Position numbers and translations under genes: made by a program. From contig JAFQEZ010000027.1 in NCBI GenBank assembly GCA_017398805.1, positions 1 through 36,667 of the forward strand: a stretch of DNA of 36,667 nucleotides, in the 5' to 3' direction. Below the pieces are notes generated by a model. That model had not been told where the DNA came from and made no database searches. It saw only the letters and a program-made list of their open reading frames with translations. Source of the DNA: Bacteroidaceae bacterium. GTDB lineage: Bacteria; Bacteroidota; Bacteroidia; Bacteroidales; Bacteroidaceae. This document shows positions 1-36,667 of the stretch, piece after piece; the stretch's first letter is position 1; every line of letters begins with the position of its first letter.

Positions 1-416
1 CGCCGGTACCGCCCCTACGGCGTTGTACTCTTTTGGGCACCCACAAGGGATGCCCCTACGGTATCTGTACTCTGTTATCTGTTCTCTGTACTCTTTCGGG
101 CGGACACGCCGGTACCGCCCCTACGGTGTCTGTACTCTGTTATCTGTTCTCTGTACTCTTTTGGGCACCCACAAGGGATGCCCCTACGGTATCTGTACTC
201 TGTTATCTGTTCTCTGTACTCTTTTGGGCGGACACGCCGGTACCGCCCCTACGGCGTTGTACTCTTTTGGGCACCCACAAGGGATGCCCCTACGGTATCT
301 GTACTCTGTTATCTGTTCTCTGTACTCTTTCGGGCGGACACGCCGGTACCGCCCCTACGGCGTTGTACTCTTTTGGGCACCCACAAGGGATGCCCCTACG
401 GTGTCTGTACTCTTTT
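1..416. repeat. Alternating array of two short palindromic repeats
   Basis: Two GC-rich units alternate B-A-B-A-B-A-B-A. Unit A (27 nt) lies at 35-61, 163-189, 269-295 and 375-401. It folds as GGGCA/TGCCC outside CCC/GGG with an ACAA loop. Unit B (29 nt) lies at 98-126, 226-254 and 332-360, with a truncated copy at 1-20, and has a GGGCGG/CCGCCC stem. Both end in CCCCTACGG. The linkers are either a longer TCTGTACTCTGTTATC-type stretch or a short GTTGTACTCTTTT stretch, and are nearly identical from copy to copy, which excludes a CRISPR array. All three reading frames run open across parts of the array, but only because the period is regular. I see no gene here. The array ends about 36 bp before the ilv promoter and continues past the left edge of the window. 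Confidence 0.9.
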
Positions 417-452
417 ATTGTAAACTATTTTCGCGGTTTTGTGGCGAATTGC

Positions 453-483
453 TTGTATATAACTCAAAAAAGGAGTATTTTTG
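453..483 (+). promoter_or_regulatory. Promoter of the ilv operon (Bacteroidetes type)
   Basis: A -33 element TTG at 453-455 is separated by exactly 20 bp from a -7 element TATTTTTG at 476-483, matching the TTTG / TAnnTTTG consensus of the Bacteroidetes primary sigma factor. Transcription would start near 490. This leaves about 13 nt before the leader peptide and about 146 nt before ilvD. Confidence 0.75.
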
Positions 484-502
484 CAATCCATTTGATTAAA
501 AG

Positions 503-562
503 ATGTACATGCGCAATAGTGTGATTATAGCAATTGGCATTATTATCCAGTCTACTTTTTAG
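503..562 (+). CDS. Ile/Val-rich leader peptide of the ilv attenuator
   Basis: A 19-codon open frame starts about 13 nt after the predicted transcription start and ends in TAG at 560-562. It reads [19 protein letters not shown]: six isoleucines and one valine within nine consecutive codons (521-547), both end products of the downstream operon. A second in-frame ATG at 509 is an alternative start. Together with the hairpins at 565-621, this is the arrangement of a classic amino-acid leader peptide, where ribosome stalling at Ile or Val codons controls read-through into ilvD. The function is inferred from composition and position. The frame is too short for standard gene callers. Confidence 0.75.
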
Positions 563-564
563 GC

Positions 565-621
565 GGGATGGGCGTGCATGTGTTTTAGGTTGCCTTTCTC
601 GATTTGAGAAGGGCGTTTTTT
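565..621 (+). promoter_or_regulatory. Transcription attenuator upstream of ilvD (antiterminator/terminator switch)
   Basis: Two mutually exclusive pairings share the segment 592-600 (GCCTTTCTC). The terminator pairs 592-600 with 606-614. The alternative pairs 565-573 (GGGATGGGC) with 592-600, eight of nine positions pairing with two G-U wobbles. Segment 565-573 begins 3 nt after the leader stop codon. A ribosome that reaches the stop would cover it and allow the terminator to form. A ribosome stalled in the Ile run (up to about 547) would leave it free and allow antitermination. The geometry is seen in the sequence. The mechanism is inferred from known ilv/his/trp attenuators. Confidence 0.7.
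592..621 (+). terminator. Intrinsic terminator inside the ilv leader
   Basis: The stem is GCCTTTCTC (592-600) with GAGAAGGGC (606-614): nine pairs with one G-U and a five-base loop GATTT. A single G follows, then six T residues at 616-621. It lies 14 nt before the ilvD start codon, so it can only act on ilv transcription itself. Confidence 0.8.
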
Positions 622-635
622 GTAAAAGAAGTGAT

Positions 636-2438
636 ATGAAGATAAAGTTGAGAAGTGCCCAATGTACCGAGGGACGCCGCATGGCCGGTGCACGTGCCTT
701 GTGGATTGCAAACGGTATGAAACGTGAGATGTTCGGCAAGCCGATAATTGCTGTTGCGAATTCCTTTACACAGCTTGTGCCGGGGCATACGCATCTGCAT
801 GAGGCTGGTCAGATAGTGAAGGCGGAGATTGAGAAACTCGGTTGCTATGCTGCCGAGTTCAACACGATAGCGATTGATGACGGTATAGCCATGGGGCATG
901 ACGGAATGCTCTATTCGTTGCCTTCGCGCGACATCATTGCCGACAGCGTGGAGTATATGTGCAATGCGCACAAGGTGGATGCTCTTGTGTGTATATCCAA
1001 CTGCGACAAGATTACTCCGGGTATGCTGATGGCGGCCATGCGCCTGAATATACCTACGGTGTTCGTTTCGGGCGGTCCAATGGAGAAGGGTACATGGAAG
1101 AATGAGAACCTGGATTTGGTGGTGGCGATGGTGAAGGCTGCCGACACTACGGTGGGTGACGAGGAACTTGAAGAGATTGAGAGACGTTCATGTCCGGGCT
1201 GCGGATGCTGCTCGGGAATGTTCACTGCTAACTCCATGAACTCGCTGACCGAGGCAATCGGTCTCTCTTTGCCAGGCAACGGTACTATACTTGCAACACA
1301 TGTGAACCGTGTGCAGCTGCTCAAGGATGCAGCAAAGCAGGTGGTTGAGAATGCCATGAGATATTACGGCGAGGGTGATGAAAGCGTACTCCCACGCAGT
1401 ATTGCAACGCGCGAGGCTTTCCTCAATGCCATGACACTCGATATTGCAATGGGTGGTTCAACAAACACTATACTTCACCTCTTGGCGGTTGCTCAGGAGG
1501 CAGGGGTGGATTTCAAGATGGAGGATATCGATGCTCTAAGCCGCAAGGTACCTTGTCTATGCAAGCTTGCCCCTAACGGACAGAAGTATGCGGTGCAGGA
1601 TTGCGGACGTGCAGGCGGTATACTCGGCATTATGGGTGAACTTGCAAAGGGCGGTCTCCTTGATACAACGGTAAAGCGTGTGAACGGTGCGACACTTGCA
1701 TCTGACATTGAGAAATATTCGATAACAGGTGCAACGGTCGACGGTGAGGCAATGAGAATATACAGCACGGCTCCGGCAAACCGTTTCTGTAACAGCATGG
1801 GGGCGCAGGATAGTGTATATGAGACTCTTGACTGTGATAGAGAAAACGGTTGTATCCGATCTCTTGAGAATGCATATACCAAGGATGGCGGTCTTGCGAT
1901 ACTATTCGGCAATATCGCTAAGGACGGTTGTGTGGTCAAGACTGCCGGTGTCGACGAGAGCATATGGCGCTTCAGCGGCAAGGCAAAGGTCTTCGATTCA
2001 CAGGAGGCTGCAGTCGAGGGTATCCTTGGCGGTGCTGTCGAGGCCGGTGATGTGGTCGTGATTGTCTACGAAGGTCCCAAGGGCGGTCCCGGTATGCAGG
2101 AGATGCTCTATCCTACATCATACATAAAGTCACGTCATCTTGGCAAGGAATGTGCGCTAATCACCGACGGACGTTTCAGTGGAGGAACATCGGGCCTCAG
2201 CATAGGACATATATCACCCGAGGCTGCTGCAGGCGGCAATATCGGCAAATTGCGCGACGGTGACATAATAGACATCGATATTCCTGCGCGTTCAATAAAC
2301 GTAAGGCTCAGCGACGAGGAACTTGAAGCACGCGAGATGTTCCCTCTTACACGCGACAGGGTTGTATCAAAGAGCCTCAAGGCGTATGCCAATATGGTAA
2401 GTTCAGCCGATAAGGGCGGTGTGAGGATAATAGAATAA
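636..2438 (+). CDS. ilvD: Dihydroxy-acid dehydratase
   Basis: IlvD dehydrates 2,3-dihydroxy-isovalerate and dihydroxy-methylvalerate to the 2-keto acids, the third common step of valine and isoleucine synthesis, in the cytoplasm with an iron-sulphur cluster. The start at 636 ([10 protein letters not shown]) gives 600 residues, close to the usual 600-616. The open frame extends upstream to 534, but that part overlaps the attenuator. Cluster ligand motifs are present: SNCDKITPG (Cys123) and [17 protein letters not shown] (Cys192), with the DD at 81-82 and the C-terminal [10 protein letters not shown] motif. It is first in the operon, 24 bp before ilvB, and expected to be controlled by the leader attenuator. 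Confidence 0.96.
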
Positions 2439-2462
2439 CTGATTCTAAGATAAAACGATACT

Positions 2463-4154
2463 ATGAAAGATAGGATAACAGGTAGCGAGGCGCTTATGCG
2501 CTCGCTTGTGAATGAGGGGGTCGACACGGTCTTCGGTTATCCCGGCGGTTCTATAATGCCGGTATTCGATGCCATGTACGACTACCGTGATGTTTTCCGC
2601 AGTGTGCTTGTGCGCCATGAGCAGGGTGCAGTGCATGCCGCTCAGGGATATGCCCGCAGTTCGGGCAAGGTGGGTCTTTGCATTGTGACAAGCGGTCCGG
2701 GTGCAACCAATACATTGACCGGTATAAGTGATGCCATGCTCGACAGTACTCCGGTTGTGGTTATTGCCGGTCAGGTGGCTTCGGCAGTACTCGGTACGGA
2801 TGCGTTCCAGGAGATTGACTTTGTGGGTATAACACAGCCAATCACAAAATGGAGTTACCAGATACGTCGTGCCGAGGATGTTGCCTGGGCAGTGGCAAGG
2901 GCATTCTACATTGCCGGAACAGGACGTCCCGGTCCGGTAGTGCTCGACTTTACAAAGGATGCGCAGACCGCATTGGTGGATTTTGAGACCGCAAAGGTTG
3001 ACAGCGTGAGAAGTTATATCCCTTATCCCACTCCTTCGCGTAGTGCAATAGAGGAGGCCGCAGCCCTGATAAATGAGGCCAAGCGTCCTTTCGTGCTTGT
3101 CGGGCAGGGTGTAGAGCTGGGCGAGGCGCACGAGGAGCTGAAAGCGTTCATCGAGAAGGGCGATATTCCTGCAGCGCGTACCCTTATGGGTCTTTCGGCA
3201 TTGCCGAGTGACCATCCATTGTGTGTGGGCATGCTCGGTATGCATGGAAATTATGGTCCCAACTACAATACCAACGAGTGTGATTTGCTCATTGCTGTAG
3301 GTATGCGTTTCAGTGACCGCGTGACAGGCAATGTCAAGACCTATGCAAAGCAGGCGAAGGTGATACACATTGATATCGACCATGCCGAAATAAACAAGAA
3401 TGTGCGTGTGGATGTTCCTATTGTAGGAGACTGCAAGGAGGTGCTCCCCATGTTGACCGAACTGATAGATACAGCATTGCATAAGGAGTGGATAGAGAGT
3501 TTCCGCAAGCTGAACGCGATTGAGGATGAGAAGGTGACCGAAAAGGCATTGAACCCGGGCGAAGGAGCGCTTCTCATGGGTGAAGTTGCACGCAAGGTCA
3601 GCGAGGCAACGGGCAACAGCGCGATACTTGTAACAGATGTGGGTCAGAACCAGATGATGTCGGCACGCTATTTCAAGTACACGAAGCCGCATAGCATACT
3701 CACTTCGGGCGGTCTTGGAACGATGGGTTACGGACTGCCGGCTGCCATCGGTGCAAAGATAGCAATGCCGGAACGTGATGTATGTCTCTTTGTGGGTGAC
3801 GGCGGTCTGCAGATGAATATCCAGGAGTTCGGTACTATAATGGAACAGGGGGCTGCCGTGAAGATAATTCTGCTTAACAATAACTATCTCGGCAATGTGC
3901 GCCAGTGGCAGGAGCTCTTCTTCAATCACCGTTATTCGTGGACACCGATGCTTAACCCTGACTATGGTCTTATAGCAAAGGGATACAACATTGCATCACG
4001 TCTGGTGACAGAACGTGCGGAACTCGACGATGCAATCAGGGAGATGCTTGAGACTCCGGGAGCATTCCTGCTGCATGTGGCTGTAAAGGAGGAGGCGAAC
4101 GTGATGCCGATGACTCCGCCGGGAGCAACAGTAAGTGAGATGATTTTTGAATAA
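2463..4154 (+). CDS. ilvB: Acetolactate synthase, large (catalytic) subunit
   Basis: This ThDP- and FAD-dependent enzyme condenses two pyruvates to acetolactate, or pyruvate with 2-ketobutyrate to acetohydroxybutyrate, the committed step of Val/Leu/Ile synthesis. At 563 residues it has the standard length. The catalytic glutamate of the N-terminal ThDP domain lies in RHEQGAVHAA (Glu53), after GYPGGSIMPVFDAM. The ThDP/Mg motif GDGGLQMNIQEF with the following NNNYLG is near residues 440-475. It is followed 6 bp later by the regulatory subunit, as in the bipartite bacterial enzyme. A long open frame on the opposite strand is a shadow of this gene. Confidence 0.96.
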   Translation: MKDRITGSEALMRSLVNEGVDTVFGYPGGSIMPVFDAMYDYRDVFRSVLVRHEQGAVHAAQGYARSSGKVGLCIVTSGPGATNTLTGISDAMLDSTPVVVIAGQVASAVLGTDAFQEIDFVGITQPITKWSYQIRRAEDVAWAVARAFYIAGTGRPGPVVLDFTKDAQTALVDFETAKVDSVRSYIPYPTPSRSAIEEAAALINEAKRPFVLVGQGVELGEAHEELKAFIEKGDIPAARTLMGLSALPSDHPLCVGMLGMHGNYGPNYNTNECDLLIAVGMRFSDRVTGNVKTYAKQAKVIHIDIDHAEINKNVRVDVPIVGDCKEVLPMLTELIDTALHKEWIESFRKLNAIEDEKVTEKALNPGEGALLMGEVARKVSEATGNSAILVTDVGQNQMMSARYFKYTKPHSILTSGGLGTMGYGLPAAIGAKIAMPERDVCLFVGDGGLQMNIQEFGTIMEQGAAVKIILLNNNYLGNVRQWQELFFNHRYSWTPMLNPDYGLIAKGYNIASRLVTERAELDDAIREMLETPGAFLLHVAVKEEANVMPMTPPGATVSEMIFE

Positions 4155-4160
4155 ACGACT

Positions 4161-4709
4161 ATGGAAAAGAGACTATATACCATTATTATATATACCGAGA
4201 ATATCGCCGGTATGCTGAACCAGGTTACAGCCGAGTTCACACGTAGGATGATGAACATCGACACTATCACCGCATCCTCGTCATCGCTTGACGGTGTGCA
4301 CCGCTACACGATATCGCTTTGGGGCGAGGAGGATTCGGTACATAAGGTAACCAAGCGTATCGCAAAGAAAGTGGATGTGCTCAAGGCCGACTACTACACC
4401 GACAACGAAATCTTCTTCCAGGAGGTGGCACTTTACAAGCTATCTACTCCCAAGGTGCTTGCCGACAGTGAGATATCACGTATCATACGCCACAGCACAG
4501 CGCGTGTGATTGAGGTGAACGACAACTATACGGTAGTGGAGATGACGGGACAGACCGATGTCATCGTTTCGCTCTACAACGATTTTGTGGCGCGTGGATG
4601 TATGTTGCAGTTCGTGAAGTCGGGTCGTGTGGCAGTGCCCCGTGCATCACAGGAGAAACTGAGCGAACTTTTGTTCGATGAGGATTATAAGCGACATATA
4701 AAAAAATAA
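4161..4709 (+). CDS. ilvN: Acetolactate synthase, small (regulatory) subunit
   Basis: This is the regulatory partner of IlvB, which activates it and gives feedback inhibition by branched-chain amino acids. At 182 residues it belongs to the longer IlvH-like type. An N-terminal ACT domain (about residues 4-75, YTIIIYTENIAGMLNQVTAEF) is followed by a C-terminal ALS_ss_C domain (about 85-165, with KVLADSEISRIIRHSTARVIEV). It starts 6 bp after ilvB, so the two are probably translationally coupled. The name ilvH would be equally acceptable on length. Many Bacteroides genomes, as I remember them, carry an acyl-ACP thioesterase next; here only 123 bp of non-coding DNA follows. Confidence 0.93.
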   Translation: MEKRLYTIIIYTENIAGMLNQVTAEFTRRMMNIDTITASSSSLDGVHRYTISLWGEEDSVHKVTKRIAKKVDVLKADYYTDNEIFFQEVALYKLSTPKVLADSEISRIIRHSTARVIEVNDNYTVVEMTGQTDVIVSLYNDFVARGCMLQFVKSGRVAVPRASQEKLSELLFDEDYKRHIKK

Positions 4710-4832
4710 CCTGCATCATTTTGTTAAAGGATAAATTGTTATTGTTTGATTATTATAGCTGCTAAAAATGAAGCATCTTATTTTTAAAACGTCACTAAAA
4801 GGAAATCAGTAAAATAAATAAAATACACAATT

Positions 4833-5876
4833 ATGGCAGAAATGAATTTTGGCGGAGTGATTGAGAATGTTACCACTCCCGTAGAGTTTTCACTTGAAAA
4901 GGCACGCGAGGTGCTTAAGAACGAGACAATAGCAGTGCTTGGATATGGTGTACAGGGTCCGGGCCAGTCATGCAATCTCCGTGATAACGGCTTCAATGTG
5001 ATTGTCGGTCAGCGCAAGGGCGCTACATATGACAAGGCGGTTGCCGACGGTTGGGTGCCCGGCGAGACTCTCTTCTCGCTTGAGGAGGCTGCAGAACGTG
5101 GTACTATTGTCTGTATGCTTCTCTCCGATGCTGCTCAGATTGCAGTATGGCCCAAAATCAAGGAATCGCTCACTGCAGGCAAGGCTCTTTACTTCTCGCA
5201 CGGCTTCGGTATCAACTGGAGCGACAGGACCGGTATTGTACCTCCTGCCGATGTTGATGTGATTATGGTTGCTCCAAAGGGATCAGGTACATCACTGCGT
5301 ACAATGTTCCTTGAGGGTCGTGGCGTGAACGCATCATATGCCGTTCATCAGGATGCAACCGGCAAAGCGCTTGAGAGGGTGCTTGCACTCGGTATCGGTA
5401 TAGGTTCGGGTTATATGTTCGAGACTACATTCGAACGCGAGGCTGTATCGGACCTCACTGGCGAGCGCGGTTCACTTATGGGTGCAATCCAGGGACTCTT
5501 TCTTGCACAGTATGAGGTGCTCCGCGAGAACGGTCATACACCGTCAGAGGCTTTCAATGAGACTGTAGAGGAACTTACACAGTCGCTCATGCCTCTCTTC
5601 TCGGCAAAGGGTATGGACTGGATGTATGCGAATTGCTCTACAACAGCGCAGCGTGGTGCATTGGATTGGATGACTCCTTTCCATGACGCCATAAAGCCTG
5701 TAATGTACAAGCTCTATGACTCTGTAAAGAGCGGTAACGAGGCACAGATATCAATCGACTCAAACTCTCAGCCCGACTATCGCGAGAAACTCAACGAGGA
5801 ACTCAAGGCACTCCGCGAGAGCGAGATGTGGCGCACTGCAGAGGTTGTACGCCGCCTGCGCCCGGAGAATAATTGA
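4833..5876 (+). CDS. ilvC: Ketol-acid reductoisomerase (NADP+)
   Basis: IlvC performs the Mg-dependent alkyl shift and NADPH reduction of acetolactate or acetohydroxybutyrate, the step between IlvBN and IlvD. At 347 residues, with the Rossmann motif GYGVQGPGQSCNLRDNG near residues 37-53, it is a class I enzyme of the variant seen in Bacteroidetes and yeast mitochondria. Mg-site acidic residues are in DLTGERGSLMGAIQG and the C-terminal knotted domain. It lies 123 bp after ilvN, in AT-rich DNA with no clear hairpin. It may be read through from the operon or have its own weak promoter: TATTTTTA at 4779-4786 is a possible -7, but no -33 is at the right distance. Confidence 0.96.
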   Translation: MAEMNFGGVIENVTTPVEFSLEKAREVLKNETIAVLGYGVQGPGQSCNLRDNGFNVIVGQRKGATYDKAVADGWVPGETLFSLEEAAERGTIVCMLLSDAAQIAVWPKIKESLTAGKALYFSHGFGINWSDRTGIVPPADVDVIMVAPKGSGTSLRTMFLEGRGVNASYAVHQDATGKALERVLALGIGIGSGYMFETTFEREAVSDLTGERGSLMGAIQGLFLAQYEVLRENGHTPSEAFNETVEELTQSLMPLFSAKGMDWMYANCSTTAQRGALDWMTPFHDAIKPVMYKLYDSVKSGNEAQISIDSNSQPDYREKLNEELKALRESEMWRTAEVVRRLRPENN

Positions 5877-5952
5877 AAGTGGAAAGTGGAAAGTTGAATG
5901 TTTAAAGTTGAATGTTTAAAGTGGAAAGTTGAAAGTTTAAAGTGGAAAGTTG
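5877..5952. repeat. Intergenic GGAAAGTTGAA-type low-complexity repeat
   Basis: Immediately after the ilvC stop, the sequence repeats short words such as GAAAGTGGAAAGTT and GAATGTTTAAAGT several times in imperfect tandem. A related complementary stretch (TTTCCGTTTTCCGTTTTCAACTT) follows at 5989-6011. A similar GGAAATCTGAAAAC repeat lies at 31273-31345. No gene is supported in 5877-6176, which holds this repeat, a terminator hairpin and a promoter. Confidence 0.75.
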
Positions 5953-6022
5953 CTTGCAACTTAGATGACATCCGCAGCAAACACAAACTTTCCGTTTTCC
6001 GTTTTCAACTTAATAACATGGT

Positions 6023-6060
6023 CTCTAAAGCTGCCTTCTGCAGGGGCTTTAGAGGCTTTT
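6023..6060 (+). terminator. Probable terminator of the ilv operon
   Basis: A nine-bp perfect stem, CTCTAAAGC (6023-6031) with GCTTTAGAG (6046-6054), has a 14-nt loop and is followed by GCTTTT. The T-run is short, so efficiency is uncertain. It lies 147 bp after ilvC and before the next promoter. Confidence 0.5.
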
Positions 6061-6137
6061 GTATTAGATATTGCGACAATAGGGATTTTCCCCTCTTTTA
6101 ATAGGAAATTTCCCTTTTTATGGTGTAATTCCAACTG

Positions 6138-6145
6138 TATTTTTG
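6138..6145 (+). promoter_or_regulatory. Putative -7 element for the 6177 gene
   Basis: TATTTTTG at 6138-6145 matches the TAnnTTTG -7 consensus and would start transcription near 6152, 25 nt before the ATG at 6177. No TTG or TTTG is found 19-21 bp upstream, only a run of T, so the -33 element is weak or absent. Confidence 0.45.
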
Positions 6146-6176
6146 TAGCGAGTTAATAACCCAAACACTAAGAGTT

Positions 6177-7691
6177 ATGAAAGCGGTGAATTTTTTCAGA
6201 CAGTTTGAAAGCATGTCAGTCGGGATGACAGGCAACGCTTTCCGCAAGGCAAATGCGGTTCTTTTGCTCTCTTTACTGGCTTTCCCTTTTGCGGCTGAGG
6301 CTCAGGTAGATGATGTCTACTTCGTTCCAAAGAAAGAGAAGGAGAAGGTGCTTGTTGTAAAGAGTGTAACCGAAAAGTATGTTGTCGAGGATGATGCGAC
6401 ACTCCGTGATGTCGATGAGTATAACAGACGATCTGTAGGTTATACCGATGACCCGGAACTCTACATCGAGGAGAACCTGACCGAAGAGTATGCAGTGGAT
6501 GATTATGAGGATTATGACTATTCTACAAGAATAATCCGTTTCCGTAATCCCAACAGGGCTATAGCCAGTACAATCTATTGGGACTTGAATTATGGTTGCG
6601 GTCTTAGCGACTGGATGGTTGTAGACAATGGTTACAGCATTGACATATATCCTACAGTAAATAATCCTCTATTCATACTTGATGCTTCTTCATATGTGTG
6701 GAACTCTTTGACATATTACAACTGGAGAACATGGTACAACAGATTTTATTGGGATTACAGACCATATTGGGCATGGAACTATCCACACTACCACAGTTGC
6801 TATGACCCTTGGCATTATGGCTACGGATACTATCACCACCACTATTATGGATCACACTATGATAAATACTACAGTTCTTTGTACCGTCCACGCAGAGACC
6901 GTGCATATATACCTTCAAATGGTTCTGTAAGCGGTGGTAGGAGAACCCTGAAGGATAACAAACCATATGCAAATACGGGTGGCAGAGGCGACCGTGGCGG
7001 CAACAAGAACCGTTTTGACAATGACAAGAGAGGTGGTGTTGATTTGAGAGGTGTCAACAAGAAGAACAACAGGAACGACAAGGTTGCCGTGAACCAGGAT
7101 AAGAACAAGAACGGTAAGGGTGAAAGTAATGGCAGAGTGAACCTGCGCGGAACAAACAATGACCGCAATAAGGTGAATGCCGGAACTCAGAATGGCCGTA
7201 CCAAGGAGATACGTATCGGTAACCGTTCAAATAACGGAAATGAGAGAAGGAATCAGCAGGTGCGCCAGACAGAAAACAACAACAGGACACGTGGCATTAC
7301 TGTTGGCGGTAACAATGGTGGCAGAGTACGTGGAAACAACCAGTCTTCCGGCAGTCAGAACCGCAACACGGTAAACCGTAGAACTCCATCTGCAAACGGC
7401 GGTTACAATCGTCCCAGCAGTACAAGTGTGACAAAGTCACGCAATACACGAGGAACTGAATCGGGTTACAGCAGTGGCAGTACACGCAGTTCACGCTCAA
7501 GCTATAGCAGCGGCAGTTCACGCAGTTCGCGTAGTTCAGGCTCAAGCTACAGCAGTGGCAGTTCACGCAGTTCTCGTAGTTCAGGATCAAGCTACAGTAG
7601 CGGCAGCAACTCACGCAGTTCCGGCGGCTTCAGCGGAGGCGGTAGTTCTCGCAGCTCAGGCGGCGGAGGCGGTGGCGGACGCAGAAGATGA
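6177..7691 (+). CDS. Secreted low-complexity protein, Tyr/Trp/His-rich with Ser/Arg/Gly repeats
   Basis: Function unknown. The 504-residue protein has a hydrophobic export signal (NAVLLLSLLAFPFAAEA, ending near residue 43), so it should be exported. Residues about 100-240 are unusually rich in Tyr, Trp and His, with clusters such as NWRTWYNRFYWDYRPYWAW and HGYGYYHHHYYG. Residues about 250-420 are rich in Asn, Arg and Gly with RGNN and NRN runs. Residues about 425-495 are near-perfect repeats of GSSYSSGSSRSSRSS, and the end is Gly-rich followed by RRR. ATG starts 36 and 48 nt downstream are alternatives. The gene precedes an outer-membrane beta-barrel gene by 69 bp. The basic, repetitive tail suggests surface or nucleic-acid/polysaccharide association; that is only a guess. 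Confidence 0.8.
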   Translation: MKAVNFFRQFESMSVGMTGNAFRKANAVLLLSLLAFPFAAEAQVDDVYFVPKKEKEKVLVVKSVTEKYVVEDDATLRDVDEYNRRSVGYTDDPELYIEENLTEEYAVDDYEDYDYSTRIIRFRNPNRAIASTIYWDLNYGCGLSDWMVVDNGYSIDIYPTVNNPLFILDASSYVWNSLTYYNWRTWYNRFYWDYRPYWAWNYPHYHSCYDPWHYGYGYYHHHYYGSHYDKYYSSLYRPRRDRAYIPSNGSVSGGRRTLKDNKPYANTGGRGDRGGNKNRFDNDKRGGVDLRGVNKKNNRNDKVAVNQDKNKNGKGESNGRVNLRGTNNDRNKVNAGTQNGRTKEIRIGNRSNNGNERRNQQVRQTENNNRTRGITVGGNNGGRVRGNNQSSGSQNRNTVNRRTPSANGGYNRPSSTSVTKSRNTRGTESGYSSGSTRSSRSSYSSGSSRSSRSSGSSYSSGSSRSSRSSGSSYSSGSNSRSSGGFSGGGSSRSSGGGGGGGRRR

Positions 7692-7760
7692 TGACTTTCC
7701 CGTTAGTGTATGGTGTTAATACAAGAATCTGTTAGAATTTTATTGAAAAACATTACAGTT

Positions 7761-9287
7761 ATGAAACGCTTGGCATATATATTATTGTTGATGGCTCCGT
7801 TAGGTATGAATGCCCAGGATATGTATCAGACAGCTCCATTCATGGAGAATGACATTACAGGAACATCGCGCTTTATCTCAATGGGTGGTTCAATGGGCGC
7901 TCTCGGTGGCGATATGTCTGTTATGGGTACCAACCCTGCCGGTATCGGATTGTACAGGAGCACAGACATTGCAATAAGCGGAAGCATGAACTTCAATCGT
8001 GCAAAGGCAAATTACAATGGCAACGTGGTGAAAAGTAACAAGACTTCCTTTGACCTGGAGAACTTCGGTGCAGTGCTTGCATGCCGTCAAAATGATGGTG
8101 GCCCGATGAAATTCTTCAACGTCGGTATCGGGTATCGAAGAAAGAATGGCCTTTCAAGGGATTTCGCTATGGCCGGTCCATCTCTTGGCTACTCACAGCA
8201 GTATGCTATAAGATACTTGTATGACAATAACCCGTTCAACTTGAGCGATGCCGACTATAAATCATTCGAAGGGCTTTATTACTCTTGGTTGCCGCTGCTT
8301 GCGACATATGCGAATATAGGCGACACTGACGGAAACCTGATAACAAGGCCTGACGGCTCGTTGATATATGAACCTACAGATGTTGAGTTCGTGAGTGAGG
8401 AGCGTGGCGGAACATCGGAGGTTGACTTCAACTTCGCGACAAACTTCAACGACAGGTTCTACTTCGGTGCTACAGTGTCATTGGTCAACGTGGATTATTC
8501 AAGGAATACTGTATATTATGAGTATGATGACCAGGGTGAGATATACTCTTTGGGTAACTACAACGATGTAGAGGGTACCGGCGTAAATATCAAGATCGGT
8601 GCGATATTACGTCCTTTCAAATACTCTCCGTTCAGGCTCGGTTTTGCAGTGCACACTCCTACATGGTATAACCTGCGAAACTATTCATATGCTGATATCA
8701 GCGGTCCGTTCGGCGATTTCTATGATACAAGGGATTATGAACTCTACTATGATGTGCTTGATATAAAGAGCAAACTCAATACTCCATGGAGATTTACTGC
8801 TTCTGCAGCATATACATTCGGTAATTATCTTGCATTGAATGTAGATTACGAATATGCAGATTATACGACTGCAAGCTACAGACGCAGTGCAATAGGAAGC
8901 AGGAATGACCTTAACGAGGAGATTGAGTGCAACATGGATGAGCAGCACACTGTACGTGTAGGTGCGGAGTGTAATCTTGGCAGCGGTTTCAGCCTAAGAG
9001 GTGGTTATGTATACTCTTCGGCACCGATGAAGACAACTGCTTTCAAGGAGATGATGAATATGCCTGTGACATCTACTTCAACAGAGTTCGAGAACCGTTA
9101 CGACAAGGAGATGGTTACATTGGGTCTGGGCTATCGTGGAAAGATATGGTACTTCGATATGGCATATGCGTTGCAGACACAGAAGTCTGACTTCTATCCC
9201 TATTGCGACCCTGATGTGGTGAATCCTGCTGCAAAGGTTGATTATACCGATCACTCTGTTACAGCTACATTGGGTATGAAGTTCTGA
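7761..9287 (+). CDS. OmpP1/FadL/TodX-like outer-membrane protein
   Basis: The 508-residue precursor has a signal peptide (MKRLAYILLLMAPLGMNAQ). The mature N-terminus, TSRFISMGGSMGALGGDMSVMGTNPAGIGLYRST, is the plug signature of FadL/TodX-type barrels, often annotated 'hemin receptor' in Bacteroidetes. Many alternating aromatic/polar strands follow (for example ATVSLVNVDYSRNTVYYEYD), and the final residues end in Phe (VTATLGMKF), a beta-barrel assembly signal. The open frame begins at 7710, but the ATG at 7761 gives a proper signal peptide. The family transports hydrophobic compounds across the outer membrane; the substrate cannot be read from sequence. It is probably co-transcribed with the gene at 6177 and ends 11 bp from a convergent gene. 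Confidence 0.82.
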   Translation: MKRLAYILLLMAPLGMNAQDMYQTAPFMENDITGTSRFISMGGSMGALGGDMSVMGTNPAGIGLYRSTDIAISGSMNFNRAKANYNGNVVKSNKTSFDLENFGAVLACRQNDGGPMKFFNVGIGYRRKNGLSRDFAMAGPSLGYSQQYAIRYLYDNNPFNLSDADYKSFEGLYYSWLPLLATYANIGDTDGNLITRPDGSLIYEPTDVEFVSEERGGTSEVDFNFATNFNDRFYFGATVSLVNVDYSRNTVYYEYDDQGEIYSLGNYNDVEGTGVNIKIGAILRPFKYSPFRLGFAVHTPTWYNLRNYSYADISGPFGDFYDTRDYELYYDVLDIKSKLNTPWRFTASAAYTFGNYLALNVDYEYADYTTASYRRSAIGSRNDLNEEIECNMDEQHTVRVGAECNLGSGFSLRGGYVYSSAPMKTTAFKEMMNMPVTSTSTEFENRYDKEMVTLGLGYRGKIWYFDMAYALQTQKSDFYPYCDPDVVNPAAKVDYTDHSVTATLGMKF

Positions 9288-9298
9288 TGGGATAATCT

Positions 9299-10387
9299 CT
9301 ATTTCTTTCGCCAGAAATTGACACCGAAATATACGTTGATTACACCGAATCCATTGAGGATTGTCAATGAACTCTTGTTGTAGGAGTAGGTGTGCGAAAC
9401 GAGTGATGCGCCGGCATAGTAACGACTGTTGTTGTAGACTATGGCGGCGCGTGTTATGAAATCGAAATTGATGCTGGAGAGCAGCTCCTTACTACTGCTC
9501 AGTCTCAACGAGGTGTTTTTGTAGCCTACTGCCGGAGTCATGGAGATGTTGGCAAGGAAATCCTTTGCGAAAACCCAGTTGTAACTGTATCCGAAGTTGA
9601 TGCTGAAATCCTTGTATTTGATATGCTGGAACTTGAGGCCCTCGGTAAGACGTACCTGTATCTTGGGGTCGAATTTCGTGTGGTCGAAGGAAAATTCGTG
9701 CTCGTTGTATGTGAAACCGAGTATGAACGAACCTGCGCTGATTCTCTGGTTTGTAGACTGGCTGTATGCTGCCGGGTATGAGAATTTCTTGTTGTTGAAT
9801 ATGTAGTAGAGGTTAACGCCTTTCTGCTTTACTGTAAGACCATCGAAGTTGTGGTTGTAGTCTCTTATCTCGCTGCCGTTCTCCTTGAAACCCTTGGTGC
9901 CACGTATCTTGAAACCTTCGTCCCTCTTGCGGTAGAATAGGTCTACTCCTGCAGCGGCAGTGTAGAAACTGAAATTCAGGTCGGTCTGTGGAGCATTGCT
10001 TCCGATATCGAAACTGTAACCGAGGAAAATCCACCTCCATCCAAAATAGAGTCCTATCTTGTTGCGGCTACCGGGTGTCATTATGATGCTCTGCTTTGGA
10101 TCATGAGAGGAGAAGCGGTAATAGTCATAGCAGTATGAGTATTGCGGCATCACCGTCAGGTTATAAAGGTTGGGAGAGACATATATACTGTCCTTTTCAT
10201 CAAGAGTGTGCTCGATGAAGTTGCCGGTCTCGGATATGATGTTTTTAGTATAGTCGGCAATGGACTCGGTGAACGATTCAAAACTGATCTCCTTTTTCTG
10301 TGCTGCAGAATAGGATACCGAAAGAAGGATCAGCGAAACAGCAACGAACCATCTTAGCCTTGAACCGTATAAGTTGCTTTCCTGCAT
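9299..10387 (-). CDS. DUF4421 family outer-membrane protein
   Basis: The 362-residue protein has an N-terminal hydrophobic signal (FVAVSLILLSVSYSAAQ). Its body resembles the DUF4421 family of Bacteroidetes: YVSPNLYNLTVMPQYSYCYDYYRF, then MTPGSRNKIGLYFGWRWIFLGYSFDIG. Alternating beta-strand patterns throughout and the end VINVYFGVNFWRKK fit an outer-membrane beta-barrel. Function unknown. It is last in the minus-strand operon starting at 14252, 10 bp after the oxidoreductase gene. Signal prediction depends on the start; an internal in-frame start would lose the signal peptide, so the annotated start is preferred. Confidence 0.75.
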   Translation of the reverse strand: MQESNLYGSRLRWFVAVSLILLSVSYSAAQKKEISFESFTESIADYTKNIISETGNFIEHTLDEKDSIYVSPNLYNLTVMPQYSYCYDYYRFSSHDPKQSIIMTPGSRNKIGLYFGWRWIFLGYSFDIGSNAPQTDLNFSFYTAAAGVDLFYRKRDEGFKIRGTKGFKENGSEIRDYNHNFDGLTVKQKGVNLYYIFNNKKFSYPAAYSQSTNQRISAGSFILGFTYNEHEFSFDHTKFDPKIQVRLTEGLKFQHIKYKDFSINFGYSYNWVFAKDFLANISMTPAVGYKNTSLRLSSSKELLSSINFDFITRAAIVYNNSRYYAGASLVSHTYSYNKSSLTILNGFGVINVYFGVNFWRKK

Positions 10388-10397
10388 GAATGCCGTA

Positions 10398-11378
10398 TCA
10401 GATTATTTTGCCGAGAATCTTGTCCAGAACCCAGTTGGTGGGGGTAGCGCTTACGCTGTCGCAGGTGCAATTGCCCTTGTGCTGCAGATGCTCTACAATG
10501 TTCCTTATAAGCGGTAACTGTACATATGTGGGGTTCGGTATGTTGAATGTGCGCGTGCCCTCTTCGTTCCGTAGTTCTATAGGCTCAAAGGTGAATACCG
10601 AGAACTTGATTGTTCCTTTGCTGCCGAAAATCTCTATGTGGTCCTCTTTTGATGATTCGTCCGAAACAAAACACCATGAACCTGATCCGGGTATTCCTGT
10701 CTCGAACTTGAAGCAGGCACTTACGGTATCTTCGGCCTTGTACAATCCTCCGCGGTTGGCGGCATAACCTTCGGCATAGAGTATGCAGCCGAACATCTCC
10801 TGGAGAAGGTCTATCTGATGTGGCGCCAGGTCGTAGAAATATCCTCCTCCGGCAATGTCGGGGATTACTCTCCAAGGGAGGTTCGCGCGGTTGTAGTCAA
10901 GGTCGCGCGGAGGTACTGAGAATCGTATCTGTACGTTGAGTACCTTGCCTATCTGCGGAAGCAGTTCCTTCACTTTAAGGAAATAGGGGAGGTATCTCCG
11001 GTAGTATGCTACAAAACAGGGGACACCGGTCTCGCGCGATATCCTGTTGATGCGTGCGCAATCCTCATAATTGGCTGCAAGCGGTTTCTCGACATATACA
11101 GGCTTGCCTGCCTTCATTGCCATGATTGCATATGTGGCATGGGATGATGGGGGAGTGGCGATGTAGACCGCGTTGACTTCGGGGTCGTCAATCAATGCCT
11201 GCGCATCGGTGTAATAGTGGGGTATGTTGTGGCGCTTTGCATAGTTTCTTGTCTTCTCCTTGTCACGGCCCATTACTGCAACGACTTCAGAACCGCGCAC
11301 TACGGCAAATGCCGGGCCGCTCTTCTTCTCAGTGGCTTCACCACATCCTATAAAACCCCATTTAATGGTACTGTCCAT
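10398..11378 (-). CDS. Gfo/Idh/MocA family NAD(P)-dependent oxidoreductase
   Basis: The start at 11378 (MDSTIKWGFIGCGEATEKKS) gives 326 residues. The open frame extends to 11453 but overlaps the upstream porin gene, so the shorter form is chosen. The N-terminal Rossmann fold has GFIGCGEAT at 9-16, and VYIATPPSSH at 71-80 precedes the family lysine motif VEKPLA (Lys98). The C-terminal half is the alpha/beta dehydrogenase domain, with WRVIPDIAGGGYFYDLAPHQIDLLQ carrying the His of the GGGxxxDxxxHxxD motif. These enzymes oxidise or isomerise sugars and cyclitols; the substrate here is unknown. It starts 7 bp after the porin stop. A soluble sugar dehydrogenase inside an envelope-protein operon is unexpected. 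Confidence 0.88.
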   Translation of the reverse strand: MDSTIKWGFIGCGEATEKKSGPAFAVVRGSEVVAVMGRDKEKTRNYAKRHNIPHYYTDAQALIDDPEVNAVYIATPPSSHATYAIMAMKAGKPVYVEKPLAANYEDCARINRISRETGVPCFVAYYRRYLPYFLKVKELLPQIGKVLNVQIRFSVPPRDLDYNRANLPWRVIPDIAGGGYFYDLAPHQIDLLQEMFGCILYAEGYAANRGGLYKAEDTVSACFKFETGIPGSGSWCFVSDESSKEDHIEIFGSKGTIKFSVFTFEPIELRNEEGTRTFNIPNPTYVQLPLIRNIVEHLQHKGNCTCDSVSATPTNWVLDKILGKII

Positions 11379-11385
11379 CTCCTTA

Positions 11386-13464
11386 TCAGTTATAGAAATT
11401 CCACGAGAGTCCGAACCACAATACTCCCTGAGTTGTGGGGTAGTGCGGAACAAGGAAGTATCTTCTGTTTCCTGTGCCTTCGTTCACATGGAAGTATTTG
11501 ACGTAAAAACGTGTCTGCTTAAGCAGGAAGTTCGCATATACGCTTGCTATCGGGTAGTTTCCGATGGCAACCTTGTCGGCCTGGTTCTGCTGGACGAACT
11601 GTCCGAGTGCAGGGGAGTAGTCAGGTGCATAATATTCGGTGAAATACCTTACATCTGCTCCTATCTCGGTATTGAGGACCTTGGCTATCTTGAACTTGAG
11701 GAACAGGTTGGCATACATGTTGAACTCTGGCAACGGAAGTACGCTCTTGTTGCTGCTGTTCTGGTAGGTGAACTCTGTATTCAGGTTGAAGATTCCGAAT
11801 GTGAAATCCTGCTTGAGTGTCGCTGTCAACACCTGTATGTTATCGCTCTCCTGGGCAACAGAAAGAGCGTTGAGGAACTTGCCGGGAGCAATCTCCTTTG
11901 AGTTGTTGGCAATGTAGGTGTAGTTCTTTATGTTCTCTACTCCTACCGTGATCCTTGTACGGGATGAGGGTATATGTATCTCTCCGCCTATGCGTGTCTT
12001 GAACTCCTTGTCAAGGTTATCTTTGTCCCACCAGTAATGTTCAGAGTGGAAGTGACGGTAGTAGAACGATGGACGGTTGTTCTTTATGAAAGCGAATGCC
12101 TTGAGTTTGACATCCTTCTTCCATAATTTGAAATTGAAGTCGAGATTGCCGTCAATGGAGAAGGCTCCGATATCATCACCGGTCAGTGCGGCTTCTCCCT
12201 CTACATTATATCGGAACGACTCCCATCTGTTGCTGGAAATGGTACCTCCGACAGAGAGAATATGCTCATTGTATTTGCGTCGGTACTCTCTTGCGCCTGA
12301 TGTTGTGTCGGGCAGCGCGTAGCGGTTATACCTGTATGATGCGAAAGCCTTTATGTCGGCAAATGCCCATTTGCTGAATCCTTCACAGAGCGATAGTTCG
12401 ATCCTGTTGCTTATGCTCAGATGCTTGGTGTTGTCTGTGGAGTCGTAAGGCAGATATGTGTCGGCATAGAACCCGACGGGTTGCCTGTAGTTGATGAACT
12501 CTCTGTTGTTGTGCCTTACGTCGGCGGTATGAGTGATTCTGGCAACAGGAACAAAACGGGTGATGAGTGAGTCTGTTGTCACTCCTGTGGTGTCGATGTA
12601 TGCCTGCTCCTTGTATGAACCCAGATTGTAGTTGTGGGTGAAGTAGAGCGAAAGAGCCTTGTTACGGTTCCAGGTCTTGTCAAAATTGACCGGTATGTCT
12701 GTTGTGCCGAAGTTGCTGTTAGAACCGTCGGTCTCCTCGGGGCGGGTTATGTAGCGGTCATCTGTGATACCGCCGTTCTCGGCCTGTTTCAGGTGATAAC
12801 TGCTTGCCAGCAGATGATAGTTGTAGCGGTCGCTGCGGTAGAACGAGAATAGCGAGAAATTCATCTGCGAGCTTGCCTGATTGTCGTATCTGCCGCGTGC
12901 GTACAGGTAGTCGAACAGGAATCCTGCACCGAAATGTTTGCCTGCATTGGTGGTGAAATAGGCCCTGAAACGGTCATCGCCATCAACCTTGTTGCCTGAT
13001 GAGTGGTAGGTCAGGTTGGTGTAGGGCGATTTTGTGTCGGTAAAGATGAAACGTCCCGGTTCCGTAACGAAATAGTCATAGGGCTGCAGGAAATCGAATG
13101 TCGTCTCAGTGGGCCTGTTGAAGAATATTCTTGTCTGTCTTGGTGTTCCCATGTTGCCCAGGAAGTTGTACTCGCCGTTGATGCCTTCGGTAAGATGTGT
13201 GTTCTGGAACATGTGCTGCATGGTGTCGGCATCAATGGATATGACCTCGCCGTTTTTTGCATTGATGTGCCATTGATGTATCTCTTTGGGGACATTGAGT
13301 TCCTTCTTTGTGGAGTCCTTCTCGTTTTTTTTGAAGGGGCTGAATGTCTCGCCGCTTCCGAATCCGCTTTTGTTGTTTTCCTCAAGCTGATGGCTCTGGA
13401 TGTGCTGTCCGTAAAGGGATACGGGCAACATCATGAGCAGTATGTAGAGTAACTTCCTTGTCAT
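11386..13464 (-). CDS. Putative porin (Bacteroidetes 'putative porin' family)
   Basis: The 692-residue precursor has a signal peptide (MTRKLLYILLMMLPVSLYGQ). The sequence matches my recollection of the large Bacteroidetes putative-porin family. A short periplasmic N-terminal part (IHQWHINAKNGEVISIDADTM) is followed by NYLGN-like GEYNFLGNMGTPRQTRIFFNR, and then a long barrel with repeated aromatic strand patterns ending in VLWFGLSWNFYN. It should sit in the outer membrane; what it conducts is unknown. It is third in the operon, 22 bp after the small membrane protein, and close to the downstream oxidoreductase. Confidence 0.8.
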   Translation of the reverse strand: MTRKLLYILLMMLPVSLYGQHIQSHQLEENNKSGFGSGETFSPFKKNEKDSTKKELNVPKEIHQWHINAKNGEVISIDADTMQHMFQNTHLTEGINGEYNFLGNMGTPRQTRIFFNRPTETTFDFLQPYDYFVTEPGRFIFTDTKSPYTNLTYHSSGNKVDGDDRFRAYFTTNAGKHFGAGFLFDYLYARGRYDNQASSQMNFSLFSFYRSDRYNYHLLASSYHLKQAENGGITDDRYITRPEETDGSNSNFGTTDIPVNFDKTWNRNKALSLYFTHNYNLGSYKEQAYIDTTGVTTDSLITRFVPVARITHTADVRHNNREFINYRQPVGFYADTYLPYDSTDNTKHLSISNRIELSLCEGFSKWAFADIKAFASYRYNRYALPDTTSGAREYRRKYNEHILSVGGTISSNRWESFRYNVEGEAALTGDDIGAFSIDGNLDFNFKLWKKDVKLKAFAFIKNNRPSFYYRHFHSEHYWWDKDNLDKEFKTRIGGEIHIPSSRTRITVGVENIKNYTYIANNSKEIAPGKFLNALSVAQESDNIQVLTATLKQDFTFGIFNLNTEFTYQNSSNKSVLPLPEFNMYANLFLKFKIAKVLNTEIGADVRYFTEYYAPDYSPALGQFVQQNQADKVAIGNYPIASVYANFLLKQTRFYVKYFHVNEGTGNRRYFLVPHYPTTQGVLWFGLSWNFYN

Positions 13465-13486
13465 TGATGCAACGATGTGTCGGGGG

Positions 13487-13657
13487 TCAGTTTACAAAGC
13501 GGAGTATGAACTCGAAAACCTTTATTGCCAGCGTCGTGAAACCTACGTACATGAATGTAAGACCATTTCCATAGGCGAAATAGATGATGAATGTGACAAC
13601 GGCTCCAATCAGGAATGCGATGTTCAGTATGAATCTTATTCTGTCGATCAGTCTCAT
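13487..13657 (-). CDS. Small membrane protein, 56 residues
   Basis: A 57-codon frame starts at 13657, one base after the stop of the DUF4468 gene, and ends 22 bp before the porin gene. It has no overlap with another coding frame. The product begins MRLIDRIRFILNIAFLIGAV and continues as two hydrophobic helices (about residues 11-28 and 33-52, separated by AYGNG), with positive charges at the N-terminus. The tight spacing on both sides and the alternating hydrophobic composition support it as real. It resembles small Bacteroidetes membrane proteins found beside DUF4468/porin genes. Function unknown; possibly an inner-membrane accessory to the operon's outer-membrane proteins. Confidence 0.75.
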   Translation of the reverse strand: MRLIDRIRFILNIAFLIGAVVTFIIYFAYGNGLTFMYVGFTTLAIKVFEFILRFVN

Positions 13658-13658
13658 T

Positions 13659-14252
13659 TTACTTTGAGTTTAGTTCTTTTTCAAGCTCTTCAATCAGCTG
13701 ATTCTTGAGGTCGATGGTCTTGCGACGGAATTTGCCTTCGAACTTCTTCAGTTTCTCTTTTTTGTCGAATGCCATATCGTCTGTAATCCACTCCTCGGCT
13801 TTCATGTTCTTCATTCCGCCATTCTCTGCTTCGTCGTCATACCAGTATGTGATGCGCGACATGTTGAACCTGCAACCGCCGTCCTTAGATTCGATGGTAA
13901 GGTAATAGTAGATTCTTGCTCTGCTGAGGACAAATGCGTTCTGTTTGAAAACGATGTACTCCTCGGCTTTGAGTATTGTTGTACCTTCTGTATCGCTCTC
14001 ATATTCGTGGGATGCAATTACGTTCGGCTGGACATATCTCTCTTTTATCCAACCTGTGACTTTCTCGTCGACCTGGTCTGCTGAAAGCCCGTCGGCCTTG
14101 ATGAACTCTTCGAATGTCACGCGTCCGTTGACAACGGGAACTGCACCTTTCCGGTACTGTGTCTCAACGGTCTTGTCCTTTTTCTTGAAGAGTTGTGCAC
14201 TTGTAGGGATAGCCAACAGCGCGAGGATTATGAGGGGAAGTAATCTTTTCAT
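13659..14252 (-). CDS. DUF4468 domain-containing secreted protein
   Basis: The 197-residue protein has a signal peptide (MKRLLPLIILALLAIPTSAQ). It shows the DUF4468 pattern at about residues 38-120: PVVNGRVTFEEFIKADGLSADQV, then a conserved strand region with VFKQNAFVLSRARIYYYLTIESKDGGCRF. The C-terminal 40 residues are highly charged (KKEKLKKFEGKFRRKT) and likely helical. Members of this family are periplasmic or outer-membrane associated with a TATA-binding-protein-like fold; their function is unknown. It is the first gene of the minus-strand operon, behind the promoter at 14277-14308. Confidence 0.8.
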   Translation of the reverse strand: MKRLLPLIILALLAIPTSAQLFKKKDKTVETQYRKGAVPVVNGRVTFEEFIKADGLSADQVDEKVTGWIKERYVQPNVIASHEYESDTEGTTILKAEEYIVFKQNAFVLSRARIYYYLTIESKDGGCRFNMSRITYWYDDEAENGGMKNMKAEEWITDDMAFDKKEKLKKFEGKFRRKTIDLKNQLIEELEKELNSK

Positions 14253-14276
14253 ATTGTTCGGTCTTTATTTATTTCG

Positions 14277-14308
14277 CGAAGATAATACAAAACTGAAAAG
14301 AAAACAAG
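14277..14308 (-). promoter_or_regulatory. Promoter of the DUF4468-porin-DUF4421 operon
   Basis: On the minus strand, a -7 element TATCTTCG (14284-14277) is preceded after exactly 20 bp by CTTG (14308-14305). The transcription start would be near 14270, 18 nt before the start codon at 14252. Confidence 0.7.
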
Positions 14309-14399
14309 TTTATTCCGCTACTCTGTGTGGGTTTAACATTGGCAATTGTATAAGTCTTATGGGGCAGGGAACCGGCTTGTCAAAAATCATCGTAAAATT

Positions 14400-14431
14400 C
14401 TTGTTAATGCACGCAAGATATATTATTTTTG
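14400..14431 (+). promoter_or_regulatory. Promoter of the PASTA-rluD pair
   Basis: CTTG at 14400-14403 and TATTTTTG at 14424-14431 are separated by 20 bp, matching the Bacteroidetes consensus. Transcription would start near 14438, about 15 nt before the ATG at 14453, so the ATG at 14429 (inside the -7 element) cannot be the start. Confidence 0.75.
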
Positions 14432-14452
14432 CAAGGCAATATATGTGCGATT

Positions 14453-15145
14453 ATGAGAAAGCAGTCAAATAGAGAATCCGATTTCTGGAAAAAGACAAAG
14501 AAGGCAGCGTCTGTAAAGTGGAAACATTTCAAAAGGAAAGTTTCCAAGTTCTTTACTCCGAAACGCAAGAAGAATTTACTGATTATTTCATGCAATCTGT
14601 TGGCTATGCTTGCGGTTGCATTCCTTGTCCCATACCTGACGCTTAATTGGATAGACGATTATACAAAGCATGGCGAGGTTATTGAAGTACCTGATTTGTC
14701 GGGTAAGACATTGGCGGAGGCTGAAAAGATACTTGCCGGGGAAAAATTGGGGTATACCGTCATAGAGAAGAAGTTTAAGGAGGGCCACAAGAAAAATGAG
14801 GTTCTTGAGCAATATCCAAGAGCGCGTAAGTATGTTAAGGAAGGACGAAAAATAGCATTGGTTCTTAATACGGCAGAAAGACCAAAATATATGATTCCGG
14901 ATGTTATCGATGGCAGTTCTTATCGTCAGGCTGTGCATCGTCTTGCCGGTGAAGGCTTTGTCGTGAACAAGGTCGATACCATCAGTGGAGAACGAGACTG
15001 GGTGTATGGACTAAAATATAATGGCCAGGAGCTTTCTAATGGTATGTTGGTACCACGTGGTGCTGAACTTACGATTGTCATAGGTGGCGCTATGGAGAAA
15101 GATACGATCAATGAAATCGTGATCGATCACTCATATTTTGAATAA
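14453..15145 (+). CDS. Membrane-anchored PASTA domain protein
   Basis: The 230-residue protein (start MRKQSNRESDFWKK, chosen because the promoter overlaps the upstream ATG) has a basic cytoplasmic N-terminus. One transmembrane segment follows at about residues 41-65 (NLLIISCNLLAMLAVAFLVPYL). Two PASTA repeats face the periplasm, about 75-140 (EVPDLSGKTLAEAEKIL) and 145-212 (MIPDVIDGSSYRQAVHRLAGEGF). PASTA domains bind peptidoglycan or muropeptides in penicillin-binding proteins and kinases; here no kinase or transpeptidase domain is attached. It is followed 17 bp later by an rluD-like gene, the usual neighbour in Bacteroidales. The ddl gene often found after rluD is absent here. Confidence 0.88.
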   Translation: MRKQSNRESDFWKKTKKAASVKWKHFKRKVSKFFTPKRKKNLLIISCNLLAMLAVAFLVPYLTLNWIDDYTKHGEVIEVPDLSGKTLAEAEKILAGEKLGYTVIEKKFKEGHKKNEVLEQYPRARKYVKEGRKIALVLNTAERPKYMIPDVIDGSSYRQAVHRLAGEGFVVNKVDTISGERDWVYGLKYNGQELSNGMLVPRGAELTIVIGGAMEKDTINEIVIDHSYFE

Positions 15146-15162
15146 TCTGGAGCTGTAGTTAA

Positions 15163-16245
15163 ATGTGTAGTCTGGAATGTCCCGAAGAACTGGATGAACT
15201 GTTTGTCGATGGAGACGGACTTGATGCGGAAGAGACCTTGTTCAAGGAGATAAGGCTTGTAGCTGATAAAGGTCAGTCGCCTGTGCGTATTGACAAGTTT
15301 CTTGTTGACCATGTTGCAAACACTTCGCGCAACAGGATACAACAGGCTGCCGATTCAGGTGCAATTTCGGTGAACGGAAAGGTTGTCAAGAGCAATTATA
15401 AGGTAAAGCCTCTTGATGAGATTGTGATAACCTTTGACACTCCGGCATATGACAATACGATTGTCCCCGAAGATATTCCGCTTGATGTTGTCTATGAGGA
15501 TGACGTGCTTATGGTGGTGAACAAACCGGCAGGTCTGGTTGTTCATCCCGGATGTGGAAACAGCCACGGTACCCTTATCAATGCAGTGGCATGGCATCTC
15601 AAGGAGAATCCTGATTTTGACCCCAATGATCCTCAGGTAGGTCTCGTTCATCGTATCGACAAGAATACTTCCGGTCTTCTGGTTGTGGCGAAAACAGCCG
15701 CCGCCAAGGCTCATCTTGGTATGCAGTTCTTCAATAAAACCACGAAAAGGACATATAATGCGGTGGTGTGGGGTAATGTCAAGGATGATTCGGGTACCGT
15801 AGTGGGGAATATAACCCGTAATCCCCGTAACCGTTTGCAGATGTGTGTCTCTCAGGATGAGAATGTCGGTAAATATGCTGTTACCCATTATCGTGTGCTG
15901 GAGAGACTTAGCTATGTCTCTTTGGTGGAGTGTAATCTTGAGACCGGGCGTACACACCAGATAAGGGTTCACATGAAGCATATCGGGCATATACTCTTCA
16001 ATGACGATGTGTATGGCGGTGATGAGATACTTAAGGGAACGAATTTCAGCAAATACAGCCAATTTGTGCGCAACTGTTTCAAACTTTGTCCGCGTCAGGC
16101 GCTTCATGCAAAAACGCTCGGTTTTGTCCATCCGGTGACAGGGGAACAGATGTTCTTCGATTCCGATCTTCCTCAGGATTTCGTTTCTATGGTAGATGCA
16201 TGGCGTAAATATTCAAGTGCCAGCGCAAGCTATATCGAAAACTGA
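15163..16245 (+). CDS. rluD: RluA/RluD-family 23S rRNA pseudouridine synthase
   Basis: This enzyme converts specific uridines of large-subunit rRNA to pseudouridine. The 360-residue protein has an N-terminal S4 RNA-binding domain (about 40-88, VRIDKFLVDHVANTSRNRIQ). The catalytic core carries the HRID motif at 163-166 (LVHRIDKNTSGLL), where Asp166 is the nucleophile, and LETGRTHQIRVHMKHIGHIL is the second family motif. Domain order and length fit RluD, although RluC or RluA cannot be excluded without a tree. If RluD, it would modify U1911/1915/1917, and Psi1915 is the target of the rlmH product encoded at 31479-31952. It is co-transcribed with the PASTA gene. Confidence 0.9.
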   Translation: MCSLECPEELDELFVDGDGLDAEETLFKEIRLVADKGQSPVRIDKFLVDHVANTSRNRIQQAADSGAISVNGKVVKSNYKVKPLDEIVITFDTPAYDNTIVPEDIPLDVVYEDDVLMVVNKPAGLVVHPGCGNSHGTLINAVAWHLKENPDFDPNDPQVGLVHRIDKNTSGLLVVAKTAAAKAHLGMQFFNKTTKRTYNAVVWGNVKDDSGTVVGNITRNPRNRLQMCVSQDENVGKYAVTHYRVLERLSYVSLVECNLETGRTHQIRVHMKHIGHILFNDDVYGGDEILKGTNFSKYSQFVRNCFKLCPRQALHAKTLGFVHPVTGEQMFFDSDLPQDFVSMVDAWRKYSSASASYIEN

Positions 16246-16256
16246 AAAGTTTTTCG
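16236..16256. terminator. Possible bidirectional terminator between rluD and the GH25 gene
   Basis: CGAAAACT (16236-16243) can pair with AGTTTTTCG (16248-16256), with one bulged T and a GAAA tetraloop. It overlaps the rluD stop codon and separates two convergent genes only 13 bp apart. The stem is AT-rich and there is no strong T-run, so support is modest. Confidence 0.35.
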
Positions 16257-16258
16257 CT

Positions 16259-17092
16259 TTATTTGACGGTCATTCCTTTTAGCTTGTCAAGATTACCGTT
16301 GAACAGGTTCATGTCAACCTTATGACCTATTCCGGGAATCTCTTCGTTGTCGGTGTATTGCCAGATATCCCATCTGTCGGTGTCGGGCTTGTCTACATAA
16401 TAGTGAGCGACCCAATACGGATAGTTGTCGTAGAACTTGTCGTTGAGATATTTCTTTCTGTATTCGGGGCTTGAATATATTATGGGCTTGATTCCATAAT
16501 GTCCTTCCAAGGCGAGTATAAGCCCTTTGAGTTCGATGTTGAATGCCTCTTTGTCTTTCGGAACTTCCTCTACATCCACCATCGGGGGGAGATCGCCTTT
16601 TTCGAGGGTTACGTTCTTTATGAACATGTTGGCTTGCATGCTTCCGGTTGAGCCTTCGGTGAAGTAGTGGTATGCCCCTCTCATGAAACCATGATCTTTC
16701 GCTTTCTTCCAATTGCTCTTGAATTTGGGGTCTCTGAGGTCTTTGCCTTCAGAAGCTTTCATGTACACGAAGTAAATCGGGGTTCCTTTGGGGTTGCTTC
16801 TTTTCAGTTCTTCCCAGTCGATTTTTCCTTGGTAACGGGAAATGTCAATGCCGTATACGCCTGTGGGGAACTGAAGGTGCGTGGTGGTTTTGTCCTCGGC
16901 AAAACGGAAGAATAGTTTTTTGAAGATAAGATGATATGCAACGAATATCAGTACCGATGCTATAAGTACGGCTATAGCAGTCTGCACCCACCGTTCTCTT
17001 TTGTGTGATTTGTTTTTACGTGGTGAACGACGGCGGGAAGAAGATTTCTTCCTCCCGCCGATTTTCTTTAAGACTTTTCTTGCGTCAGACAT
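16259..17092 (-). CDS. Membrane-anchored glycoside hydrolase family 25 (lysozyme-like) protein
   Basis: GH25 enzymes cleave the beta-1,4 bond between N-acetylmuramic acid and N-acetylglucosamine in peptidoglycan. The 277-residue protein has a strongly basic N-terminus (GRKKSSSRRRSPRKNKSHKR), a transmembrane segment at about 35-56, and the catalytic domain from about 78 to 272. The family signatures are GVYGIDISRYQGKIDW (Asp83) and PPMVDVEEV with the catalytic D-x-E (Asp173, Glu175). WDIWQYTDNEEIPGIGHKVDMNLFNG is the usual C-terminal GH25 block. It faces the periplasm, consistent with cell-wall remodelling. It starts 3 bp after the pfp stop, so it is co-transcribed with pfp. Confidence 0.9.
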   Translation of the reverse strand: MSDARKVLKKIGGRKKSSSRRRSPRKNKSHKRERWVQTAIAVLIASVLIFVAYHLIFKKLFFRFAEDKTTTHLQFPTGVYGIDISRYQGKIDWEELKRSNPKGTPIYFVYMKASEGKDLRDPKFKSNWKKAKDHGFMRGAYHYFTEGSTGSMQANMFIKNVTLEKGDLPPMVDVEEVPKDKEAFNIELKGLILALEGHYGIKPIIYSSPEYRKKYLNDKFYDNYPYWVAHYYVDKPDTDRWDIWQYTDNEEIPGIGHKVDMNLFNGNLDKLKGMTVK

Positions 17093-17095
17093 CTA

Positions 17096-18742
17096 TTATT
17101 TCTGCTGCTCAAGAGCAAGTGTCTTTGTTGTCTGGTCGCATACCTCTGTAGGTCCGAAGTACTGGATTGGACCGGGATATACGTAGCATGTCTCCTTTGC
17201 CCAAAGCTCTCTGTTTGCAGCAAATGTCTTGAATGGAGCACCATTGAGGTCAACAAGTGCCTTCTGGATAACCGGCTTCATCTCGCCGTGGCGACGCTCC
17301 ATATTCATCATCATGGTGATGGGGATGCCGCCTGCAATCCACTCTGCTGCAGGAGCTGTGGTGTTGCGGATAGATGACATGTAACCGGTCTTGCCTGCAG
17401 CGATGAGCTGTGAAGCGTTGTAACCGAGTGCGTAGCAGTAGTCTGCGTCGTAGTTAGAAGGAGCTGCGCAACGTCCCTCGTAACCGAAGAAGTGGTGCTG
17501 TGGGTTGAATTTGCCTACATACTTGCCTTCGGCCTTCCATGCAGCGAGCTTGTTTGCAACCATCTCTGACAAGAGCTTCTCTGTCTCGATGAGTGATACC
17601 TGTACGTTGCCGTGTGGGTCGCGGTCCATTGTCAGCTGGCGTGCAACACCTGCAGGGAGGCTTGCGTAAACCTCTGCATTCTCTTTAGAGAGCAGGTTGA
17701 TGATGTACTGGCGCTGCTCCTCAGGTGCAACAGCTGCATACTCCTCTCCCTTGTGTGCCAACAGGTCGTTGAGCTCTGCGATAAGTGCCTTCATTGCAGG
17801 AACGAACTCGATGAGACCCTCGGGGATGAGGACTGTACCGAAGTTGTTGCCGGCTGCAGCGCGGTCTGCTACTGCCTGTGCGATTGCTGTAACGATGTTG
17901 TCGAGTGAAAGAGCCTTCTGCTCAACCTCCTCGGAGATGATACAGTAGTTGGGCTGTGTCTGCAATGCGCACTCAAGTGCGATGTGAGAAGCTGAACGGC
18001 CCATCAGCTTGATGAAGTGCCAATACTTCTGTGCTGAGTTACAGTCGCGCTGGATATTGCCGATAACCTCTGAATATACCTTACATGCTGTGTCGAAACC
18101 GAAAGATGTCTCGATGTATGCGTTCTTGAGGTCGCCGTCGATAGTCTTAGGACAACCGATAACCTGTACGCCGGTGTTCTTTGCAGCGTAGTATTCTGCG
18201 AGGACACATGCGTTGGTGTTAGAGTCGTCACCACCGATGATTACGAGTGCCTTGATGCCGAGCTCCTTGATAATCTCAAGACCCTTGTCGAACTGTTCGG
18301 TCTTCTCGAGCTTTGTACGGCCGGAACCGATGATGTCGAAACCGCCGGTATTGCGGTATGCGTCCATGATTTCGGCTGTAATTTCCATGTACTTGTGGTC
18401 AACGAGACCTCCGGGGCCCATGAGGAAACCGTAGAGACGGCTGTTAGGGTTGAGTCTCTTTACACCGTCGAAGAGACCTGCAATGACATTGTGTCCGCCA
18501 GGTGCCTGACCGCCTGAAAGGATTACGCCCACGTTGATTGCGGGATACTCAGTTGCCTCGCCGCCCTTCTCGAATGTAACGATTGGCAGACCGTAGGTGT
18601 TGGGGAACATAGCCTTGATGGCTTCCTGGTCTGCTACAGACTCGGTTGCTGCACCTTCACAAAGTTTAACTGTCTCTGTAAGTGCCTGAGGCAACTTTGG
18701 CTGGTAAGCAGCCCTCGCTTGTTGTAATGCGCTGATTTTCAT
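17096..18742 (-). CDS. pfp: Diphosphate--fructose-6-phosphate 1-phosphotransferase (PPi-PFK)
   Basis: This enzyme makes fructose 1,6-bisphosphate from fructose 6-phosphate with pyrophosphate instead of ATP, a reversible glycolytic/gluconeogenic step. At 548 residues it is of the long form common in Bacteroidetes, plants and protists. Motifs are GGQAPGGHN (77-85), GGDDSNTNA (170-178, where the Asp is associated with PPi use), [10 protein letters not shown] (198-207, catalytic base region) and [14 protein letters not shown]. The start [15 protein letters not shown] fits the family. No convincing promoter was found: a -7-like TATTTTTA (18768-18761, minus) lacks a well-spaced -33. Confidence 0.95.
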
Positions 18743-18892
18743 GTCTTATTAAAATAAAAAGTAAAAATAAATCAGTAAAGTATTCCAATATGCTTCAAAA
18801 GGAGTGCCTGAGATGTGGTAACACAATCAATTTGGACGTGCTGTGGCGCGCCTTGCATATTATTGGCAAATTTCGCTTTTTTTTGTGAATTT

Positions 18893-18915
18893 AAAAAGCT
18901 GTTCGTGCTTTTTTT
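18893..18915. terminator. Orphan terminator-like hairpin upstream of pfp
   Basis: AAAAAGC (18893-18899) pairs with GCTTTTT (18907-18913) around the loop TGTTCGT, and the T-run continues to 18915. It also has T residues on the minus strand. No annotated gene ends nearby, so it could end a small RNA or act in the pfp leader. Confidence 0.35.
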
Positions 18916-18955
18916 ATATAATATATTATAAATTATCCTTTTTTTATTGTGTCTT

Positions 18956-18987
18956 TTTGTATTTGTCATATAAATTGAGTATCTTTA
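18956..18987 (+). promoter_or_regulatory. Promoter of the 19040-22256 operon
   Basis: TTTG at 18956-18959 and TATCTTTA at 18980-18987 are 20 bp apart, close to the Bacteroidetes consensus. The start of transcription would be near 18994, giving a 46-nt leader before the ATG at 19040. Confidence 0.6.
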
Positions 18988-19039
18988 CAACAGAGAAACG
19001 GCGGATTGCCGTTATTTGTAATCTTAATAAATATATATT

Positions 19040-19318
19040 ATGGCAAGTAGAAGAGATTTGAAGAAAGTCATTACATTCGTAGTTGATGAGATTGCAACCG
19101 AGGCATTTATCGTATCGTACAGGGCAGAGGGAAACACAGATGAGTGGGTTGCCCTTTTCAATAGGATATTTGCGCTCTCAAACGAATATATCGCTCGCGT
19201 TAACCATGTGGAACCGGGTATGCCGGCAAGGCAGTATTTCAACACTCTTTGCGATTCATTCAACGCGGATGCCAAGGCTTTGCTTGATGAAGTGAACGCA
19301 TTGGCTAAGAAACAGTGA
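19040..19318 (+). CDS. Small conserved protein of unknown function
   Basis: The 92-residue protein begins MASRRDLKKVITFVVDEIAT. It is predicted mostly alpha-helical, without a signal peptide or transmembrane segment, so it is probably cytoplasmic. It has amphipathic stretches (EWVALFNRIFALSNEYIARVN) and a C-terminal helix ending NALAKKQ. It resembles short uncharacterised Bacteroidales proteins, but I cannot assign a function. Its ORF lies 53 bp after a good promoter and ends 4 bp before the large amidase-like gene, so the two are very likely co-transcribed. Confidence 0.75.
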   Translation: MASRRDLKKVITFVVDEIATEAFIVSYRAEGNTDEWVALFNRIFALSNEYIARVNHVEPGMPARQYFNTLCDSFNADAKALLDEVNALAKKQ

Positions 19319-19322
19319 TGTC

Positions 19323-22256
19323 ATGCGTCGCATATTGGTTGCTTTAACGGCAATTGTTTGCGGAATAACGGTTTTGTCGGCACAGGGGGTCGGCAAAACC
19401 GTTGAACGTTCTATCCAGAACTACTTCAAGGAGTACAAATCGGATAGGACCACGTTGACCAACCCGGGGCTCGACAGCAAAAGACGTGACAAGATTGTCG
19501 TGAATACAAGCAAAAAGTTGGTTACGATATTCTGTAATGAGGCATTCTCCGGTCAGGCTTTTACACCGGAATTGGTTGATAAGATATATGATGATATACG
19601 TGAACTCTTGCCTTCAAAATACAGGAATTACAAGATAAGGGTCGAGTACAAGAAAATGTCCATCGACGAGAGGATTCCCAATGTATACCGCGAGGATAAT
19701 GTTGATGAGGATAGGCTGTGGGGTGATGTCGAGTACGAGGGTGAACCTTGGGTAAAGAATATTTCGCGTCCATATGATGTAAAGAAGGGACTTTCCGGAC
19801 GTCATATCGTGATGAGGCAGAGCCATGGAAATGTATATTCTGTGGCGAATGATATGTGGTCGTGGCAGCGCCCGAGACTCTTCTGTACAGTAGAGGATCT
19901 TTTCACTCCTTCTATCGTCATGCCATTCCTGATTCCTATGCTTGAGAATGCCGGAGCATTGGTTTATACACCTCGTGAGCGTGACAAGCAGGTAAATTGT
20001 GTAATAGTGGACCGTGATTCAAATACCAAAGGGTCGCGCTATCTCGAGAAAAACGGGAAGAACAATAACTGGAAACAGTTCTCTGAAGGTTTCGCCGATA
20101 AGAACAAGATTTATCACGATAAGGAGAACCCGTTTGAAATGGGCACTTCAAGGGTGGTGAACACAGTTACGGGGAACAAGAAAGAGACCTCTGAGGCTAT
20201 GTGGAGCCCTATGATTCCTGAGGATGGGTATTATGCGGTGTATGTGTCATACCGTAGTTTTGATAATTCTGTACCGGATGCCCTTTATACAGTAAAGCAT
20301 AGCGGAGGAGAGACAAAGTTCCATGTGAACCAGACAATGGGTGGTGGTACATGGGTCTATTTGGGTACATTCCATTTTGAAGAAGGGGCTATGGATGGCC
20401 AGTGTGTTGTTCTCAGCAATTCAAGCAAACACAAAGGTGTTGTAAGTGCCGATGCCGTACGCTTTGGCGGTGGAATGGGCAATGTCGCACGTGGTCCCGG
20501 CGATAAGACCAGCGGTTTTCCGCGTCATCTTGAAGCGACGAGGTACAGTTTGTTGACAAGCGGTTTCCCTTATGAGGTATATTCGCCGTTGCAGGGTGAG
20601 AATGATTATCGTGAAGATATACTCTGTTTCGGTGGCGCTGTCAATTATCTGACAGGAGGTTCGGTATTCAATCCTGATTCTGCCGGGCTCAAAGTTCCTT
20701 TCGAGCTTGCATTCGGTTTCCATTCCGATGCCGGAATAAACAAGGATAGGGTGCATGGATCATTGGGTATTGTCACGACAGACCACAATGATAGGGTGTT
20801 GCCTACCGGACAATCACGAATGATGTCAAGGGACTTGATATCGTCATTGTTGAATAATGTTCAGGATGACCTGTCGGAACATTACTCCATGCAGTGGCCG
20901 GTGCGCGGAATCCTTGACCGTAATTATGGCGAGACACGTGTTCCACTGATACCTTCGGTGATTTTAGAGTCACTCTCGCATCAGAATTATGCCGATATGG
21001 TGTATGGTCATGATCCCGATTTCAAGTTTATGCTTGCACGTTCGGTGTATAAGTCTATTCTCAAACATCTTGCATATGTGCATGGACGTGACTATGTTGT
21101 CCAGCCGTTGCCGGTAAGCCATTTCTCTTTGACAGTTGCCGACGATGATGAGTCTGTATTGCTTAAATGGAGACCGCAAACCGATCCTTTGGAACCTACT
21201 GCGAAGCCCAAGAAGTATGTCGTGTATACAAGGAAGGGCGATGGCGGTTTTGATGACGGCATTGTCGTGGACAAGAACAGTGCCTCGTTGCCGATAGAAA
21301 AAGGCGTGACATATGGTTTCAAAGTAACAGCCTTGAATGATGGCGGGGAGAGTTTTCCCTCAGAGATTCTTTCCATGTGTATTCACAAGAAAGAGAAAGG
21401 ACGTGTACTTGTAGTGAACGGCTTTCATCGATTAAGCGCTCCTTATACGATATCAGATTCAGAGAACATGGGTTTTGATATGGAACGTGATCCGGGTGTC
21501 CCGTATATGCAGACAATGGAGTATTGTGGTCAACAACTCGATTTCAATTCAGAGAATACCCAGTCGGAGACCGGGTGGGGATTGAGCGATGAACGTTACG
21601 AGGGTGTGGCCATTGCGGGCAATACTTTTGATTATCCGGCTATTCATGGTAAGGCACTTGTTGCAAACGGAATGTCGTTTGTGTCATGTGGAAGCGAGGC
21701 TGTGATGAGCGGTTCGGTAGATATGTGCGACTATAAGGTGGTGGATCTAATTCTGGGTACTGAAAAACAGGGTGGAAAAGGCTCTTATCTGGGATACAAC
21801 CGTCCTTACAAGACTTTCCCTAAAGAACTGCAGGAGAAGATAAAAGCGTTCTGTAAAAAGGGTGGCGGATTGTTTGTGAGCGGTTCGTATATCGGAAGTG
21901 ACATGACGAAGAACAAGGAGGACAGAGAGTTTATACGTGAAGTCCTGCATTACGATTATGCCGGTTCTATGCAGAATCTTTCAGAGAACAAGGTTAAGGG
22001 TAGTGGAGGCGCATCATTTGCGTTCCCAAGAAGGGTAAACAGTGAGTGTTATGCGGTTTCGCGTCCTGATATTCTTCTGCCCCTGGAGGGTGCATTCCAC
22101 TCATTTGTATATACCGGTAGTTTGCAGGGTGCAGGTGTTGCTTATGCCGATGACTATCGTGTGCTCTCTACAAGTTTTCCGTTTGAGGCTGTTGAGGGTG
22201 AAAAGAAACGTTCCGATCTTATGAAGGCAATTATGCAATTCCTGATGAGAAAGTGA
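19323..22256 (+). CDS. Secreted amidase-like protein with golvesin-type and fibronectin III domains
   Basis: The 977-residue protein has a signal peptide (about 1-20, ILVALTAIVCGITVLSA). Residues about 290-383 match the golvesin/xanthan-lyase C-terminal-type domain (GYYAVYVSYRSF, HVNQTMGGGTWVYLGTFHF, VVSADAVRFGGG). The flanking regions resemble a zinc N-acetylmuramoyl-L-alanine amidase: RQSHG (His168), CTVEDL (Glu191), FGFHSDAG (His467) and VILESLSHQN (Glu549). The golvesin-type domain thus appears inserted into the amidase fold. A fibronectin III domain follows (about 597-690), then a Rossmann-like C-terminal region (about 705-977, with KKGGGLFVSGSYIGSD). In Bacteroides such proteins are often annotated 'xanthan lyase'. 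The likely role is peptidoglycan or glycan processing in the periplasm. Metal ligands are inferred, not proven. Confidence 0.8.
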   Translation: MRRILVALTAIVCGITVLSAQGVGKTVERSIQNYFKEYKSDRTTLTNPGLDSKRRDKIVVNTSKKLVTIFCNEAFSGQAFTPELVDKIYDDIRELLPSKYRNYKIRVEYKKMSIDERIPNVYREDNVDEDRLWGDVEYEGEPWVKNISRPYDVKKGLSGRHIVMRQSHGNVYSVANDMWSWQRPRLFCTVEDLFTPSIVMPFLIPMLENAGALVYTPRERDKQVNCVIVDRDSNTKGSRYLEKNGKNNNWKQFSEGFADKNKIYHDKENPFEMGTSRVVNTVTGNKKETSEAMWSPMIPEDGYYAVYVSYRSFDNSVPDALYTVKHSGGETKFHVNQTMGGGTWVYLGTFHFEEGAMDGQCVVLSNSSKHKGVVSADAVRFGGGMGNVARGPGDKTSGFPRHLEATRYSLLTSGFPYEVYSPLQGENDYREDILCFGGAVNYLTGGSVFNPDSAGLKVPFELAFGFHSDAGINKDRVHGSLGIVTTDHNDRVLPTGQSRMMSRDLISSLLNNVQDDLSEHYSMQWPVRGILDRNYGETRVPLIPSVILESLSHQNYADMVYGHDPDFKFMLARSVYKSILKHLAYVHGRDYVVQPLPVSHFSLTVADDDESVLLKWRPQTDPLEPTAKPKKYVVYTRKGDGGFDDGIVVDKNSASLPIEKGVTYGFKVTALNDGGESFPSEILSMCIHKKEKGRVLVVNGFHRLSAPYTISDSENMGFDMERDPGVPYMQTMEYCGQQLDFNSENTQSETGWGLSDERYEGVAIAGNTFDYPAIHGKALVANGMSFVSCGSEAVMSGSVDMCDYKVVDLILGTEKQGGKGSYLGYNRPYKTFPKELQEKIKAFCKKGGGLFVSGSYIGSDMTKNKEDREFIREVLHYDYAGSMQNLSENKVKGSGGASFAFPRRVNSECYAVSRPDILLPLEGAFHSFVYTGSLQGAGVAYADDYRVLSTSFPFEAVEGEKKRSDLMKAIMQFLMRK

Positions 22257-22281
22257 TGGCGGTGTATTTTGTAAATCCTTA

Positions 22282-22332
22282 AAATCCTAAAGGAACTGTG
22301 TCTATTTTTTTGACACAGTTCCTTTAGGATTT
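22282..22332. terminator. Bidirectional terminator, 21-bp perfect stem
   Basis: Arms 22282-22302 and 22312-22332 are exact reverse complements (AAATCCTAAAGGAACTGTG plus TC) around a T-rich loop at 22303-22311. It sits between the convergent genes ending at 22256 (+) and 22335 (-), and a short T-rich tail follows on each strand. Confidence 0.85.
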
Positions 22333-22334
22333 AT

Positions 22335-22973
22335 TTATGTTAACTTGTTCCAAAGGTCAATGGTCGTTTCCTTATAAATATCAGCCAATTCGGTTATTCC
22401 TTCCCAAGCGCCATCGGGTATGCTCAACATTATGATTGACAGGTTAAGTATCCAAGCCGTGGGCAAGAACATTGCAGAACGGAGATATCCGGTATTCTTC
22501 AAATCTGTCTGGCGCGGTCTGGTTTCCATGATATAACAATTTATGTGCAGTGCCAGGGTAAAACCTATTATGATGTCAAAGACAAAGAACCATGACTCGT
22601 CACCTATGAGCCTAAGCAAGAGAAATGCGAATGTATATATTGGAAGACAGTAAGGTGCAAGTGCAATGAAAATGTCTCCTACCATTCCTTTGCTGTGGAA
22701 TACGACACCGCTTGTGCGTGTGGCATTGAATGATATTATCTTCCTGAAGAACATTGTACCCACAATTGCATGTGTCAGTTCATGGGTGAATACCCTTATG
22801 AGACTCTCGCGCGACGCGACAAGGAATCGTGCGCACAAAAGGTAGGCACCCATACCGCACAGAATCCACTTGTATACAAGGGGGTCTCTAATGACTTTGC
22901 CGTAAATCTCAGGTGATGCGGCAAAGACAATGATCATTGCTGTCAAGATAAGTGGGTATGATATCAGTTTCAT
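22335..22973 (-). CDS. Integral membrane M50-like metalloprotease
   Basis: The 212-residue protein has four to six hydrophobic segments: about 4-20, 33-55, 70-85 (weak), 95-122, 128-147 and 160-180. A zinc-metalloprotease HExxH motif, HELTH (64-68), sits in VFTHELTHAIVGTMFF at a membrane-embedded position, as in M50/M50B site-2-like proteases. A second-motif candidate is weak, so activity is inferred only from HELTH and topology. Substrate unknown; such proteins may cut anti-sigma factors or be inactive homologues. It lies 17 bp after the flavin reductase gene and is probably transcribed from the same promoter. Confidence 0.7.
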   Translation of the reverse strand: MKLISYPLILTAMIIVFAASPEIYGKVIRDPLVYKWILCGMGAYLLCARFLVASRESLIRVFTHELTHAIVGTMFFRKIISFNATRTSGVVFHSKGMVGDIFIALAPYCLPIYTFAFLLLRLIGDESWFFVFDIIIGFTLALHINCYIMETRPRQTDLKNTGYLRSAMFLPTAWILNLSIIMLSIPDGAWEGITELADIYKETTIDLWNKLT

Positions 22974-22990
22974 CAGTTTGCTTTTCTTGA

Positions 22991-23551
22991 TTATTCCTTC
23001 AAAGCCTTGCCTTCGGAAAATGCTTTGCCTGCAACTGCTCCCAATGTCATGTATTTGTAGTTGACCGGATCGTATGTAACCGGTTGTAGCTTTGCGGGGT
23101 CGATATTGCCGTTTGTGAGAATGCTTTCGTCGGCACTTACATTTACTATGCGTCCTACAAGAAAGTTGCTCTCCTCTTCATATGATACAAATTCGCACTC
23201 TACAGCCATGGGCAACTCTTCGATAAGCGGTGCGTTTACATATTCTGCTTTTACAGCATGAAAGCCTGCGCGTGTAAGCTTGTCGGCGACCTTGTTGCCC
23301 GAAACAATACCGATGTAGTCACAGGGGGTAATCTGCGAGGCTGTTGCAATACTTACGGTGAAAGCCTTTGTTTCGAGAATATTCTTAGTTGTCTTATGTC
23401 CCTCGCTAAGGCAAATGCCGATTTTGTCATCGGTATATATTCCTCCCCATGCAGCAGTCATTGCATTGGCATTGCCTGCAGCGTCGTATGCAGCAACAAT
23501 AAAAACCGGCATAGGGTAGAGCCATGTCTTGCTTCCGAAATTCTTTCTCAT
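22991..23551 (-). CDS. Flavin reductase family (FMN-binding split-barrel) protein
   Basis: The 186-residue protein, starting at 23551 (MRKNFGSKTWLYPMPVFIVA), belongs to the flavin-reductase-like split-barrel family. MPVFIVAAYDAAGNANAMTAAWGGIYTDDKIGICLSEGHKTTKNILETKAF is the typical FMN-binding N-terminal half, and VGRIVNVSADESIL the later strand region. The open frame extends to 24007, but the extension overlaps the divergent promoter and the DUF362 gene on the other strand, so it is rejected. Members reduce flavins or, in anaerobes, take part in oxygen or nitro-compound detoxification. The precise substrate is unknown. Confidence 0.88.
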   Translation of the reverse strand: MRKNFGSKTWLYPMPVFIVAAYDAAGNANAMTAAWGGIYTDDKIGICLSEGHKTTKNILETKAFTVSIATASQITPCDYIGIVSGNKVADKLTRAGFHAVKAEYVNAPLIEELPMAVECEFVSYEEESNFLVGRIVNVSADESILTNGNIDPAKLQPVTYDPVNYKYMTLGAVAGKAFSEGKALKE

Positions 23552-23572
23552 TGTACCATATTTGTTTGTTGA

Positions 23573-23604
23573 CAAAAATAGTTCATCATTTTTGGAATTG
23601 CAAA
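23573..23604 (-). promoter_or_regulatory. Promoter of the flavin reductase-M50 operon
   Basis: On the minus strand, TTTG (23604-23601), a 20-bp gap and TATTTTTG (23580-23573) match the Bacteroidetes consensus exactly. Transcription would start near 23566, about 15 nt before the start codon at 23551. Confidence 0.8.
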
Positions 23605-23622
23605 TAATCGGGCTTATCTTCG
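23591..23622 (+). promoter_or_regulatory. Promoter of the DUF362 lipoprotein operon
   Basis: TTTG at 23591-23594 and TATCTTCG at 23615-23622 are separated by 20 bp. It overlaps the divergent promoter on the other strand by 14 bp. The transcription start is expected near 23629, about 20 nt before the ATG at 23649. Confidence 0.7.
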
Positions 23623-23648
23623 CGTGTAATAATTTAAAATGGATTTTT

Positions 23649-24659
23649 ATGAAGATAAGGATTTTTTCTGTTTTCGCACTTTTGCTTGCGCTCTTGAGTA
23701 GTTGCAATGCTGCATCAGGTGAAGCAAAGAAGGATAGCGTGCAGAATAGTGAAAACATGCAGGTTGAGAAAAAACCGGTTGTGTATATGACCAAGGAGAT
23801 AACTCCTGAATCATTGGTGAAGATATATGAGGCTTTGGGTGTTGCTCCGACCGGCAAGGTTGCTGTCAAGATTTCTACTGGTGAGCCCGGTGGACATAAT
23901 TTCCTGCAGCCTTCGCTTATCAAGGGACTTGTTGAAAAGGTGAATGGTACGATAGTGGAGTGCAATACTGCGTATAAAGGACCTCGTTTTGAGACCGAGA
24001 CGCACATGAAGGTGTTCGAGGATCATGGCTTCGCAGCCATTGCACCGGTGGATTTGCTCGATGGCTATGGTGAGGTCAAGATTCCTGTGAAGGATACAAC
24101 TCATATAAAGTATAATATTGTAGGTGAGAATATGCTCAACTATGATTGGATGGTGAATCTTGCGCATTTCAAGGGCCATGCGATGGGTGGTTTCGGAGGT
24201 GTGCTCAAGAACCAGTCTATCGGTGTGGCATCTGCCAACGGCAAGGCTTATATACACTCAGCCGGAGCAATAGAGGATAAGGAACTCATCTGGAAACATA
24301 CAGCTGAGCAGGATAAGTTCATTGAGGCTATGGCTGCTGCGGCGCAATCTGTACATGACCACTTCGAGGGACGCGTGATATATATAAATGTGATGAATAA
24401 TTTGTCGGTTGACTGTGATTGTGATTCAAGTCCTGCCGACCCCGAAATGAAGGATGTCGGTATTCTTGCTTCGCTTGACCCTGTGGCTCTTGATCAGGCA
24501 TGCGTTGATTTGGTTTTCAACTATCCTTCAACTGATGAGGACAATGCGGCAGCTCTTATCGAACGTATAAATTCACGTCACGGTGTGCACATTCTTGAAC
24601 ATGCAGCAAAGATAGGTCTTGGTTCAAGGGTGTATGAACTCAAGAGCATTGACAAGTGA
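23649..24659 (+). CDS. DUF362 domain lipoprotein
   Basis: The 336-residue protein starts at 23649 (MKIRIFSVFALLLALLSSC); the frame is open further upstream, but that part covers the promoter. A lipobox ending LLSSC gives Cys19 as the lipidated residue, so it should be membrane-anchored in the periplasm or outer membrane. The body matches DUF362, usually described as uncharacterised and linked with iron-sulphur proteins: VAVKISTGEPGGHNFLQPSLIKGLV, AIAPVDLLDGYGEVKIPV, VNLAHFKGHAMGGFGGVLKNQSIG and DPVALDQACVDLV. A Cys pair DCDCDSS near 265 may be functional. It overlaps the next gene by one base and shares its operon. Confidence 0.87.
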   Translation: MKIRIFSVFALLLALLSSCNAASGEAKKDSVQNSENMQVEKKPVVYMTKEITPESLVKIYEALGVAPTGKVAVKISTGEPGGHNFLQPSLIKGLVEKVNGTIVECNTAYKGPRFETETHMKVFEDHGFAAIAPVDLLDGYGEVKIPVKDTTHIKYNIVGENMLNYDWMVNLAHFKGHAMGGFGGVLKNQSIGVASANGKAYIHSAGAIEDKELIWKHTAEQDKFIEAMAAAAQSVHDHFEGRVIYINVMNNLSVDCDCDSSPADPEMKDVGILASLDPVALDQACVDLVFNYPSTDEDNAAALIERINSRHGVHILEHAAKIGLGSRVYELKSIDK

Positions 24660-25276
24660 TGAAGAGATTGGCTATTACTGTTGTTGTTATGACTTCCTGC
24701 ATCTGTGCTTTGGCACAGATGCAATGCATTGATACATTGGCGGTGTGTTCTTCGGTTGAGAGAATTATGGCAGATTATCCTCATGCAACTCTGCAGGATA
24801 TATACAAAAGCTTCTTTCAGGATAGATTCGGTCCGGGACATATTGTGCCCGATTCTTCACGTGCGGCATTGTATCTGAAACAGGAACTTGAAACGGTTGA
24901 TAATGTTGATGTCCCTCTTTATGAACCGACAGGATACGAGGGGAACTATTACCGTGTGGCGCTGGCAACGGTTGCAAGTGGTAAAATCTCATTCGAAGCA
25001 TATCTTTCAGCTTTTCTAAGGAGTGTGGATGATGTTCAGGCTGTCGATGTGGGAGTGTGGGAAAAGGAATGGGATGTCATTGAGGGAGTAATAAGGGCAA
25101 TGGCACTGCCGTTGCCTGGTTTTGAGGATGATTCAGCCGCAATTAAGGAACTCCTGTCAAGTGGATATTATGCAGTGCATCATAGCGAAGAGTATAATAA
25201 GGAATATGATCCTCATTATCGTATAATATCAAAGGAGATATTTGAAAAAGAGATATTGCCTTTGATTGTGGAGTAA
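24659..25276 (+). CDS. Secreted protein of unknown function
   Basis: The 205-residue protein starts with the ATG at 24659, which shares its A with the TGA stop of the DUF362 gene (a TGATG overlap typical of translational coupling). A GTG three bases earlier is an alternative. The signal peptide MKRLAITVVVMTSCICALAQ is clear. The mature part is helix-rich and carries the phrase SFFQDRFGPGHIVPDSSRAALYLKQEL, recognisable only as a conserved Bacteroidales hypothetical motif. No catalytic motif is seen. Tight coupling to DUF362 suggests a shared periplasmic function. Confidence 0.75.
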   Translation: MKRLAITVVVMTSCICALAQMQCIDTLAVCSSVERIMADYPHATLQDIYKSFFQDRFGPGHIVPDSSRAALYLKQELETVDNVDVPLYEPTGYEGNYYRVALATVASGKISFEAYLSAFLRSVDDVQAVDVGVWEKEWDVIEGVIRAMALPLPGFEDDSAAIKELLSSGYYAVHHSEEYNKEYDPHYRIISKEIFEKEILPLIVE

Positions 25277-25311
25277 TTAAGTATGATATTTAAGAATCCA
25301 ATTAATGTCAC

Positions 25312-25731
25312 ATGAAAAAGTCTATATGTTTACAGTGTTTATTTCTTTCATTGTGTCTGTTGTTCCTCTTTTGCAACAATTCTTGTTCAAAGCCGGAGGA
25401 AAAGCGCACTCTTGAATCGGAAATTGAGGGAATCAATAAGATCTGTCCCTATTCATTAGGCGGAATTGGTGAAATAACAAGTGCTGAAATTGACAACGGA
25501 AATCTGCTCTATAATATATCCGTAAAGCAAGGGGCGATAAATCTTGAAACTCCTGATTTGCATAAGAAAAGTATGAAGGATATGCTGTCCAATCCAAATA
25601 AGGATATGAAGCAGATGCTGGAACTTCTTGTCAAGGAAAACCATGGATTATCTTATGCTCTCACTGAAGAAGGAACAGATAAAACAATGAAGATTAATTT
25701 CACGGCCGAGGAGATAAAGGAACTGAAATAG
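25312..25731 (+). CDS. Small secreted/lipoprotein of unknown function
   Basis: The 139-residue protein has a Cys-rich hydrophobic N-terminus (MKKSICLQCLFLSLCLLFLF) followed by CNNSC-SKPEEK, so Cys25 is the likely lipidation site, though the lipobox (NNSC) is non-canonical. The mature part has two regions: EIEGINKICPYSLGGIGEITSAEIDNGNLLYNISV and a charged helical C-terminal half ending AEEIKELK. No family is recognised. It lies 35 bp after the previous gene and 33 bp before the acetyltransferase gene. Confidence 0.65.
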   Translation: MKKSICLQCLFLSLCLLFLFCNNSCSKPEEKRTLESEIEGINKICPYSLGGIGEITSAEIDNGNLLYNISVKQGAINLETPDLHKKSMKDMLSNPNKDMKQMLELLVKENHGLSYALTEEGTDKTMKINFTAEEIKELK

Positions 25732-25764
25732 TGTCTTGAAATCTTCGCAGAAAAAATATAATAA

Positions 25765-26316
25765 ATGAAATTGAATATTCGGAAAGCAACTGCAACCGAT
25801 GCGTCATTTGTAGCCAAAGTGGTACTTATGGCATTGCATTATGACGAGACTCATCCATTTTATGAGATTTTCAAGGAACTTGCGGCACGCACCGATGCGC
25901 AATACAGCTATTGCAATGCATTAATAGCTGAGGTTGACGGAGTGCAGGCCGGGGCAATCGTGGGTTATGACGGTGCCCGTCTGCAGGAACTTCGCGAGCC
26001 ATTGATGGCTATCGTAAGAGAACGCCAAGGGCGTGAACTTGAGATTGAGGATGAAACCTCTGCAGGGGAGTACTATCTCGATTCATTGGCGGTTTTGCCC
26101 TCTTTCCGCGGAATGGGAGTTGGTGGCAAACTGCTTGCTGCTGCGCGCGACAACGCTTTTGAAGAGGGTTTCGACAAAGTGGGGTTGTTGGTGGATTCCG
26201 CCAATCCGCGTGCAGAGAAACTTTATACTTCGCTTGGCTTCAGGAGGGTGAATGCTACAAAGTTCCTGGGATTGGATATGTGGCATATGCAGGCGCAACG
26301 GAAATTTGACAAATGA
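25765..26316 (+). CDS. GNAT family N-acetyltransferase
   Basis: The 183-residue protein shows the GNAT acetyl-CoA-binding motif: YYLDSLAVLPSFRGMGVGGKLLAAARDNAFEEGFDKVGLLVDSANPRAEKLYTSLGFRRV, given here in part only as the motif A core FRGMGVGGKL with its preceding DSLAVLP strand. Family signatures also include the N-terminal ATDASFVAKVV and the LYTSLGF motif. The acceptor substrate is unknown. It ends 25 bp before an AlkD-like gene, suggesting co-transcription. Confidence 0.87.
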   Translation: MKLNIRKATATDASFVAKVVLMALHYDETHPFYEIFKELAARTDAQYSYCNALIAEVDGVQAGAIVGYDGARLQELREPLMAIVRERQGRELEIEDETSAGEYYLDSLAVLPSFRGMGVGGKLLAAARDNAFEEGFDKVGLLVDSANPRAEKLYTSLGFRRVNATKFLGLDMWHMQAQRKFDK

Positions 26317-26341
26317 TTTTGTTGGGTAATAATGTGGTCAT

Positions 26342-27163
26342 ATGATTCAACATCTTCTGCTTCCGCTTGTTTGCGATCGTTTCACGAATGATGCGCGTTA
26401 CCGCGAAGGGCATCTGCGCGTCGTCAATGCTTTGCCATCGCGTAAGGTGTTGGGCTTGCATACTCCAAAGATGAAACTTATGGCAAAGCAACTGTCGCGA
26501 TGCGGTGGTGAGGTGCTTATGCCTGATGGAGGTCGTACCGGTTGCTGTAATGGCCGTGAAGTCATACACTGTTTTGAGCAGTATCCTTCGGAAGCACTAT
26601 GTTATGAGGAGTGCGTAATCTGGGGCTTTCTTATCAATCTGGAGAAGTGTACTGTTGAAGAACGCTTTTCCATGTTGTCGCGATTTGTCCCTGTTATGGA
26701 CAATTGGGCTGTTTGTGATGCGTACTGTGCTAATGCCAAATGGATGGCGCGTCTCTCAAAGGATCAATTGTGGAACTTTCTGCAACAGTGGTTCTCTTCG
26801 GGACGCGAGTTTGAGGTGCGCTTTGCGATTGTCTCCTCACTGTGCTATCTCCTATGCGATGATTGGATTGATTTTGTTTTCGCCAGAATAGAGGTACTGG
26901 ACTATACAATGATTTTATCGGAATACCGTACGGTAAAGGGTAAACCCAAAAGTGTACAGGAAGGGAGCGTACAGGGTATATCTCCCTATTATGTGCGTAT
27001 GGGAGTGGCATGGCTGTTTGCGACCGCATTGGCGAAATACCCCGAGAAGACCCGCTCTTTTGTCTCTACCTCGGCTCTGCCGGCAGATGTGGTAAAACTA
27101 TATGTCCGCAAGGCACGTGAGTCTTTCAGGACAAAGAACGTTACGCCTTTGGAAACTGCCTGA
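26342..27163 (+). CDS. DNA alkylation repair (AlkD-like) HEAT-repeat protein
   Basis: The 273-residue protein shows patterns of the AlkD family: MDNWAVCDAYCANAKWM (the WA..D motif typical of the family), EFEVRFAIVSSLCYLL and SPYYVRMGVAWLFATALAKYPE. AlkD-type proteins are HEAT-like repeat DNA glycosylases removing alkylated purines, but divergent members may lack activity. The N-terminal part has a Cys-rich insert (RCGGEVLMPDGGRTGCCNGREV) that is unusual. Recognition is moderately confident; the repair role is inferred from the family. It is followed by a strong terminator. Confidence 0.7.
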   Translation: MIQHLLLPLVCDRFTNDARYREGHLRVVNALPSRKVLGLHTPKMKLMAKQLSRCGGEVLMPDGGRTGCCNGREVIHCFEQYPSEALCYEECVIWGFLINLEKCTVEERFSMLSRFVPVMDNWAVCDAYCANAKWMARLSKDQLWNFLQQWFSSGREFEVRFAIVSSLCYLLCDDWIDFVFARIEVLDYTMILSEYRTVKGKPKSVQEGSVQGISPYYVRMGVAWLFATALAKYPEKTRSFVSTSALPADVVKLYVRKARESFRTKNVTPLETA

Positions 27164-27221
27164 ATTTCTAAAGAGGCTAAAAAGCCTAAAAATAGATCCT
27201 TTTATACAGTCTCTCTACAAA

Positions 27222-27255
27222 AGCGGGTGACCCTTTTACTTTTGGGTCACCCGCT
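27222..27255. terminator. Bidirectional terminator, 12-bp stem
   Basis: AGCGGGTGACCC (27222-27233) pairs exactly with GGGTCACCCGCT (27244-27255) around a ten-base T-rich loop, followed by a run of A on the plus strand. It sits between the convergent genes ending at 27163 (+) and 27291 (-), and on the minus strand it has the usual terminator form with a T-run. Confidence 0.85.
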
Positions 27256-27290
27256 AAAAAACGTTATTACCAGTAAACTTACTGTCGTTA

Positions 27291-27917
27291 TCATTCTTCC
27301 TCATTCTCTTTCTTTGGAGTGTATCGGCTATTGAGCTCGTCGATTATCTCGTTTGTTATGTCAAGCGACTTGTTGGCATAGAGTATGTTTTCGTTATATT
27401 TTGCGAGTATGTAGTCATAACCTTTCCTGCTATTGTATTGGGTTATGAAATTTGTGATGGAGTCTCTTATTTCCTTGTCCTTGGCATGAGCCAATTTGTT
27501 GAACTCATCCATCTCTGTCGTTCTGAATTTTACGAGTTCCTCTTCTTTACCGATTATTATATTTGTTATCTCCTTATATTCCTGGAATGTATTGGCATCA
27601 ACCCTTCTGCTTCTGTATCTGTTAATCTCATTGCTTTTTCTTCTGAGCTTTTCTTTTATAAGTCCTTGTTTTTGGATTAGCTCCTTGTTTGTGTCGATGG
27701 CAAAATTGTACTTGAGGATAATGGAATCTATGTCGGCATATACAATCCTTATCCCGACGATTGAATCCGGTTTAAGATTTCTTACATTGTTGTCATTGCA
27801 ATTGTTGTCAAAATTGTCACATTGTGTAAAAAAGAAAATGGCGACAATGGACATAAGTAGCCATTTTGGGGCACTTGTTATATTCTTGCCGGATAAGTTC
27901 TTTATGGTGTTTTTCAT
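27291..27917 (-). CDS. OmpH/Skp-family periplasmic chaperone-like lipoprotein
   Basis: The 208-residue protein has an N-terminal hydrophobic segment (WLLMSIVAIFFFTQC) that may be a signal with Cys33 as a weak lipobox. The mature part has the OmpH/Skp shape: an N-terminal strand RIVYADIDSIILKYNF, a long charged coiled-coil region at about 75-165, and the strand ILYANKSLDITNEIIDELNSRY. The latter is the family's C-terminal signature in Bacteroidetes. Skp proteins hold unfolded outer-membrane proteins in the periplasm. Here the lipoprotein-like start and the NNCNDNN spacer are divergent, so it may be a variant. It starts 19 bp after the small membrane gene at 27937. Confidence 0.75.
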   Translation of the reverse strand: MKNTIKNLSGKNITSAPKWLLMSIVAIFFFTQCDNFDNNCNDNNVRNLKPDSIVGIRIVYADIDSIILKYNFAIDTNKELIQKQGLIKEKLRRKSNEINRYRSRRVDANTFQEYKEITNIIIGKEEELVKFRTTEMDEFNKLAHAKDKEIRDSITNFITQYNSRKGYDYILAKYNENILYANKSLDITNEIIDELNSRYTPKKENEEE

Positions 27918-27936
27918 GGTTCTGTTGTTCTTTGGG

Positions 27937-28146
27937 TTATCTGTTCTCCTTTACTCTCATGGGGTTCTCCCTGCGTGCATCCCTGTCTTGGGACTGTACG
28001 CATTTGATGCCCCTTTTGCGCATATGCTTGTTCCCTCCTACATGTAGATTGGGAAAGCGTCCGTTTTTCTTGATCAATATGGTGATTGCCAGTAAAACTA
28101 TGCTTATAGCAATAATTAACAGTGTAAAAAGAAAAGTCTTGACCAT
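27937..28146 (-). CDS. Small membrane protein with conserved FPN-HVGGNK motif
   Basis: The 69-residue protein starts at 28146 (MVKTFLFTLLIIAISIVLLA), a strong N-terminal transmembrane segment of about 20 residues. A conserved cytoplasmic tail follows: GRFPNLHVGGNKHMRKRGIKCVQSQDRDARREN. The motif GGNKHMRKRGIKCVQSQDR matches my recollection of short uncharacterised Bacteroidetes membrane proteins, but I cannot name the family. The frame extends seven codons upstream (start at 28167). A -7-like element TATATTTG is at 28218-28211 on the minus strand, without a good -33. It is cotranscribed with the OmpH-like gene. Confidence 0.7.
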   Translation of the reverse strand: MVKTFLFTLLIIAISIVLLAITILIKKNGRFPNLHVGGNKHMRKRGIKCVQSQDRDARRENPMRVKENR

Positions 28147-28339
28147 TATTATTATATTTGTAATCACATATCAGATGATTTGTGATTGTGATGTGTGTCA
28201 TAAATTTGTGCAAATATAGTTTTTTTGCCCGTTCGTCTCTAAGATGTTTTGGTGAAAAAAAGCAAAAAGTTGTTGGCGAAAGAATCGTATAATGCAATTT
28301 TAGCGTTTTTTAAGAGTGTTAACTGATAAATTGATTGAT

Positions 28340-29797
28340 ATGGAAAAACTACAGTTGCAGCCACAGGCTGTGTTTGATTATTTTTTGCAGATATGCCAGA
28401 TACCGCACGGTTCAAAGAATGAGGCTCAGATTTCAGCATTTCTTCAGGATTTCGGTAAAGGACTCGGCTATGAGACAATTGCCGACAGTGTAGGCAATGT
28501 GCTGATTAAGAAACCTGCTGTTCCTGGTTACGAGAACCGCAAGACTATAATCCTTCAGAGCCATATGGATATGGTGTGCGACAAACGCCCTGATGTGGAG
28601 CATGACTTTACAAAGGATGCGATAAAGCCTTATGTTGACGGTGAGTGGCTCAAGGCTCAAGGGACAACTCTTGGCGCGGATAACGGAATTGGCGTGGCTG
28701 CGGCTATGGCTGTCCTTGCTGACAAGACATTGAAACATGGTCCGGTAAATTGCCTTTTTACTATTGATGAGGAGACCGGGCTTACAGGTGCCGAGGCCCT
28801 CTCTCCGGAACTTCTTCAGGGTGATATCCTTGTAAACCTTGATTCAGAGGATGAGGGCGAGATGTTCATCGGTTGTGCCGGTGGTGTATGCAACTATGCC
28901 GAGTTCAAGCATATGTGGACAACAATAGCCGGCAATATGTTCTTTATGAAAGTGGATATCAATGGCCTTACCGGAGGACATTCGGGAGATGATATAAACA
29001 AGAACCGTGCTAATGCCAACAAACTGCTGGCCCGTTTCCTGTTGAGTATCGCTGAGAAGTATGAGTTCTATCTATGTGATATATCAGGAGGCAGCTTACA
29101 CAATGCCATTCCACGTGATGCATCTGCGGTGTTTGCCGTACAGAGTGCCGACAAGGAGTCTGTGCGTGTCGATTTCAATGTTTTTGCAGCGCAAGTGCAG
29201 GATGAGTACAGTGCAACAGAACCAGATATGCGCTTCACGCTTCAGAGCACCGACCCTGTCAAGCGTGTCATAGACCCGGCTGTAGCCAAGAAACTTCTGC
29301 GTTCTCTGCATTCTGTATTCAATGGTGTCTTTGCAATGAGTCAGGATGTCCCGGGGCTTGTAGAAACATCAAGCAACCTTGCATCGGTAAAGCGTACAGG
29401 CGACAATCTCATTCTTGTTACCACAAGCCAGCGTAGCTCAATCGAGTCGGCGCGCGATAATGTCTCTTCTGTCGTGCGCACTGCATTTGAACTCGGTGGT
29501 GCGAATGTGGTTACCAAAGGGCAATATCCTGGCTGGAAACCGAATATGAAGTCCGAGATTCTTAAGGTGGCATGCGATACATACAAGCAACTCTTTGGCG
29601 AAGATGCGAAAATCAAGGCAATCCATGCCGGTCTTGAGTGTGGTCTGTTCCTTGAGAAGGCACCTCACCTTGACATGATTTCGTTCGGTCCCACAATGCG
29701 TGGGGTGCACTCGCCCTACGAGCGTCTTGACATCGCATCGACAGAGCGTTGGTGGCGTCATCTGCGGGCTTTGCTTGAGAATGCGCCTGTCAAATAA
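28340..29797 (+). CDS. pepD: Aminoacyl-histidine dipeptidase (M20C)
   Basis: PepD hydrolyses Xaa-His dipeptides and other dipeptides in the cytoplasm. The start at 28340 (MEKLQLQPQAVFDYFLQIC) gives 485 residues, standard for the family. Metal-ligand and catalytic motifs are in place: QSHMDMV (His75, Asp77), LGADNGIG (Asp114), DEETGLTGAE (Glu144/Glu145) and VNLDSEDEG (Asp168). The C-terminal part carries the CGLFLEKAPHLDMISFGPTM and HSPYERLD motifs. The upstream 193 bp to the divergent 27937 gene contain no gene. No clear promoter was found for pepD. It lies 42 bp before the beta-helix lipoprotein gene. Confidence 0.94.
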   Translation: MEKLQLQPQAVFDYFLQICQIPHGSKNEAQISAFLQDFGKGLGYETIADSVGNVLIKKPAVPGYENRKTIILQSHMDMVCDKRPDVEHDFTKDAIKPYVDGEWLKAQGTTLGADNGIGVAAAMAVLADKTLKHGPVNCLFTIDEETGLTGAEALSPELLQGDILVNLDSEDEGEMFIGCAGGVCNYAEFKHMWTTIAGNMFFMKVDINGLTGGHSGDDINKNRANANKLLARFLLSIAEKYEFYLCDISGGSLHNAIPRDASAVFAVQSADKESVRVDFNVFAAQVQDEYSATEPDMRFTLQSTDPVKRVIDPAVAKKLLRSLHSVFNGVFAMSQDVPGLVETSSNLASVKRTGDNLILVTTSQRSSIESARDNVSSVVRTAFELGGANVVTKGQYPGWKPNMKSEILKVACDTYKQLFGEDAKIKAIHAGLECGLFLEKAPHLDMISFGPTMRGVHSPYERLDIASTERWWRHLRALLENAPVK

Positions 29798-29839
29798 TAA
29801 ATCCACGGTTTCATCGTTAATATGATAAATGGATATACG

Positions 29840-31312
29840 ATGAAGTCTGTTTATAGAATACTTTTTTTCTCAATAATGTCGGTACTCCTCGTTGCTTGCA
29901 GCGAGGATACCGACTTTTCTTCGAGTCCTTCTCTTAGGCTCGAGTTCTCGAAGGATACGGTTGCTTTCGATACGCTTTTCACAACAGTCGGTTCTCCTAC
30001 CGCAGGTCTCGTTGTCCGCAACCGCAACAGTGATGCCCTTCGCATCAGCAATGTGAGGCTTGCCAGTGGTGGTGAGTCCGGTTTCAGTGTCCTTGTCGAC
30101 GGGCAGTACGGAACAAGCATGAATGATCTTGAGATAAGGGGTAAGGACAGTATCTTTGTCTACGCATCGGTTGAACTTGAGAAGAATGGCGCCGATGTCC
30201 CGTTGATGGTCAAGGACTCCCTGCTTTTCACGCTTGAGAGCGGTGTACAGCAACATGTGATGCTCATTGCTTATGGTAGGGATGTGACTTTCCTGCGTGG
30301 CGAGATTGTAGAGGCCGATAGGGTTATTCCTTCGGGGCATTATGTGGTGTATGATAGTCTTGTAGTTGCACCGGATGTGACACTGACGGTAGAACCCGGA
30401 ACAACATTCTATTTCCATGACAAGGCATTCATGAAGGTACATGGCAGGTTGCTTGCCGAAGGCATGCCTGACTCTCCAATAGTTTTCCGTGGCGACAGGA
30501 CCGACAATATGTTCTCATATCTGCCTTATGACCGTGTTCCAGGGCAGTGGGGTGGCATTGCCTTTGCTGCAGAAAGCAATGGGAACAGACTCTCTCTCTG
30601 TGATATTCATAGTGCCCATTACGGTGTGAAAGTGGAGCCGGGAGATACGGTTGCAGAGCGCATATCGATAGAGTCTTCTAAAATACATAACTTCAAGGGG
30701 AATGCACTTGAACTTGTTATGGCGCGTGCTTCGGTTACAAATTCTCTTATAGCTAATGCCGAAGGCAACTGCGTGAAGGTTGTCGGTGGTGATGTTTCGT
30801 TTGTCCATTGTACTATAGCTAATTTCTATGTCTGGGAACAGCGCGATGTAGCGTTGGCATTGTACAATAGCCTTGAAGAGAAGCCTGCACCCTTGCGTGG
30901 CGCGCTTTTCGCAAATTGCGTGATTACCGGTTCAAAGGACGATGAGGTCATGGGTTACCTTACCAATCTTGGCGATTCGGTGCCCGATTGCATAAACTAC
31001 CGCTTCGAGAACTCTTTGATAAACACAGTTGCCGAAGGTGACAGCTGTTTCGTGGATAATACATTCGAGGTTAAGGATTCGCTCTCTTTCGGAAAAGGTA
31101 ATTTCAGATTGATTGACCATGATATCTTCGACTATGATTTTCATTTGTCGCCCGAGTCTTTGGCCCGTGGCAGGGCTAGTGATGCATATATAGTGTCTTT
31201 ACCTTATGACCTTGACGGAACACCACGCGAGGCAGGGGCGGTTGATGCGGGTTGCTATCAATTTGTAGAACCTCCCAAGGAGGAAAACGGAAATCTGAAA
31301 ACGGAAATCTGA
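29840..31312 (+). CDS. Right-handed parallel beta-helix lipoprotein
   Basis: The 490-residue protein, starting at 29840 (MKSVYRILFFSIMSVLLVAC), has a lipobox with Cys20; an ATG at 29822 is an alternative. An N-terminal Ig/Fn-like strand region (about 35-150, VGSPTAGLVVRNRNSDALRISNV) precedes a parallel beta-helix (about 170-430) with typical short repeats: LTVEPGTTFYFHDKAFMKVHG, WGGIAFAAES, CDIHSAHYGVKV, NSLIANAEGNCVKV. The C-terminal block ends DLDGTPREAGAVDAGCYQF, common to such Bacteroidetes proteins. Surface location with carbohydrate interaction is likely, but no enzyme motif is seen. The last ten residues (EENGNLKTEI) are encoded by the start of an intergenic GGAAAACGGAAA repeat. Confidence 0.8.
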   Translation: MKSVYRILFFSIMSVLLVACSEDTDFSSSPSLRLEFSKDTVAFDTLFTTVGSPTAGLVVRNRNSDALRISNVRLASGGESGFSVLVDGQYGTSMNDLEIRGKDSIFVYASVELEKNGADVPLMVKDSLLFTLESGVQQHVMLIAYGRDVTFLRGEIVEADRVIPSGHYVVYDSLVVAPDVTLTVEPGTTFYFHDKAFMKVHGRLLAEGMPDSPIVFRGDRTDNMFSYLPYDRVPGQWGGIAFAAESNGNRLSLCDIHSAHYGVKVEPGDTVAERISIESSKIHNFKGNALELVMARASVTNSLIANAEGNCVKVVGGDVSFVHCTIANFYVWEQRDVALALYNSLEEKPAPLRGALFANCVITGSKDDEVMGYLTNLGDSVPDCINYRFENSLINTVAEGDSCFVDNTFEVKDSLSFGKGNFRLIDHDIFDYDFHLSPESLARGRASDAYIVSLPYDLDGTPREAGAVDAGCYQFVEPPKEENGNLKTEI

Positions 31313-31345
31313 AAACGGAAATGTGAAATCTGAAAAGTGAAATCT
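31273..31345. repeat. GGAAATCTGAAAAC-type low-complexity intergenic repeat
   Basis: The unit AAACGGAAATCTGA recurs with small changes from 31285 to about 31345. The first copies form the end of the lipoprotein gene and supply its stop codon. It is related in wording to the repeat after ilvC (5877-5952 and 5989-6011). No function is evident. Confidence 0.65.
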
Positions 31346-31436
31346 TGTGCAAGCGAGCGAAAGCCAAGATTCGACGAAGTCAAAGCTTGTGCAAACTCTT
31401 ACAGCGAACCAAGGTTCAATTCCACGAAGTGGGGTT
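31343..31436. repeat. Imperfect direct repeat CTTGTGCAA...CGAAGT
   Basis: Two imperfect copies of about 42-52 nt, each beginning CTTGTGCAA and carrying GCGAAAGCCAAG/GCGAACCAAGG and then CGACGAAGT/CCACGAAGT, lie in tandem at about 31343-31382 and 31385-31436. They resemble intergenic elements seen in Bacteroidetes. No coding frame covers them convincingly. Confidence 0.5.
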
Positions 31437-31479
31437 AAACTTAAAACGGAGAAGCAGAACACTTCTCCGTTTTAAGTTT
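31437..31479. terminator. Bidirectional terminator, 18-bp perfect stem
   Basis: Arms 31437-31454 and 31462-31479 are exact complements (AAACTTAAAACGGAGAAG) around a seven-base loop CAGAACA. It separates the lipoprotein gene (ending 31312, +) from rlmH (ending 31479, -), whose stop codon overlaps it by one base. Confidence 0.85.
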
Positions 31480-31952
31480 TATTCATGATGGTAGGGCAGT
31501 TTGTTTATTATAGTGTATGCCCTGTAGAGCTGTTCCACAAAGAGCAGGCGTATCATCTGGTGCGAGAAGGTCATCTTTGAGAGTGACAGTTTCTCATGTG
31601 CCGCCTCATAAACCTTAGGTGCAAAACCGTAAGGGCCGCCGACTATGAATACCAGGCGCTTGGTAGATATATTCTGCTTGTGTTCAATCCATGCTGCAAA
31701 TTCGGTGCTGCGGTACTCCTTGCCGCCCTCATCAAGCAGTACCACGCGGTCGCCGGGCTGCAATGCCTTCAGTATAAACTCTCCCTCCTGTTCCTTCTGT
31801 TGCGCTTCGCTAAGTTTCTTGGCGTTTTTCAGTTCCGGGATGACAGATATCTCGAACTGCGTAAAATGACTTACCCTTTGGGTGTAGTCCTGTATTCCTG
31901 CTGTTATGTTGTTGTCGACGGTGCGCCCGACGACAAGTAGCGTAATCTTCAT
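31479..31952 (-). CDS. rlmH: 23S rRNA (pseudouridine(1915)-N3)-methyltransferase
   Basis: RlmH is a SPOUT methyltransferase that methylates N3 of Psi1915 in helix 69 of 23S rRNA after 70S assembly, using SAM. The 157-residue length is standard. Motifs are VVLLDEGGKEYRSTEFAAWI, FIVGGPYGFAP (SAM-binding knot) and the C-terminal FSHQMIRLLFVEQLYRAYTIINKLPYHHE, given here as the conserved MIRLLFVEQLYRA core. It works after an RluD-like enzyme such as the one at 15163-16245. A 268-bp MITE-like element begins 12 bp upstream of its ATG, so any rlmH transcript from beyond it carries the element in its leader. Confidence 0.95.
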   Translation of the reverse strand: MKITLLVVGRTVDNNITAGIQDYTQRVSHFTQFEISVIPELKNAKKLSEAQQKEQEGEFILKALQPGDRVVLLDEGGKEYRSTEFAAWIEHKQNISTKRLVFIVGGPYGFAPKVYEAAHEKLSLSKMTFSHQMIRLLFVEQLYRAYTIINKLPYHHE

Positions 31953-31964
31953 TGTCCTGTTTTA

Positions 31965-32232
31965 GAAGCTGTTTAAATTTCTAAAAAGTATTTTCTTATA
32001 GAAGCGGATTTCGTCTATTTCGCCATTTTTTATATTCAAAAATGCCTGTTTCTTTCTTTTTTGCGGTTGCATAGCCCGCTATGCGCCCGCAAAAAAATAA
32101 AAAACATACTATTTGTCTTGCGCGAAAATAGGCTGCACTCGCTGAAAAACTTGCAAGTAAACTTGTGTTTTGCTCGTTTGCACTATTTTTGTGCTCTATA
32201 AAAAATTTGGCGATATAAATTTAAACAGCTTC
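31965..32232. mobile_element. MITE-like element, 268 bp, with 16-bp terminal inverted repeats
   Basis: Exact terminal inverted repeats GAAGCTGTTTAAATTT (31965-31980) and AAATTTAAACAGCTTC (32217-32232) bound a sequence without a coding frame. TTA directly flanks both ends (31962-31964 and 32233-32235), looking like a 3-bp target duplication. Sub-terminal sequences are also partly complementary. In the middle, a large hairpin pairs TTTTTTGCGG (32057-32066) with CCGCAAAAAA (32087-32096) and GCATAGC (32069-32075) with GCTATGC (32078-32084). No transposase lies in the window; it would have to be supplied in trans. Family not assigned. Confidence 0.75.
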
Positions 32233-32270
32233 TTAATTTTGCTGCGAAGATAAACAAAAAAGCCTCTGCC

Positions 32271-32302
32271 TTTGCGCTAATTGAGAGAATTATTTATCTT
32301 CG
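32271..32302 (+). promoter_or_regulatory. Promoter of nadC
   Basis: TTTG at 32271-32274, then 20 bp, then TATCTTCG at 32295-32302. The start of transcription should lie near 32309, about 15 nt before the nadC ATG at 32324. A minus-strand TATCTTCG at 32252-32245 could be the old rlmH -7, but no -33 is found for it. Confidence 0.75.
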
Positions 32303-32323
32303 CAGAAAATAAACCATATTGTT

Positions 32324-33175
32324 ATGAACGTAAAAGACGAACTTATCGATAGACTTATCGATCTTGCATTTGCCGAGGATATCGGCGACGGTGACCACAC
32401 GACTCTTTCTACTATACCTGCCGATGCGATGGGCAAGAATATGCTCTTGATAAAGGAAGACGGTGTACTCGCAGGTATAGAGATGGCAAAGCGAATCTTT
32501 ACGCGCTTTGACGAAAATCTACAGGTTGAGGTACTCATTGAGGATGGCGCTGAGGTCAAGAAAGGTGATATTGCCATGTATGTTACAGGTAGTGTGCGCT
32601 CTTTGCTGCAGACTGAGCGTCTCATGCTCAACGTTATGCAGCGCATGAGCGGCATCGCTACAATGACACGACGTTATGTAAAGGAACTTGAAGGTACAAA
32701 TACACGTGTCCTTGATACGCGCAAGACAACTCCGGGCATGCGCATAATGGAGAAGGAAGCTGTGCGCATAGGTGGTGGTGTAAACCATCGTATCGGTCTT
32801 TTCGATATGATTCTTATCAAGGACAACCATGTTGATTTTGCAGGCGGCATCGAACAGGCCGTGCAGCGTGCCAAGGATTATTGCAAGGCATGCGGCAAGG
32901 ATTTGAAGATTGAAGTTGAGGTTCGCACGCTCGAGGATTTGCAGAAGGTCATTGACATGGGCGGTGTTCAGCGCATCATGTTCGATAACTTCGATACGGA
33001 GAAGACACGCAAGGCTGTTGAGATGGTTGCAGGCCGTTACGAGACAGAGTCATCGGGCGGTATAACCTTCGATACACTTCGCGACTATGCTCTTTGCGGT
33101 GTAGACTTTATTTCTGTAGGTGCGCTCACTCACTCTGTAAAGGGTCTTGATATGAGCTTCAAGGCGGTGAAGTGA
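32324..33175 (+). CDS. nadC: Nicotinate-nucleotide pyrophosphorylase (carboxylating)
   Basis: NadC (quinolinate phosphoribosyltransferase) converts quinolinate and PRPP to nicotinate mononucleotide, CO2 and pyrophosphate, in de novo NAD synthesis. The 283-residue length is usual. Motifs include DIGDGDHTTLSTIPADA, TERLMLNVMQRMSGIATMT, DTRKTTPGMRIMEKEAVRIGGGVNHRIGLFDMILIKDNH (cited here by its core KTTPGMR and IKDNH), and the C-terminal SSGGI and DFISVGALTHS. nadA and nadB are not next to it. A divergent arrangement with rlmH is common in Bacteroidales as far as I recall. It is transcribed from its own promoter. Confidence 0.95.
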   Translation: MNVKDELIDRLIDLAFAEDIGDGDHTTLSTIPADAMGKNMLLIKEDGVLAGIEMAKRIFTRFDENLQVEVLIEDGAEVKKGDIAMYVTGSVRSLLQTERLMLNVMQRMSGIATMTRRYVKELEGTNTRVLDTRKTTPGMRIMEKEAVRIGGGVNHRIGLFDMILIKDNHVDFAGGIEQAVQRAKDYCKACGKDLKIEVEVRTLEDLQKVIDMGGVQRIMFDNFDTEKTRKAVEMVAGRYETESSGGITFDTLRDYALCGVDFISVGALTHSVKGLDMSFKAVK

Positions 33176-33266
33176 CGCGTTGGCAGATTTCTTCTTGCTG
33201 TCTGTCGAATTTATTCTCATTGTGACGGATAAATGTGTAAATTGCGCTGTGTAAGCAGAACATGCA

Positions 33267-34355
33267 ATGACCTGGAAGATAAAGAAAATAACAGTAGAGT
33301 ATGCAATATATCTCCTTTTTTGGAGTATTCTGCTGTTGTCGCCTGTTTTGGGGTCCATAATCAAGGATGTCTCTTTCTTTCCTACTTTTGAGGAGATGCT
33401 TTCCTTTTGGAAGTTTTTGCTTCCTGCGCTGATATTGTTTGTATTGAACAATAATATACTTATGCCTTTCCTTCTTTATAAAAAGAAGGGAAGGCTTTTT
33501 GTGCTTTATCTGTTATGTATAATGGTGGTGTTTACCATTATATATATGTCTTTCCCGTTGGATAAGCCACCGGGTATAGATAATGTCAAGGTACCGCAAA
33601 AGCGCGAGGTTTGGGGCTTCTTTGTCAACCCACGTAACGTACAGATTCTGATAGCAGCGTTTGTGCTGGTGTTCAATGTCTGTGTCAGGCTATTTTTCTT
33701 TACAATACGTCGTGATGAACATCTCAAGGAACTCGAAAAGGAACAGTTGCGCTCCAATCTTGAATATCTGCGTTATCAGATAAACCCTCATTTCTTCATG
33801 AATACGCTGAATAACATCCATGCATTGATTGATATCGACAAGGATAAGGCGCAGGTGGCTGTTCAGGAGTTTTCAAGGATGATGAGATATGTGCTTTACG
33901 ATACATCGGTAGCCTCGGTTCCCTTAGAGCGGGAAATCTCTTTTATTAATGGATATATCGATCTTATGCGTTTGCGCTACACTGACAAGATTGAGATAAG
34001 GACACACTTCGAGAAAAATACGCAAGGCATATTTGTACCGCCGATGCTTTTCATGCAGTTTGTAGAGAATGCTTTCAAGCATGGTGTCACATATAAGAAG
34101 AGAACTGTCATCGATGTTGCATTGCGTGTCGATGAAAGGGGTGAAGTGATTCTCTTCACATGCCGGAATACCATGCCCGACAATCCTGCGAAACGGTTGC
34201 ACGCAGTGCAAGGAGGAATCGGTGTCGAGAATGCGAGGAAACGCCTTGAACTGCTTTTCGGGGAGAAGGCTACTATGCGTATAAAAAATGATAGTGAATG
34301 GTATAATGTTGAAATCAAAATTCCGATAAAATATGATAAGGTGTATAATAGTTGA
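33267..34355 (+). CDS. LytS/YehU-family sensor histidine kinase
   Basis: The 362-residue kinase has four membrane segments: about 13-31, 49-70, 78-96 and 125-146. A short coiled linker leads to the His_kinase domain with the phospho-acceptor in LEYLRYQINPHFFMNTLNNIH (His175). The N-box FVENAFKHGV lies near residues 263-272, and GGIGVENARKRLELLFG contains the G-box. The sensed signal is unknown; there is no large extracytoplasmic domain. The 3' end overlaps the next gene by 23 bp, a strong sign of a two-component pair. No good promoter was found in the 91 bp after nadC. Confidence 0.92.
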   Translation: MTWKIKKITVEYAIYLLFWSILLLSPVLGSIIKDVSFFPTFEEMLSFWKFLLPALILFVLNNNILMPFLLYKKKGRLFVLYLLCIMVVFTIIYMSFPLDKPPGIDNVKVPQKREVWGFFVNPRNVQILIAAFVLVFNVCVRLFFFTIRRDEHLKELEKEQLRSNLEYLRYQINPHFFMNTLNNIHALIDIDKDKAQVAVQEFSRMMRYVLYDTSVASVPLEREISFINGYIDLMRLRYTDKIEIRTHFEKNTQGIFVPPMLFMQFVENAFKHGVTYKKRTVIDVALRVDERGEVILFTCRNTMPDNPAKRLHAVQGGIGVENARKRLELLFGEKATMRIKNDSEWYNVEIKIPIKYDKVYNS

Positions 34356-35073
34356 TGATGAGCCTTTGGCTGTTGCACAGATGGAAAAGTATGTAGAACG
34401 TGTGCCGTTCCTTGAGAATGTAGGCTCCTGTTCGTCGGCTGCAGAGGCGATGGAAGTGCTTTCTAATGGGAATGTAGATGCAATGTTTGTTGATATAAGC
34501 ATGCCCGACATAAGCGGTATGCAACTTGTACGTACACTCTCTAATCCTCCAATGGTTGTTTTCACTACGGCCTATTCCGAGTATGCGGTAGAAGGGTTCA
34601 AGGTTGATGCCGTGGACTATCTTCTCAAACCGATAGGCTTTGACGATTTTCTCAGGGCGGCCGGCAAGCTTAATGAGATGTATACCTTGAGGAATGCCCA
34701 ACAGGGTAGTGAAACTGTCTCCGAAGCAAGGTGCGGCGATTCACTCTTTGTGAAGTCCGATTATCGTATTATCCGCGTGCCCATCGATACTATAATGTAT
34801 GTCGAGAGTATGAGCGAGTATGTCAGGATATTCGTCGAAGGACAGGCAAAACCTGTCATTTCGCTCTTGAGCATGAAGAAAGTGGAGGAGGCATTGCCTG
34901 CCGAAATGTTCATGCGTGTGCATCGTTCATATCTTGTCAATCTCAATAAGATAAAGGAGGTCTCTAAGATGCGTATCGTTTATGACAATAATGTGTATAT
35001 CCCGATAGGCGATATGTATAAGGATGCCTTCTTTGCGTATGTCGAAGACCATTTCGTAGGCAAAAAACATTGA
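34333..35073 (+). CDS. LytTR-family response regulator
   Basis: The 246-residue regulator has an N-terminal receiver domain with DDE (8-10), phospho-acceptor Asp54 (VDISMPD) and Lys98 (YLLKPIGF). A C-terminal LytTR DNA-binding domain follows (about 140-240, with SLFVKSDYRIIRVPIDTIMYVES and FMRVHRSYLVNLNKI). These regulators bind tandem short direct repeats at promoters, often of genes for membrane or peptidoglycan functions. The target is unknown. It overlaps the kinase gene by 23 bp, so the kinase-regulator pair is translated together. It ends 55 bp before guaD. Confidence 0.93.
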   Translation: MIRCIIVDDEPLAVAQMEKYVERVPFLENVGSCSSAAEAMEVLSNGNVDAMFVDISMPDISGMQLVRTLSNPPMVVFTTAYSEYAVEGFKVDAVDYLLKPIGFDDFLRAAGKLNEMYTLRNAQQGSETVSEARCGDSLFVKSDYRIIRVPIDTIMYVESMSEYVRIFVEGQAKPVISLLSMKKVEEALPAEMFMRVHRSYLVNLNKIKEVSKMRIVYDNNVYIPIGDMYKDAFFAYVEDHFVGKKH

Positions 35074-35128
35074 TTCTTGCTGAACCAACCTGTCGCCTGT
35101 CGTGTTCACATGCTATAATAGATGTCAT

Positions 35129-35596
35129 ATGATACACGAGGATTTTATGCGTCAGGCAATAGGCTTGGCTGTAGAGAATGTGAGGAATGGAGGAGGTCCC
35201 TTCGGGGCGGTCATAGTCAAGAATGGCAGGGTGGTTGCAACCGGCGTGAACCGTGTTACTCCCGATAACGACCCGACAGCCCATGCCGAGGTGTGTGCAA
35301 TACGTGCGGCGTGTCGCAAGTTGGGTACATTCAATCTCGAGGGTTGTGTTATATATACATCATGCGAGCCATGTCCCATGTGCTTGGGCGCGATTTATTG
35401 GGCACACCTTGACAAGATATATTATGGTGCCAACCAACACGATGCTGCTGCTGTGAACTTTGATGACTCATTCATCTATCGTGAGTTGGAACTGAAACCT
35501 GCTGACCGCAAGAAACCTGTAGAGAATCTGCTCCACGATGAGGCTTTGGCTCCTTTTAATGCATGGCGTGCCAAGAGTGATAAAGTGGAATATTGA
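35129..35596 (+). CDS. guaD: Guanine deaminase
   Basis: GuaD deaminates guanine to xanthine in purine salvage or catabolism. The 155-residue length matches Bacillus GuaD (about 156). The start at 35129 (MIHEDFMRQAIGLAVENVRNGGGPFGAVIV) follows the family. The zinc motifs are AHAE (His52, Glu54) and TSCEPCPMC (Cys82, Cys85), followed by LGAIYWAHLD. The C-terminal block DDSFIYRELELKP and FNAWRAKSDKVEY is the swapped tail diagnostic of the GuaD branch rather than of tRNA adenosine deaminase TadA. It may be co-transcribed with the LytTR pair (55 bp gap). Confidence 0.92.
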   Translation: MIHEDFMRQAIGLAVENVRNGGGPFGAVIVKNGRVVATGVNRVTPDNDPTAHAEVCAIRAACRKLGTFNLEGCVIYTSCEPCPMCLGAIYWAHLDKIYYGANQHDAAAVNFDDSFIYRELELKPADRKKPVENLLHDEALAPFNAWRAKSDKVEY

Positions 35597-35640
35597 TTTT
35601 GGAGTATCTTGCTTGATAAATTTGTGAGTTTTGAAAAAAT

Positions 35641-35672
35641 AATCCTTGGAATGCTTGTTTATTCCAAGGATT
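35641..35672. repeat. 12-bp perfect inverted repeat at the tRNA promoter
   Basis: AATCCTTGGAAT (35641-35652) and ATTCCAAGGATT (35661-35672) are exact complements, separated by an 8-base loop GCTTGTTT that contains the -33 element of the tRNA promoter. It could be the guaD terminator (followed by TTTG only) or an operator. Confidence 0.65.
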
Positions 35673-35685
35673 TGCTATACCTTTG
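35655..35685 (+). promoter_or_regulatory. Promoter of the tRNA-Ser/tRNA-Glu cluster
   Basis: TTG at 35655-35657, a 20-bp gap and TACCTTTG at 35678-35685 match the consensus. Transcription would start near 35692, 27 nt before tRNA-Ser. It is the only promoter I find for the cluster. Confidence 0.75.
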
Positions 35686-35718
35686 CAACGCAAAATAAGG
35701 GCGTAAGCTATATCAAAT

Positions 35719-35805
35719 GGAAGTTTGGGTGAGTGGCTGAAACCAGCAGTTTGCTAAACTGCCGTACGGGTTACCGTACCGGGGGTTCGAATCCCCCAGC
35801 TTCCG
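35719..35805 (+). tRNA. tRNA-Ser (anticodon GCU)
   Basis: The acceptor stem GGAAGTT/AGCTTCC is closed (one G-U), followed by discriminator G. The anticodon stem GCAGT/ACTGC holds the loop TTGCTAA, giving anticodon GCT (reads AGC/AGU). A long variable arm, GTACGG-GTTA-CCGTAC, and the T arm GGGGGTTCGAATCCCCC mark a serine tRNA. CCA is not encoded. It starts 27 nt after the predicted transcription start and lies 15 bp before the first tRNA-Glu. Confidence 0.95.
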
Positions 35806-35820
35806 CTTATTTTTGCGAAC

Positions 35821-35893
35821 GGCGCTTTCGTCTAGTGGCTAGGACACATGCCTCTCACGCATGGAACACGGGTTCGATTCCCGTAGGCGCTAC
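35821..35893 (+). tRNA. tRNA-Glu (anticodon CUC), copy 1
   Basis: The anticodon stem CATGC/GCATG holds the loop CTCTCAC, giving anticodon CTC. The D arm starts TCGTCTAGTGGCTAGGAC as in glutamate tRNAs, and the T arm is ACGGG/CCCGT around TTCGATT. The acceptor pairs GGCGCTT with AGGCGCT with G-U at the first and sixth pairs. CCA is not encoded. Identical to the copies at 36089 and 36595. Confidence 0.92.
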
Positions 35894-36040
35894 AAAGAAG
35901 AGCAAGTACGGTGAAAACAAGTGGCTAGGACATATGCCTCTCACACCTTGTTTTTGTTACGAACACGAGTTCGATTCCCGTAGGCGCTACAAGCTGAGCA
36001 AATACGGTTTACAAACATGTTTTGATTCTGTAGGCGCTAC
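35894..36040 (+). repeat. tRNA-Glu-derived decayed repeats, block 1 (two units)
   Basis: Unit d1 (35894-35990, 97 nt) keeps the tRNA-Glu D-arm start, anticodon loop region and 3' half (AGTGGCTAGGACATATGCC, CTCTCAC, TTCGATTCCCGTAGGCGC). The 5' acceptor strand is replaced by unrelated sequence. The 3' strand of the anticodon stem (GCATG) is replaced by ACCTTGTTTTTGTTAC. Unit d2 (35991-36040, 50 nt) is a shorter, internally deleted version that ends in the same TAGGCGCTAC. Neither can fold as a functional tRNA. Confidence 0.85.
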
Positions 36041-36058
36041 AGTGAAAAGAATCATTAT

Positions 36059-36077
36059 AGCACTTCGGTGTTTTTTT
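36059..36077 (+). terminator. UUCG-tetraloop terminator after block 1
   Basis: AGCAC (36059-36063) pairs with GTGTT (36068-36072) around a TTCG tetraloop, followed immediately by T residues to 36077. An identical copy is at 36565-36583. It lies 12 bp before the second tRNA-Glu. Confidence 0.7.
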
Positions 36078-36088
36078 AATGCCTTTAT

Positions 36089-36161
36089 GGCGCTTTCGTC
36101 TAGTGGCTAGGACACATGCCTCTCACGCATGGAACACGGGTTCGATTCCCGTAGGCGCTAC
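36089..36161 (+). tRNA. tRNA-Glu (anticodon CUC), copy 2
   Basis: Base-for-base identical to copy 1, with all stems intact, anticodon CTC and no encoded CCA. It lies after the first UUCG terminator, and no obvious promoter precedes it in the 48-bp spacer. Its expression depends on read-through or an unrecognised promoter. Confidence 0.92.
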
Positions 36162-36546
36162 AAACTGAGCAAATACGGTGAAAACTGGTGGCTAGGACAC
36201 ATGCCTCTCACACCTTGTTTTTGTTACGAACACAGGTTCTATTCCCGTAGGCGCTACAAGCCAAGCAAATACGGTGAAAACCGGTGGCTAGGACACATGC
36301 CTCTCACACCTTGTTTTTGTTACGAACATAGGTTCGATTCCCGTAGGCGCTACAAGCTAAAGCAAATACGGTGAAAACAAGTGGCTAGGACACATGCCTC
36401 TCACACCTTGTTTTTGTTACGAACACGAGTTCGATTCCCGTAGGCGCTACAAACTAAGCAAATACGGTGAAAACAAGTGGCTAGGATACATGCCTCTCAC
36501 ACCTTGTTTTTGTTACGAACACAGGTTCGATTCCCGTAGGCGCTAC
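36162..36546 (+). repeat. tRNA-Glu-derived decayed repeats, block 2 (four units)
   Basis: Four head-to-tail units, d3 36162-36257, d4 36258-36353, d5 36354-36450 and d6 36451-36546 (96, 96, 97, 96 nt), share the d1 architecture. Each has AAGCNNAGCAAATACGGTG-like leader sequence, then GTGGCTAGGA, CTCTCAC, the inserted ACCTTGTTTTTGTTAC, GAACA, and the TTCGATTCCCGTAGGCGC 3' end. T-stem mismatches occur in every unit. All end in the acceptor 3' strand TAGGCGCTAC, but none has its pairing partner. Confidence 0.88.
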
Positions 36547-36564
36547 AAAGAAAAGTATCATTAT

Positions 36565-36583
36565 AGCACTTCGGTGTTTTTTT
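36565..36583 (+). terminator. UUCG-tetraloop terminator after block 2
   Basis: Same hairpin as at 36059-36077: AGCAC/GTGTT with TTCG loop (36565-36578), and T-run to 36583. The last 38 nt of the two 48-nt spacers (36041-36088 and 36547-36594) are identical, showing that the spacer was duplicated with the tRNA. Confidence 0.7.
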
Positions 36584-36594
36584 AATGCCTTTAT

Positions 36595-36667
36595 GGCGCT
36601 TTCGTCTAGTGGCTAGGACACATGCCTCTCACGCATGGAACACGGGTTCGATTCCCGTAGGCGCTAC
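36595..36667 (+). tRNA. tRNA-Glu (anticodon CUC), copy 3, at the window edge
   Basis: Identical in sequence to copies 1 and 2, complete, with anticodon CTC. The window ends at its last base, so further decayed units or tRNAs may follow. Confidence 0.92.

Follow-up and report, generated by a model that had tools for sequence, protein, structure and literature searches.

The ilvDBNC operon of a Bacteroidaceae bacterium, located in the 36,667-nt stretch of DNA analysed here (the window), is probably controlled by ribosome-mediated transcription attenuation that senses charged tRNA-Ile, a reading to which we assign a probability of about 0.82. The first-pass annotation of this DNA had interpreted the region upstream of ilvD in the same way, and the computational results presented below support this interpretation well. 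In the mechanism that we infer, including its start site, leader translation, termination in vivo and the response to isoleucine, the transcript would begin near position 490, and an undelayed ribosome would reach the stop codon at 560-562 and cover 564-573, upon which the terminator at 592-621 would form and transcription would end before ilvD. Under a shortage of charged tRNA-Ile, the ribosome would stall at the Ile codons at 539-547, disturb the fold spanning 506-582 and leave 564-573 free to pair with 592-601; with the latter segment captured, RNA polymerase would continue into ilvD. On a transcript carrying no ribosome, the long-range pairing of 506-514 with 574-582 would favour termination.

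Leader, terminator and modelled switch in the window

The genes ilvD, ilvB, ilvN and ilvC lie on one strand downstream of the putative attenuator (Table 1). The ORF list contains a TTG-started extension of ilvD (534-2438), which had been suspected to be spurious, and the alignment with relatives begins at the ATG at 636. Direct reading locates the promoter box where it had been placed before; it fits TAnnTTTG, which we take to be the Bacteroidota -7 box, and its position suggests a transcript start at about 488-492. Immediately upstream of this promoter, an imperfect repeat array (GGGCACCCACAAGGGATGCCCCTACGGT..., GGCGGACACGCCGGTACCGCCCCTACGG...) occupies positions 1-416 of the window, and a search with window 380-1380 matched additional copies of the repeats at 25 sites, of which 4 belong to the array and 21 are spread over 11 other contigs.

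Table 1. Features of the ilvDBNC region, in positions of the window; the regulatory elements are predicted.
Feature	Position	Strand	Detail
Promoter	453..483	+	TTG 453-455 and TATTTTTG 476-483, matching TAnnTTTG
Leader peptide frame	503..562	+	ATG 503, TAG 560-562, 19 codons
Long-range pairing, 5' arm	506..514	+	pairs with 574-582 in the minimum-energy fold
Regulatory codons Val Ile Ile Ala Ile Gly Ile Ile Ile	521..547	+	direct reading, shuffles, folding model
Antiterminator arm	564..573	+	starts 2 nt past the last base of the stop codon; duplex with 592-601
Long-range pairing, 3' arm	574..582	+	minimum-energy fold
Intrinsic terminator	592..621	+	predicted stem 592-600/606-614, U-tract 616-621
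ilvD, dihydroxy-acid dehydratase	636..2438	+	TIGR00110, 770 bits against a cut-off of 618
ilvB, acetolactate synthase large subunit	2463..4154	+	TIGR00118, 688 bits
ilvN, acetolactate synthase small subunit	4161..4709	+	TIGR00119, 85 bits
ilvC, ketol-acid reductoisomerase	4833..5876	+	TIGR00465, 316 bits

The 19-codon frame carries the expected cluster of codons for the pathway products, with six Ile codons and one Val codon (GTG ATT ATA GCA ATT GGC ATT ATT ATC), just as the first-pass annotation had read it. When the leader region was shuffled 4000 times, a short ATG frame with at least seven Ile or Val residues per nine codons arose only once. A second in-frame ATG at 509 is an alternative possible start, and read from this codon the Ile/Leu/Val content of the leader has a z of only 1.35 relative to its own shuffles. 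An intrinsic terminator is predicted between the leader and the first gene, and both it and the competing antiterminator lie where they had been proposed. The antiterminator arm pairs with the 5' part of the terminator at 9 of 10 positions, with one U-U mismatch, in a duplex of -13.2 kcal/mol (z -4.17, p 0.005, 200 shuffles). Taken together, the shuffle results for the leader and for the arm make chance a poor explanation of these parts.

The nascent RNA of the window was folded with its 3' end at base 606, a point at which the 3' arm of the terminator has barely begun, and the ribosome-covered bases were blocked. With the A-site on the Ile codon at 539, 542 or 545, the modelled probability of the antiterminator pairs is 0.97-0.98, compared with 0.00 for a ribosome at the stop codon and 0.00 without a ribosome; from the minimum-energy fold, we surmise that the long-range pairing would occupy the antiterminator arm in the absence of translation. 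A broader measure, i.e. capture of the terminator 5' arm by any upstream RNA, gave 0.84 for ribosomes stalled on 539-547, 0.16 for a ribosome at the stop codon and 0.13 without one. Stalling exceeded the stop position for 12 of 12 footprint sizes, the contrast being weakest with a footprint of 15 nt downstream and 15 or 18 nt upstream (0.42-0.44 at the stop), and the observed difference was reached in none of 500 shuffles of 563-591. The modelled fold of the window thus reproduces a switch in which a ribosome at the stop codon masks an antiterminator that excludes the terminator and a ribosome stalled on Ile does not, as the first-pass annotation had envisaged. Stalls at 521, 524 and 533 free the antiterminator poorly (0.36, 0.11 and 0.00) and a stall at 527 does so better (0.72), suggesting that the triple Ile at 539-547 is the likely sensing stretch.

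Recurrence upstream of ilvD in relatives

Upstream regions of ilvD were scored with a detector calling a terminator together with an ATG frame of 8-40 codons that ends no more than 70 nt before it and contains at least six Ile, Leu or Val residues, making up at least one third of the frame. Three sets were scored: a named set (the best 80 of 593 confirmed loci), a genus set (43 loci, that of the window among them, from 42 of 44 genomes) and a family set (100 loci from the family outside this genus, taken from sampled genomes at least 90% complete and excluding a fragmented ilvD in G133 and a match in G130 that was weak and partial). The best terminator within the last 150 nt was used for the named and genus sets, and any terminator within 450 nt for the family set. 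The detector matched 37 of 80 loci in the named set (still counting L013 and L032, which look false-positive), 21 of 43 in the genus set and 38 of 100 in the family set (likewise counting L219 and L245), compared with 2 of 984 shuffled ilvD upstream regions, a control that pertains to the 150-nt rule of the named and genus sets, and 2 of 94 upstream regions of other genes. Two near misses stand outside the named and genus counts, L040 with a GTG start and L047 with its terminator more than 150 nt from ilvD. Given this recurrence against the shuffles, the window element belongs, as judged from sequence, to a family of ilv attenuators that is widespread in Bacteroidales. One of the two matches at other genes, at position 332 of L045, comprises the leader MNATSVVLSLLVVILVKRK and a terminator before another gene upstream of ilvD; it may be real, and perhaps represents an attenuator that moved along with the operon order.

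The matches are unevenly distributed. Ten loci of the named set, seven Desulfobulbaceae-type and three spirochaete by record title, were all negative. In the family sample, four genera were positive throughout (g3 10/10, g12 10/10, g7 6/6 and g21 3/3), and four were negative throughout (g5 0/7, g9 0/9, g13 0/10 and g17 0/9); by likeness to named loci, the former appear to be Bacteroides/Phocaeicola-like and the latter Prevotella-like.

Pairing and frame were compared in 60 leader-bearing loci, 39 named and 21 of the genus, among which L013 and L032 are still counted. Ile, Leu and Val make up 50% of frame 0 in these leaders and 25% and 14% of the two alternative frames, a contrast that is partly circular as the frames had been selected for content. 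The duplex between arm and terminator has a median z of -2.7, with p<=0.05 in 41 loci and p<=0.01 in 18, and in 48 of the 60 the start of the arm falls in the interval from 8 nt before to 5 nt after the end of the leader stop codon. With a mid-leader ribosome, capture of the terminator arm averages 0.77, and with a ribosome at the stop codon it averages 0.40; 43 loci gain more than 0.2 on stalling and 17 do not. Shuffling of the stretch from stop to terminator changed these means to 0.62 and 0.47, respectively, so the control discriminates only in part; several loci have their arm within the frame, which stayed unshuffled.

A further comparison covered 96 loci, which remain of 223 after exclusion of L013, L032, L219 and L245 among others, and which give 77 distinct terminator/arm sets. 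In some of them, e.g. L060, the terminator 5' arm has changed and both of its partners still pair; for these sets, the best-matching segment was taken as the arm, and the terminator was chosen by its own pairing. The core CCTTTCTC is nearly invariant across the 96, which limits the covariation. Of these loci, 90 have a located frame and 90 nt of upstream sequence; 78 of the 90 carry TAnnTTTG no more than 90 nt ahead of the leader start, compared with 188 of 1800 shuffles, and in 65 of these 78 the distance to the leader ATG is 18-40 nt. This recurrent box indirectly suggests that transcription probably starts before the leader, and it does not speak for a start downstream of 562, which the first-pass annotation had named as refuting.

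Conservation of the short frame and the competing pairings in relatives had been set as a test by the first-pass annotation; both recur in the genus, named and family sets, but the leader has been lost in most of the nearest relatives. The absence of a Leu codon, which had been singled out as well, is true of the window but not of its relatives, whose leaders as a rule contain Leu besides Ile or Val.

The clade of the window and competing explanations

The ilvD tree of the genus contains 21 loci in leader-bearing lineages (19 Val-rich and 2 altered; L120, slightly below the detector threshold, was classed by hand as Val-rich) and one clade of 22 loci, including the window, from which the usual Val-Val-Val-Leu leader is gone. 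Three of the 22 have an Ile-dominated leader, namely the window, L093 (MRQSIIFTRINIITSLLR) and L124 (MLFQAIGIIGIIDYLSIG). The other 19 do not have an Ile/Leu/Val leader that passes the detector, and no leader was found upstream of ilvD in the near relatives L091, L092 and L096 when it was looked for; in five of the 19 (L101, L104, L106, L110 and L131) a conserved 16-pair hairpin (GUGUUCGG..GUCGUUGA / UCAGUGACUUCCGAAAC, two pairs changed on both sides among five sequences) replaces the leader upstream of a similar terminator, and 14 simply do not have a passing leader. An H-type pseudoknot considered for L101, L104, L106 and L110 was discarded, as the consensus fold that includes L131 as well consists of one long hairpin.

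These losses could mean that the window itself carries a decaying attenuator, in which an ancestral Val/Leu/Ile leader worked and the terminator and a frame have been kept, with control that is now weak or constitutive. Consistent with decay, 16 of the 19 loci without a passing leader retain a terminator, leuA and leuC are missing from 15 clade genomes, and the two other Ile leaders show no switch in the model (L093 0.71 at the stop and 0.44 stalled; L124 at most 0.44 stalled). In the window, however, the frame with its seven Ile or Val residues per nine codons, the arm and the modelled switch are all intact, each of them seldom or never equalled by shuffles as described above, and we regard decay as improbable for this locus.

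Full-length leuA is present in 27 of 44 genus genomes and was not found in that of the window, with gene absence being judged on draft assemblies (the window genome is 87% complete and G021 62%). The leuC pattern in the genus equals that of leuA except in G034, and ilvA is present in 41 of the 44, including the genome of the window. Within the clade, leuA is absent from 15 and present in 6 of the 21 assigned genomes (the remaining locus, L100, is an additional copy from a mixed bin), and all 19 Val-rich leaders sit in leuA-bearing genomes. Leader type and leuA were at first sight linked, but the link is perfect in one direction only and was rejected as an established association: the tree offers 2 independent contrasts on supported branches and 4 on all branches, so the link falls short of significance and is not phylogenetically independent. 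Outside the genus, G080 does not have leuA and keeps a leader bearing Val and Leu, and G139 has neither leuA nor a leader. Since the clade includes leuA-bearing genomes without a leader, leader loss may have preceded the loss of leuA. We tentatively speculate, and consider it doubtful, that one clade was re-tuned from the Val-Val-Val-Leu core to Ile codons as leucine synthesis was shed, with sister lineages losing the leader or gaining the hairpin. If so, the codons of an attenuator would mirror the branched-chain pathways that a bacterium still owns. The clade, in which the attenuator decays, may show in what way such a sensor is redirected or disappears once its pathway is gone.

It is very unlikely that the window contains just a plain terminator or a small RNA gene before ilvD, preceded by an Ile-rich frame that arose by accident in A+T-rich sequence. 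The Ile/Leu/Val fraction of the leader, only 1.35 sd above its own shuffles, would fit such an accident, but leaders rich in these residues stand at the same place in dozens of relatives, the antiterminator arm starts close to the end of the leader stop codon in most of the 60 loci, and upstream regions of other genes rarely match, one of the two that do being the L045 element ahead of ilvD. Least probable of all is a ligand-binding riboswitch or a protein-controlled terminator, for which the long hairpin before a similar terminator in five clade loci might speak, but no Rfam family (4227 families) matched at gathering score in window 453-636 or in 20 relatives, and what the window shows is a coding frame with a small switch; a relaxed search of the window (E up to 5) returned a single weak match, rli42, at 13.3 bits against 80.

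Relation to known systems and further observations in the genome

Leader-peptide attenuation is textbook knowledge in enterobacteria, where ilvGMEDA and ilvBN are controlled by ilv attenuators. Judged from its sequence, the Bacteroidales family is known in kind, as a putative ribosome-mediated attenuator, and lies outside Rfam. It shares with the two enterobacterial systems a leader with branched-chain codons, a terminator and a competing antiterminator, and in the window it differs from them in a leader that is Ile-dominated and without Leu, an arm directly past the stop codon and a Bacteroidota promoter. To our knowledge, Bacteroidales translation starts as a rule do not have a Shine-Dalgarno sequence. 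These starts and the coupling of transcription and translation are poorly known in this order, and we found little literature on attenuation there; a family that is so common and so simple, with its arm right past the stop codon, would make an easy reporter for coupling in Bacteroidales. For comparison within the phylum, Flavobacterium psychrophilum belongs to another class, and the Bacteroid-trp RNA (RF01692) has a Trp leader.

The transcriptome of F. psychrophilum led to the suggestion of leader-peptide attenuation upstream of amino-acid operons, with ilv absent from the main text (PMC9723704), and short frames reminiscent of leader peptides have been described in 5' UTRs of B. thetaiotaomicron (PMC7366714). 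The Bacteroid-trp RNA resembles the window element as a cis-regulatory RNA of Bacteroidetes (PMC2864571) and gave no gathering-score match in the window or in 20 relatives. Leader-peptide attenuators of ilv genes in other lineages include ilvB-II (Corynebacterium), ilvB-OMG and the Leptospira ilvB motif; they share a frame with branched-chain codons before an ilv gene, and in ilvB-II a terminator, and differ in being ilvB-led (PMC10272879). The ilvD (WRC-18-2) motif is similar in being a structured RNA immediately before ilvD with a possible terminator in some cases, and differs in having been proposed as a weak candidate for a riboswitch that is restricted to Veillonella (PMC8632094). Among the literature matches listed, none describes an ilv attenuator in Bacteroidales, although the broad survey of Lopatovskaya 2010 may hold one.

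A search of the draft genome of the window (87% complete) found neither hisG nor trpE nor a full-length leuA, suggesting that the bacterium is auxotrophic for several amino acids while it retains the Ile/Val pathway. Neither inspection by eye nor the short-frame list made another attenuator evident upstream of ilvA or upstream of two genes for aspartokinase. The ilvA leader (L249) contains a hairpin at G000:C89:5081-5108, AGCCTTC..GAAGGCT, without a U-tract. At the far end of the window, positions 35719-36666 hold four tRNA genes, three of them with identical score and length.
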